From contig CP060755.1 of assembly GCA_023205875.1 (NCBI GenBank), positions 186,001 to 250,000 of the forward strand: 64,000 nt of DNA. The letters are read 5' to 3'. A model generated the notes under the pieces. That model saw only the letters and a program-made list of their open reading frames with translations, was not told the origin of the DNA and did not search any database. Below, piece by piece: positions 1-64,000 of the stretch (position 1 is its first letter; each line of letters begins with the position of its first letter). Made by a program: the position numbers and the translations under genes. This DNA comes from Chloropicon primus. Taxonomy: Eukaryota; Chlorophyta; Chloropicophyceae; Chloropicales; Chloropicaceae.

Positions 1-1070
1 ATTCGTTGTAGCACGACTCCAGGGCCGGGTCGAGATCCACCGGCTCCTCTGTCCTCACAATAATCTACGAAAGGCAGAGAGCGTGTCAGGCGAGGGGAGG
101 CACGGACAAGAACAAGTTGCGCGAAACTTACCATCTTGTGCGAGAAGGACACGCCACACGCAGCATTCGATTTCACGATGAGAGGGACCTTTCCCTTGAA
201 GTCCCTCCCAGCGCCCCCGAAAGGGATCGTGGCCGGTACTATCAAGCGATCGGAGAGGCCCAGGTCCGGGTCCCCCAAGCCCATGAGAAGCTTGTGCATT
301 TCTGTCCTGCTCCATAGGGCAGAGGTCCGTTCGATAGAATCCAACCAAGGAATTTTCGCACCAGCCAGCGAATCGAACACGCTCGGAAGGGACACGGTCA
401 CGTCCAATCCAGAGCTGCCTAGGACAATCCAGTCCGAGGCCTTGTGCATCAAAAGATCAAACTTGCAGCGCCTCTGCTGGAGGTCGAAAGGCGTCGCGTG
501 ATCAACTGGGACGAAGGATACTCCATTGATGGCCTTGAGGTGCAGGAGACCTTGCCTCGAGAGGGAGGACTCTCGAGAGGGCCTCATGATGTACCCCACT
601 ACCACCACACGCTCTGCACCGTCCCGCGACCCGCCCTCCTCGCGACTCTTCAAGTAGCTCGAAAAAATGCGTTGCAGCAGGGAGGTTGGAGACGAGAGTC
701 CACCGGCGTTGCCTGGAGTGCAAGCGATCAATTCCACGTTCATTCTCCCGGCCGCAGAGCGCATGGCGTCGTCCCTGCTGTCGCAGAAGAGCAGCGCCCT
801 CCTCCCCCCCGCCGAGTTCAGCGCCCCAGAGGAACTGAGCGCGTAGAGCAGGGCAACCTTCGCAGTCCTTTCCGTTATGATCAAGAGTTGATTGCTCTTT
901 ACGAGTCCCCTGGCCTTCCTGATCTCCTTGTCGGTCCTCCCGTAGGCCACAAACCATGCCCGAATCCCTTGATTCGCGATCACTTCCGCCAGCATCGACA
1001 CTTGCCCCGCATTACCCCTCCACAACTTGTCCAGGGCCTCGACCTGGAACACAACAGCAAGGTCTCCCAT
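1..1070 (-). CDS. Inositol polyphosphate 1-kinase (ITPK, ATP-grasp), 3' end cut by window edge
   Basis: Exons 1070..132 and 64..<1 with a GT-AG intron (65..131). The start is the ATG at 1070; an in-frame stop lies about 50 bases upstream. ITPKs phosphorylate inositol tris- and tetrakisphosphates on the way to phytate. From about residue 153 the protein follows the ITPK pattern: a GYIMRPSRESS strand, then FDLLMHKASDW (the family's HK-x-TD signature), then an R-x-x-M helix before the central ATP-grasp domain, and PLIVKSNAACGVSFSHKM near the nucleotide-binding strand. About 150 residues precede the kinase core, as in plant ITPK4-like proteins that carry an extra N-terminal domain. The catalytic C-terminal third lies outside the window. 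It is divergently arranged with the MLLE gene at 1507. The family call is by recall of motifs; which ITPK subtype it is cannot be decided here. Confidence 0.78.
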   Translation of the reverse strand, partial: MGDLAVVFQVEALDKLWRGNAGQVSMLAEVIANQGIRAWFVAYGRTDKEIRKARGLVKSNQLLIITERTAKVALLYALSSSGALNSAGGRRALLFCDSRDDAMRSAAGRMNVELIACTPGNAGGLSSPTSLLQRIFSSYLKSREEGGSRDGAERVVVVGYIMRPSRESSLSRQGLLHLKAINGVSFVPVDHATPFDLQQRRCKFDLLMHKASDWIVLGSSGLDVTVSLPSVFDSLAGAKIPWLDSIERTSALWSRTEMHKLLMGLGDPDLGLSDRLIVPATIPFGGAGRDFKGKVPLIVKSNAACGVSFSHKMVSFAQLVLVRASPRLTRSLPFVDYCEDRGAGGSRPGPGVVLQR

Positions 1071-1506
1071 CTCTTCGCCGCCGCCAAACCTTATCGCCGA
1101 TAGGTGGAGGCCTCCCCTGCCACTTTACCCCAGCATGATACCCCTCCGTTCATGCCACCGGGACGAGTGCCCAGACTTCCACAACCCGCGCTAGGCCCTG
1201 TGCACTCCTTCCATCCCCCTCTCGTATCGGACCGTCATCAATCCGTCTCCCTCTTCTGCCTCGTCCCCTCCTCCTTTACACAGCAGAGCTCCGGGCCAAG
1301 GGCGCCAAGCGAGGTGTTTCGGTCGACCGAAAGCTTACCGGACCCCTCTCGTCGCGTATCCACCCACCCTCGCCGTTCCCCTCCTCTGCTGAAACGCCAA
1401 AGTCCAGTCCACCCACCGAGGCCGAGGGGAGGAGTGGAGTGGAGTGGAGTGCGTTCACCGGCGATCGTTGAGGAGAGTTGAGGAGAGAGGAGAGAGGAGG
1501 GGAGCG
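1071..1506. other. Divergent intergenic region, ITPK / MLLE protein
   Basis: 436 bp between two genes that start in opposite directions, so it should hold both promoters. The half next to 1440-1500 is purine-rich (repeated GGAGTGGAGT and GAGGAGAG units). I see no convincing TATA box, RNA gene or ORF with family similarity. Confidence 0.5.
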
Positions 1507-2604
1507 ATGGGCGGGGACACGAAGAATGGGAGGGGAGGACGGGGGAAGATCCCTCGAGGGCTGGGGAACGCCAAGACCGCGGAGGATATCTTGAAAGGCT
1601 CCGGGAAGAGGAAAGGGAAGAAGAAGGGCGAGGAGGTTCCCTCCATTGAGGGTCAACCTGGGGTAGCGAGGACGGAGGACGGCAAGTTTTACGTGATATC
1701 GAACGGCCACCTCGTGCAGGCGCTGGTGCAAGCGGGGAAGGAAGAGGCCGAGGAGGCGCAGGTCGTCGGCGAATTCATTTACCCGTACATCGAGCACTGG
1801 TCGGGGCTGTGCGGTGCCAAGAGCGTCGCGCCAAACCTGACGGGCATGCTGCTCGAGATGGATCTCGGGGACCTGCTTCACCTGACGGAAGACCTGAACG
1901 CGTTGAATGCGAAGCTCTACGAGGCTTTCGTTGTCCTTCAGCAGGCGGGGAAGGTGCCCCCGAGCGCGAGCACGAGCCAAGCCCCCGCAGTGCCCCAGAA
2001 GAGTCCGCCTGCGCAAAGCAAGAGGCAGGGAGGCAGGGCCTGGGGCAAGGTTGACCTCAGGGCGGAAGCTAAGGCGTTCAGGCACATTAGCGGTGACTGG
2101 CCCACGCTGCCCACGGACAGCGCGGAGCGAGCCCACTACGAGACTCGGGGAAAGAGGGGAGGAGGCAACGACGAAGAGGAGGAGATCTCTGATTACGAGA
2201 GCGACTACTCGAACTACTCCGATACGGAGAAGCGGGTGATACTTGGCGACGACCTCCTGGGTTACGAGGCCGAGGGGTTAGAATTTTTCGAGCTGGAGCA
2301 GGATGGCGAAGAGGAGGACCTCGAGGCGGAGGACCTGGAGAAGGAGAGGCTTCTGGGCGCGCTGCAGGCGCAGTCCAAGCGGGAGACGACGACGGCGGTG
2401 CCTGCCGCAGCCCCGGTGCCCGCGAGAAAGCCCGTTGGCAACGTGAGAATCAAGAAGAAGGCGGGAGAGGAGGCTGCCCAAGAACAGGCGAAGGAGGCAC
2501 CGGAAGACGCCCAGGACGCCCCGGAGGAACCAGAACCCGCCGTAGACATGTCCTCGAACATCGATAGCTTGATTTCGGAGCTCGACGAACTCAAATCAAA
2601 ATAA
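1507..2604 (+). CDS. Free-standing MLLE (PABC) domain protein with acidic C-terminal half
   Basis: Single exon, 365 aa, from the ATG at 1507. An ATG at 1444 in the same frame would add 21 Arg/Glu-rich residues and looks less likely. Residues about 85-145 form an MLLE domain, the peptide-binding domain found at the end of poly(A)-binding protein and in UBR5: after IYPYIEHW comes the diagnostic GMLLEMD core, then LLHLTED and an ALNAKLYEAFVVLQQA helix. MLLE domains bind PAM2 peptides of translation and mRNA-decay factors. There are no RRMs, so this is not PABP itself. The N-terminus is basic (Gly/Lys/Arg-rich). The second half is strongly acidic and low-complexity, and the protein ends in a short SNIDSLISELDELKSK-like helix. 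A role as an adaptor in RNA metabolism is inference. Confidence 0.72.
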   Translation: MGGDTKNGRGGRGKIPRGLGNAKTAEDILKGSGKRKGKKKGEEVPSIEGQPGVARTEDGKFYVISNGHLVQALVQAGKEEAEEAQVVGEFIYPYIEHWSGLCGAKSVAPNLTGMLLEMDLGDLLHLTEDLNALNAKLYEAFVVLQQAGKVPPSASTSQAPAVPQKSPPAQSKRQGGRAWGKVDLRAEAKAFRHISGDWPTLPTDSAERAHYETRGKRGGGNDEEEEISDYESDYSNYSDTEKRVILGDDLLGYEAEGLEFFELEQDGEEEDLEAEDLEKERLLGALQAQSKRETTTAVPAAAPVPARKPVGNVRIKKKAGEEAAQEQAKEAPEDAQDAPEEPEPAVDMSSNIDSLISELDELKSK

Positions 2605-2669
2605 TAGAGAGGCAGTTCGCGCCGCGCGTGACGGGAGGGGAACACCGACCCCTTGTACACGCACGCGCA

Positions 2670-2712
<43 letters not shown>

Positions 2713-2965
2713 TATGTATGTATGTATATACACAACACTCCAACAGACAGGAGCAAGACTCTCGCCATCTTCCCTGTGAATTCCGATCTTGAGAGAACCC
2801 CCCCAGGCAGAGGCAGAACTCCGGAGAGGGGGGGGAGGAGAGGGGCCACGGGTGGTGGAGGTCTTGGTCTTGGTCTTGGTCTTGGCTCGAGGCGGAGGAC
2901 CCGGAGAAGGAGAGGCGTCTGAGCGCGAGAGATAAGAACTCGCACGAGCGACAAGGTGGCACGGT
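2605..2965. other. Intergenic region with microsatellites and a short gene-fragment echo
   Basis: 361 bp between the MLLE gene and the MORC gene, both on +. It contains an (AC) run, a (CTTGGT) run near 2862-2884, and at about 2885-2925 a roughly 40-bp imperfect repeat of the preceding gene's own coding sequence near 2316-2360 (CTCGAGGCGGAGGAC start). No ORF here is supported as a gene. Confidence 0.5.
2671..2709. repeat. (AC)n microsatellite
   Basis: About 19 uninterrupted AC dinucleotides, followed directly by a short TATG run. It lies in the 3' flank of the MLLE gene. Confidence 0.98.
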
Positions 2966-5545
2966 ATGACTGGAGGGGACAGCGACAAGGGCGATCATCC
3001 CGCCGGGGTGGAACAGTTTCGAAACCTGCCCGTGAGCCGATTGAACTCCAAGTACTTGTATTCGAATCAAACGTCTCACGCTTGGGTCTTCGGCGCTATC
3101 GCGGAGCTTCTTGACAACGCCATGGATCCGGATTGCTTGGCGAGCCAGGTTATGATCCAGCTGACGGAAGTCCAGGAGAAGGCCGTGCTGGTCATCATGG
3201 ACAACGGGAATGGCATGACGCCCGAAGCCCTCTACAAGGTGAGTGTTCCTTTTCAACTTTGCCTCGCTACTCTGGCGCGGGAGCTTACGCGAACCCTCTG
3301 TGTCTTTTGATCCTTTCAGATGCTTTCCTTCGGCTACAGTGAAAAGACGCAGGAAGTGATCCAGGGAAGGAGGTCGATCGGTCACTACGGTAACGGTTTC
3401 AAGTCAGGGAGCATGAGAATAGGGAAGGATGCGCTCGTGCTCACAAAGTGCGGGGACACGCAGTCCGTGGGGCTGCTGTCACGCACGTTTTTGGAAACGA
3501 TCGAGGCGGAGGAGGTGTATCTCCCATTGCTCACGTGGGATCACGAAGGAAAACTGCAAAACGAGGACGATAAGACGGTGAGAGAGGGGCTTGAGGCGAT
3601 CAGCAAGTACTCTATCTTCGACTCGGAGGAGGATCTCTTGTCCGAGTTCGAAGCCATCAAGGAGACCGGAACGATGATCATCATCTCGAACCTGAAGAAG
3701 CTTGGGGACGAGAACGACGCTGACAGTCCCTTGGAGCTTTGCGTGGACCCCGAGGAGGCAGACATCAAGATCAGTAGCTACTCTCCGGACGGAAAGTCGA
3801 AGTTCCAGCAGCTCAGGGTTGGCCAGGGAAGCAATGTGGACATTCCTCTGGACTATTCACTGAGAGCTTACGTCTCGGTCCTGTACAAGGTCCCGCGCAT
3901 GCAAATTTTTCTTATGGGAAAGAAAGTGAAGTGCAAGCGCGCGAGTCAGCAACTTTCGGAGAGAATGCACGACACCTACAAGCCCTATTCCGCAGGTGGC
4001 CAGCCAGCCGACATACTGATCGGGTTCTCAGAGCCAGAGGACTTGTACGGCATGATGATGTACCACAATAACAGACTCATCAAGCCCTATGTCAGGGTAG
4101 GATGCCAGATGGAAGCGAACGCAAAAGGCGTGGGGGTTCTCGGCATCATAGACGCCAACTTTCTGACTCCAATGCACAACAAGCAGGATTTTGCTGACAC
4201 GAAGGAGTACAGGGGGCTCATCAACAAGCTGTCTCAGAATCTGAACATGTTCTGGTGGGCTAAGGTTGAGAAACCGGCTGCAGAAGAGAAGGACAGGGAA
4301 GAGCAACAGAAGAAGAAAAGGAGGAGGAAACAACCAGACGTTAACTGGGTCCAATGTGGGTATCCTCCTTGCGCAAAATGGCGTATCTTGCCCAAAGGAA
4401 CAGATATGACGCCATTCAACGACGAGAACTTTCACTGGGTTTGCTCCATGCACCCCAATCCAAAGATTGCTGATTCGAACCACGAATACCCTGAGGACAC
4501 TTGGGACATTGATGTGGTCCAGGGAGAAGAGGCAGCGGCAAAGAGAAGGGAATGGCAGGCTGAAAAGAGGCAGAAGAAGGCGGAGGAGGTCGCAAAGAAG
4601 GACGCACAAGTTCTGCAGCTTGCTCAGGAAGGACTGCTGCAGCACATACAGTTCGAAGGAGTAAACCAGCCAGTAAATGCTGGCCCAGAACCCCCCAGAG
4701 AGGTGCAAGTGCAGCAGCCAAGCCAGCCACCGACTTCTGGGGCTCCAGAACCCCCCAGAGAGGTGCAAGTGCAGCAGCCAAGCCAGCCACCGACTCCTGG
4801 GGCTCCAGAACCCCCCAGAGAGGTGCAAGTGCAGCAGCCACTGGCTTCTCCAGATGCTCTAGAATGCAAGAACGATTCTGATTCTGATACAATATCTGAG
4901 GATCACGCTGCAGAAATCCGACAGCCACCTGTCACACAGAAAGAGGGAACAGCGGTACGGAGCTCAATGCAAGTCAGCACCCAAGCTACTGCTCCTTCGA
5001 AGGGAGATCGTGCGAGAAGTGATACCCAGGCGGGTGTTGGTGCAAGTGGGACCCGGCAGGTAGACATAGAAAGTTTGGGAATAGGCATCATAGAAGACAA
5101 TTTGGTGAGAACCCGGGTGAGGCGAGAGGATGCTGACAATAATGCAGGTGGCGCTGAAAGGGGGTCCCCCCAGCCCGGACCACAACGCCAAATCTTGTCC
5201 GCACTACCATGCCAAGTCTCGCCCGCACTACCAGCAGGCGCCCCCTTGCCGAATCTCTTTGAGGAGGTACTCCAAATTGGAGTTCACCATGGCAGGCCTG
5301 TTCACCAACCTTGGGACCAACTGACCCAAGATCATCGTCTTGCTTTGTGCCAAACAAAATTGAGACAGTGCTTGCAACTCATCTACCTCACTGCGCAGAG
5401 GGGAGGGAGGCTTGCTCACATGCCAACGCTTAACCTTGTATCAAATTCAAGGGATGACGAGTTGGCCAGGATAAACATGCGGGTGTACTTCAGAGCGATT
5501 GGTTTGGAAGACTTGTATAACCAGATGTTTGCCCATCATACATGA
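2966..5545 (+). CDS. MORC-family GHKL ATPase with CW zinc finger
   Basis: Exons 2966..3238 and 3320..5545; intron 3239..3319; 832 aa. The N-terminal GHKL ATPase shows the Mg/ATP-binding ELLDNAMD box (about residue 50), the MDNGNGM glycine motif at about 77, and the SIGHYGNGFKSG lid after the splice site. A CW zinc finger follows at about 430-490: W-x-Q-C, CAKWR and HWVC give the Trp/Cys framework. CW domains read histone H3K4 methylation, and MORC ATPases compact chromatin and silence genes. A Lys/Arg-rich NLS-like stretch precedes the CW domain. A 20-residue unit rich in Pro, Glu and Gln is repeated three times at about 545-600. The C-terminus resembles the short helical ends of MORC proteins. 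It converges on the CCA-adding enzyme gene, 51 bp away. Confidence 0.9.
4682..4850 (+). repeat. 60-bp tandem repeat, about 2.8 copies, inside the MORC gene
   Basis: Units start near 4684, 4744 and 4804 with a period of exactly 60 bp and only a few differences. Each encodes 20 residues beginning PEPPREVQVQQP. The in-frame period keeps the ORF open, so copy number can change without breaking the gene. Confidence 0.93.
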
Positions 5546-5596
5546 GATTTGTAGTAGTGTAGAGTAGTAGTAGTTTAGTTCTAATGCTTACAGTGC

Positions 5597-7349
5597 CTAC
5601 AGAGTGCCTCGAATGCCCAACAGGTACTCCTTGCAGTCTTCAGCAGAGCCATCAGGATGAGCAAGCTGCCACTTCGTCATTTCCTGGACTGCTTTGCCTA
5701 TGACCGGGCCCTTTGCGTTCAGCAGATTAATCAAATCCTTTCCGTTTACCAAGGGTTTCATTTGCCACGCCTTGTCGATCTTCAGAGACACGGCAACCTC
5801 CTCGACTTTCGTGGCATACGTCAAAGATTTCTCCAAAGAACCGTCACTGTCTCCACAAGCCACCGCAGGAGATTTGTCTTCCTTCCCGAGTGACCTGCCG
5901 CATGGCAGTCCCATGACATAGGAGACCATAATGGCTAGCTTCCAGAGCTCCTTGGTGCTCTTGATCGCCATTCCGAGTTTCACCTTTGTCTCCTGGGAGA
6001 TGCTTGACGTATCACGAATATCCCCCGAGACGCTCAGGATGTCCCCAGCACCCTTCTGAAGGCAACCGACCAAATTCGAGACCTTCTTCTTCTTCAAGGA
6101 CACGCTCACGACGTGTTCTGGCAGGCACATACGCTTGTTCTTCTTCTCGCCTTCCGTCCAAAAGTCTCTCAGGGGCAGAAGGAGAGCGCTCAAGATACCA
6201 ATCCTCTTTGTCGACTTGTTTCCTTCTCCCGCGAGGAGATGGGCCATCAGGATCCCACAACTGATGCAAGGCTCCGCGTACCCGGGGGGCAGCTCGCCCT
6301 TCATCTTTTCGGGGATATCCAAGATGACATCAAGCAGACCAAACGATCGTATCAGCTTCAAAGCCAGCTTTGGATCGGGCCCTTCCATCATCGCTTCGAA
6401 CTCGGTGCTTATCCTTTCCCTGCTCACTTTGGTCTGCGTGAAATGAAGTCGAGAGCAAGGCGTGTCAGACGCCAGAACGAATCGTCTTGGTCCCAGAAAA
6501 AAACTCACCTGGAGCGCCGCTTTTACCTCCGAGGAGGAAGCAGCTTCAACAAGCTCCTCGTGCAAGTCAAAGTTAAGGCGGGAGGAGAAGCGAACAGCCC
6601 TCAACACCCTCAAAGGGTCGTCCGTAAATGTCTGCAAAGCTGGCAGAGGGGTGCGGATCAGCTTATTCCTGGCGGGGAAGGCGGGGAAGGCGGGGAAGGA
6701 AATCAAAACCACACAATCGTGTCAAACAAAAAGGTGCGGAGCTCGGACAAAACACCTCCTTACCTCAGATCCTCAAGACCTTTCCCTGTGAGGTCCTCCA
6801 CGTTGCCTTGCCCGATGTTGTAGAACAACGCATTGATCGTAAAGTCCCTCCTCACAGCGTCTTCCTCTGCGGTGCCAAACTCGATCTCAGGTATCCTGCT
6901 GGTGGACGCGTACGACTCGGACCTCAAGTTCACGAAATCGATCTCTATTCCCTGGTACTTGACCTTGGCTGTCTCCAAGTGCTTGGACTGATCTGGGTTG
7001 GACCGGATCACCGCAACGTTTGCTCTCTGCTCGCCGTGAGATGTCAAGTACTCGTTCAAGTGGTTCGCGAACTAGTAGGAATCGAAAACAGCAAGCGGAG
7101 GGCTCGTTCGTCAGCTTTCGACTCAATTAACCGGTCCGAGCAAGAGGAAAACCAGAGTCGTCTCACCTCCTCCCCACTCATGGTGTCCAGAGCGATGTCA
7201 ATGTCGTCCGAGCCTCGCCCGAGGAGCTTATCCCTCACCCAACCTCCCGCACACCGAATCTCGACCTGCTTGTCTCCCAGACCTCGGGCGACGCTCCTGA
7301 GCAAGTCGAAGAGTCGACGCTCCTCCTCGTTCAGATCGATGCCGCTCAT
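5597..7349 (-). CDS. CCA tRNA nucleotidyltransferase / poly(A) polymerase head-domain enzyme
   Basis: Four exons: 7349..7167, 7071..6764, 6668..6509 and 6433..5597; 495 aa; all introns are GT-AG (75-95 bp). The enzyme adds or repairs the 3' CCA of tRNAs. Exon 1 has the nucleotidyltransferase signature GGWVRDKLLGR followed by SDDIDIALD with the metal-binding DxD. Exon 2 carries EEDAVRRDFTINALFYN and GLEDL; the splice joins into RNKLIRTPLPAL and DDPLRVLRAVRF, the RNA-binding and head motifs shared by eukaryotic CCA enzymes (Arabidopsis At1g22660, yeast Cca1). The C-terminal body is helical. ATG at 7349 is the first ATG after the upstream region. In plants one gene supplies nucleus, mitochondrion and plastid; whether that holds here is unknown. 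Confidence 0.93.
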
Positions 7350-7638
7350 ACTCAATATCTAGGGAATGCCCTCGTCGTCTGAGTCCCCTTCACTCCATCA
7401 CGCCCGGCTCAACTCCCGTCCTCGTCGTCGACTTGGCGCCTCTCTCTCCCCTCTCCTCTCCCTCTCTGACTCTGAAGAGACAGCGACAAGCGAGTTTTTG
7501 AAGGTTTCCTATGAGAGAGAGACGGTCTAACGCTTTCGCTGGCCGGACTGTGTCAAAGGACTTTGTGCAAGAGGGAAGTCTTCGAAGGAACCCTGGGTGA
7601 GCGGTGCAGTGTTGTTTGGTGCTGTAGATTAATTAGAA

Positions 7639-9535
7639 TTAGTGCTCAGAGGAAGGAGGGACGAGGAGGTACGTCATCATGTCGCCCTTGCCCTTGACCT
7701 GGACCTGTCCTCTCTCCTCCCAGTCGAAATCATCGCGAACTAAGAGGTCGTGGGTGACTTTGGAGACCTGGATTCGATCGGGAAGGCTCGTGGACTCCAT
7801 CCTGCTGGCGGTATTCACGGTGTCGCCGAACAAGCAGTACCTCGGCACCCTGGTTCCAACGACGCCGGAGCAGACGTCGCCCGTGTGCGCGCCGACTCGG
7901 ATCCGGCATTCCTCTCCGTTTGGCATGGTGATCTCGCGAGCTACTCGGACAGCTGCCTCTCCGAACGACACTGCAGCGGCCGCGGAAGAGACCTCGTCGG
8001 TCATTTTGCACGAGATGATGCTCTTCGCCGTACCCTTCCTTGTCGCCGGTCCCCGAATGGATTCGTCTGAAGAGTAATCATGCCCGCTTTCTGCATCCAT
8101 GTCCAGGCCAGCCGCAAGCATCAGCGCGTCTCCGATGGTCTCCACCTTCCAGAGTTGCTCGTCCTCGTCGATCAAGTCGTCGAATGCAATGAAGAGTCTG
8201 TGTAGGAAAGACATCACTTCCTGCGGAGGACAAGCCTGCGACATTGCGGTGAAGCCACAGATATCCGTGAACAGGACAGTGACCTGCCGATGGTGCCTCG
8301 CGACTACTCGACCAAAAAAACCTATCGAGCTGCACGAGAAAGTCCCCATCAGCGTCCTCGTTCTTGTGAGCAGATTCATCTCTTGCTCGTTGACCAGGTC
8401 TCGAGCAATGGCGGAGGGAAATATCGAGTGGATCAAAGCCTCCTGGTCCGACTTCTGCTGCAGCAACTGGCGTTCCCTTTGCCTTTGCAGAGCCGTGACG
8501 ATCTTCTTGTTGATGAATGCCTTCCGGTTCGATTCATCGATGAAGAAGTTGACGACGATGATCGACGCGAAGATGGTAGCCATAATCACAAACGCGAAAA
8601 TAATTTTCGACAAGAAGAGCCACTTGCAGGCCACGGCCACAGACGGAGATTGAAGGCATCCCTCAAAGTCGGCGTTTTCGGATATGATATCCTCCATTGC
8701 GTTGGACAATCCGCTCCGAAGTGGATCCCAATAGCCTTGGCAAATTGGCACGATGATAAGGAGCACCACGGATCCAGTCAGGGCCAGCTCCAGAGTAACG
8801 TCGCTCGGGAGGTTCATAAAATACAACGAAAGGAACGGAGGAAGAACGTAAAAACACAGCATCATCACCCATCCCGAGAACTTTCCGTACGTAGAGGACC
8901 AAATTTCCCCACTCCACGAGAAGTCATAGCCCATTATGATTGCGTACAGCAAAAAAGCTGCCTCGCACACAAGCTCCACAATCTCGAGCTTGCTCCCCTC
9001 TCCCTTGCAAACGATGGCGATAGTGAGCGCCATGGCCACTACAAACGTGAGGAGGGCGAGGCAAGGTGTGATAAACCACCGGAAGTAAGGAAGCTCCGTC
9101 TCGCCTGTGAGCGAGTACCTGAACTCTCTTGGAATCCTCTGAAACAGTGCTGTTGTGGTGATAGTATCCAACAGCGATCCTAGCAAAACGAGCACGGAAC
9201 TCAGTGCCAAACCTGAAGAAGACAAGAAGGCACAAGTTCGGGTCAGCAGCGAGAGAGAGAGAGAGAGAAAGAGAGAGAGACTCGTTCTCACCTGCGAACA
9301 ACCGCCTCGAGATGCACCTGTACAGCCACTCGCGGTACTCCCTTTCCAGGTGGCGGTCCTTGAACCCCAGGAGGAAGTGCTGCTCTGGCCGCAGAGGAAT
9401 GCTCTTCGCGCTCGTTTTCCCGTCCTTGTGGCCTTCCACTTCCTTGTCAAGCTCCGTATCGAAGTCAAACTTTTGCTTGTGAAGAACCTCTCGGAACCTC
9501 TTCCCCCAGAGCAAGCCCAGGCCAAAGAGAACCAT
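7639..9535 (-). CDS. Multi-pass membrane class III nucleotide cyclase, guanylyl-cyclase-like
   Basis: Exons 9535..9292 and 9212..7639; intron 9213..9291; 605 aa. ATG at 9535 is preceded by an in-frame TGA. The N-terminal half has about six hydrophobic segments, including LALLTFVVAMALTIAIV, SVVLLIIVPICQ and IIFAFVIMATIFASIIVV. A short coiled linker rich in Gln/Arg leads to a class III catalytic domain: TVLFTDICGFTAMS (first metal Asp), KVETIGDALMLAAG (second metal Asp) and YCLFGDTVNTASRME. In characterised cyclases the Glu in VETIGD and the Cys in YCLFGD select guanine, while adenylyl cyclases use Lys and Asp, so GTP is the predicted substrate. About 45 Ser-rich residues are inserted between the second and third motifs. 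There is no kinase-homology or heme domain. It is divergent from the HARE-HTH gene at 9969. Confidence 0.85.
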
Positions 9536-9968
9536 CGCACTTTCCCCTTCCCCTTGCCCTCGTCCCCTTCTACATCACCACTTCCTCCTGGTTCGGCGTC
9601 CCCTCCTGAGGATTTCCTCGCGCGAACCCCTGAAGGAGAGGAGTTGAAAACGCGAGTGAGATTTAACGCCCGGGTTCGTCGCACGACAAGGGAGAGGGAA
9701 GGTGTGCTTGTTGAGGACTTTGTGCACGGACGGGGACGAAGAAGGGGAGGAGGTGTTGAAAGAACGGAAGGGCATCTCAAGGGCTTTCGATTGATACCTC
9801 GGCTGAAGGTTTTGGCAAGAAGGAGAGTGGTCCTTCTTTTGAGACGACAGGCGTTAGTGGAGGTGTGCCTCGAAGTTTGTTTTGTGAGTTGTTGGCTCGG
9901 TTCGTGAAGAGGAAGAGAAGGGCAGTCTTCGTGGAGCTGTGCAGTGTTGTGCGGTGTTGTATTTCATC
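9536..9968. other. Divergent intergenic region, cyclase / HARE-HTH gene
   Basis: 433 bp between two genes starting in opposite directions. Reading frames cross it but show no family similarity or ATG-started gene. No clear promoter motif was recognised. Confidence 0.45.
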
Positions 9969-11180
9969 ATGAGGCGTCCCACGAGACAGAGACGCTGGAC
10001 ACGCACCAGGTCGACGGCGGCGATGATCGCGGCGGCGAGGGCCGACGACGGTGGTGATGACGACAAGGGAGGGTTGTCCCCAGGTGCCATGGACATGGAC
10101 GTGGACGGAGAGTATTTGGCGAGCTTCGTGACGGGCTCTACGACGATCATCGAAGAGGAGAGTGACAGTGAGGAGGATAGTGGTGGTGCGGGTTCGTCCT
10201 TCCAACCTGAGCCAGAGAAGGTGACTATGATAAGTGGCAACGCACGTCCTTTCAGGACTCGCAATGGAAAGAGAACGCTTCGGGATGCCATCTACCTCGT
10301 TCTTCAAGATGCTGCGGGAGGGAGCTTGCGCGCCAAAGAGATCCATGCACGGATCCAGGCCAAGAAGTTGTATGTGTTTAGGCGTATGGATGGTTCTGTT
10401 CATACTGATGTTGAGAGAATGCGGAACGCTGTCAGCTCTGCTTGTACAAAGAGCCCCTTCTTTGTTCGCACTGCACGTGGAACATATGCCATTGCCAAGA
10501 AATACTTGAATGGGTCCAATACTCAAGTTGCTGTCAGGCCCTCACCACTTCGGGATGCCATCTATCGCGTTCTTCAAGAAGTGGGAGGGAGCTTGCACTA
10601 CAGAGAGATCTTTGCCCGGATCCGGGCGAAGAAGCTACATGTGTTCAGGCGGAAAGATGGTTCTGTTCATACTGATCCGAAGAGAATGCTGAAAACTGTC
10701 AGTAGTACTTGTGCACAGAGCCCCTTCTTTGTTCGCACTGAACGCGGAATATATGCAATTGCCAAGGAATACTTGAATCGATCAACCGCCGACAACCTCA
10801 ATGAGCAGAATTCCAACGCCACCACCAACAACAACAACATGAAGACGACGAGATCTCCTTCTCCTTCTCCCTATGCTTTGGATTTGAGAGAGGCTCTCGA
10901 GTCCGGCCTGATGACGGAGGAGGAGTACGCCAGCGCAGTGCAGGAGGCCCAGCGTTACGACAGCAAGTCATCAGAGAAGAAGAGAGAGATCGCGGACTAC
11001 AACGAGGCGTTGAGGATCATCTTTGCGGACGCATCTCTTAAGCTGAGCGACAAGGAACAATGTATCGTGAAGAGAGAATACCTGGAAGAGGTCGGGCTCT
11101 GCAAAGTTCGTCCTCCGTCGTCGAAGAGAACACGAAGCAAGATGGCCCCTTCCATCGTCAAGGTCAAGCAGGAAGAGTGA
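9969..11180 (+). CDS. Tandem HARE-HTH domain nuclear protein
   Basis: Single exon, 403 aa, from ATG 9969. Two copies of the HARE-HTH winged-helix domain lie at about residues 100-175 and 195-270. Each begins TLRDAIY or PLRDAIYRVLQ, continues through GGSL, EI-ARI-AKKL and FRR-DGSVHTD, and ends in SPFFVRT-RG-YAIAKKYLN, the HARE-HTH (ASXL/RNA polymerase delta type) signature. HARE-HTH domains bind DNA in chromatin factors and restriction-like systems. The N-terminus is acidic and Arg-rich. After an Asn/Ser-rich linker comes a charged helical C-terminus of about 110 residues (LREALESGLMTEEEYASA) and a basic KRTRSK tail. The two domains are close enough at DNA level to be a recent internal duplication. 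Degenerate relatives lie at 11464 and 53971. Confidence 0.85.
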   Translation: MRRPTRQRRWTRTRSTAAMIAAARADDGGDDDKGGLSPGAMDMDVDGEYLASFVTGSTTIIEEESDSEEDSGGAGSSFQPEPEKVTMISGNARPFRTRNGKRTLRDAIYLVLQDAAGGSLRAKEIHARIQAKKLYVFRRMDGSVHTDVERMRNAVSSACTKSPFFVRTARGTYAIAKKYLNGSNTQVAVRPSPLRDAIYRVLQEVGGSLHYREIFARIRAKKLHVFRRKDGSVHTDPKRMLKTVSSTCAQSPFFVRTERGIYAIAKEYLNRSTADNLNEQNSNATTNNNNMKTTRSPSPSPYALDLREALESGLMTEEEYASAVQEAQRYDSKSSEKKREIADYNEALRIIFADASLKLSDKEQCIVKREYLEEVGLCKVRPPSSKRTRSKMAPSIVKVKQEE

Positions 11181-11664
11181 AGAGGCAGATTACTATGTGC
11201 AGAGCATGCAAGCTGTAGGAGACTGTATAAACGAAATGTAGATAGCAAATAACTTCACTCTGTGTCCTTTGCCACCTTGCCTTTTGTCCTCCTCATCATC
11301 ATCATCGGCGACGACACGAGACCACCGCGTGCGTTACAAAGGAGGTGCAGGTCAACTATTTCCTTGCGGCGTCCCATCATGGGTTCCGGCGCCGTTGTGC
11401 GCAGCCGCTACTTGGTCGGTAGTTGGCTAGGGTTATTCTCCGTGAGAATCACCGGGGAAGAACATGCGGAAAACTGTCACTTCTGCTTCTATAAGGAGCC
11501 CCCGCTTTGATCGCACTGCACGTGAATTATATGCCATTACCAAGGAATACCACTTGAATGGGTCCGCGATCGCTTGATCCATAACGACATAAATACTCTC
11601 GAACTCTCTTTTGCAAATTCGTCTCATCACCATCATCATCGTCGTCGTCGTCGTCGTCGGTCGG
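11181..11664. other. Convergent intergenic region carrying a HARE-HTH relic
   Basis: 484 bp between the HARE-HTH gene (+) and the scramblase-like gene (-). Besides the relic at 11464-11566 I see no ORF or RNA gene. The scramblase-proximal end is a run of trinucleotide-like GTC units belonging to that gene's last codons. Confidence 0.5.
11464..11566 (+). pseudogene. Degenerate fragment of a HARE-HTH domain
   Basis: About 100 bp aligns by eye with the C-terminal third of the first HARE-HTH domain of the upstream gene (10416-10520): ATGCGGAAAACTGTCA, then a SPFF-like region, then GCACTGCACGTG and GCCATTACCAAGGAATAC, ending CTTGAATGGGTCC. Substitutions and small indels break the frame and there is no start. 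It lies 284 bp beyond the intact gene, on the same strand. It is either an old partial tandem duplicate or the tail of an earlier neighbouring copy. Confidence 0.75.
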
Positions 11665-13222
11665 TCAATCGAAGTCATCCAAGTCCCAGTCGCCGAGCCA
11701 GCTTCCCCCGTCCCCGTCCCCGTCGCCGTCGTCATTTCCAAACCACCCGCCCTCGTCGCCGTCGGCGCCCCCTTCACCCAAGTCTCCTGGAGGGGCGGCC
11801 TCTCCCGATCCCGCTGCATCTACGTCCTCCGAGCCTCCTCCGAAAATGCCAGGGAAAGGGAAGAACCAGGGCATTGGGGTCCCTCCGCCGCCGATGCCAT
11901 GGCTTCCGGAGTGCCTCGAAAAGTAGTCGAAATCGATCGAGATGACAGCTGAGGGCACGACGCAAAAACGCGAGCACAGGTCAGCGGTGATGATTTGTGT
12001 GCTTGAATGAGGGAGGGAGAGAGAGAGAGAGACTCGGACTCACCTGCGAGGGTAATCGCCCTCTCCGCCATGCTCAGGGGCCTCGCAACCTTTATGGCAT
12101 TGTACTGCTCGTCCTGAACCTCCACGTTCGTTCGACTCTTTGCCATCGCGGTGACGTTGGTCGAGGTGCTGGTCCACGGGTGGCCGATCTGCGTCGCCGG
12201 CCCGGTCCCGTGCCCTTCGACCATCTTCCTGCCCTTCGAGTCTCCCCCAAAGTGAATCACGTACTTGCCCGCGTCGGTGAAAAGCTCGATTCCGAAGCCT
12301 GAGAAATTCCTATCGATCAAAGCCAGCGTTCCTCCTGCCTCGTCCGTAATTTCAAACTCCCACGCCAGGAAGTTCCCTTTGATCTCCCCGAACTGGCCCT
12401 TGCCAAGGTACAAATCGTAGTTCCTCTTGAAGAGGTGCCACCGTTGGCGCACCTCGCCCAAAACGCCGCCGCTGCCGTCCTCGATGATGATGGTGGAGCT
12501 GATGAAGTAGCTGGAGACGGCGTGGAAACAAGAAAGCTGTGCTGTGAGTCGAGGAGGTCGAGCGTTTGCCCACTCAGGGGTGCGAGTACTTACAAGGGCC
12601 TGTAGATTCTGTACAGGAGACTCCCCCTGGAATCGAATATGTTGGCCGTCAGTGGCCTCCTCGTCCTCAGGATTTGCCTGGAAATCACCTTCCCGATGCC
12701 TTCGCCCTCCTCCTCGACGTAGCCGGCCACCAAGCCTCGGCTGTCCCTGAGGGTGTACCTGTTCTTCTGCTCGAAGCCGAGGAAGACATTAAACATTTCG
12801 ATCTCCCTGGTCACGATCAGGGCCTGCTGATCCAAGGAGAGCTCCCCGGTGTCCCGCACGAGGTCGTCGTCTCGCGTGTCATTCCTCTCCGCCAGAGAAG
12901 TCTCGACCCCTCGCCTCGCTAACCCTCCCCCTCCCCCCGATCTGGAGGGCGAAGGCGGAGTTACCCTCCTGCCCCTCCGCATCTTCGCCCTCTGCAACCT
13001 CGCCTGCTTCTTCTCTCGAGACATTCCGGACGAGTACTCCCTCGCCATCGTGTCCACAGGTTTTTCGTTCTGCACTCCCTGTCGCGACAAAAATCCAAAC
13101 AAGGACCCCCACAGCTTGAACCCGCCCAAACCAGTGGTAGACCCCACGCTCGTGAGGTCGGGCATCCTCGTCGCCGCCCGCGACACGAACCTCCCTCGTC
13201 CCAGCCTCACCAGCAACGCCAT
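11665..13222 (-). CDS. Phospholipid scramblase family protein (AIM25-like)
   Basis: Exons 13222..12594, 12510..12044 and 11948..11665; introns 83 and 95 bp, GT-AG; 459 aa. It resembles plant and yeast AIM25/scramblase-like proteins, beta-barrel proteins of mitochondria and other membranes. Key stretches are ALIVTREIEMFNVFLGFEQ and RYTLRDS, then RQILRTRRP, the splice-spanning YRPFYFISSTIII, GEVRQRWHLFKRNYDLYLG and FSGFGIELFTDAGKYVIHFG. About 100 basic, Ser/Arg-rich N-terminal residues look like a targeting region. The C-terminus is Gly/Asp-rich and ends DLDDFD. It shares a 72-bp divergent start region with the A/B-barrel gene. Scramblase activity itself is unproven for this branch of the family. 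Confidence 0.87.
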
Positions 13223-13294
13223 GGCTCTGCCCCCTCTGTTCCCCCAGAGTCAAAGATCTGTTGGGGAGCGCGGGAGGAGAGACAGAGACTTGTG

Positions 13295-14423
13295 ATGATG
13301 ACGAAGGTGATGGCGAGAGGCTCGGGGCGGAGGAGGGGTGTGGAGTCTTCCTTGGGGTCGGCAGCCTCCACGGCGACCTCGACTTCCTCAGGATGGACCT
13401 CGAGGAGGGCGGCGCGACCGAGGTTGGAGTCTAAGGCACCCGAGGTGAGGATGAAGATCTCGGCTGTCAGTGGTGGTGGTGGTGGTGGCGAGAGGAAGGA
13501 GCAGAGCGTGGTGGAGCAGCTCATCTTTCTTAGAATAGATCCCGAGCAGGTGGAGCCCGAGGACGCGAGGGAGTGCGTGGAGAACATTTGGTCGCTCCAG
13601 TACCAGACCGCTGGAGTCGTTTGCTCCTCGGCAGGAGCGAGCCTCGAGGAGAAGATAGGAAGCGGGCTGCTGGGCTCTCCCAAGGGCCTCGGGTACTTCA
13701 CCCACGCTGTCCACTTTCGGTTTCCCGGCAGGGACCAGATGGACACGTTCGTCCAGTCGCCTGTGGTCCAAAAGGTAAGGGGGATCACGTGGTGCGTTGC
13801 GTTTTGGATTCTCAGATCACAAGAGCTGACAAGAGCTGGCAACTGCCGTTTTCGATACTGTTCAGGTTTTTGCCAAGGAGTTCACCTCGAGTTGCGCGGA
13901 CAGGGCCGCGCTGAGCTTCGTGTCGAGCATCCCAGAGGACCTCTTCGCCATCTTCAGGAAGGGCCAGGACTGGGACGAGGGCTTTGACCACCTCATGGTC
14001 ATTCGGTGCGACACCACAGGGGAAGCAACAGCCAGAGTTGCGGGCATGAGGAAGCAGGTGGAAGAGCATCAACCGAGGATGGAGGAATACGGAATCCAAC
14101 AGCTCACGTTCGGCGTAGCAATCGAAAATGAAAAGCAAATCGGTGAGTTCCCACGCCTTAAGTGAGAGTGGTGGTGCACCGCCACCACCACCACCACCAT
14201 GACCGACGCGAGTTTTTGAGTTTTTGTGTGCTGATCGACGCGCTCTTTCTCTTCTCTTCGGACGGACGAAACAGGGGTCCTCATGCGGTTCAGGAACGAG
14301 TATGATTTCGATTATTTTACAAAAAGCATTCTTTACGCAAACTTTATAGGAAGTAGCAGCGTAAATTCCATGTCCATAGTCACTTACGGAGTAGGAAGCC
14401 AGCAGGAATCGAGACATTTGTAA
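13295..14423 (+). CDS. Stress-responsive A/B-barrel (Dabb) domain protein
   Basis: Exons 13295..13774, 13866..14142 and 14275..14423; introns 91 and 132 bp; 301 aa. Residues about 72-150 form a Dabb domain like plant stress-responsive A/B-barrel proteins: VVEQLIFLRID opens the first strand and GYFTHAVHFRFPGRDQMDTF matches the family's FTHALHSRY-x-S-x-DL stretch. A second barrel half probably follows (HLMVIRCDTTGEATARVAGM), since these proteins often carry two. The first 60 residues are Arg/Ser-rich and may be a targeting peptide. ATG 13295 is adjacent to a second in-frame ATG at 13298. Bases 13262-13406, covering the start region, have been copied to 36494-36638. Confidence 0.78.
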
Positions 14424-14488
14424 ATGATGCATCAATGACCAACAACCAAACAAAAACTCTTTCTCGCGCTCTAACCCTCCCCTCTCCC

Positions 14489-17400
14489 CTACATGTAGTC
14501 CGACGCGAGCATGTCATGGAGTCTGTTTTGCATGCCCGTGCCGAGGTGTTGGTCAGCAAGCTGAAGGAGCTGCGTGCCCATGGACTTGTGGAGGGTCATC
14601 ATGAGCTTCTGAGTAGTCATCCTGACCGCGGTCGACTTCTCGTTTAGCATCGAGAACGCGACCGGAACCACGTACTTGTTCACGAGCTGCTGCTTCCTGG
14701 AGTACACGCTTGGGACCAGGAAGTTCAGGTGCTCCATCAGCATGGGCTGACTTCGTGGGCCAGAGTGCTTGACGCAGTGGGAAAGGTTCTGCACGAGGTA
14801 AACCGAGTCAACTTCGTTGCATAACGAATTGAGGGTCTTGGACGCCTTCTGGCGTATCTTCTCGTTCGTCGAACCAATCGCAGAAGCTAGGGCAGGCATC
14901 AGGACGTTCAGGCCCACGACAGAAGTGTTCTTGGCGACTCTCACGACATCCGAGGTGGTCTGGAGGGCTTGCACGACCACCTTTGAGTTTCCGTCTGATA
15001 TTCTAGGGACCAGGGCGTCAAAGGCAGCGATCAATCTGCTCTCCTGCACATCCCCGAGCCTCACCAAATCCTTCTCGAGCGATTGCAATCCCTGGTACCT
15101 CTCCCTCCAGTCCTGAGACGCCTTGATCTTTTCGACCGTCTCTTGGAAGCTCTCCTCCGCCTCGGGACTGCTCGAGTTTCCTGCTCTGCGCGACCTTGAG
15201 GGGGCGCGCTGCTGCCTCTGCGTCCCATCGACGGTAAGGCCTTGGAACCCCTTGCCCTCCGCGGCGTACTGGGAGCCGCTCCTCTCCTTGGACCTTGGCC
15301 TCGCAGTCCCGCTGGCGCTGGCGCCGGTGCTGGTCGTGGCCGGAGGTGGGTTCGTCACCGCATTCCTGATCTGCTTGGCCTTGATGTCGGAGACCTTGTT
15401 CAGGAAGCTCCTGACCTCGTGAGGAACCACCTCCCCGAGCGTCCAAAACAGTTGCTTGCTGTACCCTCTCGTCACGTTGGAAGGTTCATCCAAGTAAGAG
15501 GCCGCCGTGGACATGATTTTGTCCAACAAGTCCCTGTTCTGGAAGACCCTCCTCGAGGACTTTGACACCACCTTGTGAAGGTGCATAATGACTTTGGTCC
15601 TAATCGTGCCCGACTTGTGCTTCGAGCAGGCCAGCAGGGCCTGGGCGGACTTCACCTCGTTGCAGTTTGCAACCATCTTGCTCAGCACTGCATCTGCTTC
15701 CTGGGAAAGGAAAGTCTTCTTTGTCCTCCCAGCCGTCGAGGACTCGCCGGCCTTCTTCAGCAAGGAGGGAACAACGTGCTCAAGCTCGGGGTCTGCGTAC
15801 GTCTTGAGCGTGCAAAAGATTTCCCTGAAAAGCATCATCGTGTTCTTCACGGTGTAGGACCTCAACTCCACCAGGGCAGGCTTCACTGCCAGGATCAGGG
15901 CGTGCAGCTGCGGCAGAACGACCGAAGAGTGGTTCACGACCAACCTCCTCGCATTTGTCACCGCCTCGTACTGGGCGATCCAGTTCAGCTCCTTTCGATT
16001 GGCCGAATTCGCGATCGCGAGCGCGGACAGCACGTCCTTCAAGGTGCCGTCGGGGTCCAGGCACGGCTGGAGCTCGTTTGTCGCGAACTCCAGAGGCTTG
16101 CCTGTGTCATTGAGGCCATTCCTCTCGTATTTCGAGCTCACAAGTCTGCAGACCGGGGACCTCACAGTCTCGCTGTTAAACACGGACCTTTGGTTCCTGA
16201 AAGTCTTTGGAGTGCTGATCCCCCCGGAAGCAAAGGTGGAGTTCGAGGCGGAAGAGTCCGTCACAGTGATGTTGCACTGCTGCGCCTTCGCCCTCGCAGT
16301 CCGGGCCATCCTTGGGGTGCTGTACCTTCCCGGCGGGGGGCAGAGCGAATTCGAGGTGAAGATGCTCCTGTTGCTGATCTGAAGGGGATCGTTCATGTAG
16401 TAACCGAGCGTGGGGTCTGATTTGGCCCGCTGGAGGACGGCGTTTGCGCTGTTCGCCCTCCTGCTCTCTTGCCTCCTCTTCAAGATCGCCAGCTTGTCGA
16501 CGACCATGCTGCGCCCAGAGGCACGCCACCCGCTCCCAGGCCGAGACCCGCCCTGGCCCTCCTCCCTGCCCTCTCCAGACCCGCTCGCCGCTGGGGCTTC
16601 TGCCTTGGAAGTCGCCCTGCTTGGTCGAATGTACCTCTTCTGCTGAGGCCTCTTGTCCATCTCGGACGAGGACGATGCTGGGACAACGCCTTCCTTGCTG
16701 TACCCCCTGGGGAGATCCGGCCTGCCGTGCATGTCTGGCTTGCCGTTGACACCGCTGTCGTCGGCGGGATCCGGGCCCCCGAAACCCAAAGACCGCCTGA
16801 CCTGAGGAACGTACTTTCCTATGCCGTTCGCGTCTCCATTCGCTTTCCTGCTTTGCTGGCTCCCGAGCATGTAATCTCCGTTTCCGTTCGACGTCATGCC
16901 AGCCTGGTACTCAGCGGCGTCTTTCCCGTCCAACCCCATGTTAGTGTTGCTGCTCGCGTACGTCGATGACATAAGGGAGCTGTCCTTGTTGGTGTACGCG
17001 CCGCTGTCGTACTTGGAGATGGCGTCCATCTCATTGTTGGACAAGGGCATGATGTCGCTCCTCGTGCTCTTCAGCTGGTCATAATCAGTAGTCCCGTTCG
17101 AGACCACCACCCGGCGAGTATCCATCCCCCTCTGCTCTGAGTACGGGACCTCCACCAGACCCAAGTTCTCCTTCCTCCGCAGCAGGGGCTTGCCGCCGTT
17201 GAGGTACTCCGTCTTGGCGTCCTTGGGCGACGAGTTCTTCCTCAGCATGGCCACGGTGTTCTTGTTCTCGTTGTTCAAGATCCTTCTCGGCTTGCTCGAC
17301 CAAGAGTACTGGACGGTGCCGTCCGATGTTATCACAGGCAGGGAATCGTTCTGCACCCTCTCAGTGATTCTGTTCTGCACCCTCTCACTCACGTTGCACG

Positions 17401-17662
17401 AGGAGAGCAAGCTGGAGAACCTCGAGCCCGTAATCTTGTTCACAACAGCGATGGCTTCCAGAGCGACAGATCCCGTTCTTTGGCTCTCGTTCCCAACAGC
17501 GTTTGTGAGAAAGGGAAGCATCGACCCAAAGTCGAACTCCTCGTGATTAATGGTCAAGAGCGCGGTGACGACAACGTTCAAAGTCTCCTCCGAGGCTTGC
17601 ATATTCGAGTAGTTGAACTGTGTCATGGTCCCCGGAATAGGCTGTGCCTTCATAAGCTTCAT
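14489..17662 (-). CDS. TOG-array microtubule-binding protein (CLASP/crescerin-like)
   Basis: Single exon, 1057 aa, first ATG at 17662. Two TOG-type HEAT arrays are visible. One spans about residues 535-770 (DVLSALAIANSANRKELNWI, then helices with KTYADPELEHVVPSLLKKAG and GTIRTKVIMHLHKVV). The other fills about 850-1057 (ASQDWRERYQGLQSLEKDL, VPRISDGNSKVVVQALQT, EKIRQKASKTLNSLCNEVD). TOG domains bind tubulin. A shorter helical region at 15-100 may be a third, weaker array. The stretch from 100 to 500 is Ser/Asn/Gly-rich, basic and disordered-looking. Loss of long introns and the two-TOG layout recall TOGARAM/crescerin and CLASP; which of these it is cannot be decided from this window. Confidence 0.75.
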   Translation of the reverse strand: MKLMKAQPIPGTMTQFNYSNMQASEETLNVVVTALLTINHEEFDFGSMLPFLTNAVGNESQRTGSVALEAIAVVNKITGSRFSSLLSSCNVSERVQNRITERVQNDSLPVITSDGTVQYSWSSKPRRILNNENKNTVAMLRKNSSPKDAKTEYLNGGKPLLRRKENLGLVEVPYSEQRGMDTRRVVVSNGTTDYDQLKSTRSDIMPLSNNEMDAISKYDSGAYTNKDSSLMSSTYASSNTNMGLDGKDAAEYQAGMTSNGNGDYMLGSQQSRKANGDANGIGKYVPQVRRSLGFGGPDPADDSGVNGKPDMHGRPDLPRGYSKEGVVPASSSSEMDKRPQQKRYIRPSRATSKAEAPAASGSGEGREEGQGGSRPGSGWRASGRSMVVDKLAILKRRQESRRANSANAVLQRAKSDPTLGYYMNDPLQISNRSIFTSNSLCPPPGRYSTPRMARTARAKAQQCNITVTDSSASNSTFASGGISTPKTFRNQRSVFNSETVRSPVCRLVSSKYERNGLNDTGKPLEFATNELQPCLDPDGTLKDVLSALAIANSANRKELNWIAQYEAVTNARRLVVNHSSVVLPQLHALILAVKPALVELRSYTVKNTMMLFREIFCTLKTYADPELEHVVPSLLKKAGESSTAGRTKKTFLSQEADAVLSKMVANCNEVKSAQALLACSKHKSGTIRTKVIMHLHKVVSKSSRRVFQNRDLLDKIMSTAASYLDEPSNVTRGYSKQLFWTLGEVVPHEVRSFLNKVSDIKAKQIRNAVTNPPPATTSTGASASGTARPRSKERSGSQYAAEGKGFQGLTVDGTQRQQRAPSRSRRAGNSSSPEAEESFQETVEKIKASQDWRERYQGLQSLEKDLVRLGDVQESRLIAAFDALVPRISDGNSKVVVQALQTTSDVVRVAKNTSVVGLNVLMPALASAIGSTNEKIRQKASKTLNSLCNEVDSVYLVQNLSHCVKHSGPRSQPMLMEHLNFLVPSVYSRKQQLVNKYVVPVAFSMLNEKSTAVRMTTQKLMMTLHKSMGTQLLQLADQHLGTGMQNRLHDMLASDYM

Positions 17663-18405
17663 TCTCCACTAGGTGGGACGCCAGTACTGTCCAAAAGATG
17701 AACACCCAAGCGCACCAAAACACAACAAACCTATATGTAGATAGACAAACTCACGGGGGCGTCACACACAGCAGCGGCTCTTGGTTCCAAGGCCACTCAT
17801 AAGATCCGTCCCTCCCCTTGTTTTCGTCCTCCCCCTTTTCTAAAGCCCACAACGCTCCCCTGTCGGTTCCTCTCTCTTGTTCCCTTCCCTCGCTGTCTCT
17901 GTCGACCCTCTCCCCTCTTCCCTCTCCTCTCTCTCGGCGAAGACAACGAACAACGAACACCAAGGAGGACAACACCGTCCCTCTGCTTGCGCCGAAACCA
18001 AAGCCACACCAAGCCACACCAAGCCCAAGTGTGTGTGTCTCTTCGTTTGTCCTTAACTGAATCCATCGATCCATCCATCGGGAAGGGAAAGCCAAAGGAG
18101 GAAACCCGAAGAGAGAGAGAGAGAGAGAGAGAGGAGAGGAGAGGATTCGAAAAAAAAGAGAAAGAGAAAGAGAATTGAATCAAGGGAAAGGAAAACTCTC
18201 CTCCTCTCTTCCTCCTCTCCTCTCTTCCCTTTACACCGAATCGATGACGTCCTGCCAACATGACCCGGTTCCCGCGTTTTTCGGTCCCTGGCTGGATCTT
18301 GGGAACAAGGACAAGGACGAGGACGGGAGCGAGGCACTCACTCCTTGACTCCTTGACTCTTTCAAGATACCTTTGGAGGGGCAGAGCGGGGCCAAGACGA
18401 CGAGC
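17663..18405. other. Divergent intergenic region, TOG protein / coiled-coil protein
   Basis: 743 bp with opposing starts at both ends. It contains (GA)-rich tracts at 18109-18150 and a TC-rich tract at 18190-18235. Several frames stay open because of these purine/pyrimidine runs but none shows family similarity. Confidence 0.45.
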
Positions 18406-20898
18406 ATGTCGTTAAGGGAGCCTTCGGTGAGGGTGGTGAGCGAAAGGAGAGGGAAAGGGGCGGGTCATGGGGTGGTCAGGCCCTTGTCAGCACCGGTGGT
18501 CGTCAGGGAAAACTTTGTCACGGAGGAGAGAGGGGACGGGGACGAAGGGGATCCAACGCCGTTGGCAAGAGGTGGCCAAGAGCTGACTGGGTCTTCCTCC
18601 CAACTCGGCAGGAAAGATGCCAGCTTGGCGGACAGCATGCTGGACACCGCGCGGGAGGCCCTGGGCAACCTTGAGGACCTGAAAAAGTGGGTGTACGACG
18701 ACTCAAGCAAGTCCTCCCTGTCCAACCGCGTCAGCGCTGCTACGAAGCAGAGGGCCTTGAGGAAGACGTTGCTCAAGATTGCAACGACCTGCCACTCGCT
18801 CAAGGAGCTGGAGCTGAAGTGCGAGAACAGCAAGACCCAGGAGGCCGAGCTGGAGCTGGAGCTGAAGCTGAAGGAAGAGTCGCGCTACGACACGCTCAAC
18901 ACGCTCAACGAGACGGCGGGGGAGCTGCAGAGGGCCGTGGATGACCTGAAGTCCCTGAGGGAAAAGCACGACGTTCTGGAGAGGGAGAACGTGATAAAGG
19001 AGAGGAAGCTGGAGGACCTCGAGGATCGCTCGAAGCAGACTCTGGAAGCCCTCAACAAGCTCGAGGAAGCCCACCAGAGGACCGAGGCGGAGAAGGGGGA
19101 GATCACGGACAGGTACAACAAGCTGGTGGAGACCGAGCGTAAGCTTCACCTCCCAGACCTTAGGAACGCGCTCTCGTCCGCCACGGCGAAGGTGGCCAAG
19201 TACGAGAAGTCGCTCGAGCAGAGCCAGAAGATCATCGCCCAAGTCACCGCGGACAACCTCGTCTTCCTGACCAAGTTCAAAGACGCGGAGGAGAAGTTTA
19301 GGGAAAGCGAGATGAGAAGGGAGGAGCTCCAGGTCATGGTCGACGAGCAGAAGGGCCCTTGGTTCGACAAGGTGAGGGGGGATATTCAACAGCAGGTTGA
19401 GAGCGACTGGCAAAAGATCCACAACCTTGAGAACGAGCTCTCCGCAGCAGAGCTCGAGTCGAAGAAAGAGATCAATCGACTGCAAGAGAAAGTGGAGGGC
19501 CTGAGCTCCGAGAACGAGGAGTTGCAAAAGGTCAAGGGCAGCATGGAGGAGAGGATCAAAAGCTTGAAGGAAAAGCTGAGGCAAAGGGAGGAGAAGGACA
19601 TCAAGGCTGCTACAGACTTTGAATCACTGAACCAGCTGCTCAAGGACAACTTGGCGGAGAACAAGGTATTGAGGGAGACGATTAACGACGAGCGGCACAC
19701 GATCGCAGATCTGACGCTCGAGTCCCAGGACCAGAAGCACGTGATCGAGCAGCTGAAGAGCGACCTGAAGTTCGACAGGGTCACCTTGCAGGAACTCAGG
19801 GTGAACTTGCAGAAAGAGAAGTGGGCCCTCGAGACTCAGAGGCGCATCAACAAGGAACTGATGAGCAGGAAGGAGGAGATGGAATGGAGGCTCATGGAGT
19901 TCCAAGTTGGGGGAGGGGAAGGGAAGAGTGCCGAGGACTCGAACGCTGACCTGGCTGCAATGAGGGAGGAGGCTGGGACAGGAGGCCGGCAGGAGAGTCA
20001 TTCCAGACCTTCTGCGAACTCTGCCGAGAAGCAGCCGGAGGCAGTGGCCCCTCGGAAAGACGACGCGGTCAAAAGCGACTTCTCGTACAAGGTTGTAGAG
20101 AAGGAAAAGAAGGTGGAGGAACAAGTCGTGGAGAGGAAATCCCCCGGTTTCCGCGAGGAGGTTTGCGAGCCCTCCGGGAAAGATGATACGCAGGAAGGCT
20201 CGGTACCTGCTGGCCTGACGGAATCCAACTTGAAACGCCACATACAGGGAGAGAAAGCCTCGAAAGCTTCGAAAGCTTCAAGTGAAGCGAGTGGCAAAGC
20301 CGCGAAGGGGGAAAGATTGACTATTGAGGAGCTCGAGGACAACATAGCAACCTCGAAAGACAAGCACGCGGAGCTGCTACAAGCATTCTTTCCTGCACAA
20401 AGTGAGAAGAGGATCGAAGAGAACCCTCTGCAAGTCCACCAGAGACTGGTCCAAAAGATAATTGGCGACGATACTTACGTCCCTGTGAGTCACAGCGTTC
20501 CTTCGGGCGAGATTTCTTCCGCGGATGCCACGATAGCGAGCATGCTCCGAGAGAGCATAACGGAAAACTCGAGCATAGGGGAACTTGAGGCCTCCATCGC
20601 GTTGGCCAAGAGCGAGTACAGCAAGATGATGGATAACTTCTCTAACCTCGTGGACAACTTGAAGAATGAGTCGGCCAGCCCTGGGCTGGAAACGATGCCC
20701 GTCCTGCCGGAAAGCATACAGAAAATGGCCGAGGAACAATTTGTGGAGCACTGGCAGATTGCGGACGGCAACCACTCCGAAACAAAGGAGTCGATCCAAG
20801 CCAGCGAGATCAAAGTCAGCGAGTGGCTGGACAATAAGATAAGCGAAGAGTGGAACAAGCAGTTCATGCCTGGATACCAGGAAGGGGACGAAAGTTAG
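18406..20898 (+). CDS. Long coiled-coil protein, function unknown
   Basis: Single exon, 830 aa from the ATG at 18406; upstream in-frame codons have no ATG. From about residue 110 to 525 it is almost unbroken coiled coil: heptads rich in Glu, Lys and Leu such as ELELELKLKEESRYDTLNTL and ELSAAELESKKEINRLQEKV. A Ser/Glu/Lys-rich linker follows, then two shorter repeats of similar type: TIEELEDNIATSKDKHAELL and SIGELEASIALAKSEYSKMM are related 20-residue units about 100 residues apart. No motor, FYVE or other named domain was recognised. It converges on the BSD gene 59 bp away. Bases from 19014 on have been copied nearly identically to 36627-38511. Confidence 0.82.
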   Translation: MSLREPSVRVVSERRGKGAGHGVVRPLSAPVVVRENFVTEERGDGDEGDPTPLARGGQELTGSSSQLGRKDASLADSMLDTAREALGNLEDLKKWVYDDSSKSSLSNRVSAATKQRALRKTLLKIATTCHSLKELELKCENSKTQEAELELELKLKEESRYDTLNTLNETAGELQRAVDDLKSLREKHDVLERENVIKERKLEDLEDRSKQTLEALNKLEEAHQRTEAEKGEITDRYNKLVETERKLHLPDLRNALSSATAKVAKYEKSLEQSQKIIAQVTADNLVFLTKFKDAEEKFRESEMRREELQVMVDEQKGPWFDKVRGDIQQQVESDWQKIHNLENELSAAELESKKEINRLQEKVEGLSSENEELQKVKGSMEERIKSLKEKLRQREEKDIKAATDFESLNQLLKDNLAENKVLRETINDERHTIADLTLESQDQKHVIEQLKSDLKFDRVTLQELRVNLQKEKWALETQRRINKELMSRKEEMEWRLMEFQVGGGEGKSAEDSNADLAAMREEAGTGGRQESHSRPSANSAEKQPEAVAPRKDDAVKSDFSYKVVEKEKKVEEQVVERKSPGFREEVCEPSGKDDTQEGSVPAGLTESNLKRHIQGEKASKASKASSEASGKAAKGERLTIEELEDNIATSKDKHAELLQAFFPAQSEKRIEENPLQVHQRLVQKIIGDDTYVPVSHSVPSGEISSADATIASMLRESITENSSIGELEASIALAKSEYSKMMDNFSNLVDNLKNESASPGLETMPVLPESIQKMAEEQFVEHWQIADGNHSETKESIQASEIKVSEWLDNKISEEWNKQFMPGYQEGDES

Positions 20899-20957
20899 CT
20901 TGGTGAAAACATTTTGTACAGCAGTCTAGGATTGAAAGATACAAATAACTTTTTTTT

Positions 20958-22174
20958 TCAGGTCGCATCCTCCACATCCTTCTCGTCCACTTTGACAATC
21001 TGGCTGTCATCAGAAATGCTCCCCAAGTCCTCCTCCAGCTCGTTAATGTAGTCGTCAAGGTTCTCGTCGTCGTCGTCGTCGTCGTTCACTCCGTCCCCTT
21101 CTTCGTCAGACATGTCCTTGTTCGCCAGGACGCTCTCTAGATAAGCCTCCAAATCATCCGACAAGTCATCTGCCACCTCCCCTTCGCTCCCCTCGCCGTC
21201 CGCACCCGGGTCTTCCACCTTGCTCTCCGAGGGAGCTTCCTCACCCAAGCTCATTCCTGAAACCTTTTCCGTGGCCCCCCTCAATGGATCCGCCCTCTCT
21301 TCCTCTCCCCCCGTCCTGCCGGTGTTGTCCTTGCCCCCGCCGCCCTCGAAAAGAAGTTTCTGGGAGAGGGCAAAGTAAATCTCCCAGAAGCGTTGCTCGC
21401 TCATCTTCTTTGGGGTGAGAAGGTACCTGCAGTCCCGGAGCTCCTTCGATACCTTGAGGATCTGGAGGACGTGGTTCTCTTGCCACGGCGTCAGCTTCCA
21501 GGACTCGTTGTCCTCCTTGGGCCACTCCTGGGACTTGGCGAGAAACATGTCAGAGGTGAGACCCTTCACGAAGGAAACCATCTCCTCAGTCACGCGATAT
21601 CGTTCCATCTCGCTCTTCTGGCTCTGCTCTTCCGAGGGGGGGCCTCCCATCTTCGCGGACAACAGAGCTGCAGGCCCAGAGAGAAAAACGAGGAGAGAAA
21701 AAGTCAGTTTATCCCTGTCCGGCCTCGGCACGAGTCCCACCTCTCACGCACCTGCAGAGTTAGCCGTGAGTTCGCGTAGCTGGCCTTGCGCCTCCTCCGC
21801 CGTCGCCTTCGCGTTGTTCGCCATGTCCTTGGCCACATCCTTCGCCCGAGAAAAGAGAGTGCTCAAGCTGTCGAGGCCTGGAGCAGGCCCAAGAAGACGA
21901 GGGGCAAAGTCAGTCAGTTCTGCAAAGCTGAGAAAAAGCGTCCGCCGCACTCACCTGTGGCTTTCGTCTCCCCGGAAGAATCAACGTCGGCCTTGGGGAC
22001 CTCGTTCCCGCTCGTCGAGCCCTCGTTCTCGGCACTCGTCGTCGCACTATTCACCACCCTGCGAAACTCCTCTTGTGTCTTCGCAGCGTGTGTCTTCGCT
22101 TGGGCCGCTGCCTGTGTCGCCGCTTCGGTCGCCTCTTTCGCCAAGGCGCTCACAGAGGAAAAGAACGACTGCAT
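20958..22174 (-). CDS. BSD-domain protein (plant SYNOBP/DOS2-like)
   Basis: Exons 22174..21955, 21877..21752 and 21667..20958; introns 77 and 84 bp; 351 aa. The BSD domain is in exon 3: LTPWQENHVLQILKVSKELR, then YLLTPKKMSEQRFWEIYFAL, with the family's conserved FW pair. Proteins of this layout have an Ala/Lys-rich amphipathic N-terminus (here KEATEAATQAAAQAKTHAAK and DVAKDMANNAKATAEEAQ), a BSD domain and an acidic tail. BSD domains occur in TFIIH subunits and synapse-associated proteins; the cellular job of this plant-like branch is poorly known. The tail is very acidic (VNDDDDDDENLDDYINELEE). The last 250 bases of the gene are present a second time at 38569-38811. Confidence 0.87.
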
Positions 22175-22577
22175 CGTAGCCCCCTCGCTCGCTCGTCCTC
22201 CCCTCCGAAGGCGAAGGGTCCCCTCTCCTCTCCTCTCAATCTCTGGCCATATTGCATATTACATCAGATTTAGCAAATGTTTAGAATCCTCGTGTGATCG
22301 CTGGTGAGAGCGATCACACTCATGGACGCACCCGCAGGGCTTCGCCAGAGCTAGGCCTGCTCAATGAACGCTTCCATTCCCTGGGCGGGACTTGGAGAGG
22401 ACACTTGCTAATCCCAGTGCGGCACACCCAGTGCGGCATCACCATCGTATCGACCTGTTCCCATCGTGTAGGGGACGAACCTTGCTCTCAAGGCAGGGCG
22501 TTCTGTCCTCCTCATCCTCATCAACAACTATCAACAACTACAACAACTATCAACTATCAACAGTCCAGGGGCGGAGC
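22175..22577. other. Divergent intergenic region, BSD / sialidase-like genes
   Basis: 403 bp containing an 11-bp perfect hairpin near its middle (22292-22319) and a CAACTATCAACTAC-like repeat just before the sialidase-like ATG. No RNA gene recognised. Confidence 0.5.
22292..22319. promoter_or_regulatory. Perfect 11-bp inverted repeat with 6-nt spacer
   Basis: GTGTGATCGCT at 22292-22302 pairs with AGCGATCACAC at 22309-22319 around GGTGAG. It lies between two divergent genes, 118 bp from one start and 259 bp from the other, so it could be an operator-like dyad or an RNA hairpin in a 5' leader. The role is inference. Confidence 0.5.
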
Positions 22578-24401
22578 ATGGCAGAAGCAGGGGGCGGACC
22601 ACGGCCGCGGCCGCGGTGGACCTGGGTCGTGGTGGTGGTGGCCGTGGTGGTGGGAGACCTTCTAGGAGGCGTCACTTGCAGGAGGAGGGCCGGGGTTGTT
22701 GGGAAGGAGACAGCGAGGGACCTCATCGGATGGAGGGGCGAAATTCACAAAGTCGAGAACGCGAAGCCAGAAGATGGAAAGCCTTTCGTCCTCACCGAGT
22801 TCTGGGAGCAGGACGTGAACCAGCCGATGGGGTTAGACCAGTGGGTCGCTTGGTACGCGGGGTACAAGGGCTTCCCTTTGGACGACGTGGCTGGCCTCCT
22901 GATGGAGAGGAGAGACGCCCACCAAAAAAAGCAGCCAACGAAACCGTGCATGCCTCTCTCCAAGTTCGTGTCGGCTGGCGAGGAAGCGAGGATGTTCGAC
23001 CAGGGGCGGAAAAAGGGCAGCGGCATCAAGTCCTTCCGTGTGTTCCCCCAAGCCGGCTTGGCGGAGAGGGGGGTCCTCCCAGGGTACGCCCACATGGCTA
23101 CTCTGGCGGTGTCCCCCAATGGATCCATTGCCTTGGCCTTTCAAGCGAGTCCAGGCATCGAAGGTGCGGACGCGCAGAGAATCCAATTGGCGTTCACCAA
23201 AGGCAGGAGTGTGGAGTCCTGGTGGCCTGCAGGACCCGTGCCGGTGAAGCAGGGTGGTGGCCACTTCAAAGATCCGGAAAACAAGTTCGTCACCTCGGCG
23301 CAGTGGGGGCCGGTCCTGCACGAGGACAGGGAGGATGGGAGACTCCTTCTCATTTACAGCGAGTCGACGGGGGACTGCCACGAGCCGGCGAGCCCTGAAG
23401 ATGGCCACGATGGGCGGTGGGTGGTTGGGGGAGACGTGAGGGTGTCGCCCCTCCTGGATCACGGCGACGGCGGGGATTGGGGTCCTCCCAGGTCGATTCA
23501 TAAGCAGAACGAGGGCAAGGTGCCTAAAATCACTGCGAACGGGGCGATCGTGCACAGCAGTGGAAGTTGGATCCTGCCTTTCTGGAGGCAAAAGCCTCGG
23601 CACATATTCATCCACGATCCAGAGACCGACCAGACGACTCGGAGGTGCAACGGGCCCAAGCGCGAGAAGAGAAGGACGTCCGCGGCTGTTCTCATTTCTA
23701 AGGACAGGGGCAAGACTTGGCGCTCAAGCCCAAAGCCAATCGAGTCGAGAACAGCAGGCTGGCTGATCGAAAACACGCTGGTGGAGCTGTCGGACGCGAG
23801 TCTCCTTATGCTTTTTCGAACGAAGGCAGGAGCAGTCTTCTCGTGCAAGTCGGTGGACGGGGGTGAGACGTGGAGCACCGCCGCTGTCATAGAGGAGCTC
23901 GTCAACACTGACTCCAAGATTCATCTGATCAAGCTGAGGGACGGGAGGTTGCTGCTTGCCTTCAATGATCACCCGAGGCCCTTCGTCCACGACAGGGCGA
24001 AGAACGAACTGGTCGCGAGCCGAGAGAGGACTCGGATGGTTGTCTCCATTTCGAGCGACGAGGGGAGCACGTGGAAGAGGCTGTTCCGGATCGACGAGCC
24101 CTCAGAATCTGCCCCGAGCGGGGGCATCCTATCCGGGTTCTTCGGCAACCCGGAAGCGAGCAAGCGAGTCGTCGATGACGACTTTCCGAATCAAGACTCC
24201 GAGAATCCCTTCCAGTTGCGTGACATGGACGAGACGAGCGACCTCGCTGTCCAATACCACTACCCTTGGCTCCTGGAGCTCCCCCAGGACCAGTCCGGAC
24301 CCGAGTGCTCCGTGCTGATCGCGTACACGAAATCAAGGTTAAACGTCGTGTCGCAGAAGACCAACGGGCACGAAATCTGGGTCTCTTGTATTCCATTGTA
24401 A
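22578..24401 (+). CDS. Sialidase-like BNR-repeat (beta-propeller) protein
   Basis: Single exon, 607 aa from ATG 22578. A hydrophobic WVVVVVAVVVGDLLGGV segment at about 15-33 is a signal peptide or anchor. Three Asp-box motifs of the sialidase beta-propeller are visible: SKDRGKTW (about 375), SVDGGETW (about 427) and SSDEGSTW (about 490). RIQLAFTKGRSVESWWP and VTSAQWGPVLHEDREDGRLLLIYSES fit the first blades, and DGRLLLAFNDHPRP and HYPWLLEL the last, as in bacterial and plant/algal BNR-repeat proteins. Catalytic Arg triad and nucleophile Tyr assignments cannot be made safely by eye. Substrate could be sialic acid, Kdn or another glycan. It lies head to tail with a secreted glycosyltransferase. 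Confidence 0.75.
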   Translation: MAEAGGGPRPRPRWTWVVVVVAVVVGDLLGGVTCRRRAGVVGKETARDLIGWRGEIHKVENAKPEDGKPFVLTEFWEQDVNQPMGLDQWVAWYAGYKGFPLDDVAGLLMERRDAHQKKQPTKPCMPLSKFVSAGEEARMFDQGRKKGSGIKSFRVFPQAGLAERGVLPGYAHMATLAVSPNGSIALAFQASPGIEGADAQRIQLAFTKGRSVESWWPAGPVPVKQGGGHFKDPENKFVTSAQWGPVLHEDREDGRLLLIYSESTGDCHEPASPEDGHDGRWVVGGDVRVSPLLDHGDGGDWGPPRSIHKQNEGKVPKITANGAIVHSSGSWILPFWRQKPRHIFIHDPETDQTTRRCNGPKREKRRTSAAVLISKDRGKTWRSSPKPIESRTAGWLIENTLVELSDASLLMLFRTKAGAVFSCKSVDGGETWSTAAVIEELVNTDSKIHLIKLRDGRLLLAFNDHPRPFVHDRAKNELVASRERTRMVVSISSDEGSTWKRLFRIDEPSESAPSGGILSGFFGNPEASKRVVDDDFPNQDSENPFQLRDMDETSDLAVQYHYPWLLELPQDQSGPECSVLIAYTKSRLNVVSQKTNGHEIWVSCIPL

Positions 24402-24697
24402 ATCATCCTATTCTTTTCCTCGCCCTGGTCCAGAGTGCCGCATCGTCCATCATCCAATCGTCCATCATCCCTCCCTCCTCCTCCTCGGTGACATGTCCAA
24501 AGATTGGATCTTGGCCTTTGCGGGCGAGACGGGGATCCGGCCCTTCGTAGAGTACGAACGGAGACGCCTTGCTAGCAAGTAGGCCAGGGATGGCGACGCA
24601 CTGTGGCACATTATCTTCAAGCAGAACCCCTTCTCTCCACAGCACCTTTCAACTTTCGCTGGTGCGTTGAAAGTCTGGGAGGATCTGCAAGACAGCC

Positions 24698-26704
24698 ATG
24701 GGGGCGAGGGGAGGGACCTTGCAGTTGCTTTGCAAGCTGTTCCTCGCGCTGTGCGTGCTGCAGTCCGTGGGTTGTAGAAGGACGCCGGGCGTGCCGAAGG
24801 GGGAGATCCTGAGCAGGCTCACCAAGCTCTCAGTGCACAGAAACAGCACGGGGCCGACTGCTCTCGGAGGGAACGTGAAGTTTGGGCTGCACGAGTGTGA
24901 AAACTACTTGGACGTGCCCAGCGTGAAGGGTCCGCAAAGGCCCTGCAGTGGCAAGCACTATGCAGAGTGGTCTCAGGCGTCCGTATTGGTGTACAAGCCC
25001 AAGGACGTGAGGACGCTGGTCGAGGCTGCGGCGGCGAGGAAGGTGAAGGAAATCATCGTATTCGAGCAGCTGCGAGACAGTCCGGATGGAGTTCTGATCG
25101 ACTCGCTCACGGGAGCCAACCACTTCATCGTGTTCTCTAGCAGAGATGTGGACGCCGCGCACGCGTTCAACAAGATGGGGCAGATGGCGAACAGCGACCT
25201 GCTTGTCATGATAGTTGGGGGGCAGGAAGGCGACTTGGAGGGGGCCCTCGCTGGCAAAGTCTTGGACAACTTTAAGAGAGACGCCAAGCTCGGGGCTCTT
25301 ACGACGTCTTTTTCTGTGGGTCTGGACGGGTCGAAGGGGTCGACTCCGGCCGGGACGAAAACTTCAGTTAGCGCGGCACTCTTCGGCCCTCTGGTTGCGC
25401 GGAGGTCTGCTTTCATGGATTCCGGGATGTTTCACACGGGGTACTCGAACGACTGCCTCCAGCTGAACGCCTTGGACCTCAGCGTGAGGCTCGGCAATCT
25501 CGGCTACGCGGTTGCGTCGTTTCCAAGCGGCAGCAGCGGCGGCGGGCAGGGGGACGGGTTGGCCTCTCTGAGGAACCTTGACACCGCGGCCTGCAAGGCG
25601 TTGGGGGAAAACGTGTATGCCAGGCTGGAAGGGGGGAGCAAGAGGGCGTGCTACCGAGCGTCAGACTTCCAAAAGTCGACGCCGCTGGGGTCCCTCGTTG
25701 TACAGTATTTCAAGCGCTCGGGGAACATCAAGAGCATCGTGGACTCCTTTAAGCCGTACAAGACCAAGGCGGAGTTGATCATAAACGACGACTCGAGATC
25801 CGACTACGAGGAGTGGGCCAAGGCGCTGCGGGGGTGGAACGGCTTCCTCGTCTACTCCCCAGACATCCACGAGATTCGAGGCTACAACCGGCTCACAAAG
25901 TTTGCGGACTCGGAGCTGATGGTCTACTTGCAGGACGACGATCTCGGTGCGGAGAATTTGGACTGGCTGTCCAAAGCTCAGAAGCTCTTCGCGAACCAGG
26001 GGGACATGGCCTTGCTCGGAGGCTTTCGGGGCAGGATGGACTTCGGCACGACTTACAGCAGGAAGCACCTGATCAACGGCCCAAAGTACGGGGTCCCCAG
26101 CGACAACCCGAGGTGCTGCTTCAAGATTCCGTGGAAGGACCCCAAGAGCGGCATCCCGCTGATGTTCATCTACAAGGTCAACATGGGCCCCATGATGGCG
26201 CGGCGGAGTCTCTTCATGAAGCTGGGGATGTATCACCCGGGGTTCTCCTGCGCCGGAGACCCCGGGATCGGCTTTGACTTTGAGTTCTCCATAAGGGCGT
26301 GGAAGCTCGGGTACAAGGTGGGCCTGACGGTATCGGATTTCAGGAACAGGGTCGCCGGGTCGATGGACTCGGGGACGCACGCCGGGCCCCAGAAGAAGAT
26401 CAGGGACGCGAACGAGCTGGTGAACAACAGGGCGACCTACAGGATGTACCCCGGGTTCCATCACAAGCAGGGCACGAGGAAGGCGTCCTCGGCGAACAAG
26501 GACCTCAAGGGACCGAGTTACCGCGGCTACTTCACGGACAAGAAGGCCGACGAGGCCTACGACAAGACCACCAGGGGGTACAAGCGGCGCCAGCAGCGCG
26601 CCAAGAGGTACGGCACCGGATCGAGCAGGCTGCAGAGGTGGCACCAGCTCCAGGAGAGGCAGCAGAAGATGAGGAAAAAAAGGAGGGGCAAGAGGGGCCT
26701 GTGA
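24698..26704 (+). CDS. Secreted/Golgi glycosyltransferase with two GT-A-like halves, the first lacking DxD
   Basis: Single exon, 668 aa from ATG 24698. Residues 1-26 form a signal peptide or anchor ending in a Cys. Two related halves follow. The second half (about 340-570) has ELMVYLQDDDLGAENLDWL with the DDD metal-binding motif, then GPMMARRSLFMKLGMYHPGF and GFDFEFSIRAWKLGYKVGL. The first half (about 75-310) has the matching SDLLVMIVGGQEGDLEGAL, ALFGPLVARRSAFMDSGMFH and ALDLSVRLGNLGYAVA, but no DxD, so it is probably inactive or structural. The C-terminus is very basic and ends KKRRGKRGL. The sugar donor is unknown. It ends 59 bp from the convergent IMPL1 gene. Confidence 0.7.
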   Translation: MGARGGTLQLLCKLFLALCVLQSVGCRRTPGVPKGEILSRLTKLSVHRNSTGPTALGGNVKFGLHECENYLDVPSVKGPQRPCSGKHYAEWSQASVLVYKPKDVRTLVEAAAARKVKEIIVFEQLRDSPDGVLIDSLTGANHFIVFSSRDVDAAHAFNKMGQMANSDLLVMIVGGQEGDLEGALAGKVLDNFKRDAKLGALTTSFSVGLDGSKGSTPAGTKTSVSAALFGPLVARRSAFMDSGMFHTGYSNDCLQLNALDLSVRLGNLGYAVASFPSGSSGGGQGDGLASLRNLDTAACKALGENVYARLEGGSKRACYRASDFQKSTPLGSLVVQYFKRSGNIKSIVDSFKPYKTKAELIINDDSRSDYEEWAKALRGWNGFLVYSPDIHEIRGYNRLTKFADSELMVYLQDDDLGAENLDWLSKAQKLFANQGDMALLGGFRGRMDFGTTYSRKHLINGPKYGVPSDNPRCCFKIPWKDPKSGIPLMFIYKVNMGPMMARRSLFMKLGMYHPGFSCAGDPGIGFDFEFSIRAWKLGYKVGLTVSDFRNRVAGSMDSGTHAGPQKKIRDANELVNNRATYRMYPGFHHKQGTRKASSANKDLKGPSYRGYFTDKKADEAYDKTTRGYKRRQQRAKRYGTGSSRLQRWHQLQERQQKMRKKRRGKRGL

Positions 26705-26763
26705 CGGGTATATTCCAGGTGGACCACGTCTATTATTATTTGGATATAAGATGCTTAAAAGAC

Positions 26764-27834
26764 TTACGAAGAAGAAGAAGAAGAAGGGGTTGCCTCGATC
26801 GCCTCGTACCCGTCCGGGATGAACCACCTCTCCTTGAGCTCCTCGCTCACCGAGAGGGTCTCCACCCTAGGAGCGATGTGGTGCATCATCTCTTCATGAA
26901 CCAGGCCATTGCTCGCGAGGAGGGACTTGTCGAACACCGTGTACGGCCGACCGTCCAGCGTCGTGACCTTGCCCCCGCTCTCCTCCACGATGAGAACGCC
27001 CGCGCACACGTCCCAAGGCTTGAGGTAGAACTCGTGGTACGCCTCGGTGACGCCCAGGGCCACCTGGCAGAGATCCGCCGCGGCCGCGCCCAGGCGCCTC
27101 ACGCCCCTGCTCACGTCCGTGAAGTGCTTGAAGAAGTCCATGTTCATGGCCCAAGCCTCGCCGTGGTCGTACCCGAACCCCGTCACCAGCAGGGCGTCCT
27201 GCACGGAGTCCCTGTCGCTCACGGAGATGGGCTCCCCGTTGCACGTCGCGCCAAGGCCCCGCCCCACGGCGTACGCCCTCGTGCCCCAGCAGGAGGGTCC
27301 CCCCGTGAACTCCACCACGCTGCCCGCCACGGCGACGCCCTTGTACAGCAGCCCGACGCTCGTGGCGAAGGACGGGAAGCCGTGCGCGAAGTTCGTCGTG
27401 CCGTCCAGGGGATCGATGCACCACAAAAAGTCCGAGTCAGGGTTCCCCGTGTACCCGCCCTCCTCGCCCAGGATCATGTGGTCGCCCCCGAGCTCCCGCC
27501 GCAGATACGCCAGGATTGCGTCCTCCGTCATCTTGTCCGTCCTCGTCACGAGGTCCGACGCGTTCCTCTTGGTCTCCAATCCCTCCACGGGCTTATCCAG
27601 GGCCTCCCAAATCACTTGGCTCCCGATCCTCGCGGCCTCCGACGCGGTGTCCCGAAGGAAGGGGACGTCGACGCCGTCGAGACCGAGATCGAGTTCGACG
27701 GGGAGAGCGCGAGGACAGATGAAACCGCCACGCTGCCGCCGACCCACCAAACCCTTTACGCTTCTCCTGCTCCTGCCCACCCTCCATCGCGGGGGCCGAC
27801 TCGTCCCTGTCCCCGTCCCCATGATCATTCTCAT
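26764..27834 (-). CDS. IMPL1: Inositol monophosphatase-like protein, plastid IMPL1 type
   Basis: Single exon, 356 aa from the ATG at 27834. It hydrolyses inositol monophosphates, and family members also act on other sugar monophosphates. Mg-binding motifs are complete: GEEGG, then WCIDPLDGTTNFAHGFPSFA, and KPWDVCAGVLIVEESGG near the C-terminus. FGYDHGEAWAMNMDFFKHF, FTDVSRGVRRLGAAAADLC and the WFIPDGYEA end match IMPL1 rather than IMPL2/HISN7. The first 50 residues are Arg/Gly-rich, consistent with a plastid transit peptide. A poly-Ser tail ends the protein. It is divergent from the RETICULATA-like gene. Confidence 0.93.
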   Translation of the reverse strand: MRMIMGTGTGTSRPPRWRVGRSRRSVKGLVGRRQRGGFICPRALPVELDLGLDGVDVPFLRDTASEAARIGSQVIWEALDKPVEGLETKRNASDLVTRTDKMTEDAILAYLRRELGGDHMILGEEGGYTGNPDSDFLWCIDPLDGTTNFAHGFPSFATSVGLLYKGVAVAGSVVEFTGGPSCWGTRAYAVGRGLGATCNGEPISVSDRDSVQDALLVTGFGYDHGEAWAMNMDFFKHFTDVSRGVRRLGAAAADLCQVALGVTEAYHEFYLKPWDVCAGVLIVEESGGKVTTLDGRPYTVFDKSLLASNGLVHEEMMHHIAPRVETLSVSEELKERWFIPDGYEAIEATPSSSSSS

Positions 27835-28020
27835 TCTCAATTCTCCTCTCCAAAGTTTTCGTTGAACTTTTTCTGGCTTTTTGATTCTTCAAAAACATAA
27901 GGTGTGATTTCTACGCGTCACGTGACCCCGGGTTTGCCGAGATTTTCATCCGCATCCGAGCTGGCGAAAAAGAGAACAGCCTCGACCTCGACGACGAGGA
28001 CGACGAGAGAGGAAGACGAA

Positions 28021-28054
<34 letters not shown>

Positions 28055-28191
28055 CGCTCGCTCGCTCTTGGTCCCTTGCGCTCTTTCTTTCGCGGCGCGC
28101 AAGCGTGGTTGTTTTTTCTGTAGGGGGCTTTGTTTCCTATTTTTTTGTGTGTTGTTGGCGATCCCCCCTTGATTGAGGGGAAAAAGGATTA
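27835..28191. other. Divergent intergenic region, IMPL1 / RETICULATA-like
   Basis: 357 bp between the two starts. A GACGAGGAC-type repeat lies at about 28010-28052. No RNA gene or supported ORF; several frames are open through the repeat. Confidence 0.45.
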
Positions 28192-29073
28192 ATGACGACG
28201 ATGGCGACGATGGCGAGGTGCGCTGCCGCCCTCCCGACCCTCCCGGCTCGCCGCCGCCGGAGGGCCGCCCGATGTCCCCACGACGTGGCCGCGGGGTCGC
28301 TGAGGAGGTCGAGGAGCCTCGACGCAAAGGCCGTGTCCCTGGACGGACTGGGCCGGATGGAGGAGCAGGATGGGGGCAGGGGCGACCGCCACGGGGGTCC
28401 TGGCCACCCCTTGGCCCTGGCCTCCGCGCTGGCGCTCCCCATCGCCGCGGTTCGGAAGGGCCTCGAGTCCCGGCTCGAGGCGGACGAGGAGTTCCTCTTC
28501 AAGCTCCTCTGGGAGGTCGTCCAGGACCAGGCCATCATCGTGCTGACCGTGGTGGGGAGCTGCGGCCTTCCCGCGTTCTGGACGCCGGAGCAGCTCGCGA
28601 GCGCCTGTCTGCTCCACGCCACGGCCTTCTTCAACGACATCCTCCTGGTGTACTTCCTCGCGGCGACGACGACCGAACATGTGGGCGAGCCCGGGAAGCG
28701 CCTGGCCCACATGTTCCAGCCCTCGGAGACCGCGACGCTGGGCGACCGGTGGGCGTGCTGGCTCGACAAGTTCTGCCTCTACGGCCCCCTCGGCCTGGGC
28801 ACGGCGCTCGTGTCGCACGTCATCATGTCCGCCGTGTTCCTCAAGGACCCGTCGATGCTGAGCCCGGCCCACGTCCTCAAGGTCGGTCTCGTGGGCCTGC
28901 TCCACCTGGGGATCTCCTCCAACACGAGGTACCAGGTGGTCAACGGGGCGGACGTCCTCTACTACAAGGTGCTTGACAAGGGGGCGGCGAGGTCCGCGAC
29001 GATGGCCTCCAGACTCGTCAACCAGGTGGTCGGGGGGAGGATGTTCCTCTGGCTCTCCGCCCTCATCCTCTAA
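28192..29073 (+). CDS. RETICULATA-like (DUF3411) plastid membrane protein
   Basis: Single exon, 293 aa from ATG 28192. The first 70 residues are Arg/Ala-rich, like a transit peptide. The body has several hydrophobic helices (IIVLTVVGSCGLPAFW, GPLGLGTALVSHVIMSAV) and ends with LLHLGISSNTRYQVVNGADV, which matches the GISSNTRYQ-like signature of RETICULATA-related proteins of the chloroplast envelope. These proteins affect plastid metabolism and leaf patterning in plants; the molecular function is unknown. It converges with the SET gene 80 bp away. Confidence 0.7.
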   Translation: MTTMATMARCAAALPTLPARRRRRAARCPHDVAAGSLRRSRSLDAKAVSLDGLGRMEEQDGGRGDRHGGPGHPLALASALALPIAAVRKGLESRLEADEEFLFKLLWEVVQDQAIIVLTVVGSCGLPAFWTPEQLASACLLHATAFFNDILLVYFLAATTTEHVGEPGKRLAHMFQPSETATLGDRWACWLDKFCLYGPLGLGTALVSHVIMSAVFLKDPSMLSPAHVLKVGLVGLLHLGISSNTRYQVVNGADVLYYKVLDKGAARSATMASRLVNQVVGGRMFLWLSALIL

Positions 29074-29153
29074 GTTATCAGGCGCACGTGACCCCCCTCT
29101 CCATTCTTTTTCCTTGTAAACTAGTATAAAGCCTCTTTCTTTTGAACATTGTT

Positions 29154-30644
29154 TTAATACGTGCTGTTGCCGTCCATGTCGAGCAAGTTCAAGCTCTTCA
29201 GGCGGCGCTCCTGGTAGTACTCCTTGAAGGGAATTTGGGCCTTCTCGGCCCGGAAGAACTTGACGAGCGACCGGAGGGTCCTCTTCTCCACCAGCCTGGC
29301 CTCGACCGCGATCCTGGCGTTCGAGTGCTTCGAGCCCCCGTCCGCCGCGAGCCGCGCCAGGATCTCCTCGTCCTCCTCGATCGAGGTGGGAAACTCCGCC
29401 AGGGCCTCCTCGCAGGACTGGATCATGCTGACGCAAACGTTGGTCTCGTTCTCCCTGCTCACCGGGTCCTTCATGAAGCCCCAGATCTCGCTCCGGAACA
29501 CCGGCTCGAGGAGGAAGGCGTCGAAGCCCTCGAGCTTGACCAGCCTCAGGAAGGCCAGGACGTCGCCGGGGACGCTGCCCTCCGAGACCGCAAAGCTCTC
29601 CCTCACCTGGAGCCCGGCGGCCTCCTCGACCACGTCGCACTTGTCCAAGTAGTTGGGGTCGTTCTCGTCAAGCTCGAGGGTGAGCTCCATCCCCCCGGAC
29701 GGGGCCTCCACGTCGAACACGCCGTAGTCCACCAGAATGTCGATCTCAGCCTTCGCGGGATCAAAGTCGTACGCGAGCACGTCGCCCTCCTGCAGACTCC
29801 GGGTCGCGAGGAGGTCCAGGGTCTCGTCCTTCTTGAAGATGCCGCTCGACGCGAACTTGCTGTTGCAGTTGGTCCGCCTGCCGTGGGACAGGATGTTCAG
29901 CACCGGCACGAGCCGCAGGGCTTGGGGCTGGGAGAAGGGCCTCAGCGCGTTCGTCTTGAGCGCCCCGAAGGCCCAAAAGAAGTCCTCCCTGGACACCCGG
30001 CCCGCCAGGCCCAGCACCGGGTAGACGAACTCCTCCATCTGCAGCGACGTGGTCTCGAGGTACTCGTTGTACGCCTTGAGCTTCTCGAAGGTCTGCGTGC
30101 ACTGGAGCTCCAGGAGGTCGGCCTCGTCCCACAGGAGCGGGTGCCTCCGAAACGTTCTCGAGTCGTCCAGGGCCCGCAGCAGGGGCATCCACTTGCCCTC
30201 CTCGTCGCCGGCTCGAAACCGCAGGAGAACCAGCACGAGCTTCATCCAGGGCTCGAGGCCGGCGAGGGACCCGTCGCCGCCCGCGCCAGGGAAAACCTCA
30301 TCGAACACCGACTCGGACAGGGTCTCGTCGATGGGCACCCGGAGCAAGACATCCCCGGCATCCGCCGCGCGGCTCGCGACCAGGCAAAGCCGGCCCGCCA
30401 CCACCTCCAGGGAGCACCCCCGGAACTCCTGAACGTTGAAGGACTCCAGCCAAGACGTCTCCAGGACTCCCTCCGCCCCCACGTGAGTCCGCACGGCGTG
30501 CCCCCACCCCTTTGCCTCCGCCCGTCCTCGTCGCGCCCAGCAGGGTCCGCCGTGTCCCTTGGCCCTCCCGGGCGACGTCCTTCGCCTCCCGCTGCAGGAC
30601 GCCGCCCCTCCGGCCGAGCGGCAGCACCTCGACGCCAGCGCCAT
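29154..30644 (-). CDS. SET-domain protein methyltransferase, LSMT/SETD3-like
   Basis: Single exon, 496 aa from ATG 30644. Layout is that of Rubisco large-subunit methyltransferase-like enzymes: a split SET domain followed by a helical substrate-binding domain. The core shows RLVPVLNILSHGRRTN, where family members have a D-M-x-N-H-S motif that binds AdoMet, and later VLAYDFDPAKAEIDILVDYG, corresponding to the YG-x-K-x-N-x-E-LL-x-YG stretch. KWMPLLRALDDSRTF and FFWAFGALKTNAL fit the inserted and C-SET regions. The first 50 residues are basic and Ser/Ala-rich and may be a plastid transit peptide. LSHG replaces the usual NHS, so catalysis is not certain. The target is unknown. Confidence 0.8.
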   Translation of the reverse strand: MALASRCCRSAGGAASCSGRRRTSPGRAKGHGGPCWARRGRAEAKGWGHAVRTHVGAEGVLETSWLESFNVQEFRGCSLEVVAGRLCLVASRAADAGDVLLRVPIDETLSESVFDEVFPGAGGDGSLAGLEPWMKLVLVLLRFRAGDEEGKWMPLLRALDDSRTFRRHPLLWDEADLLELQCTQTFEKLKAYNEYLETTSLQMEEFVYPVLGLAGRVSREDFFWAFGALKTNALRPFSQPQALRLVPVLNILSHGRRTNCNSKFASSGIFKKDETLDLLATRSLQEGDVLAYDFDPAKAEIDILVDYGVFDVEAPSGGMELTLELDENDPNYLDKCDVVEEAAGLQVRESFAVSEGSVPGDVLAFLRLVKLEGFDAFLLEPVFRSEIWGFMKDPVSRENETNVCVSMIQSCEEALAEFPTSIEEDEEILARLAADGGSKHSNARIAVEARLVEKRTLRSLVKFFRAEKAQIPFKEYYQERRLKSLNLLDMDGNSTY

Positions 30645-30973
30645 GATGATTGATCGTCAACAATAACGTGATCCCGGACTGGTGGATGAGCGAGCTCGCT
30701 GCGATCTCCGATCTCCAAGGAGGGGGGAAAAGGGAGGGAGGACAGAGAGATCGTGGGGGTCATGGAGGGTTTGGGGAAAGCCGCGGCAGGACGGGAGCTA
30801 CGGAGGGAAGCACGACTGGGGTGGAGGACGGCTTCAAGGAGCTCCTCTTCCGAGGGCGCGCACACAAGACTCATTTATGTCTTCTGCTGCAATGAAAAAC
30901 AAAGATTTATACATCACTGAGTTTGAGTGGTGCCTTATTATTTTTCCTTTACGCTTAAATCGAATTATTACAT
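30645..30973. other. Intergenic region upstream of the SET gene
   Basis: 329 bp between the SET gene start and the eEF1B stop. The part near 30890-30970 is AT-rich and likely the eEF1B 3' UTR and polyadenylation region. No gene seen. Confidence 0.5.
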
Positions 30974-32050
30974 CTACAACTTGTTGAAAGACAAGATATC
31001 CACGGACTGAACGAGCTCGGACTGGACCTCCTCGTCCTCGTCCAAGAGCAAAATGTCCTTCTCGATGATCTCGTCGAAGGATGGGATCTTGGTGTCCTCG
31101 ATCACAGCGGTCATCTGGAGCTTCTTCATGCCGAAGGCGAAGGTGACAAGCTTGGAAGAGCCCCACAAGAGCCCGTCGTAGGTGATGGCCCTGACGTCCT
31201 CCTCCATCTTCTTGAGGTCGGTCTCGTCGTCCCATGGCTTGATATCCATAACAATAAGAGACTTGCACTTCTTCTCCTTCTCGGCGGCCCTGGCCTTGGC
31301 GGCGGCGATGACGGCCTTCTTCTTCTCCTGGGCAGCCTTCTCCTCCTCGGTCATCTCACCGAACAAGTCGAGGTCGCTGTCGCTGTCGCTATCGCTGCTG
31401 TCGTCGTCGACCTCCATCTTGGCGGCTGGAGCGCTGGCTCCGGCGCTGGCTCCGGCGAGGCCGACACCCTTACCCTGGCCTGGAAAGCTTTCTCCCAAAA
31501 GAGCTTTGATGTGGTTGTACCACCTGGCAGCGTGCGGGTACTCCTTGGCGGAAGGGGCGCTGGCCATGGCACCGAACACGGCGAGGTCATCACGAGATGC
31601 CTGGTATCTGTCGTCGTCATCGTCGTCGTCGTCGTCGTTTTCACGAGAGGGCGAGGCGGGGAGGGACAGAGAGAGAAAGAGGGAGAGGGGAGCGCGTCAG
31701 TAAAACGTTCCTCGTCGGTCGGCGGTGGCACAGATCCCCCAAACAGCATCAGCAGCATCTTCCAGAAGCGCGTGCCTCGTCAAACTTCTCTCTCTCGCGC
31801 GCGCGCGGCCCTCGGCGACTCCCGGGCCCAAAGAGGCGGGCTCCGCGAAGAGAGGCGCCCGTGGTCCGGGCGCCACTCCCCGCGCAGCGAGTCCCCCGAA
31901 GCCACGCAACGAGTCGCACGATGCCTCGTCCTTTTCTTTTCGAAAAAGAGACCCAACTCCCACTTACCCCGTAATGTAAGACTTTGTGAGGAGGAAGGTG
32001 TCGAGCTCCTTGAGTCCCTTCGCGGAAGAGAGATCGGAAAAGCTGGCCAT
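30974..32050 (-). CDS. Translation elongation factor 1-beta (eEF1B, guanine-nucleotide exchange subunit)
   Basis: Exons 32050..31968 and 31607..30974; intron 31608..31967; 238 aa. It recharges eEF1A with GTP. Exon 1 encodes the N-terminal GST-C-like helices ([16 protein letters not shown]). The splice gives [14 protein letters not shown], followed by [16 protein letters not shown] linker with a [12 protein letters not shown] acidic patch carries the usual CK2-site context. The C-terminal exchange domain has [20 protein letters not shown], then [20 protein letters not shown], and ends [10 protein letters not shown], as in all eEF1B alpha/beta subunits. The 360-bp intron is the longest in the window. 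No zinc finger or extra domain. Confidence 0.96.
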
Positions 32051-32755
32051 AATGATTCTGTGCTGTTGTCTTAAGTGGTCTCTGTCTTGGTCTCGTGGTT
32101 GTTCTAGGCTTCCGCCGTTGCCGCTTGAGTTGTGAGTTGTGTGTGGGCCCGTACCCCTCGATCTCTGGCGGCTGACTGTAGAAATCCCGTACAACAGAGC
32201 CGCCAGAGAGAATACTCTACTTTTGGGTGTAATCGGAACATTGTTTCGGAGTCGTTCCCCTGACGATCGGCAGAAGCAATTGCACGGAGCAACGGAACGC
32301 CAGCGAGTTGACCAAGATGAAGGAGAAGATGAAGGAGAAGATGAGGTTTTAGGTTTTTTTATAGTTTTTTTAGAATGAATGGAGGATGGCATCCATCCGA
32401 TCCGATCCGATCCGATCCATCCTTCCTCCTCCTTCCTTCTTCTTCTTGTTCTTCTTCTTGTTCTTCTACCCTTGCCAAGCGATCGAGCGCTGCCCTTTGC
32501 AGTCCTCGTTCGGTCCTGCATGCGGTCCACGAATGTGCTGTATGCGGGACGAGCTCCCCTCCGTGCTTGCTCTCCCTCTCCAGCATTCGCTCGTTCTCGT
32601 CTGCCCACCCAAGCCTTCAGGCCCTCCCACCCAAGGAAGCGCCCCCTTTCCACCACCTCTGCCCTGCTGCTGCTGCTTGGTTCAACTTCAACGCCTGGTG
32701 GTGGTTCTGGCTTGCCGTGGTGGACACGCACACACGACACACATCGAGCGCACGC
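32051..32755. other. Intergenic region with a (TCCGA) microsatellite
   Basis: 705 bp between the eEF1B start and the AIDA stop, so it should carry the eEF1B promoter. It holds a five-unit TCCGA run at 32396-32419 and TTC/CTT-rich tracts around 32420-32470. No ORF with family similarity or RNA gene was found. Confidence 0.5.
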
Positions 32756-33649
32756 TTAGACCCTGTGCATGTCGACCCTGATGTGCAAATAGAGAGGCTT
32801 CACGCTGAGCAAGTTGAAGGTCTTCCTCATGAAGTCCGTGGGCTTCTTGTAGATCTCCAGGCAGATCTCCTTGCCGCTCTCGCCGTTGATCTCGTCCAGC
32901 TCCAGGAAGCACCACGCCTTGGTGCTCACCTTGTTCTTCTTCGCCTTGTAGTGCTTGAACTCGAAGAAGAAGCCAAAGTCGTTCTCGATCAGGCGCATCG
33001 GGGTGTTGAAGTGGACCTCCTGGTTGAAGATGACGTGGAAGGGCTTGGATATCTCCGTCGCCTTGATCTCCTCCAGCTGCTCGATGATCACGCCGTTGCT
33101 GTCCACGATGGAGAGGGTCAGCGTGGGGTCCTTGAAGATGGAGACGTCCTTGAAGCCCATCTTCGCGACGTGGAGGGTCAGCACGATGTCTCCCTGCTTC
33201 GCCAAGCTCTTGTTTTTCATGTTCGCCATGTCGTAAGAGTTCTGCCGCGAGAAGCGCTCCTTGATGTTGTTGATCTCCGAGGTGCTCATCAGGTCCCTCG
33301 AGATGGACGCCATGTCTATCGGGAACGGGCGCGTGTCGACCAGGAGGGTGTTCACGTAAGGCTCGAGGCCCTGGATGCCCGAGAAACCTATCCCGTGGTT
33401 CCTGTCATTCTTGATCTCCAAGATCCTGACTTTGAGGCACGACACGAGGTCCTTGAGGGAGTCGACCTCCTCGGCCCTCACGTCAAGCTTCTTCTCGTCC
33501 TGTATGTTCAAAATCTTCCCGCAAAGCTCCTTGTAAGCCTTGTGAGCCTCTTCAATCTGACCCCAGCTATCCCACTCCACGGCCGTCCTGTACTCCTTCC
33601 GGAGCATCTGGCTGGCCTCCTTCCTCGCGAAGGAGTCTCGTCGCGCCAT
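32756..33649 (-). CDS. AIDA homologue (axin interactor, dorsalization-associated family)
   Basis: Single exon, 297 aa from ATG 33649; animal AIDA is about 305 aa. The C-terminal C2-like AIDA domain is unmistakable: FFFEFKHYKAKKNKVSTKAW, then FLELDEI, EIYKKPTDFMRKTFNLL and KPLYLHIRVD near the end. The N-terminal 100 residues form the helical AIDA N domain (EEAHKAYKELCGKILNIQD). In vertebrates AIDA binds axin and limits JNK signalling, and it promotes ER-associated degradation of lipid-synthesis enzymes; membrane or lipid binding by the C2 domain is the likely shared property in an alga without that axin pathway. Its upstream region is where the 4.9-kb block has inserted. Confidence 0.93.
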   Translation of the reverse strand: MARRDSFARKEASQMLRKEYRTAVEWDSWGQIEEAHKAYKELCGKILNIQDEKKLDVRAEEVDSLKDLVSCLKVRILEIKNDRNHGIGFSGIQGLEPYVNTLLVDTRPFPIDMASISRDLMSTSEINNIKERFSRQNSYDMANMKNKSLAKQGDIVLTLHVAKMGFKDVSIFKDPTLTLSIVDSNGVIIEQLEEIKATEISKPFHVIFNQEVHFNTPMRLIENDFGFFFEFKHYKAKKNKVSTKAWCFLELDEINGESGKEICLEIYKKPTDFMRKTFNLLSVKPLYLHIRVDMHRV

Positions 33650-33849
33650 CCCTTCCTCCGCGCAACGCTCCCGCCCTGACTCCGACTAAGTTACTCTCTC
33701 TCTTGTCTTGTCCCTTCCTCCCTGCCCCCCCACCAACCCCACATCCGTGATGAGGTTTCCTTCTCCCTCCGAGGAGGCTCACCTCGTTCCTCCCACCCAA
33801 CCCACCCAATGACAGAGGGAAATGACCGACCTTGCTCCCTTCCTCGTCC

Positions 33850-33874
33850 TCCACCTGTCCTTCGAGATTTTGAA
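33850..33874. repeat. Left copy of a perfect 25-bp direct repeat
   Basis: Begins TCCACCTGTCC and ends ATTTTGAA; identical over 25 of 25 bases to 38812-38836, with mismatches immediately outside on both sides. The two copies bracket 33875-38811 exactly and look like a long target-site duplication or repair duplication. Confidence 0.9.
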
Positions 33875-34023
33875 CACAGATAAGTCACGAAAGGACGGTA
33901 AGAAAATCACAGTCAATACTGGAAGCACAAAGGCAAGTTCTCCTTTCCACTGAAAGAGAGAAACACGGAGAGAACGGAGACCGGCCACAACTTACCTGTT
34001 AGTTTTCTGCAAAGGTCGTTTCA

Positions 34024-34064
34024 CCGAGTTTGTAAGTTTCTCGGCAGGGTAATTCAGCCCTACC
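34024..34064 (-). ncRNA. Candidate guide-RNA (omega-RNA-like) hairpins 3' of the Fanzor gene
   Basis: Reading with the gene, about 85-125 nt after the stop, GGTAGGG pairs with CCCTGCC around an 8-nt loop (34064..34043), and CCGAG pairs with CTCGG around an 11-nt loop (34044..34024). The stems overlap by two bases, so they are alternatives or part of a pseudoknot. TnpB and Fanzor guide RNAs start inside or after the 3' end of the ORF and end at the element's right edge, so the location fits. No transcription evidence can be seen from sequence. Confidence 0.35.
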
Positions 34065-34148
34065 ACGACCATTCCACCGTACATGAACGAATACTTCCGC
34101 CCACGCACGGCAGCCCGTACTAACAAACGTATGTGCAACCCTGAGGAG

Positions 34149-36317
34149 TTACACACTTTTTGGTTGACGCAAGTGCTTCAGGAGGACGTTGCGTGCCCCG
34201 TTCACATCCCGACCGCACTTGAAGCCACACTTCTGGCACTTGTACACCTCTGCTCCACCCAGGTTGTCCTTGATGTGTCCGCACCTGCCACAGGTCTTGG
34301 AGGTGTACTCCTCCGTCACGATCGCCAGCTCACTGCCGTGCAAGAGCACCTTGGAAGCCAAGAACGTTCTGAACGCATAGTGCCTCAACGTCAAGAGCGT
34401 GCGAGCCGTCTTCTTCCTGATCACTCGGCGTCTCCCGTTGTTGTTCTTCTTCACCATGTCTTGGGACTTGAACTCCGGGAGGAGGATTGTGTCGAACCTC
34501 CTGCATAGATCGTTGGCTACCTTTTTGTGAAGCTCGTTCGTCAGACCTCGAATTTTCTCCATGCAGGCGTATTGCTGTCTCTTCAAGTCGCGGCGGTCGA
34601 GGTAAGGGAGCTTCACCTTTGGGTCTTTGCGCTCGGAAATGATCTCATCAATCCTCCAGCAGAGGTTGAACAGCCTCGCGAAGCCTCGCTCGCCCTTGGC
34701 ATACTCCCCGACGCCTTCTTGCGGCGAGTACGACGTCTGAAAGGTCCTGACTCCCGGATCCAGGGCGACAACCTTCCGCTTGTTCTCAGGCTTCAGGGGT
34801 GGCAGGCGATCCCATGGCGTCGCGATGGGAATGTGCATGTGGAACTGCCCAAGGCGATTTCTTGTGATCTTCACGGCACCCTCGATCTTGCCCCCGGGGA
34901 TCTCCTCCGTCAAGTACAGGGGCCCGCCGGCCATCTTCTTCTTGAACACCTCCAGCTTGGTCCACTTGCGTCGTTTCTTGTGCTTCGTATCATCCTTGTG
35001 CCTCGTGTTTGGCCTTTCGATCGTCTCCACGTTCTTTAACTCTCTTGCATCAATTTCAATAGTCCAAGAGCTCGGTTGCTGACGTTGACGATACTTGAGA
35101 ACGAAGCGGTGCCCCTTCTCCTCGCCGCGCTCCTTCATCGCTTCCTGCTTCGCGGTGTTCGAATCCCATGCCTTGATGAGACTTCGCACGGCAGCTTGTC
35201 TGATGGCACAGGGGGTTTCCTTCAGCCAAGGATGCTTCTGATTCACAAAGGCCCCGCTAACGTAGTCCCGGTCCTTGCCCACTTGGATGCGAAAAGCTCT
35301 GCCTCCAATTTGGCTCTCGAGTCTCTTCTCTCTGGCCGCGAAAAGCTCTGCCTCCTGTTTTGTCCATGGCCGTGGAGAGCATTGGATTTCTTTCAGCTCT
35401 TTCTCCAGGCCCTCAAAGACCTCAGGGCGTCGCGGTTTGGCCGTCACAAATCTGTCCAGCAGGACGGTCCAAACCAGCGGAAAACCCTCCTTCTTGACCG
35501 CCTCCAAACACTTGTTGTATGTGAAACGCGCAGCTCCCATCCAGTTGCAAAGTGTTCTCGCCTGCTCAGGGTTCAAGCGCATCCTAAGCTTCCTCGTCCG
35601 CATCACCGTTCGCTCCGACAATAGCTTGGAGGTCTTCAGTTTCTGCTCCCTCTTCCTTTTGGCGGGCGACTGCAATGTCTCGACGGATACCACAGAATCT
35701 TCTGGAAGGTTCAAGCACGACCTCCATCCCGTCTTCGGACACTTTACCTCTACAAGTTCTCTCTTGATCGATGAGAACCAGGTCTTCTTCACGCTGTCGT
35801 CCGCCAAGCCACCCGGCTGCTTCCCTGCTTTCTTCCCCCTCTTGTTCTTCTTCTTCTTACCCTTCTTCTTGTTCTTCTTCTTGCCCTTCTTGCGAGGCTT
35901 CTTGCGAGGCTTGCCTGACGAGCTCGAACTCTCACCCGCAGAGGCGTCCGCCTCCGGCGGACGCCCCTTCCGCTTCCCCCCCCGCTTCTTGCGAGGCGTG
36001 CTCGAACCCTCCTCGAAAGCAGAGGCGGGGTCGTCCAGCGGCTTCCCCTTCCGCTTCCCCCCCCGCTTCTTGCGAGGCGTGCTCGAACCCTCACCCGCAG
36101 AGGCGGGGTCGTCCGCGATAGGAAGCAGGCACAACGCGTAGAGCCAGGCTAAACCCTGATTCCAGAACCGACGTAACGGCTCCGTCGTCGGAGACTCCTG
36201 CCCCGACTTCGAAGCGCCCTGAGCATGACTCTCGCCAGAGTGCGACCTCCTTGTGGAACTCGTCGAGCCACTCCCCTGCTTCTCCTTTTTCTTACGGCGC
36301 TTCCCTGATCGCGCCAT
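34149..36317 (-). CDS. Fanzor / TnpB-type RNA-guided endonuclease
   Basis: Single exon, 722 aa from ATG 36317. From about residue 235 it follows TnpB: a LRMRLNPEQARTLCNWMGAA start, then RFTYNKCLEAV, then WED/REC-like regions and a RuvC nuclease. Catalytic residues appear complete: Asp520 in VVALDPGVRTFQ, Glu615 in ILLPEFKSQDM and Asp704 in CGRDVNGARNVLL. Between the last two is the zinc ribbon, CGRCGH and CQKCGFKCG. The N-terminal 230 residues are an added, Lys/Arg/Ser-rich tail with repeated PRKKRGGKRKG nuclear-localisation-like units, absent from bacterial TnpB but common in eukaryotic Fanzors. Family members cut DNA specified by an RNA encoded next to the gene. No partner recombinase is seen. 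The ORF has no internal stop or frameshift. Confidence 0.92.
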   Translation of the reverse strand: MARSGKRRKKKEKQGSGSTSSTRRSHSGESHAQGASKSGQESPTTEPLRRFWNQGLAWLYALCLLPIADDPASAGEGSSTPRKKRGGKRKGKPLDDPASAFEEGSSTPRKKRGGKRKGRPPEADASAGESSSSSGKPRKKPRKKGKKKNKKKGKKKKNKRGKKAGKQPGGLADDSVKKTWFSSIKRELVEVKCPKTGWRSCLNLPEDSVVSVETLQSPAKRKREQKLKTSKLLSERTVMRTRKLRMRLNPEQARTLCNWMGAARFTYNKCLEAVKKEGFPLVWTVLLDRFVTAKPRRPEVFEGLEKELKEIQCSPRPWTKQEAELFAAREKRLESQIGGRAFRIQVGKDRDYVSGAFVNQKHPWLKETPCAIRQAAVRSLIKAWDSNTAKQEAMKERGEEKGHRFVLKYRQRQQPSSWTIEIDARELKNVETIERPNTRHKDDTKHKKRRKWTKLEVFKKKMAGGPLYLTEEIPGGKIEGAVKITRNRLGQFHMHIPIATPWDRLPPLKPENKRKVVALDPGVRTFQTSYSPQEGVGEYAKGERGFARLFNLCWRIDEIISERKDPKVKLPYLDRRDLKRQQYACMEKIRGLTNELHKKVANDLCRRFDTILLPEFKSQDMVKKNNNGRRRVIRKKTARTLLTLRHYAFRTFLASKVLLHGSELAIVTEEYTSKTCGRCGHIKDNLGGAEVYKCQKCGFKCGRDVNGARNVLLKHLRQPKSV
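35960..36115 (-). repeat. Tandem repeat in the Fanzor N-terminal tail
   Basis: Two near-identical copies of about 80 bp encode DDPASA followed by EGSSTPRKKRGGKRKG. A third, more diverged unit follows (EADASAGESSSS). The repeats add basic nuclear-localisation-like clusters while keeping frame. Confidence 0.85.
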
Positions 36318-36492
36318 GACTGTTAGCTGCTACTGCAAGGGTTTCACTCGCTGCCCTCCTCGTAACTCCTCGTAACTATAGATTTGCCTTGTCCAGCAAG
36401 TGAGAACACGAAAAAACGCTTAGTGGGTTGTCCTTTGGGTGTGACCAAACTGGTATACACTGGAATCCCACCAACAGGGGAAAACCTCCAAC

Positions 36493-37710
36493 ATGGGGAG
36501 CGCGGGAGGAGAGACAGAGACTTGTGATGATGACGAAGGTGATGGCGAGAGGCTCGGGGCGGAGGAGGGGTGTGGAGTCTTCCTTGGGGTCGGCAGCCTC
36601 CACGGCGACCTCGACTTCCTCAGGATGGACCTCGAGGATCGCTCGAAGCAGACTCTGGAAGCCCTCAACAAGCTCGAGGAAGCCCACCAGAGGACCGAGG
36701 CGGAGAAGGGGGAGATCACGGACAGGTACAACAAGCTGGTGGAGACCGAGCGTAAGCTTCACCTCCCAGACCTTAGGAACGCGCTCTCGTCCGCCACGGC
36801 GAAGGTGGCCAAGTACGAGAAGTCGCTCGAGCAGAGCCAGAAGATCATCGCCCAAGTCACCGCGGACAACCTCGTCTTCCTGACCAAGTTCAAAGACGCG
36901 GAGGAGAAGTTTAGGGAAAGCGAGATGAGAAGGGAGGAGCTCCAGGTCATGGTCGACGAGCAGAAGGGCCCTTGGTTCGACAAGGTGAGGGGGGATATTC
37001 AACAGCAGGTTGAGAGCGACTGGCAAAAGATCCACAACCTTGAGAACGAGCTCTCCGCAGCAGAGCTCGAGTCGAAGAAAGAGATCAATCGACTGCAAGA
37101 GAAAGTGGAGGGCCTGAGCTCCGAGAACGAGGAGTTGCAAAAGGTCAAGGGCAGCATGGAGGAGAGGATCAAAAGCTTGAAGGAAAAGCTGAGGCAAAGG
37201 GAGGAGAAGGACATCAAGGCTGCTACAGACTTTGAATCACTGAACCAGCTGCTCAAGGACAACTTGGCGGAGAACAAGGTATTGAGGGAGACGATTAACG
37301 ACGAGCGGCACACGATCGCAGATCTGACGCTCGAGTCCCAGGACCAGAAGCACGTGATCGAGCAGCTGAAGAGCGACCTGAAGTTCGACAGGGTCACCTT
37401 GCAGGAACTCAGGGTGAACTTGCAGAAAGAGAAGTGGGCCCTCGAGACTCAGAGGCGCATCAACAAGGAACTGATGAGCAGGAAGGAGGAGATGGAATGG
37501 AGGCTCATGGAGTTCCAAGTTGGGGGAGGGGAAGGGAAGAGTGCCGAGGACTCGAACGCTGACCTGGCTGCAATGAGGGAGGAGGCTGGGACAGGAGGCC
37601 GGCAGGAGAGTCATTCCAGACCTTCTGCGAACTCTGCCGAGAAGCAGCCGGAGGCAGTGGCCCTCGGAAAGACGACGCGGTCAAAAGCGACTTCTCGTAC
37701 AAGGTTGTAG
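36493..37710 (+). CDS. Chimeric ORF: 45 new residues fused to a coiled-coil segment
   Basis: 405 codons. The ATG is formed at the junction at 36493. Residues 1-45 come from the copied A/B-barrel start region read in a frame not used there (acidic start, GETETCDDDEGDGERLG). Residues 46 onward are the coiled-coil protein from its DLEDRSKQTLEALNKLEE on, in its proper frame. A one-base loss in a C run at 37661-37663 relative to the parent changes the last 17 residues and ends the ORF at VALGKTTRSKATSRTRL. Whether it is expressed is unknown. The coiled-coil part lacks the parent's first 206 residues. Confidence 0.55.
   Translation: MGSAGGETETCDDDEGDGERLGAEEGCGVFLGVGSLHGDLDFLRMDLEDRSKQTLEALNKLEEAHQRTEAEKGEITDRYNKLVETERKLHLPDLRNALSSATAKVAKYEKSLEQSQKIIAQVTADNLVFLTKFKDAEEKFRESEMRREELQVMVDEQKGPWFDKVRGDIQQQVESDWQKIHNLENELSAAELESKKEINRLQEKVEGLSSENEELQKVKGSMEERIKSLKEKLRQREEKDIKAATDFESLNQLLKDNLAENKVLRETINDERHTIADLTLESQDQKHVIEQLKSDLKFDRVTLQELRVNLQKEKWALETQRRINKELMSRKEEMEWRLMEFQVGGGEGKSAEDSNADLAAMREEAGTGGRQESHSRPSANSAEKQPEAVALGKTTRSKATSRTRL
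36494..36638 (+). repeat. Copy of the A/B-barrel gene's start region (13262-13406)
   Basis: 145 bp identical by eye to 13262-13406. The right end joins the next copied piece inside a 12-bp sequence (GGACCTCGAGGA) present in both sources. The left end joins unassigned DNA, and the join turns TTG into ATG. It carries 33 bp of 5' leader and 112 bp of coding sequence, read here in another frame. Confidence 0.93.
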
Positions 37711-38509
37711 AGAAGGAAAAGAAGGTGGAGGAACAAGTCGTGGAGAGGAAATCCCCGGTTTCCGCGAGGAGGTTTGCGAGCCCTCCGGGAAAGATGATAC
37801 GCAGGAAGGCTCGGTACCTGCTGGCCTGACGGAATCCAACTTGAAACGCCACATACAGGGAGAGAAAGCCTCGAAAGCTTCGAAAGCTTCAAGTGAAGCG
37901 AGTGGCAAAGCCGCGAAGGGGGAAAGATTGACTATTGAGGAGCTCGAGGACAACATAGCAACCTCGAAAGACAAGCACGCAGAGCTGCTACAAGCATTCT
38001 TTCCTGCACAAAGTGAGAAGAGGATCGAAGAGAACCCTCTGCAAGTCCACCAGAGACTGGTCCAAAAGATAATTGGCGACGATACTTACGTCCCTGTGAG
38101 TCACAGCGTTCCTTCGGGCGAGATTTCTTCCGCGGATGCCACGATAGCGAGCATGCTCCGAGAGAGCATAACGGAAAACTCGAGCATAGGGGAACTTGAG
38201 GCCTCCATCGCGTTGGCCAAGAGCGAGTACAGCAAGATGATGGATAACTTCTCTAACCTCGTGGACAACTTGAAGAATGAGTCGGCCAGCCCTGGGCTGG
38301 AAACGATGCCCGTCCTGCCGGAAAGCATACAGAAAATGGCCGAGGAACAATTTGTGGAGCACTGGCAGATTGCGGACGGCAACCACTCCGAAACAAAGGA
38401 GTCGATCCAAGCCAGCGAGATCAAAGTCAGCGAGTGGCTGGACAATAAGATAAGCGAAGAGTGGAACAAGCAGTTCATGCCTGGATACCAGGAAGGGGAC
38501 GAAAGTTAG
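36627..38509 (+). pseudogene. Near-identical partial copy of the coiled-coil gene
   Basis: Copy of 19014-20898. Compared by eye, it differs by one missing C at 37661-37663, one missing C at about 37753-37756 and one G-to-A change at 37981 (silent). The two single-base losses shift the frame, so the parent's C-terminal domain is now in another frame (readable from 37841 to 38509 without its own linkage). Such high identity implies a very recent copy. Both losses are in C runs, so base-call errors remain possible. Confidence 0.9.
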
Positions 38510-38568
38510 CTTGGTGAAAACATTTTGTACAGCAGTCTAGGATTGAAAGATACAAATAACTTTTTTTT

Positions 38569-38811
38569 TCAGGTCGCATCCTCCACATCCTTCTCGTCCA
38601 CTTTGACAATCTGGCTGTCATCAGAAATGCTCCCCAAGTCCTCCTCCAGCTCGTTAATGTAGTCGTCAAGGTTCTCGTCGTCGTCGTCGTCGTCGTTCAC
38701 TCCGTCCCCTTCTTCGTCAGACATGTCCTTGTTCGCCAGGACGCTCTCTAGATAAGCCTCCAAATCATCCGACAAGTCATCTGCCACCTCCCCTTCGCTC
38801 TCGCACCCGGG
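38569..38811 (-). pseudogene. 3' fragment of the BSD gene (copy of 20958-about 21211)
   Basis: Encodes the acidic tail of the BSD protein with stop codon and no BSD domain. It matches the parent by eye until about 38799, where roughly 10 bp are missing (after CCTTCGCTC), then continues GCACCCGGGTC to the edge of the right 25-bp repeat. No start or promoter of its own. Confidence 0.9.
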
Positions 38812-38836
38812 TCCACCTGTCCTTCGAGATTTTGAA
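38812..38836. repeat. Right copy of the 25-bp direct repeat
   Basis: Identical to 33850-33874. It begins directly where the copied BSD fragment ends and lies 87 bp before the ATG of the next gene. Confidence 0.9.
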
Positions 38837-38923
38837 TGAAAAGGATTCCGAGGGGGCCAAGCCGCTGCACGAGGCGGAGACGCAGACCTGGGACCTCCAC
38901 GGGGGCACCGAGGGGGGGTGAGG

Positions 38924-40060
38924 ATGGAGGAGAGAGGGTTTGCGTTTGCGGTGACCAAGTACGTGGAGGCGCCAGTGGAGTGGTTGGCGAGGGCACCGTG
39001 CTCACCGAGAGAGGCGTTGTTGATCCTAAACACCGCATCGAGGGCAAGGTGCTTCGAAAAAACTTTTCAAGTCTACGTGGAGTTGGCCAAGAGGAAGAAG
39101 GGCTTGGATGGGGCTTGGAGGAGGGTGGCTGGGTTGAAGGACCTCGAGACGAACGCGATGTTCCACTTTCTGTCCGAGATGCTCCGCGCCTCCAAGGAGG
39201 CTCGGATAAAGGTGTTAGAGGACCTATCCGAGACAACGGACGCGCTCGTGCAGTACTCGGAGGAGCTCTCCAAGTTCTCGAACGTGAACCGGGCATCCGC
39301 GGAGCGGCTGAAGAGGCGGAGCAGGTCGGTGGGCGACGAGGCGATGCGGAAGGCGCTCGAGGAAGAGTTCTTCGGCCGGCACACGCTGGCAGAGTGCGAG
39401 AGGGAGATCGCGAAAAGGATCAAGGACATCACCCAAGTGTCGTGCGGGGGGGAGGGCCAGAAGGTGTCGAGCCTCGAGAGCCTGTCGGACTTCCTTCACG
39501 ACCTAGAGAGTCGTCACGGGGTCAAGGTCGCCGGCAAGGGCCCGGAGGAGGTTCCGGACAGCCAAGAGGACAGGGAATGGGGCGGGCCAGACACCCTGAC
39601 CGTGAGGGGAGGGATCCAAGCGGCGAAGAGGCAGAGGGTCTCCGAAACGCCGACCCCGCCTTTCCACTCGGGCACCCTGGCGTCGAACTCATCCGACGAC
39701 AGTAGGAAGACCCCGAACCTCACGCCAAACCAGACGGCAGTGCTGAGGCCCCGAGGGACTTCTTCTCAGCCGGCCGAGTCTCCCCTCGGCCGAGGCAACG
39801 CCAAGAAGTTGGACTCCAACTCGAAGCAAGGGAGGTCGCCCTGGGCCACGCCCGGAACGCGGAGGGGGAAGGACGCAGGCGAGAGGAAGGGGAAGAAGGC
39901 CAAGGTTGGGGAGGTTGCGGCGGAGGTCGGTTGCGTCTTGAACTTTGACGACGCTGAGATGGCAAACGCGAAGCCCCCCAAAAAAGTGAAGCGGGCGAGC
40001 CTCTCCAACTCGGCGAGCCTGGGGGTGACCCCCTCGCCCACGCTGACCGCCAGCACCTGA
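38924..40060 (+). CDS. Uncharacterised protein, helical N-terminal half and basic tail
   Basis: Single exon, 378 aa from ATG 38924. I do not recognise a family. The first 190 residues look globular and helical (PREALLILNTASRARCFEKT, DLETNAMFHFLSEMLRAS, NASAERLKRRSRS-like region). The rest is Ser/Pro/Lys-rich and disordered-looking, with several basic clusters (GKKAKVG, PPKKVKRA) suggesting nuclear location. A conserved-looking VGCVLNFDDAEMA stretch lies near the end. It is divergent from AIDA across the inserted block and convergent with the SpoU gene 48 bp away. A cell-cycle or DNA-repair role would be a guess. Confidence 0.75.
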   Translation: MEERGFAFAVTKYVEAPVEWLARAPCSPREALLILNTASRARCFEKTFQVYVELAKRKKGLDGAWRRVAGLKDLETNAMFHFLSEMLRASKEARIKVLEDLSETTDALVQYSEELSKFSNVNRASAERLKRRSRSVGDEAMRKALEEEFFGRHTLAECEREIAKRIKDITQVSCGGEGQKVSSLESLSDFLHDLESRHGVKVAGKGPEEVPDSQEDREWGGPDTLTVRGGIQAAKRQRVSETPTPPFHSGTLASNSSDDSRKTPNLTPNQTAVLRPRGTSSQPAESPLGRGNAKKLDSNSKQGRSPWATPGTRRGKDAGERKGKKAKVGEVAAEVGCVLNFDDAEMANAKPPKKVKRASLSNSASLGVTPSPTLTAST

Positions 40061-40108
40061 CACGTCCTGGACGCTGAGTCGTGATTGTACAAAAAGCCTT
40101 ATAAATAG

Positions 40109-40859
40109 TTATGTAAACAAAGTTGCCAGATCGCCGTCCTGATTCTCGCCCTCTCCACTGGCGTCCAACCAGTCCCCTCTGTTCCTTCTCTCCTCCCTCT
40201 CCCTCTTCACTTCCTCCGGGTCCACGCACACGCCCCGCTTCGTCTGGCGCCTGGGTCTTTCGCCCAGCACGTACTTGTAGCCTTCCCTCTCGGTCTCCGT
40301 GTAGTTGGCCCACACGCCAAAGTGGTGGAGCACAATGCTTCCAGCCACCGTGACGTTCAAGGACGCCGTCCCATTCCCGTGCTGAGGTATGTACACGAAC
40401 CCGTCGCATATCTCCATCTGATTCTCCGTCATTCCGTCGCCCTGCGTCAGCACAAAACCAAACCAAAAAGAAAAATTTAGTACCAATCATCCCACCCAAA
40501 GGCGTCGTCGGGCTTCGCGAACTCACCTCGTTTCCAAGCATGAATGCCGTGTTTCCCTCAAATGGATGGTCGTGCACCGCCTTTGCCCCTTCCACGATCT
40601 CCACGCCAAGAATTCTGCACCCGCATTCCTCCTTCAAGTACCCCCTCACTTTCTCCAAGCTCTCAAAGTGCTTCAGCTTGATGTAGTTCACCGACCCGTG
40701 GTTCCCAAACGTGTTGAACCGATTCGAGCCCACGAGGCATATCTCGTGGACCCCAAACGCGACCGCAGACCGAGCAAGCGTACCTATGTTGTGCTTCTTG
40801 CTCACGTTGTGCACAATCAGGTAGCACTTTGCCTGTTCCTGTCTCGTCGTCGCCTCCAT
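40109..40859 (-). CDS. SpoU/TrmH-family RNA 2'-O-methyltransferase
   Basis: Exons 40859..40527 and 40441..40109; intron 40442..40526; 221 aa from ATG 40859. The SPOUT-fold motifs are present: VSKKHNIGTLARSAVAFGV at the N-terminus (motif 1), ILGVEIVEGAKAVHDHPFEG and NTAFMLGNE before the splice, then IPQHGNGTASLNVTVAGSIV (motif 3 of the knot). It methylates a ribose in tRNA or rRNA using AdoMet; the exact nucleotide is unknown. The C-terminal 60 residues are charged. It lies between an unknown gene (convergent) and the MEKHLA gene (divergent). Confidence 0.9.
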
Positions 40860-40940
40860 CCCTTCCCTTCCCTTCGCCTGCGGACCTCCTACGCGTTCGG
40901 TTCCCTCCAAACCAACCCACCCTCGGTCGAGTGACGGTAT

Positions 40941-40980
40941 GTCGTGTCGTGTCGTGTCGTGTTGTGTCGTGTCGTGTCGT
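40941..40980. repeat. (GTCGT)n pentanucleotide microsatellite
   Basis: Eight pentanucleotide units with one C-to-T variant. It is in the 297-bp divergent region between the SpoU gene and the MEKHLA-WHEP gene. Confidence 0.95.
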
Positions 40981-41156
40981 ACCCAATGAATCCTCCTCGC
41001 GACACTACTCGCGCCCCCAAGAACAAGAGGTCCGAGGTATGCCCCTCAAGACTCTGTCCCTTGGCCAAGCCGATCGATCTGAGAAACCCGAGCGAGAGCG
41101 AGCGAGCGTGGCGTCTCTCGCGCGGGGAGCTGCAGACTTTGGTGTTGTGAAGGAGG

Positions 41157-42235
41157 ATGAGGAGGGTGGGGACGAGGGTGGGGACGGGTGTGTGTGGTGG
41201 GAGGCTATCGATCGGTGTGGTGGCACGGTGGGCGTCGCGTGAGGGGACCCAACGGGTGGCGCAACCCGGTCGCTTGCTGCTCCGGGAAGGGACGAGGAGG
41301 GTCAGTTGTGGAGCGAAGAAGAAGAAGAAGGGGGGCGGGAAAAAGGGGGGCGGGAAAAAGGTCTCCGCGCTCGATGCCGTCCTCAAGAAGAAGGAGAACG
41401 AGGCGGAGGACGAGGTGGCTGCCGCGCACACGAGCGTGGACACCGTCATGGTAAGCAGGGTGCCCATTCTTGTGGGGAGGACCCCCCTTGGCTTGGACTC
41501 TCCCTCTCCGTCGTCCTGACTCTATTTCCCTTCCTTTCCTCTAACGAAACCTTCCACTAGTGGCTCCTCCTCGTCGTGGAGTCCTTCACGAAGGCTTTGG
41601 GCAGAACCCTGCTGGAGGAGCAGTGCAGCATCACCGAAATCGCGGACAAGGTCTACGAGGCGCCCTTCGTCCTCCTCAGTCACGTCTACGGCGAGGGCGG
41701 CGAGGGCGTGCGCGAGCACAAGTTCAATTACGCGAACAGGCGGGCCCTCGAGCTGTGGGAGACGGAGTGGGCCGACCTGGTGGGAAAGCCGTCCAGCGTG
41801 TCGGGGGAGGACGCGGAGGAAATCCAGTCGGATCGCGACGAGCTCCTGCTCGAGTGCAAGGAGAAGGGCTTCGTGGAGGGCTACGAGGGCTGGAGGATCT
41901 CCGCCAAGGGGAAGAAGTTCTTCGTCAAAGGCGCGACGCTGTGGGAAGTGAAGAGCTCCGGAGGAGAGAGCGTGGGCCAGGCGGTCGTGCTCACGGAGTG
42001 GGAGGACGAGGAGGGAGCGGCGTTCAGCACGCTGGACGGCGCGGAGGCCGCCGCCGAGTCCCCGGGACCCGCGCTGAGCGTGGAGGAGGCCCAGAAGGCG
42101 GTGAAGGAGCAGGGCGACGTGGTGAGGGACCTCAAGGCCTCCGGGCTGACGAACGGGGACGAGGAGGTGCAGGAGGCGGTGCGAGTCCTTCTGGAGAGAA
42201 AGGCGGACCTGGAGAGGCTGCAGCCGTCGGGGTGA
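41157..42235 (+). CDS. MEKHLA domain - WHEP domain fusion protein
   Basis: Exons 41157..41450 and 41561..42235; intron 110 bp; 322 aa. Residues about 100-215 form a MEKHLA domain, a PAS-like domain also found at the end of HD-ZIP III factors: VVESFTKALGRTLL, then EAPFVLLSHVYG, FNYANRRALELWETEW and GYEGWRISAKGKKFFVKGAT. Residues about 275-320 form a WHEP domain, normally an appendix of aminoacyl-tRNA synthetases: KAVKEQGDVVRDLKASG, then EVQEAVRVLLERKADLERL. The N-terminal 70 residues are Arg/Gly-rich with a Lys/Gly run and may target a plastid. MEKHLA-only proteins occur in cyanobacteria and plastids. The combination is unusual; WHEP domains bind RNA or proteins, so a translation-linked sensor is an inference. 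Confidence 0.8.
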
Positions 42236-42367
42236 GGCCGAACGAGCAAGCGAACAAAGGCCTACGTTTTTCGTTTTTACATTTACTAGTGTTTCAAAGG
42301 CTTGGCGATACTGTACAGTCTTGTCTTGTGCTCCAGCACTGTCAAAAAAGTTCTTGGCAAAATTTTT

Positions 42368-43186
42368 TCAGAGATTGATCGCTTCGAGGAGCGTGTGGAA
42401 GCTCTTGATCTCCTCGATGACCGCGTCGGACGCCACGCAGTAGGTCTGGCTGCTGGCTTCTAGGCCCTTTGGGATCTGGAGGAGCGTGTCGAAGGACGTG
42501 AGGCGCAAATCCTCCTTGATCGGCTTGCTGCTCCCGTGCTTGTAGTACTGCACCCAAGGCAGCTTGGTGATGTCGTGGGAGTCGCTCACCCCCTTGCACT
42601 TGTCGTGGTGGACCCTGATGAAGTCCTTGTCGGGGTTCTCCGAGGCTATCTGAGCGCAGTGCACCGCCTCCTCCTTGCACGCCGAGCACTTGGGCGAGAA
42701 GTACATCACGATGACGTCCCTCCTGGCCGCCCTTGCCAGCCTCAGGGAGTGGTAGAACTCATCCGAGCACTCCGCGACCACGATGTTCGGGGAGCACTCC
42801 CTGACAACTTGCCACCACTGCACCCCCGCGTCGTAGATCAGTCTCCTCCTCTCCTTCCTCCTCTCCGCCCTCTGCCTCCTCTTCAGGGCGTCGGGGTGGC
42901 TGCTCTGCACCTGGCCCCCCTTCTCGATCTTGTACGACAGGGCGCGGGGCTCCGACGACGAGGGCGCCAGGATGTCCTCCACGAGCTCCGACGCCAGGCT
43001 CCTCTTCGACGGGAGCGCCGGGCGCTTCTGCGCCTGGCACGCCGTCGTCGTTCCCCGTCGCATCCTCTGGTGGGCCGCAGCGCCGCACGGCATCATCGTC
43101 ATCGTCGTCGTCGTCGTCGCCGTCGTCGTCGAGCAGCAGCGCACCGCGCCGGCGGTTCGACCGATCAAGGGCGTGCGCGAGATCAT
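42368..43186 (-). CDS. Atypical thioredoxin-like protein (ACHT-like), probably plastid
   Basis: Single exon, 272 aa from ATG 43186. The thioredoxin fold is at about 155-265: EFYHSLRLA, then VIVMYFSPKCSACKEEAVHC with a C-S-A-C active site, then DFIRVHHDKCK, LPWVQYYK and a closing SFHTLLEAINL helix. The spacing resembles plant ACHT thioredoxins, whose active site is C-G-G-C. The first 50 residues are Ser/Thr/Arg-rich and look like a transit peptide. A long charged linker precedes the fold. Redox partner unknown. Confidence 0.8.
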   Translation of the reverse strand: MISRTPLIGRTAGAVRCCSTTTATTTTTMTMMPCGAAAHQRMRRGTTTACQAQKRPALPSKRSLASELVEDILAPSSSEPRALSYKIEKGGQVQSSHPDALKRRQRAERRKERRRLIYDAGVQWWQVVRECSPNIVVAECSDEFYHSLRLARAARRDVIVMYFSPKCSACKEEAVHCAQIASENPDKDFIRVHHDKCKGVSDSHDITKLPWVQYYKHGSSKPIKEDLRLTSFDTLLQIPKGLEASSQTYCVASDAVIEEIKSFHTLLEAINL

Positions 43187-44293
43187 GGTGATCGGGCGGC
43201 TACGTCTGAAGCGAAGCGAACGGAAACGCGATGACCCCACGTGGATGCGTGATCTCTGGATGCCTGAACGTTTCGCCGCTCACCCAGCGGAAACGAACGA
43301 ACGGGCGCGTCGCGTCGCGTGGTCCCAAGGCAGGCCCGTCGTGCGGTCCCAAGGAAGGGCGAGGGGCGAGGCTTGGCTTCAAGTAGGGCCTGCTGAAGCG
43401 TCGTCGTAGTGATGGCGGGCACTTCCTCTTCCCTTCTGGAAGCGAGGCGGAGCTGGCAAAGGGCGATGAAAAAGAGGGAAAAAAGATTTGGTGCTTGGTC
43501 CAGTGTATTTTCCATGTAAAAAAGTCGAGGGAGGTTCGTTTGGAACGATAAAATATCCAAAGGAATGTCACTCGTCGAACAGAGAGAGAGGCCAGGCGGC
43601 CTTGGCTCTTGACAGAGCCCTCGACGTTGGACAATTGTCCCTTGAGGCTGGACATGGTGGAAAACATGAGAGCGCACAAGAGAGGGCCTACCAATGGGGT
43701 CCTGTGGTTGGTATCAACTATCAAATTACGCGTAGAATCAAAACAAGATGTGCGAAGTAATTCTATTTTTAAAGGTAAAGGTTCACGAGAAGACTTGACT
43801 TCTGCCTTCACCATGAAATTTCACGATTGGGCGATTTCACCCGCCTGAAGAAATTTCTTCCTCCTCCCTTCTCTTTCTCTTTCTCTTTCTCTCCCCCTCC
43901 CCTCTCCCCCTCCCTCCCCTCTTCCTTTCCTTCCTTTCCAAGCTCCCGGGAAAAAAAGACCTCGAAAAGCAAAGGTTCCCCTCGTGGAGAGAGGAGAGAG
44001 GGGCTTCGAACACACAGCAAGGGGGGCGTAGAGAGGCACACCACACCAACTCCCACGGGTGCTGTAGACGGAGTGCGAGACTCCTCTAGGGGTCGATACC
44101 CTTGTTTTGCCATATTCGTTTGGCAAGACAAAGAAGACAAACAAACGATAGGGGGCGCGGAATCCGCGAGAAAGAAACTTTTTTGGAAACGAAAACGAAA
44201 CATTCTCGTTTTGCCCACCAAGTGAACTGGAACTTTTTTGCGTTGAAGGTGACTCCTTAGACATACTGAAAGACAACTGACCAAGAGACCACC
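43187..44293. other. Intergenic region of 1.1 kb, no firm gene
   Basis: Between the thioredoxin-like gene start and the next ATG. A minus-strand frame at 43814-43200 opens with two ATGs and has MSSLKGQLSNVEGSVKSQGR-like sequence, but it crosses biased, low-complexity DNA and shows no family signature. 43700-43780 is AT-richer than its surroundings. 43860-43930 is TC-rich and 44365-44415 holds TC runs in the next intron. No RNA gene recognised. Confidence 0.45.
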
Positions 44294-45985
44294 ATGCTTC
44301 GCGTCAACGTGAGCTACACGCTCGAAGTGGAAGAGGACAACGAGGTACGTTGGCAACATTTCTCTCTCTCTCTCTACGAACGATTTCTGACTCCACTGGC
44401 TCTCTCTCTCTCCTAGGTGAACGACAGCGACGGGTACTACAGCTCGGACGACGAGGCTCAGCTGGACTCCCACTTCACCCACCTGCAGCTTTGCGATGAG
44501 GAGGACCTGTACAACACCACAATTCGAAGCGCGGAGCAGGCGCTGCTGACGATACACGGGAACTCCTTCTTGGACAGCGAGAACGAGGACTTGGGCCAGG
44601 AGTCCAACCTGAACTGCTTCGGGATATGCAACCACGAGATACTGAACCGAATCGAGTCGGACAACGAGAGCGTAAGCACCGACCGTGGGTCCCTGGAGGA
44701 GGACGAGGACGAGGACGAGGAGGACGAGGACGAGGGGGAGAACCTCTCGGAATTCGAGGACCAGCGGAGCTTCCACCTCTCGGCCTTGCCTTTCCGGAGC
44801 CAGCTTCAGGAGTCGGACCCTGAAAGGGACGAGAGCACGAGCAGCTGCAGGGGCTTGTACGGCCCACAGGAGTACGACGAGGATGACTTGCCGAACGTCC
44901 CCTACAGGCGGGTGGTGAGGCACCAGACTCGCTCCGGGTTCATGAGGCAGCTGCAGGCCGGGGGGTACCACCAGGCTGAGGACGAGGTGCCTCATGGAAG
45001 GGGTCGCGAGTCCCTGGAGACGCAGGAGGCCTCCTTGAGGATTCACCAGCTCTGCGAAGAAGGGGAGGGCGACGAGGATGACGTGCCGGGGTTGGAGGAA
45101 GGCGTGCCGCCGAACCACAGCCATGTGGGGTGCCAAATGGGAGGCACGATGCAGAGGCCACATCAGGCCTGCGGAGTCGGCTTCTTGAACCCTTTCGAGC
45201 TCGCTTGCGAGGTGCTCCGCTCCGCAAAGCAGGAGTTGGAGGGGAACGCCGACGAGAAATCGGGAGAGTCGGATTCTGGCTGCAGCTACAGCAATGCGGA
45301 GGACGCTGGCCCCTTCCCCAAGTCGACGAAGAGGGCCAAGCCAAAGGAGAGGGTAAAATTCGTGTGGCAACCCTACGAGTCCTTCTCTCAGTACAACTTC
45401 CACGCCATGTACAGCATGAAAAAGAAGAAGAAGTCCAGGGCGGAGAACCCCTTGCCTGCTGTGGGATCGGCCCTCACTGGTTTGGTGCACATGTACCCGA
45501 ACAAAGAGGCCGGGAAGCTCCCGCGCTGTTACTTCGCAAGCAAACAGCCTCCTGTGGAGTACATCAAGTGGAGGGAGCAGAAAGAGAGCGAAGGCCAGAA
45601 GAAGGTGGCTCTGGACCGGGGAGAGAAAGGCAAGCTCACCCTCAGAAGGGAGAGAACCAAGAGCCCTTTGCATGCGTCGATGCTCGTGGCAAAGCACTCG
45701 AGCAGAGCCATTGTCAACGCGTCCAAGGCTGGAGGCAAGACCGGTAGTAGTGTCATCGTGAACCACAGGAGGCCCTCGAGGACGGTTGGCCTTCATCCCC
45801 AGCACAACGGCAATGGCAGCTACCTGAGCAACAGCAGCCTGCTGCACGACTCCTCTGTTCTGGGAGGGAGAAAGGGCGTGGTTAGGGGATTAACGTTTGG
45901 AAGGACCTCGGAAGTGCGGGCAGTGCGGGCAGGGAGTACAAGCAGGGAGCTGCGAATTCAACCCATGGAGAGACGCAGGAGCTAA
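44294..45985 (+). CDS. Large acidic protein of unknown function
   Basis: Exons 44294..44344 and 44417..45985; intron 72 bp; 539 aa. Exon 1 encodes only 17 residues (MLRVNVSYTLEVEEDNE); splicing keeps the frame. The N-terminal third is very acidic (EEDEDEDEEDEDEGENL). The middle has a charged, His-containing stretch. A more conserved-looking block follows at about 325-400: RVKFVWQPYESFSQYNFHAM, then a KKKKKSR cluster and GLVHMYPNKEAGKLPRCYFA, PVEYIKWREQKE. The end is basic and Ser-rich. I recognise no family; the acidic-basic layout suggests a nuclear or nucleolar protein. Confidence 0.78.
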
Positions 45986-46079
45986 ACTTATTTCGCCGTA
46001 AACACTTTTTTATTACAAGGCACTACACTTTGTGCTTTCTTGTCGAGGACGAACAAACGCTGGTTGCGATACGTGTATC

Positions 46080-47657
46080 TCACCTAGCTGTCGCCGCTGC
46101 AATTACGGCCGTGCCTATCCCCGAACCGTCAGGGGAGTGAACAAGCTCCACCCTCTTTGCCTGCTCTTTTCCGAGCAGACTGATGAAGGTCTGTTGCATT
46201 CTCTCAGGGTAGCGTGGATAGTGCTCGAAGAGTCCCCCGTCCACAGCAACTACGAATCTCTGGTTCGGAGAGACCTGCTTTGACTGCATCAGGTACCTGT
46301 AAATCGCGGTAACCCCCGTTGCGGCCAAAGCTGCCGACCTGTCGCCGACGAGTTGACAAAGCCGAGAGACGAAACGAGCGCAACCATGGGTGATCTCGGC
46401 GCGGGGAATGTCCAAAGCTGCGGAGAGCTCCTTCTTCACCTGGTCGAGCTTCTCGGGCCCCAGACCATCGATCCGCGAGACCAGCGACGTCGGAAACGTC
46501 CATGCTTGCTGCAGTTTGTCCTTCTGAGACCCGCCGAAGAGGTTTCCCTCGGCGGAGGCCCTCAAGCACGCGAGCCTGACCATCTCCCCAAGGTACATGC
46601 CGCTGATCATTTTCTCAAAGTGCTGCTTGCCCTTGTTCGGGGTCCTCTCGTCCACCTCCCTGTCCTCCTCAAGGTAAGGCAAGCGACTCGACTTGAAGTT
46701 GCCCCACTCGATGTTCACGATCATCTTGTCCTCCTCTCGCTTCGTCTCTCCCCCTTGGAGCTTGGTGATTCTGCGCTTGCCCTCGATGTAAGCGGCGTTG
46801 GACCCGGTTCCCAAAATGACGCCCAGCTGCGTGTCCTGATCGATGAACTTGTGGGCCGCCAGGGTCCCCACTGTGTCGTTCACCATGGCGAAGACCTTTC
46901 CTTGGATCTTGTACTCGCTCAGGGAGCCCTCCAGCAACTCCACCAGGTCCTTCCCAAACGTGTCCTTGATGTCGAACCCTTTGTTCCAATTGACGATCTC
47001 CCCGTTCGCGAGTCCGGTCTGCTTCATGGGGTAAGAAAAGCAAAACCCTATCGGAATTTTTCCACCCTTGCCCTGGCCGCTCTGGGCAAGGGTGTTATGC
47101 TTGCCCAGGAACGTCTTGACCTGCCTCGCGATGAAGTCGAACAGCTCCTTGGTCGTCCCCACCATCAGCTCCTTGGGAATGGGATCCTCGTGGGCCACCA
47201 TCTCCCGCACTTGACCCCCCTTGAGAGCCAGCCTCACGACCCGGGAGTTGGTTCCACCGAGGTCAATGGCAAGAAACTCGCCCTCCTCCTTCCCGCACGG
47301 CATTTTCTCCACAAAGGACGGCAGCATCTTCAACTGCTGCTCCTCGCGCTCGAGCCCTTCCTCCATCCTGGCGAGGAAATCTTCGATGATACCCTCCATC
47401 TGCTTCTTCGTCAGCACGCACTTTCCCTCGTACCCCTCGAGCAAATCCACCTGCGTTTTCGTCATCACTCCCTTGTTGGCGTTTCCCTTTCCCCTCCTCC
47501 AAGGCGTTCTGTTCCTCTTCGTCCGGTTCCAAAAGTACAGCCCAACTCCCGCGCCTATCCCAAGGACTGCGGAGCACACCAAAAGCGACACGGACGACGC
47601 CCTACTCCCCGTCGTCGTCGCCGCTGTCGTCGTCTTCCTGTCCTCCTCCTTCACCAT
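46080..47657 (-). CDS. HXK: Hexokinase, membrane-anchored (plant type B)
   Basis: Single exon, 525 aa from ATG 47657. It phosphorylates glucose and other hexoses with ATP. After a short basic start comes a hydrophobic anchor, SSVSLLVCSAVLGIGAGVGLYFW (about 21-43), as in type B plant hexokinases attached to the outer mitochondrial membrane. Motifs: LAIDLGGTNSRVVRL (phosphate 1), CFSYPMKQTGLANGEIVNW (sugar-binding), FAMVNDTVGTLAAH (catalytic Asp), GVILGTGSNAAY (phosphate 2), NIEWGNF and the adenosine-binding VAVDGGLFEHYPRY. All catalytic parts are present. It starts 167 bp from the divergent translin-family gene. Confidence 0.96.
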   Translation of the reverse strand: MVKEEDRKTTTAATTTGSRASSVSLLVCSAVLGIGAGVGLYFWNRTKRNRTPWRRGKGNANKGVMTKTQVDLLEGYEGKCVLTKKQMEGIIEDFLARMEEGLEREEQQLKMLPSFVEKMPCGKEEGEFLAIDLGGTNSRVVRLALKGGQVREMVAHEDPIPKELMVGTTKELFDFIARQVKTFLGKHNTLAQSGQGKGGKIPIGFCFSYPMKQTGLANGEIVNWNKGFDIKDTFGKDLVELLEGSLSEYKIQGKVFAMVNDTVGTLAAHKFIDQDTQLGVILGTGSNAAYIEGKRRITKLQGGETKREEDKMIVNIEWGNFKSSRLPYLEEDREVDERTPNKGKQHFEKMISGMYLGEMVRLACLRASAEGNLFGGSQKDKLQQAWTFPTSLVSRIDGLGPEKLDQVKKELSAALDIPRAEITHGCARFVSRLCQLVGDRSAALAATGVTAIYRYLMQSKQVSPNQRFVVAVDGGLFEHYPRYPERMQQTFISLLGKEQAKRVELVHSPDGSGIGTAVIAAATAR

Positions 47658-47824
47658 GGCGCGCGCGACGGGATTGGATCTTCCCGCTCAATCACGGGTC
47701 ACGCTTGCGCCTTGTGGGGCGGCGACGAGAAGGAGAGGAGGGTACGTGCGCGGTGGACGGGAGGGGGAGAAGGGAGGAGGGCTTGGGGGATCAGGATCAC
47801 CCCTCATTGACACGAGAGAATACG

Positions 47825-48726
47825 ATGTTGAAGGGGTGCATGAAGCGTGCGAGGGACGAGGAGGACGGGGCAAAGGCTTGCGTCCTGGACGAGGAGGACT
47901 TCGACAGGATTCGCAAGGACATGAAGGAGTACGACCAGAAGAGGGAGACGCTGATCAAGACCTCGAGGGACGTGCAGAAGCTCAGCAAGCAGGCGATCTT
48001 CTCGCTCCACAGGAAGGACTTCGACAGGGCGAGGCAGCAGCTGGACGACGCGCAGGGCATCGCGGAGTCCCTGCTTCCCACGGTGGTGGCGGAGCCGACC
48101 CTCCGCCAAGGCTCGTATTCGAACGCCCTCGAGGAGTTCGCCGAGGCGAAGATCTTCCAACACTACTTGGAGGAGGGGAAACTCGTGGCCAGCACCGGGA
48201 TTAAGCTCGTGAAGAACGAGGAGTACCTCGGGGGGGTTCTCGACTTTTGCGGGGAGCTCAACCGCTTCGCGGTCCAGAGGGCCACCGCGAGGGCCGAGGC
48301 CGAGGTCCGATCGTGCCGGGATCTCGTGGAGGAGATCATGGACCAGTACCTCAAGTTCGACTTCCGCAACTCGCAGCTGAGGCGAAAGTACGACGGCCTC
48401 AAGTACACGCTGAAGAACATGGAGACCATGCTGTACGAGCTGTCGCTGTCGAAGGCTGGCGGGGATCATCTTCACGGCGGCGGGGCGGCCAAAAAGACCA
48501 AGATCAACGACAACGACTACAAGGTAAGGTGGTGGGAGAACAGCAACAATGCAAGGTGGCGGGATGGACTACCTGACACGTGCGACCTCTCCCCCCCCTC
48601 TCTCTCCCTCTGTGTGTGTGTGTGTGTGTGTGTGCTCTGTGCACTGCCTGCTCTTTGTGTGTTTTCGGTTTGTGTGTGCAGAAGGGCGCCAACAAGAAGA
48701 TTGACGACAACGACGACGACAACTAG
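47825..48726 (+). CDS. Translin-family protein (translin/TRAX)
   Basis: Exons 47825..48523 and 48682..48726; intron 158 bp with a (TG) run; 247 aa. Translin and TRAX form the C3PO ring nuclease that binds single-stranded nucleic acid. The all-helical fold is recognisable: RETLIKTSRDVQKLSKQAIF, then ARQQLDDAQGIAE, ALEEFAEAKIFQHYLEEGKL, GGVLDFCGELNRFAVQRATA and DFRNSQLRRKYDGLKYTLKN near the end. The acidic residues EYLGGVLDFCGEL match the region of TRAX catalytic acids, so a TRAX-like assignment is possible. The second exon encodes just 14 residues, a Lys/Asp tail. Translin versus TRAX is not settled. Confidence 0.88.
48611..48634. repeat. (TG)n microsatellite in translin-family intron
   Basis: About twelve TG units inside the intron 48524-48681. 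Related TGTGTG stretches follow close to the acceptor site. Confidence 0.95.
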
Positions 48727-48844
48727 AGCTAGAGAGAGACGAAAAAAAAAAACCGCGCCGAGGGTGTCCACGAACACGGGAAAGAACGCGACAAGGAAGC
48801 GAGCGAGGAAAAAGCCCCAAGAGGGCGCAAAAAATGAAATAAAT

Positions 48845-49262
48845 TGTGGTACTTGTGTCATACAAGTGCGGAAGATTCATTCGGCCCTTGGACCTCTTGA
48901 TGCTCTCCCTCAGGGCGTAGGTGCCCTGGTAATTCTTCGAAAAGCTCAAGGGCAGGTGCGTCTGCTTGTAGAGCAGTACCCATCACCCCTTGCCCCACAG
49001 GAACAGCTCGACGTACACCTGCGAGGCCCTGACACACCTTCGTCGCGAACGGGCTCCGGACGAGGCTCCTGTCGATGTAGTCCCCGTTAAGTATCCAGTC
49101 CCCGCTCGTTCTCCGGCATTCCCGCGGCGATGCCAAGTAGCCGAAGGTCTTGCTGCTGGGCCTCAGTCAAAGTGGCCTCGCCGTCCTGCAGAATGTTTTA
49201 CGTCTCTCGTCGAACACCGACGTCTCCAAGAAGCTCCCCCTCTGTCCAAGAAAGAGAAGCCC
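48845..49262 (-). pseudogene. Decayed coding region, family not recognised
   Basis: Protein-like sequence continues on the minus strand, but in changing frames: GEATLTEAQQQDLRLLGIAA and GMPENERG; then DWILNGDYIDRSLVRSPFAT and KVCQGLA in a second frame; then VYVELFLWGKG, an in-frame TGA, and LPLSFSKNYQGTYALRESIK in a third. So I count two frameshifts and one stop. Its 5' end seems cut short by the neighbouring gene at 49358. The codon use is like intact genes here, so the decay is probably recent. Small unspliced introns are a less likely reading because no GT-AG pair restores the frame. Confidence 0.5.
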
Positions 49263-49357
49263 AATTTTTTTGATAACGGCTCATGCTTGCTTGCTTTCAG
49301 TCCTTGCTCTCAGTCCTTGCTCGAGTCCTGGCGCACTTGGACGACTTGACTTGAAGA

Positions 49358-50539
49358 ATGCACTTCTCGAAGTTCGCTGTTGCTGCGGCGGCCTTGGTGG
49401 CCGCCGCGTCGGCTCCCCTGGCCGTCGTTGTCGAGGGCGCGACCCACCCCCAGGACCTCGCGGCGCTGGCCAAGTTCAAGGAGGAAGCCCTCAAGATGTC
49501 GAACAACGACGCGAGGTGGAGGAAGGTTTTCGAGACGTGGGTCGGCGACGACCCCTGCGGCGCGGATTGGCACGGCGAGTGGCACGGCGTCCAGTGCCGC
49601 GAGCTGCAGGGGGTGAAGCAGTGGACCCTCCCGGACAACGTGTACAGGAGGGTGACCAACATGCACATCCCGGAGTGGGGTCTCCCGGGCCACCTTCCCG
49701 AGTCCCTGTGCCTCTTCGAGATGCTCGAGGAGCTCGACTTCGACGAGAACGAGTTCGAGGGCACCTTGCCCGCCTGCGTGGGTTGCTTGCCCCACCTCAG
49801 GGAGATCGACATCGAGGACAACAAGTTCACGGGGACCATCCCGAGGGAGTGGGGGAACCTGAAGAACCTCGTCGAGTTCGAGATCGACGGCAACGAGCTT
49901 CTGGCGGGCTGCATCCCGGAGGGCCTCCCGAAGGACGCCGAGTGGTGCGGGGACTGCTGGTCCACTTGCCCGTCCTACGACCCGTACTGCGGCTCGTACG
50001 ACTGCAAGAGCTGCGTGTCGTGGACGAAGGACCCCGAGATCGGCACGAGCTACGAGAACACGAGGATCAAGGGGGAGAGGTGCCCTAACGAGCCGAACCC
50101 TCCCGTGTGCCCTTGGGAGATCTTCAAGGAGGAGTTCGAGGCCCAGCAGGCCGAGCAGGAGGAGCAGCGCAAGCAGCGGGCCCTGGAGGCTCAGAGGAGG
50201 TTCCAGGAGGAGGAGAAGGAGAGCCTCACCGTCAGGAGCGTCGAGGCTGATCCCTCCACCGGCACATTCTTGATCGAGGCCCAGAAGGAGGCCGAGCCCG
50301 AGCCCGAGGTCGAGGTCGAGGTCGAGCCCGCCGCTCCCGAGAAGGAGGAGGCCGAGCCCGCTTCCCCGGGCGCGGCGGCGTGCGGTGATGCGAAGCCGAG
50401 GCTCACCATCGACAACGAGGAGTGCGTCTTCCCTTTCACCGTCATGGACCAGGTCCACTGCGACTGCATCGAGCACGACAACGACTCTTGGTGCACCGTC
50501 GCGGACGGGACCTGGAAGAAGTGCGCCCCCGACAACTGA
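49358..50539 (+). CDS. Secreted LRR protein with C-terminal fibronectin type II-like domain
   Basis: Single exon, 393 aa from ATG 49358. Residues 1-28 are a signal peptide. WVGDDPCGADWHGEWHGVQC resembles the LRRNT cap of plant LRR proteins. Three to four plant-type LRRs follow (LPESLCLFEMLEELDFDENE, FEGTLPACVGCLPHLREIDI, KFTGTIPREWGNLKNLVEFE). A Cys-rich region (CGDCWSTCPSYDPYC) closes the LRR block. A Glu/Gln-rich helical linker and an EPEVEVEVEP repeat follow. The last 40 residues fit a fibronectin type II fold: CVFPFTVMDQVHCDC and SWCTVADGTWKKC. Likely extracellular or periplasmic; ligand unknown. Confidence 0.82.
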   Translation: MHFSKFAVAAAALVAAASAPLAVVVEGATHPQDLAALAKFKEEALKMSNNDARWRKVFETWVGDDPCGADWHGEWHGVQCRELQGVKQWTLPDNVYRRVTNMHIPEWGLPGHLPESLCLFEMLEELDFDENEFEGTLPACVGCLPHLREIDIEDNKFTGTIPREWGNLKNLVEFEIDGNELLAGCIPEGLPKDAEWCGDCWSTCPSYDPYCGSYDCKSCVSWTKDPEIGTSYENTRIKGERCPNEPNPPVCPWEIFKEEFEAQQAEQEEQRKQRALEAQRRFQEEEKESLTVRSVEADPSTGTFLIEAQKEAEPEPEVEVEVEPAAPEKEEAEPASPGAAACGDAKPRLTIDNEECVFPFTVMDQVHCDCIEHDNDSWCTVADGTWKKCAPDN

Positions 50540-50652
50540 GGGGGTCCTGCTTTGAAAATAAGTGAAGGAAAGCAACGACAACAACAAGCCAGTAGTAGTC
50601 TGAAGATCAATTTTTTTTATCATTACAACAACATCAACAACACCCCACGCCG

Positions 50653-50654
<2 letters not shown>

Positions 50655-50689
<35 letters not shown>
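50655..50689. repeat. (GA)n microsatellite
   Basis: About 17 GA units in the 214-bp convergent gap between the LRR-Fn2 gene and the uracil-DNA glycosylase gene. Confidence 0.95.
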
Positions 50690-50692
<3 letters not shown>

Positions 50693-50753
50693 TCCTCTGT
50701 CCCTTCCAAAACTACTCCCCCCCCCCCGCCGCTCTCGCTTCTCTCCGAGGCGG

Positions 50754-51467
50754 TCACAGGATCTCGTCCATCTTGCTTCTCACCCCCTTGATGTCTTGCC
50801 AGGTGAGCGCCTTCGGGCTTCCGGGAGTCTTTTGCGGGTTTCTCAGGAGGTAGGACGGGTGGAACACGGGGATCATCCACTTGCCCTCGTGCTCGTACCA
50901 CTTGCCCCTGATCTGAGATATCGGCAGCCTGGCGTCCGGGGAGCAGATGCTTCTCAGGACCGTCTGGGCGGAGGTCCTCCCCACCAGCATGATGATGTAG
51001 GGGTCGATTAGCCTGATCTCCTCCGCTATCCAAGGCTTGTACGCCAAGATCTCCCACTTGAGCGGCGTCCTGTTGTTGGGCGGCCTCCTCTTCACTATGT
51101 TTGTTATGTACACGTCGTCCTCCTCAAAACCGACGGAGCCCAGAATGTTGTCCAGGAGCTGCCCCGACTTCCCCACGAACGGCTTGCCCTGCCGGTCCTC
51201 CTCGGCCCCCGGGGCCTCGCCTATCACCATGATCTTCGCCTCCGGGTTGCCCCTGTACGTCACGATCCTGCTCCCCGTCGTCTCCAGCGGGTCCCCCTTC
51301 AAAGATTTCATGCTCTCCATGAGAGCGTCGTGACTGCTGTAGTTCAGGCTCCTCCCGTTCGTCGTCCCGTTCACGAAGAAGCACCGCACGCCGAGCCGCC
51401 GGCCGTACCCGGCGCCGCACAGCGCCACGCACCGCACCGGCTTGATCCGCATTCGCATCGTCCTCAT
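50754..51467 (-). CDS. Uracil-DNA glycosylase, family 4/5-like, Fe-S cysteines apparently lost
   Basis: Single exon, 237 aa from ATG 51467. It would remove uracil from DNA in base-excision repair. Motif A is GEAPGAEEDRQGKPFVGKSG with QLLD following, and motif B is HPSYLLRNP. The family's ITNIVK-RPPNNRTP strand is present. In Fe-S family 4 enzymes this strand carries one Cys (KCRPP) and the next helix another (AACRPYL); here those positions read KRRPP and LAYKPWI, so the cluster is probably absent. The N-terminus (MRTMRMRIKPVRCVALC) is Arg-rich and may be an organelle-targeting peptide. GA-rich DNA lies upstream. Confidence 0.85.
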   Translation of the reverse strand: MRTMRMRIKPVRCVALCGAGYGRRLGVRCFFVNGTTNGRSLNYSSHDALMESMKSLKGDPLETTGSRIVTYRGNPEAKIMVIGEAPGAEEDRQGKPFVGKSGQLLDNILGSVGFEEDDVYITNIVKRRPPNNRTPLKWEILAYKPWIAEEIRLIDPYIIMLVGRTSAQTVLRSICSPDARLPISQIRGKWYEHEGKWMIPVFHPSYLLRNPQKTPGSPKALTWQDIKGVRSKMDEIL

Positions 51468-51962
51468 CGCAGCAACAGCAGCAGCAGCTACCCCCTCAAT
51501 AAAATGTGTGAGAGAGAAAGAGAGCGAGAAAGAGAGCGAGAGAGCGAGAGAGCGTGAGAGGAATGAGTTCCCCCCTTGTACCCCTCCCCTTCGCCCTTCG
51601 TCCTCGCCGTCGTCCGTCCACTTCGTCGACCGACCGACCGACCCCGACACGACTGCCAAGTTCCCCCTCTAGGGCGAGATTTGGATGTAAAGCTTCGAAC
51701 ACCCCATGTTCGTCTCCCGATGCACTCGAGGGAGAATTTTCATTCCTGGAGAGCGATAGCGATGAAAACGAGAGACGTAACGCACGGAGAGGGAGAGGGG
51801 GACGTCAACAAGCGAGAGCAAGTCAGAAGAGAAGGACTGGGCGCGCGAGAGAGACAGCGTGTTTCTTTTCGGTGGCCATTGCGGGGATTCTAACCCTTTG
51901 GTGGCGATCGAATTCGACTTGGCGGCTCGAGAGAGAGGGAGGGAGGTGTGTTGTGTGTGAGG
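51468..51962. other. Divergent intergenic region, UDG / lactone-oxidase-like
   Basis: 495 bp. AG/GA-rich tracts at 51511-51560 and 51775-51800; GACC repeats at 51627-51645. No ORF or RNA gene supported. Confidence 0.45.
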
Positions 51963-53810
51963 ATGAGCATGAGCATGAGGGTGGTGGCCGCCACGGCCTT
52001 TCTGGGGGTCTTGGCCTCGGGCGCGTGGGCTCAGCAGCCGACCCCGACGACGGTCACGCACGTGATGCCGAACGAGAGGTGCCGCATGCAGTCCGGGTCG
52101 GCCCACGGGTACTGCGGGCTGCCCTACGAGCTGAGCAACTTCCAGGGCAGGCACGAGTGCGACGACAGGGTTTGGATTGGGCGGCCCACGAGCGTTGCGG
52201 AGATGCAGCAGATGGTCGCGATGGCCGACAAGGCGAAGGGCCTCGGGGTGGGGCACTCCTGGTACAGGGAGCTCTTCTGCCCCGCGAACAACGCGTCGGG
52301 CATCGGAATCGTGACGACGGAGCTGGCCGACCTCAGGGTGCCGATCCCCGTCGCCGCCGTCTCTGACGGGTACTCGAACCCCTTGGGGGAGGGCGTCGCG
52401 TACGCCCCAGAGTTCCCCACGAGCTACCCCATCTGGGTGGACGAGAGGGCGGAGACCGTGAGGGTTGCCGCGGGGGTGACCCAGAGGACCCTGCTGGACT
52501 ACCTCTCGACGTACAAGGGGCCGAGCGACCTCGCGAACGGGAAGGGCTGGACCCTCCCCGCGTTCTCCTGGTTCATCGACCAGACCATCGCCGGGGCCGT
52601 CGCGACGGGGACCCACGGCAGCTCCCTCGAGCACGGCAGCCTGTCCGACCAGGTCCTGAGCTTCCAGGTCGTGGTGGCCAACGGGTCCCTCGTGGAGATC
52701 TCCCACGAGTCTCACCCCCACCTGATGAAGGCGATGAAGGTGAACCTCGGCCGCCTGGGAATCGTGACCGAGATGACGATGAAGATCATTCCCCAGACCG
52801 CGGTCAGGAGGACTCTGGAGACCCTGGACTGGGTGGGGTACGTGGCGCGCATGAAGCAGATTCAGGGCGACTACGTCAGCGCCCTGAGGACCGGCCGCCA
52901 CGCCAACGTCAAGAGGGCCCTCGAGCCCCTCTGGGACACCCAGATCCAGTACCACGCCGCCCTCGGCCAGGTGTGGTGGGCGGACTACAAGAGGCTCGAC
53001 GAGTCGGAGGCCCAGGCGTCCGCGTTCGACGGCCCCGGGGCCACCGCCCAGGTCACGAACATCTTCAACCAGGACTACTTTGGCGGCACGCCGCCCTCGA
53101 TGTTCATGGCCACGATGCAGAACGCCAGGTTCTGGAACAACTGGTTCCAGGGCGTGATCCGGGGCAACTTCGCGAGCGGGACCTTCCCCCAGAGGAGGGC
53201 GTACGTCAGCCTGAGCGACGGGCAGAACCGCATGCACGCCATCAACCCGTACGACCAGTACGAGGTCTCCATCCCCCTCACCACGATGGGGGACTGCCTG
53301 GAGGACCTCGGCCACCTGATGTACGGGCCCTACGCCCTCTGGACCGGAACGAGGACCCCGTTCCTCACCCGATTCGTCAAGGGGGAGGACGCCTACCTGT
53401 CGAACAACCACGGGGGGCCCCGCATGCACATGAACTTGGAGGACTTTGTGCTCTACAGCACCGGCCGCCGCAACGCCGCGTTCCAGGGGATCATGAACTT
53501 CTTCAGGACCAGCGACAAGTGCAAGGCTCGCCTCCACTTCGGGAAGGCCGGCTGGATCGAGCACGGCCAGTGCTTTGACGGCGCGACCGAGTACCCGGAC
53601 TCCTGGTGCGACTTTGGCTGCGCGGCCCACGAGCTCGATCCGACGAGGAAGTTCGAGTCCACTGTGGACTTTTGGCAGTTCACCGCGAGGAGGGACGGGA
53701 AGGACCACGACATTCTCACCCCGAGGGGGCACCACGCGTGCTGCACGAGACACGGGTTCAAGCACGACAAGTGCCAGTGCGTGCCAAGGAAGCCGTGCAG
53801 CAGCGCGTAA
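51963..53810 (+). CDS. Secreted FAD-linked oxidase, gulono/arabinono-lactone oxidase-like
   Basis: Single exon, 615 aa from ATG 51963. Residues 1-23 are a signal peptide (VVAATAFLGVLASGAWAQ). The FAD-binding PCMH domain is at about 65-270: GLGVGHSWYRELFCP carries the GHS of the FAD loop, VRVAAGVTQRTLLDYLS is typical, and AVATGTHGSSLEHGSLSDQV is the signature shared with gulonolactone oxidases. The C-terminal substrate domain ends with ARLHFGKAGW, comparable to the H-W-G-K of lactone oxidases. Cys-rich ends (CCTRHGFKHDKCQC) fit an extracellular, disulphide-bonded protein. Usual algal routes use an intracellular enzyme for ascorbate, so a secreted form probably oxidises another sugar lactone; this is inference. 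Confidence 0.83.
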   Translation: MSMSMRVVAATAFLGVLASGAWAQQPTPTTVTHVMPNERCRMQSGSAHGYCGLPYELSNFQGRHECDDRVWIGRPTSVAEMQQMVAMADKAKGLGVGHSWYRELFCPANNASGIGIVTTELADLRVPIPVAAVSDGYSNPLGEGVAYAPEFPTSYPIWVDERAETVRVAAGVTQRTLLDYLSTYKGPSDLANGKGWTLPAFSWFIDQTIAGAVATGTHGSSLEHGSLSDQVLSFQVVVANGSLVEISHESHPHLMKAMKVNLGRLGIVTEMTMKIIPQTAVRRTLETLDWVGYVARMKQIQGDYVSALRTGRHANVKRALEPLWDTQIQYHAALGQVWWADYKRLDESEAQASAFDGPGATAQVTNIFNQDYFGGTPPSMFMATMQNARFWNNWFQGVIRGNFASGTFPQRRAYVSLSDGQNRMHAINPYDQYEVSIPLTTMGDCLEDLGHLMYGPYALWTGTRTPFLTRFVKGEDAYLSNNHGGPRMHMNLEDFVLYSTGRRNAAFQGIMNFFRTSDKCKARLHFGKAGWIEHGQCFDGATEYPDSWCDFGCAAHELDPTRKFESTVDFWQFTARRDGKDHDILTPRGHHACCTRHGFKHDKCQCVPRKPCSSA

Positions 53811-54726
53811 AAAGTAGAGACATATTTTTATATTTGTGGGTGGGTGATCATGGGGGGGCGGGATCAAGGTTCGTCTCACCGGCAGTAGCAGCGCAAGGTG
53901 GAGTCCTCGCGCGCACGGGAGGACAACTCAAAAAGCGTTACTTATACTTATTTTATTTATACATTTCGATATGGCGTATACTCCACGTTCAGCGCGAACA
54001 AAGAGGGGGAGGCCTCTGTGTACAAGCAGTACGGACACAGTTCCGCACTCTCACAGGACAAGAACAAACAGAACCATCTCTCCACCTGAAACACAAACAA
54101 CTCCTTCGCCTGGATCCGACCAAAGATCTCTTTGACATGCAAGCTCCCTCCCGCATTGAAGAACGCGATAGATGGCACCCCGACCGAAGCAGCGGTGAGG
54201 CTGCCCCTTCGCTAGGCGAATCGTCTTTTGCCGAAGGCGGCGTGAGAGTAGCATCCACACGTTTTGAAAAAGGATAGGAGGAAGAGCGAGAGAGCAGCTG
54301 CCGGCAGCTTGGCGACGAGGGAACAGACCAAGCTTCGACAACTGCGTCGACAGAGAGGAGAGGGAGCACGCAAAGGTGTCCTTGGCGTCTCGCGAGTGCG
54401 CTCGATCTTGTTCTGCCTGACGGACAGACTCGAGCTCGAGGAGTAGAGTGTGTGTCGAGGGGGAGAGTGTGTGTCGAGGGGGAGAGTGTGTGTGTGTGTG
54501 TTGTGTGTGTGAGGGTGGAGTCGCGGTGTCTTCGCGGGGGTGGGGAATTGAGTCGAGTCGAGGGGCGAGGAGCGGCCAGTGGCCTCTGGAGGGAGTGGGA
54601 CGCCAGTTTTCGGGAGTAATTCACTCAACTCGAGAGAGCGACTGCCGGACGTTGGGAGGAGAACTCGAACTCGGAGTGTCGTGCGTGCGTGCGCGCGTTG
54701 GGTGTTGTTGGAGGGAGAGGTCGGCG
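53811..54726. other. Intergenic region with a HARE-HTH relic and GT-rich repeats
   Basis: 916 bp between the oxidase stop and the PHT4 start. It contains the relic below, repeated GTGTGTCGAGGGGGAGA units at 54448-54487 and a (GT) run at 54488-54510. No other gene was seen. Confidence 0.5.
53971..54183 (-). pseudogene. Degenerate full-length HARE-HTH domain
   Basis: About 210 bp on the minus strand align with the second HARE-HTH domain of the gene at 10555-10770. Shared runs include GCCATCTATCGCGTTCTTCA, GGGAGGGAGCTTGCA, GAGATCTTTG, GGATCCAGGCGAAGGAG and ATGGTTCTGT. Small indels break the frame (readable pieces: GGSLHVKEIFGRIQAKELFV). No start or flanking gene structure remains. It is 43 kb from the intact gene and on the opposite strand, so it reached this place by dispersal rather than tandem copying. 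Confidence 0.85.
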
Positions 54727-56352
54727 ATGTGGGCATCGATGTCAGCGAGGAAGCAGACGGGTGGCTTGGGGGCGGCGGGCCGCTTGGGCCTGGCTCGATC
54801 TCCGAGATCTGTGGTGGTGGTGAGACGGCCTCGAGGGGGCCGGTCGAGCCAGTGGAAGGCGGAAGGCCGGAGCGCTGGGCGCCTGCGGATCTCTTGCTTG
54901 GGGAACCCTAAGGAGCCCGAGGTCGAGGAGAAGGTCGGTGGGGAGGCCAAGGCTTCGGTCGACGGCAGCTACGACGAGAACGGTGCTCGAATTATCAGAA
55001 AAGTGGAGATCCCGCTCGAGACGGGAGGCGGGGCCGCGAAGGCGGTCAAGCTGGGGACGACGCCGATCGACAAGATGGAGATGTCGAAGGGCTACAACAA
55101 GCTCGTGTGGACCCTGATCACCCTGCTTGCGGTGGCGTTCGTGCTCTGCAACTTGGACAAGGTGAACATGTCGGTGGCGGTCATCCCTCTGGCGGAGCAG
55201 TTCGGCTGGAGCGCCACGGACAAGGGCCTGGTCTCCTCGTCGTTCTTCTGGGGGTACGCTCTCACGCAAATTCCGGCGGGATTCGTGGCGTCGAAGCTCG
55301 GGGGGGGGCCTGTGCTCGTTTTGGCCGTCTTGACGTGGTCCTTGGGCACCGCGGTGGCCCCCCTGGTAGCGGGCTTGGGGATCGTGCCGCTCGCTCTGAG
55401 TAGGCTGATAGTCGGGCTCGGGGAGGGGTTCGCTCCATCGGCGGTGACGGACCTCCTTGCGACCTACGTCCCAAAGAAGCTGCGGGCCAGAGCGGTGACC
55501 ACAGTCTTCGGAGGCATGGAGCTGGGGAACGCCCTTGGGCTGCTCATCTGCGGGCCCCTGATCGAGAGCTCGGGCTGGGCGAGCGTATTCTATATCTTCG
55601 CGGCTCTGGGTTTCGTGTGGTGCGCGGTCTGGCCCTTCTTCAGCCCCGCCAAGCTCGCCGCGTCGATCGACGATGAGATGATCGAGGAGGTGATGAAGAA
55701 GAAGAAGTCCAAGAAGAGCTCCAAGATCCCGTACGGCTCCTTCATGAAGTCTTCGGCAGTCTGGGCCGTGGTGACCGCGCATTTCTGCCACAACTGGGGG
55801 TACTACACTCTCCTGGCGTGGCTCCCATCCTACTTTGAGTCGGTCTTGCAGCTCAACCTCACCGGGGCGGCGAGGATGAGCCTGGTGCCTTACGTGGCCA
55901 TGGCCTTGATGATTCCAGTGGTCGGGGCCGCCGCGGACGGGCTCCAAGAAAAGTACAGCACGACCAACACGAGGAAGATCGCTCAGGGGATCGCTTTTGT
56001 GGGCCCAGCCGTCTGCATGATCGCCTGTGCATTCTTGAGCCCCGTGGCCATCGCTTACAAGCCCTTGCTCCTGACCGTGCTCTCCGTGGCCTTTGCTTTG
56101 TCGACGTTCAGCAGGGGTGGGCTGTACTGCAATCACCAGGACTTGTCACCAAAGTACGCCGCGGCCTTGCTCGGAATATCAAACACTGCTGGGGCGATTC
56201 CTGGGATCATCGGAGTCTGGATGACCGGGAAATTGTTTGACATCACCGGGGGGGACTGGGGCATGTCCCTCTTCGTCCCAATTGTAGCTGCGCAGCTTCT
56301 GGGCTTCATTGTTTTCACGGTGTTCGGGAGCGGAAAACAGATATGGGAATGA
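54727..56352 (+). CDS. PHT4/ANTR-type major facilitator transporter, plastid
   Basis: Single exon, 541 aa from ATG 54727. The first 60 residues are Arg/Ser-rich and look like a transit peptide. The body is an MFS protein with 12 predicted membrane segments, close to the plant PHT4 (ANTR) phosphate or anion carriers: LCNLDKVNMSVAVIPLAEQF opens helix 1, then SSFFWGYALTQIPAGFVASK, RLIVGLGEGFAPSA, AHFCHNWGYYTLLAWLPSYF and GLYCNHQDLSPKYAAALLGI. These move phosphate, or ascorbate for one member, across plastid membranes. The substrate cannot be told here. A lysine-rich loop (KKKKSKKSSK) divides the halves. Upstream GTGTGT repeats may belong to its leader. Confidence 0.92.
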   Translation: MWASMSARKQTGGLGAAGRLGLARSPRSVVVVRRPRGGRSSQWKAEGRSAGRLRISCLGNPKEPEVEEKVGGEAKASVDGSYDENGARIIRKVEIPLETGGGAAKAVKLGTTPIDKMEMSKGYNKLVWTLITLLAVAFVLCNLDKVNMSVAVIPLAEQFGWSATDKGLVSSSFFWGYALTQIPAGFVASKLGGGPVLVLAVLTWSLGTAVAPLVAGLGIVPLALSRLIVGLGEGFAPSAVTDLLATYVPKKLRARAVTTVFGGMELGNALGLLICGPLIESSGWASVFYIFAALGFVWCAVWPFFSPAKLAASIDDEMIEEVMKKKKSKKSSKIPYGSFMKSSAVWAVVTAHFCHNWGYYTLLAWLPSYFESVLQLNLTGAARMSLVPYVAMALMIPVVGAAADGLQEKYSTTNTRKIAQGIAFVGPAVCMIACAFLSPVAIAYKPLLLTVLSVAFALSTFSRGGLYCNHQDLSPKYAAALLGISNTAGAIPGIIGVWMTGKLFDITGGDWGMSLFVPIVAAQLLGFIVFTVFGSGKQIWE

Positions 56353-56409
56353 GTACGCGTTTTTACTAATTTACGGTCGTTTGTTTCTAATTGTACACTA
56401 TTCGAAGAG

Positions 56410-57348
56410 TTACAGATCGATCTCTTGCCCCTTCTCCTGTGGCTTCTCCCCCCCGTTGAGCAGCACGGTGAGGTCCACGTAATAGGTCGAGAAGCCGACC
56501 ATGAGCCACAGTACAGTCAAGTATTGCGCCAGCGCCCCTGCCATCGTGTACAAGTACACTTGGTACGAAGAGAATCGTAGCGAAAAGTAGACGGCGAGGC
56601 CGGCGAAGAAGAAGAAGCCTGCGCAGCGAAGCGCCAGCTCCTTGATGCGTCTGCTCGTCTCGAACAAGTCGCTACGCACGATTTTGTGGGCGATCAAGTT
56701 GTGCTGTATGGAGTACGTGCAACACACGTGGACGCAAGCGAGCCCGAAGAACAAGAAGGCGGACAAGCCGTGGATCATGATGCTGTGCTTCATGCTCACG
56801 CACGCCGTGGGCAGCATCCAGAAGCTGCTCATCTGGCCCACTCGAATCGTGGTCTGGCACAGGCTCGTTAACTTCTGGTCCTCGGGCGCCCTGCAGAGCC
56901 CACAAAAGTCTAACCGGGCGAGAATTCGCGCGAGCAGCGAAAGCAGGGGCGGTGTCGTGGCCAGGACTTCGTTGGCGCCCTTCCCCTCAAGCGCGCAGTG
57001 GCGGTCAATGCAGTCCAACTGGGCTCTGCCTATCAGATAGAATGCTCTGAACCCGCCCATGGCTGCGAGCGAGAGGCCAACCGCGAAGATGGACTGCTCG
57101 GGCATCAGAATTCCCGTGTAACTTATCGTCGGCAGCCGGTCCAAGCATATCTTGTCCCTGTTCACCTTGAAGCTCCTGTAAAGAGTGGACTCCTTGATCA
57201 GCTCGCAGACCTCCCTCACGTTGTGGCCGACGGCGAAGAATGTTGTCAGCGTGGCCACGATAGTGCATACGCACAGCAGGTGCACCAAGCCAAGAGCGAC
57301 CCGCGGGTCGTTCCAAACGGAAGACAGTTTCCACCGAATGATGGCCAT
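56410..57348 (-). CDS. Polytopic membrane protein, Frag1/DRAM/Sfk1-like
   Basis: Single exon, 312 aa from ATG 57348. About six hydrophobic segments: GLVHLLCVCTIVATLTTFFA, the LPTISYTGILMPEQSIFAVG region, HGLSAFLFFGLACVHVCC, AGFFFFAGLAVYFSL and YTMAGALAQYLTVLWLMVGF. The P-x-IS-x-T start of the second segment with a nearby E-x-x-IF is what relates it to Frag1/DRAM/Sfk1 proteins (PGAP2-like), which sit in Golgi or plasma membranes and act in lipid-anchor remodelling or autophagy. That match is weak. It converges with PHT4, 57 bp away, and is divergent from the next gene. Confidence 0.6.
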   Translation of the reverse strand: MAIIRWKLSSVWNDPRVALGLVHLLCVCTIVATLTTFFAVGHNVREVCELIKESTLYRSFKVNRDKICLDRLPTISYTGILMPEQSIFAVGLSLAAMGGFRAFYLIGRAQLDCIDRHCALEGKGANEVLATTPPLLSLLARILARLDFCGLCRAPEDQKLTSLCQTTIRVGQMSSFWMLPTACVSMKHSIMIHGLSAFLFFGLACVHVCCTYSIQHNLIAHKIVRSDLFETSRRIKELALRCAGFFFFAGLAVYFSLRFSSYQVYLYTMAGALAQYLTVLWLMVGFSTYYVDLTVLLNGGEKPQEKGQEIDL

Positions 57349-57638
57349 ATCGTGTCTTCCCTTGCGTCACCTTTTCCCCTCTCCAACCAACATGTCTCTC
57401 CCCCTCCTCGCTGTTGCAGGGCAGAACCCAAGAAGCCAACGCCACAGGTCCCTTGCCTTTCTACCCCAGCGTCTCGGCGTCTTCCCGAGGGAATGAAGCG
57501 TTCCGCCGGGGCTCGAGCGTGGCGTGTCCTCTCCCCTGGCCCAAGACCCTGACCTTGGCACAACCCAAACCTCGTCGCCTTTGGCAGTCCAGGTCCGATC
57601 TGGGGCCAGGAATCACAGTCTGCCTTCCTCTAAGGATA

Positions 57639-59309
57639 ATGATGGCGATGGCGGTGGCGGAGCGGGGAGCCAAGGCGCCGGGGAGGGGTTGCGCGCGAGT
57701 GAGGAGGGCAAGGTTGCCGCGAGGATGGGGTGGAAGGGTTTGGGGTCTCGGGCAGGAGGCGAGGAGGAGGGGGGGGAGAGGAGGAAGCGAGGGGATCCGG
57801 AGGGGATCCTTGGGTGGGGAGACTCCAAACAACTGTTACTTGGTCGCGGTGGCGAGGCCGCCCGTCGGGATCAAGGGGCTGGGATCTCGACGCGACGCGG
57901 CGGGGCCGCGGAGGCGTTGCCACGCGCGCTCGACCCCCTTCGTCTGCCTGGCCTCCAAGTTTCCAAACTCTTTCGAGGACAAGTCGGAGAGCAGGAAAGT
58001 TTCCAAGGATGTTAGGAAGAGGGTGGAGACCGCGGTGGAGAGGCTCAAGTACGAGGTGACCATCGGCGATGTCGCGTCCAGCAGCGGCGTGAGCCTCCTC
58101 GAGGCCGAGAGGGCCCTGCAGGCCCTGGCGGTGGATTCGCAGGGGACGCTGAAAGTGACGCGGGACGGGGAAATACTGTATTCTTACCCGAAGAACTTCA
58201 GGTCGGTCGTGAGAAGCAAGTCCGTGGCCATCCGCCTGGAGCCAGGGATCGCAAAGACAAAGGCGGTCGCCGCGTACTTGGTGAGGGTCGGGTTCGGCAC
58301 GGCTCTCATCGCCTCCATTGCGATCGTCTTCGCTGCGATTATCGTGATCTCCACGAGCTCGAGCAACGACAGAGACAACCGAAGGAGCAGCAGCAGCTCC
58401 TCCCTGCCGATGATGTTCAGGATAAGCCCCTTCGACCTGTATTACCCTTATTGGGACCCTTATTATTACAGGAGAAGGCGCGAGAGGCTGGCTTACGGGG
58501 AGGAGATGAACACGCTGGAGGCCATCTTCAGCTTTGTCTTCGGTGACGGGGACCCGAACGAGGGCCTCGAGAGCGCCAAGTGGGAAGCGATAGGCCAGGT
58601 CATAAGGCGATCCAAGGGGGTCGTGACAGCGGAGCAGCTCGCGCCCTTCGTGATCGGCGAAGCGAGGGAGGAGGATCCGAACAACCCGTTGGACAGGGAG
58701 AGCTTTGTCCTTCCAGTTCTGCAAAAGTTCGACGGAAGGGCTGAGGTGGACGAGAGCGGGAATATCGTGTACTGCTTTCCAGAGCTGCAGAAGACTGCTG
58801 GGTCGCAAGTACCGAGCGACGTGGCGTCCAAGTACGGCTACTTGCGGGAGGAGGGGTGGCAGTTCACGAAAGCTGCTTCGGGTCAGGTTGCGGCAGCCGT
58901 TGGTCTGGGGCTCGTCAACGTTTTCGGCATCGCCAGCTTGACCAACATCCTGGCAAACTCGGCGATTACCACGTCTCAGATCGCTCAAACGTACGGCGGC
59001 GTTGTTGCCCTTGCCATCAATCTCCTACCGTTCCTCAAGGTCTACGCCGCGGGCTTTTTCGCCATCCCCTTGCTGAGGTGGCTGTTCAACAGGAACACGA
59101 ACAAGGACATCGAGACGAGGAACGCGAGGCGGCTGATTGCTTACCAGAAGCTCAAGCAGATGGAGCCTGGACTGAGGAACAAGCTGAGATCCGCGAGGAG
59201 ATACGCGGACACGCAGGTCATCAGCGACAGAGGGGCGGTGTACACCAGTGATACGGACTTGGAGCAGGCGGCGATGGACGATTTTGATGCCAAGCTCGGG
59301 GAAAAGTAA
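57639..59309 (+). CDS. Plastid membrane protein, At5g03900-like
   Basis: Single exon, 556 aa from ATG 57639. The N-terminal 115 residues are Arg/Gly-rich, like a transit peptide. KRVETAVERLKYEVTIGDVA is an N-terminal helical region. One hydrophobic segment (GFGTALIASIAIVFAAIIVI) and a later pair (VAAAVGLGLVNVFGIASLTN, GVVALAINLLPFLKVYAAGF) anchor it in a membrane. TLEAIFSFVFGDGDPNEGLE, GVVTAEQLAPFVIGEA and VLPVLQKFDGRAEVDESGNI match, as I recall them, plant At5g03900 and its cyanobacterial relatives, annotated as iron-sulphur-related chloroplast envelope proteins. That function is not proven. A YYPYWDPYYYRRRRERL run gives an aromatic-basic loop. Confidence 0.75.
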   Translation: MMAMAVAERGAKAPGRGCARVRRARLPRGWGGRVWGLGQEARRRGGRGGSEGIRRGSLGGETPNNCYLVAVARPPVGIKGLGSRRDAAGPRRRCHARSTPFVCLASKFPNSFEDKSESRKVSKDVRKRVETAVERLKYEVTIGDVASSSGVSLLEAERALQALAVDSQGTLKVTRDGEILYSYPKNFRSVVRSKSVAIRLEPGIAKTKAVAAYLVRVGFGTALIASIAIVFAAIIVISTSSSNDRDNRRSSSSSSLPMMFRISPFDLYYPYWDPYYYRRRRERLAYGEEMNTLEAIFSFVFGDGDPNEGLESAKWEAIGQVIRRSKGVVTAEQLAPFVIGEAREEDPNNPLDRESFVLPVLQKFDGRAEVDESGNIVYCFPELQKTAGSQVPSDVASKYGYLREEGWQFTKAASGQVAAAVGLGLVNVFGIASLTNILANSAITTSQIAQTYGGVVALAINLLPFLKVYAAGFFAIPLLRWLFNRNTNKDIETRNARRLIAYQKLKQMEPGLRNKLRSARRYADTQVISDRGAVYTSDTDLEQAAMDDFDAKLGEK

Positions 59310-59371
59310 ATGCTTGCTTTCACAGGACAGGGTCCCTCTCTTAGACCAGCGAATTCTTCTTCCGTTCTGAA

Positions 59372-60451
59372 CTAGATCAGATCTTTCACCTCAAAGTCCG
59401 CCCTTGCCCTCCACGATTGGTTGGGTTCGAGCTTGACCCTTTCAGAAGTCTTGGCGTTTTCAACGCAAACGAATTCCTTGTAGCAGGCCTCCATCGAAGT
59501 CCACGGGTTCCACACCACGCAGTCCGACCAATTCTCGTTTTGGATCTGCACTCCGGCGCCTGTTCCCACGTTCAACACGACCTCGCTCGGGGCTTCCGTA
59601 TAGATTCTGTCTGTCTCTCCCGAGAAGGCCACCTCCTCGTTGGCCTCCGTCTCCTGCTTCGGGTTGTTCGGATCGGGCACCTTGTTCAGGTACGTCAACC
59701 CGCCCAAACCAGAGATACTGGCGTTCTCGACACCGGCCACTTCAAAGTAGGAGTGAAGGGCTGCGGTGAACTCGAACGCGGAATCGCCCGTGTTGATCAC
59801 CCTGAAGTCCGTCTGGAGAGTCTCCCTGTGCAGCGTGATGGAGTAGCTCACCCTAAAGGCGTGGGGGAAACCGCACTCCCTGGTGCCCTCGCTGTCCTCC
59901 AGCACGAGCTCCACGTTCGGGTCCCTGTCGTCCGGGTTGTAGTCGGCGGACGTGGATGCTACGCTCCAAACGGAGTCGCGCGCGAACCCGTGCTGCTTCA
60001 TCTCTCCCGGGCCGAACTGGGGGAAGCAAATGGGGATGCCTCCGGAGATGGCCTTAGTCCTATCGAACTTGGCATCCGGGCGGACGTACAGCACTTCATC
60101 GCCGCTCGCCTGCTTCCACGAAGTCACGCAGGCGCCGTAGAGATACACTTCCGCACTGCTCCCGCACGCGTGGTTCAGGACGACCTTTGTCAGCCCGCCG
60201 CGGCCCTCCTCGAACGCCACGCTCTTCCCTTCCTCGTTGGTCAGGCCGTAAGTCTTCTGCAGTTCCTCGGCAGAGGGGGGAACGGCACGAAGGCCCTCCC
60301 TCGACAACAATACGCGACGATCTCGGGCGCGTCCCTTGGCGCACTCCGGTCTCCTCCAGGTTGCACTCGAGGCACCCCTCAAACCCCTCCCTCGCCTTCC
60401 TCGGCTCCCCTCAAAGGGGCACCACCGCGATTGACTCGCCGCACAACGCAT
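59372..60451 (-). CDS. Glucose-6-phosphate 1-epimerase (aldose 1-epimerase family)
   Basis: Single exon, 359 aa from ATG 60451. It interconverts the anomers of hexose-6-phosphates. Family motifs are in order: AEVYLYGACVTSWK, EVLYVRPDAKFDRTKAISGG, IPICFPQFGPGEMKQHGFAR with the His-Gly-Phe-Ala-Arg active-site turn, then FEFTAALHSYFEV with the second His and AGVQIQNENWSDCVVWNPW. KLEPNQSWRARADFEV ends the fold. The first 55 residues are basic, consistent with a transit peptide. It converges with the At5g03900-like gene 62 bp away. Confidence 0.93.
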   Translation of the reverse strand: MRCAASQSRWCPFEGSRGRRGRGLRGASSATWRRPECAKGRARDRRVLLSREGLRAVPPSAEELQKTYGLTNEEGKSVAFEEGRGGLTKVVLNHACGSSAEVYLYGACVTSWKQASGDEVLYVRPDAKFDRTKAISGGIPICFPQFGPGEMKQHGFARDSVWSVASTSADYNPDDRDPNVELVLEDSEGTRECGFPHAFRVSYSITLHRETLQTDFRVINTGDSAFEFTAALHSYFEVAGVENASISGLGGLTYLNKVPDPNNPKQETEANEEVAFSGETDRIYTEAPSEVVLNVGTGAGVQIQNENWSDCVVWNPWTSMEACYKEFVCVENAKTSERVKLEPNQSWRARADFEVKDLI

Positions 60452-60857
60452 AACTCTTCGCCGCTCCTGAATCTCAATCTGCTTCTGCGGAGGCCCAAGG
60501 AGACAGAGAGACGGAGACGGAGACGACCTTCCTGTTCCTGAGGGGGTGGGTCCCCTGAACCTTTGCCTCGATCGGGATGGGAGGGGCCCGGAGCAGGCGG
60601 GGAGAGACTTGATGTGTGTGCTTTAAGATCAAGATATCAAAAGTGCTTTAGCTATATATATATAATCGATTGTTCCGTATGCGCCTCCTCGGTCCACGCC
60701 AGTGCGCTTTCCTCCTTTCCTGAGATCCAGCCTCCTCAGTCCTATACGTGGACACACATCCAAGTCATCTTCTTTCCGGCCCGCTCTTGACAAAAATACT
60801 TATACACAAACAACCTCAGAATGAAGGGACAGCGCAGTGGAAGGGTGCGTTCCAGGC
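60452..60857. other. Intergenic region upstream of the epimerase
   Basis: 406 bp. A TATATATATATA run lies at 60653-60663. Since it lies between an epimerase start and the stop of the next minus gene, it should include the epimerase promoter. No gene supported. Confidence 0.45.
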
Positions 60858-61265
60858 TCAAGACAACCTGTAGGTTTGGCTTCCATAGTCCGTCCCAGAG
60901 TAAGTCATATGCGATCCCATGTACTTCATGTTGATCTTGTTCTTCCTCTTGGAAGTCGCGAACAAGTTCTTGGAACGGTTCTCGGCGTCTGCGCACCTCT
61001 CCGCTTTCCTCTTCATGAACTCGGCGAACTTGATGGCACCAGCAACGCCTTCAAAGTCGATGTTATGCTTGGAGGCCACAGCGGTTCGGAGGGTGCTGAA
61101 TTTTTCGGTGGGGAGCGTCCCCGTCTTCGAAGGAGACCCGCCTCCTCGCCAAGGCTCGCCTTTGAAGACCTTGCTCCTCCTCAACCCAGACCAACCATTT
61201 CTTGCAGTCGTGTCCGGTCCTCCCAAATCCCCAGGCCCCAGATACATCGTTGTGTAAATGCCCAT
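60858..61265 (-). CDS. Small basic protein of unknown function
   Basis: Single exon, 135 aa from ATG 61265. It starts MGIYTTMYLGPGDLGG, then a Gly/Ser/Arg-rich middle, a helical KFSTLRTAVASKHNIDF and GAIKFAEFMKRKAERCADA region, and an Arg/Lys/Tyr-rich end (SGTDYGSQTYRLS). No family was recognised and no membrane segment is present. Codon use is like neighbouring genes, so it is probably real. Confidence 0.55.
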   Translation of the reverse strand: MGIYTTMYLGPGDLGGPDTTARNGWSGLRRSKVFKGEPWRGGGSPSKTGTLPTEKFSTLRTAVASKHNIDFEGVAGAIKFAEFMKRKAERCADAENRSKNLFATSKRKNKINMKYMGSHMTYSGTDYGSQTYRLS

Positions 61266-61908
61266 AGCCTCTTTATCGTAAGCGCAAATACCTGGGCCGC
61301 AGCCTTTCTCCCAAAGGAAGAGCGTTACCTTTCACTCGGCAATGCGAAAGGGAGAGACCCAAACCCAAACGAATGGACAGCCACTGTATAATCTAAACTG
61401 TCGAACCGTCGGTCGGATTCTTCCTCGTCGTCCTCACAGACACCTCGACAGACCTTTGGGGGCCAAGCTCCCGGCAAGCCCGAATCCGGCAAAAGGTCAA
61501 GGTCAAGGTCAAGGCAGAGCCCTCTCTCTCGCCAAGGTCCTCTTCACACAGGGTTCCGTTCCCGTCCTTCGGCTTCCACACCCTTGGTGCGTGCCCTAGT
61601 CCTAGCCCCTCTTCCGACTCCTCGTTGGCTCCTGCTCCTGCTTCGTTCCGTAATGGAGTGTAGTAATCCCCGTTGTATTCTTCCAAGTCGAAGGAAAGAT
61701 GGTTTCCGCGGGAACCATTGACGTCGTGGAATACAATATTGTATAATAGTAAAGCCATGGTGGAATACAAGCGCACCCTCATTGACTGGGATTCCCCCGT
61801 GGGGGGGAGGAAGGAGGGGGGGGGGAGCTCTAAAGCAAAGCAGAGGGTATATATGTATGTATGTTCGGATATCAGGAGTGATGATGCGTTACAATCGACG
61901 TTTTTGGA
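61266..61908. other. Intergenic region of 643 bp
   Basis: A minus-strand ORF (61758-61393, starting MALLLYNIVFHDVNGSRG) is open for about 120 codons but shows no family signature. A G-rich tract lies at 61800-61825. A GGTCAAGGTCAAG repeat is at 61494-61512. It contains the promoter of the small gene on minus. Confidence 0.4.
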
Positions 61909-63216
61909 TTAAATAATTTTCCGGACGTACATCAGGGGGTTATCCGCACTGCCTTGGGGGTGGTAGCTGTGGAGGTGGTCCTCCAGGACGTCGTCCACCT
62001 GCTTGCCGGGGGATATCGTGAGTCCCTCCAGCCAAGCTCGGAGTTCCGCGGCCTTCCACCGGGGCCTGACGCGAAAGAGAAGGTCGAACCTGCCCTTCGG
62101 ATCCCGGGGGAGCTTGTCGAAGAAGACGACGGCGCCGCTGTCGTCCTGCAAAGCGAGTCCCTCGAGCATTTCGGCGGACACCTCCATGCCCACTGGAACC
62201 GTGTTGCTCCACTCCTCCATAAACGGTTCGAGCTTGCTGTAAGCCTTCTTCCTCAGCAGCTTCCTCGCGTAGTGGACGCAGAGCTTCTTCTCGACGATTG
62301 ATCCGACGGTCCCCTCCGTCACGCTTCCCAAAAACATCGGGGCGGTTCCCAAGACCCTTATCACATGCAGCGTCGTCTCCCTCCTGAACTCCTCCTCCTC
62401 CATGCACGCGAGGACGCGCTCCAGAGGCAGCTCTCCCCAGCCCCAGCCGTTCTCAGAGACCTTGCTGACCAGAACATCGATCAGGGCCGAGGCCGAGGCC
62501 TCGGTAACGCGGACCCACCTGTCCCCGACCTGCATCGCGTCGCCCCGGCGCTGCAGCTCCTCCAGGATCTCGCTCTCGCTCCCTTGGACCATGTCCACCA
62601 GCTCTTCGAGGGTGTGACCAACGATGGGATCCTCGCCGCCGGCCTGGCCCGATCCACCCAAGTCGCCGTCGTCCCCCGCCCCCAGGAGCTCGTCGAGCAT
62701 CTTGAAGTCGGGGGCGATCTCCTCAATCTCCCAGTTCTCGCTCACTATGGTGCACACCTTCAGGCCCCCCGGCGGAGAGCTCCTGGCGCTCGCGCTCGCC
62801 ATCTGCGTCATGGGGCCCGGGGTCCCCCCGGGAGACCCCACCGCGTCCCCTTCCGCGCGCCCCTCCGCGGGCTTGAAGCACTTGGAGTCGCCGTCCTCGA
62901 CGAGGAAGACCGAGTTGGAAGTCTCCACCACCCTCACCGCGAAGGTCTTGTCCACCGTGCACAACACGACCTTCTCGTCGGGCTCGCTCGCCTTTATCAC
63001 GGCACCGCCCTCCTGGAGGCAGCGAAGCATCTCGTCCGAACCGATCTCGAGCAGTTTGATCCCCTTCGTCTCCTGCTCCTCGAAGGAGAGCGTGAGCGAC
63101 TCGTCCTTGGGCCGCACGCCGGCCGCCTCCTCTCCCTCTTGCGGAGCGCCCTCCGCTTTCCTCTTCATCGGAAGGACTGAACCCGGCCCCGCCGTGCCCT
63201 CGTCGTCGCCGGCCAT
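61909..63216 (-). CDS. DSCC1: DCC1/DSCC1, cohesion-establishment subunit of the CTF18 clamp loader
   Basis: Single exon, 435 aa from ATG 63216. With CTF8 it binds CTF18-RFC, which loads PCNA and helps establish sister-chromatid cohesion. KLLEIGSDEMLRCLQEGGAV and VVLCTVDKTFAVRVVETSNS with VFLVEDGD form the DCC1 N-terminal signature. C-terminal winged helices are also as expected: EEWSNTVPVGMEVSAEMLEG, LALQDDSGAVVFFDKLPRDP and RFDLLFRVRPRWKAAELRAW. The middle is acidic and Ala/Gly-rich with insertions relative to human DSCC1. Confidence 0.88.
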   Translation of the reverse strand: MAGDDEGTAGPGSVLPMKRKAEGAPQEGEEAAGVRPKDESLTLSFEEQETKGIKLLEIGSDEMLRCLQEGGAVIKASEPDEKVVLCTVDKTFAVRVVETSNSVFLVEDGDSKCFKPAEGRAEGDAVGSPGGTPGPMTQMASASARSSPPGGLKVCTIVSENWEIEEIAPDFKMLDELLGAGDDGDLGGSGQAGGEDPIVGHTLEELVDMVQGSESEILEELQRRGDAMQVGDRWVRVTEASASALIDVLVSKVSENGWGWGELPLERVLACMEEEEFRRETTLHVIRVLGTAPMFLGSVTEGTVGSIVEKKLCVHYARKLLRKKAYSKLEPFMEEWSNTVPVGMEVSAEMLEGLALQDDSGAVVFFDKLPRDPKGRFDLLFRVRPRWKAAELRAWLEGLTISPGKQVDDVLEDHLHSYHPQGSADNPLMYVRKII

Positions 63217-63395
63217 CTCCCTCTCTCCCTCCTTCCTTCCTCGAACGTGAACGAGAACGCGCGGGAAATGAATGAAAGGTCGGCCAGGAGAAGGAAAAAA
63301 GAAAACGGCAGAAGGGCCGATTGGATATATCACAAGTCTAATTTGTCACAATGGTTTTTGGCACAATGATGGTGGTGGTGTAGAACTCGAGCGCC

Positions 63396-64000
63396 TCACC
63401 AGTTCCTTGGCGAAGTCTGAGCGAGCTCCACGACGGGGGTGCACGTTGCGTCGGCGCAACAAGCGTCATCCATGCGAGGCGCCGAGGGGCTGCCGTTGGA
63501 GAAAGCTCGTTGGAACACGGGGTCGCTGTGCACGGGGATGCCAATCACCTGGGAGGCGACGACGTGCCGCTTCCTTCGGTCGAGTTTCCTCTTCCTGGCG
63601 ATGAATCCAGCGGTCCCGGCGAGGACGAGAACTGCGGCCCCGCAGACGGCGTAAAAAATGTTTGAGCCGAGCAGAATCTTCAACCCAAGGACGTTGACGC
63701 TCTCGGAGGCGGAGGAGGACTGCACACTGAATCCTACCTCGATGGTGTTGCTCGGATTTCCCGCTTGATCCATGGAGCTGACGAGGAACTTGTAGTCCCC
63801 AGCAACGAGGTCTTCGATCTTGAAGGGCGACTGGCACCCCACTTGCTTCAAGACGGCTCCGGCCAACACGCCCCCCCCCCCCCTCGCCAACTTTTGCAGT
63901 ACGCACGTGTACAGCGTCGAAGAGTTCTTGTCAAAGGGAGTCCCGAGCCCCAAGTTCGCGAAAACGATGGAGACGGAACCCCCGTTCTCCTCGTCGACCA
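63396..64000 (-). CDS. C-terminal end of a type I membrane protein (5' end outside window)
   Basis: Open on the minus strand from the right edge (>64000) to the stop at 63396, 201 codons. The visible extracellular part has beta-rich sequence (GGSVSIVFANLGLGTPF, then GDYKFLVSSMDQAGNPSNTI), like an Ig-like or cadherin-like module. One hydrophobic segment (IFYAVCGAAVLVLAGTAGFI) follows, then ARKRKLDRRKR and a cytosolic tail of about 50 residues. The family is not recognised. A 9-C run lies at 63870-63880; the frame is intact across it. Confidence 0.65.
   Translation of the reverse strand, partial: VDEENGGSVSIVFANLGLGTPFDKNSSTLYTCVLQKLARGGGGVLAGAVLKQVGCQSPFKIEDLVAGDYKFLVSSMDQAGNPSNTIEVGFSVQSSSASESVNVLGLKILLGSNIFYAVCGAAVLVLAGTAGFIARKRKLDRRKRHVVASQVIGIPVHSDPVFQRAFSNGSPSAPRMDDACCADATCTPVVELAQTSPRNW

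Follow-up and report, generated by a model that had tools for sequence, protein, structure and literature searches.

The locus raises the question of how an intact Fanzor gene came to lie in the chromosome of a tiny marine green alga, and of where the guide that would direct its product to DNA begins. The gene lies in the window, the whole stretch of 64,000 nucleotides analysed here (Chloropicon primus, contig CP060755.1, positions 186,001 to 250,000), to whose numbering all coordinates refer. Further copies were sought in the genome of C. primus RCC138, which comprises 17,584,162 bases in 20 contigs.

Gene identity and protein fold

The Fanzor2* open reading frame occupies positions 34149..36317 on the minus strand and encodes 722 amino acids. 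It reads from 36317 to 34149 as 722 codons without interruption, and the intact frame reported in an earlier note on this DNA is therefore borne out. Profile search and structure prediction, two of the checks proposed in that note, detected a TNB zinc-ribbon domain and an OrfB-type HTH, gave a score slightly below the cut-off of the NCBIfam TnpB-family model, and matched the Fanzor2 and TnpB structures. The top sequence match among solved structures is Fanzor2 (L79) of mimivirus (PDB code 9b0l), with an E value of 9.3e-20 over residues 505-715, and the best solved structure returned by Foldseek for the predicted model is the same protein, from which the window protein differs in sharing only 16-20% identity over the fold. 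The model was built from 12 aligned proteins and has a modest mean pLDDT of 61.5, so that its agreement with the WED-REC-RuvC-TNB architecture holds at the level of an overall fold match.

Near-identical proteins carry the name 'putative IS605 transposase [Chloropicon primus]'. Two protein searches, each of which scored about 7,990 candidates with the most words in common with the query, passed directly from the C. primus proteins (90-100%) to P0006 (59%), with no relative of intermediate identity among those scored. Together with the TNB and HTH profiles and the fold match, the near-identical proteins confirm that this green-alga chromosome carries a Fanzor gene. The product is a Fanzor2-type RNA-guided DNA nuclease, putative by family, and the earlier reading as such a nuclease is sound on the same ground, cleavage itself being predicted. 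This identity is ordinary and already known for C. primus. Fanzor2 proteins of this species in DNA transposons with TIRs and TSDs have been reported (Yoon et al. 2023, PMC10711439), and an IS605-like family with 25 dispersed members, among the largest gene families, was found in strain CCMP1205 (Lemieux et al. 2019, PMC6731263). The latter is called transposase-like only, and an RNA-guided function is unmentioned in the passages covered of that paper.

Active site and N-terminal region

The published Fanzor fingerprint consists of a DPG motif and an alternative glutamate, E-x6-C-x2-C, in RuvC-II (PMC10711439). The window protein has both features that set Fanzors apart from TnpBs: the DPG motif of RuvC-I is formed by D520-P521-G522 (codon of D520 at 34758..34760, minus strand), and an alternative RuvC-II glutamate, E669 (34311..34313, minus strand), precedes C676 by seven residues in an E-x6-C-x2-C arrangement with C676 and C679, while the canonical glutamate is absent and its column holds P614. 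The spacings of 146, 6, 14 and 6 residues fit the published Fanzor pattern when its first range, printed as x(120160), is taken as 120-160 (PMC10711439).

Across the 12 aligned proteins, D520, D704 of RuvC-III (34206..34208, minus strand) and the four cysteines of the ribbon show no variation. The triad Asp520/Glu615/Asp704 named in the earlier note thus keeps its two aspartates, each found in 12/12 proteins, and loses Glu615, which is ruled out as the catalytic residue by a column with E in only 4 of the 12; Glu669 fits instead. The column of E669 holds glutamate in 10/12 rows, and the two exceptions are bacterial-type TnpBs with the canonical glutamate. An alternative glutamate stands at the same position of the alignment in mimivirus L79, a protein that belongs to an IS607-type element. 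The zinc ribbon, also part of the earlier description, is supported by the invariant cysteines and the match to the TNB domain.

The N-terminal 230 residues had been described as an added tail, basic and rich in repeats. The alignment shows that the region was not simply added and is partly ancestral, since two blocks, at about residues 48-66 and 177-225, are common to the window protein and its relatives; the first block is less clean in a second alignment. The Lys-rich low-complexity stretch does exist and lies between them.

Copy family and transposon structure

The TNB model matches at least 43 places in the genome, 30 of which belong to the family of the window copy. We read 34 of these matches, the 30 copies and four copies of a second, divergent Fanzor family (L029, L030, L045 and L046), and left nine weaker TNB fragments out of the copy set. 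Related sequences further include three short non-autonomous relatives (L041-L043) and one solo right part (L044). In a 29-copy alignment that omits L025, mean pairwise identity amounts to 97.9%.

A complete element measures about 2.65 kb, begins with TGTTGGAGG and finishes in ..ATAACA or ..ACAACA; it is TG..CA-ended, with a short, degenerate TIR (TGTT..AACA). The 5' end is intact in 28 copies, the three short relatives counted, and 22 of these 28 also have a complete 3' end. Of these 22, among which two are short relatives, 18 are accompanied by a target duplication of 5-6 bp. In copy L010, of 2646 bp, the Fanzor ORF occupies 166-2337, which leaves no space for a recombinase; bounded by TIRs and TSDs and with no space for an IS607 serine recombinase, the element agrees with Fanzor2*. 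Because the Fanzor gene is the only long ORF, the transposon is presumably moved in trans by a separate enzyme that makes 5-bp duplications. The trinucleotide CAG occurs within 9 nt to the left of 18 of 28 insertions, with 1.8 expected, and ACAG in 13/28. CAG lies anywhere between 0 and 4 nt from the boundary, and the motif was dropped as a clean TAM: it is enriched near insertions, yet has no fixed register.

In 20/30 copies the ORF runs uninterrupted between the usual start and stop codons; misassembly of repeats may account for part of the 10 broken frames and of the single-base indels. For the 20 open frames pN/pS, taken as a descriptive value, is 0.58 over the core as against 0.88 over the N-terminal 230 residues, and purifying selection is at best weak.

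The earlier suggestion of a recent arrival fared less well. The 30 copies are closely related and the family had already been reported for the species, which makes recent amplification the better reading. Arrival from a virus was dropped as well: among 28 viral relatives the best segments reach only 24-40% identity, and that collection holds no recent viral source.

The window copy and its insertion site

The window copy (L021), delimited by alignment to complete copies, spans 33875..36493 on the minus strand. Its 5' terminus, TGTTGGAGG, is intact at 36493. At the 3' end the copy stops after CTGTGT at about 33875, so that the last ~34 bp are gone together with the 5-bp target duplication, and by the standard of the complete copies it is incomplete. 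Its right part, shared with the short non-autonomous relatives, is consequently truncated here (33875..33949, minus strand). The copy is probably immobile, judging from these ends, though its ORF and its predicted RNA scaffold are intact.

The element is followed by two copied segments of host DNA on the plus strand. Segment A (36494..36638, 145 bp) is 100% identical to its source at 13262-13406, and segment B (36627..38800, ~2.18 kb) is 99.8% identical to its source at about 19011-21189; the two overlap at their junction by a common 12-mer. The composite insertion of 4.9 kb is bounded on both sides by a 25-bp direct repeat (33850..33874 on the left, 38812..38836 on the right). Because the 5' end of the element is exact at the junction with segment A, we infer that the element was formerly located at 13.26 kb, a site that is uninterrupted in the present genome. 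Element, flank and segment B would then have been copied jointly to the present site by template switching, and the window copy probably arrived within such a templated multi-segment insertion. Segment B is collinear over ~2.2 kb, and the window insertion bears no sign of transposition through RNA.

A predicted RNA scaffold after the stop codon

Directly after the stop codon lies a segment of 153 nt (33996..34148, minus strand) that ends in ..CTAACAG. In copy L010 it folds at -58.6 kcal/mol (z -4.30), a stability reached by 0/200 dinucleotide shuffles, and the segment of the window copy has the same folding energy of -58.6 kcal/mol. The right end of the element behaves differently. Its last 110 nt fold with a z of +0.75, or of +0.40 when 25 nt of flank are added, and nucleotide diversity (pi) is 0.0042 in the 153-nt segment versus 0.0219 in the right part. 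Within the ORF, pi at four-fold sites is 0.0172, 0.0434 and 0.0086 in successive thirds and 0.0119 in the last 440 bases; diversity is thus also low at the end of the ORF (0.0086-0.0119), and the low pi of the segment is therefore partly regional.

A complement of 7 nt between positions -130..-124 and -8..-2 could form a pseudoknot, placed much like that of the IS607 reRNA, which was described at U-130/A-3 (PMC10711439). A complement of at least 6 nt arises in 25% of shuffles, so that the 7-nt complement alone is not significant and its reading as a pseudoknot is only suggestive. No match at the gathering score was found among the five Rfam matches obtained over 33700-36700 with E up to 5. Post-stop folding in viral relatives, tried in 8 of the 28, has a mean z of -0.3 with none below -2. 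Among the matches listed, openly licensed papers contain no description of a conserved folded RNA after the stop.

From its folding and conservation, we consider it likely that the 153-nt segment is an reRNA (omegaRNA) scaffold. The folding speaks for an RNA encoded beside the gene, as the earlier note had it; the guide of that RNA may lie within the element and not in the flank.

A near-constant predicted seed and a hypervariable scar

The predicted scaffold is followed by 15-16 near-constant nucleotides, GTAAGTnnGnGGCCGG, with five alleles in 30 copies and a length of 15 nt in 28 of them. In the window copy this stretch, a predicted guide seed, reads GTAAGTTGTGGCCGG (33981..33995, minus strand). 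At 0-1 mismatch the 15-mer occurs in 28 places in the genome, in Fanzor copies only; at two mismatches 10 further places appear, fewer than the 29 obtained with a reversed control pattern.

Next to it comes a hypervariable segment (33950..33980, minus strand), at +16..+46 counted from the scaffold end, of which the 30 copies have 28 distinct versions. The GGCCGG on its left side is preserved in 30/30 copies, and past it the 30 copies fall into 15 distinct versions by the fifth base, 21 by the sixth and 28 by the 19th. A 40-bp window over this segment distinguishes 28 haplotypes among 29 copies, while 261 windows have a median of 3 and a 95th percentile of 12. In the 29-copy alignment, the 20-column bin of the segment contains 21 distinct gap runs, compared with a median of 0 and a next highest value of 5. 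The left side is usually followed by a filler of 3-7 nt (0 in L040, 1 in L013 and 17 in L033), after which the right side resumes at variable points, some within a (CCGTGTTTCTCT)n tract and others past it, with 18 starts in the 29 copies decomposed; the decomposition pattern missed L034 and mis-split L038 through one substitution. Filler and right start are identical in two pairs only, L010 with the window copy (whose seeds differ) and L011 with L018, and the closest pair overall, L019 and L031 (99.6%), differs in this segment. The pattern of private scars is real and strong. Openly licensed papers among the matches listed describe neither such scars nor a self-targeting reRNA.

Seed and scar together (33950..33995) also have the form of a possible GT..AG intron, and the first rival explanation starts from there. 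The element would be an ordinary Fanzor2* whose guide is the flank past the transposon end, and the segment a tiny 3'UTR intron, a pyrimidine-rich minisatellite that mutates by slippage or end joining and is unrelated to the nuclease. This account has a real claim, though we hold it to be somewhat less than evenly probable. In 30 copies the segment has GTAAG on the left and AG on the right, the 12-bp unit CCGTGTTTCTCT is present from 0 to ~3 times with some pairs one unit apart, and introns of C. primus average 152 bp and occur in 37% of genes (PMC12301720); the prediction of TIR and TSD within the scaffold of Fanzor2*s (PMC10711439) agrees with a guide in the flank. Slippage, however, leaves unexplained the non-repeat fillers and the deletions past the repeat (L015, L023, L031, L033 and L039), as well as the fixed left border; the introns of L015 and L023 would measure 24 bases; and the right end has no excess folding (z 0.75, 0.40) and is ~5x more variable than the 153-nt segment. 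A variant in which the guide lies in exon 2 after splicing was dropped as less likely: with cutting behind the genomic CAG it predicts a second variable site ~16-21 nt into TGGAAAGG.., and the alignment has none comparable at that place.

The short relatives bear on another account, by which a Fanzor cassette was joined repeatedly and independently to their right halves, each copy being assembled separately. The right part does occur attached to different left parts (L041-L043) and as a solo sequence (L044, with three repeat units). Three short relatives without the scaffold (L041, L042 and one nested in L025) have the same right part free of indels and with a few SNPs, while L043 is without the scar stretch. 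Repeated joining would require more than 20 independent fusions at almost one base of the left part, and the three relatives that keep the stretch represent one junction, indel-free; we regard this origin as very improbable.

Mosaic copies

The copies of the family exchange sequence and are mosaics. Among 102 informative sites, incompatible pairs rise from 22/227 at distances below 20 bp to 1495/1818 above 1 kb. The minimum number of recombination events, Rm, is 36 over the copies and 34 without the scar region; it is 28 when two other indel-rich regions are removed as well, and 29 with gap-free columns.

Mosaics and scars could both arise from abortive gap repair, in which each transposition is followed by refilling of the donor site with a sibling copy as template, and the strands synthesised from both ends meet and are end-joined at a polymerase-blocking pyrimidine tract, so that the scars would record repair and not cutting. 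Such repair accounts for the mosaic copies, the private joints and the intact outer ends with their TSDs, and it agrees with the role in donor-site retention that has been proposed for TnpB. Its joints are expected to be scattered, whereas the 21 distinct gap runs fall into one 20-column bin, with 5 in the next, and the left border is fixed within a few bases. We judge gap repair to be improbable.

A self-targeting guide as proposed explanation

The explanation that we put forward is that the Fanzor is directed to its own family. The 153-nt segment would serve as the reRNA scaffold, and the guide would begin at GTAAGTnnGnGGCCGG, within the element rather than in its flank. A nuclease with this internal guide would cut its own gene or the sibling copies at a distance of some 15-21 nt from the scaffold end. 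Joining of the broken ends would leave each copy with a scar of its own, while blocks would be shuffled between copies by repair that uses siblings as template. The right part of the three short relatives, which lack the scaffold and are free of indels there, agrees with this. Provided that the 153-nt RNA serves as scaffold, the guide would lie inside the transposon and its targets would be the transposon's own copies; with such a guide, cutting by the Fanzor would be the simplest single cause of both scars and mosaics. We put the start of the guide within the element, at GTAAGTnnGnGGCCGG, at an even chance. That cutting of its own gene and siblings yields the private scars and the block shuffling is a possibility of clearly less than even chance. 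Correspondingly tentative is the reading as a whole, that of a natural self-targeting guide RNA whose guide lies inside its own transposon, which finds near-perfect targets solely in its own gene and the siblings, and whose scars sit at the expected cutting distance.

The scar starts 15-16 nt beyond the scaffold end, with the near side fixed and the far side variably lost. Measured cuts fall after bases 16-17 and 20-21 for SpuFz1, after 14-17 for GtFz1 and, bluntly, after 19 for NlovFz2; MmeFz2 cuts one strand after 17-18 and the opposite strand after 9-14 (PMC10432273). The cuts of SpuFz1 and NlovFz2 lie in the interval observed here. The stagger of SpuFz1 fits the scar pattern best, though SpuFz1 is a Fanzor1; the measured Fanzor2s, NlovFz2 and MmeFz2, are without a stagger of this type, which counts against self-cutting. 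Further observations weigh on the same side. The sequence GTAAGT..TTTCAG resembles a spliceosomal intron whose 5' splice site lies exactly at the scaffold end, and it may be spliced out; some scars resemble repeat slippage, the pairs L009/L010 and L026/L032 being one 12-bp unit apart and the solo right part L044 having three units; a clean TAM is lacking, the distance of CAG from the boundary being variable; no viral relative among the eight tried folds below z -2 after the stop; and constraint on the protein core is at best weak. An internal guide is also opposed by the published prediction for Fanzor2*s, in which TIR and TSD lie within the scaffold and the guide is thereby placed in the flank (Yoon 2023, PMC10711439).

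Comparison with known systems

The role of a Fanzor for its host transposon in living eukaryotes is, to our knowledge, unsettled. If the Fanzor makes the cut, the scars would document in the genome that Fanzors cut in nature, and they would show that a guide can be internal and self-directed. The family would then act as an inbuilt molecular barcode and would drive recombination among its copies. Engineered homing guide RNAs that target themselves are used as lineage barcodes and accumulate private end-joining scars at their own locus; they are man-made Cas9 systems, whereas the case of C. primus would be natural and Fanzor-based. In a small and mostly diploid alga, the cut, its end joining and the copying from siblings could be followed directly.

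The closest described element is the Fanzor2* of Yoon et al., likewise from C. primus and likewise carried by a cut-and-paste DNA transposon, one that has TSDs and degenerate TIRs. It differs in that TIR and TSD are predicted in the scaffold, and private scars, mosaics and an internal guide are unmentioned in the text sections of that paper (PMC10711439). SpuFz1, GtFz1, NlovFz2 and MmeFz2 resemble the proposed nuclease in making RNA-guided cuts 9-21 nt past a short 5' TAM; the guide of these Fanzors is the 3' flank of the omegaRNA, and self-cutting is not described in the sections covered of that work (Saito 2023, PMC10432273). An abundant Fanzor element is also found in another green alga: in the compact diploid genome of Auxenochlorella, the most abundant repeat is an uncharacterised Fanzor-encoding element (PMC12633428).

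Variant ends and short relatives of the Fanzor2* element

The 3' end is lost at an almost identical point (CTTATCTGT..) in the window copy (L021), in a second Fanzor2* copy (L023) and in a short non-autonomous relative (L041), and a T-to-A variant immediately before this point is common to all three. These shared features suggest that the three belong to one lineage whose right end has been shortened. At the opposite end, an alternative 5' leader (..GATCGGTTGAGTTTGTCGCGAGGGACGAGG..) replaces the usual one in the Fanzor copies L025 and L033.

Short non-autonomous relatives of 350–639 bp were found at L041, L042 and L043, and nested in L025. They retain the left end of the Fanzor element but differ in the middle; the right end is complete in L042 and L043, and L041 and L042 display a GTAAGT..TTTCAG-like interior of their own. 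A solo right part of the element is located at approximately 821–964 of locus L044 (at 71.4 kb on contig C1), where it begins near the hypervariable joint and is attached to unrelated DNA.

Flanking sequence and the window junction

Among the 28 copies with an intact 5' end, including three short relatives, the 9 nt that adjoin the element on its left contain CAG in 18 (1.8 expected) and ACAG in 13, with a variable distance of 0–4 nt between CAG and the element boundary. The CAG excess may reflect an insertion-site preference or a TAM.

In the window, a chimeric ORF of 405 codons (36493–37710, plus strand) has its ATG created by the junction between the transposon and segment A, a copied piece of host DNA. 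Approximately 44 segment-A residues are followed in frame by the coiled-coil-like protein copied from 18349–20898, up to the point where the loss of 1 bp causes a frameshift.

A second Fanzor family

The C. primus genome also contains a second, divergent Fanzor family of four copies, L029 (3784–5832) and L030 (4131–6197) on contig C5, L045 on C13 and L046 on C2, which fall into two groups told apart by their 3' flanks. The family is possibly Fanzor1-like. The ORFs of L029 (682 aa) and L030 (688 aa) both contain DPG and E-x6-C.
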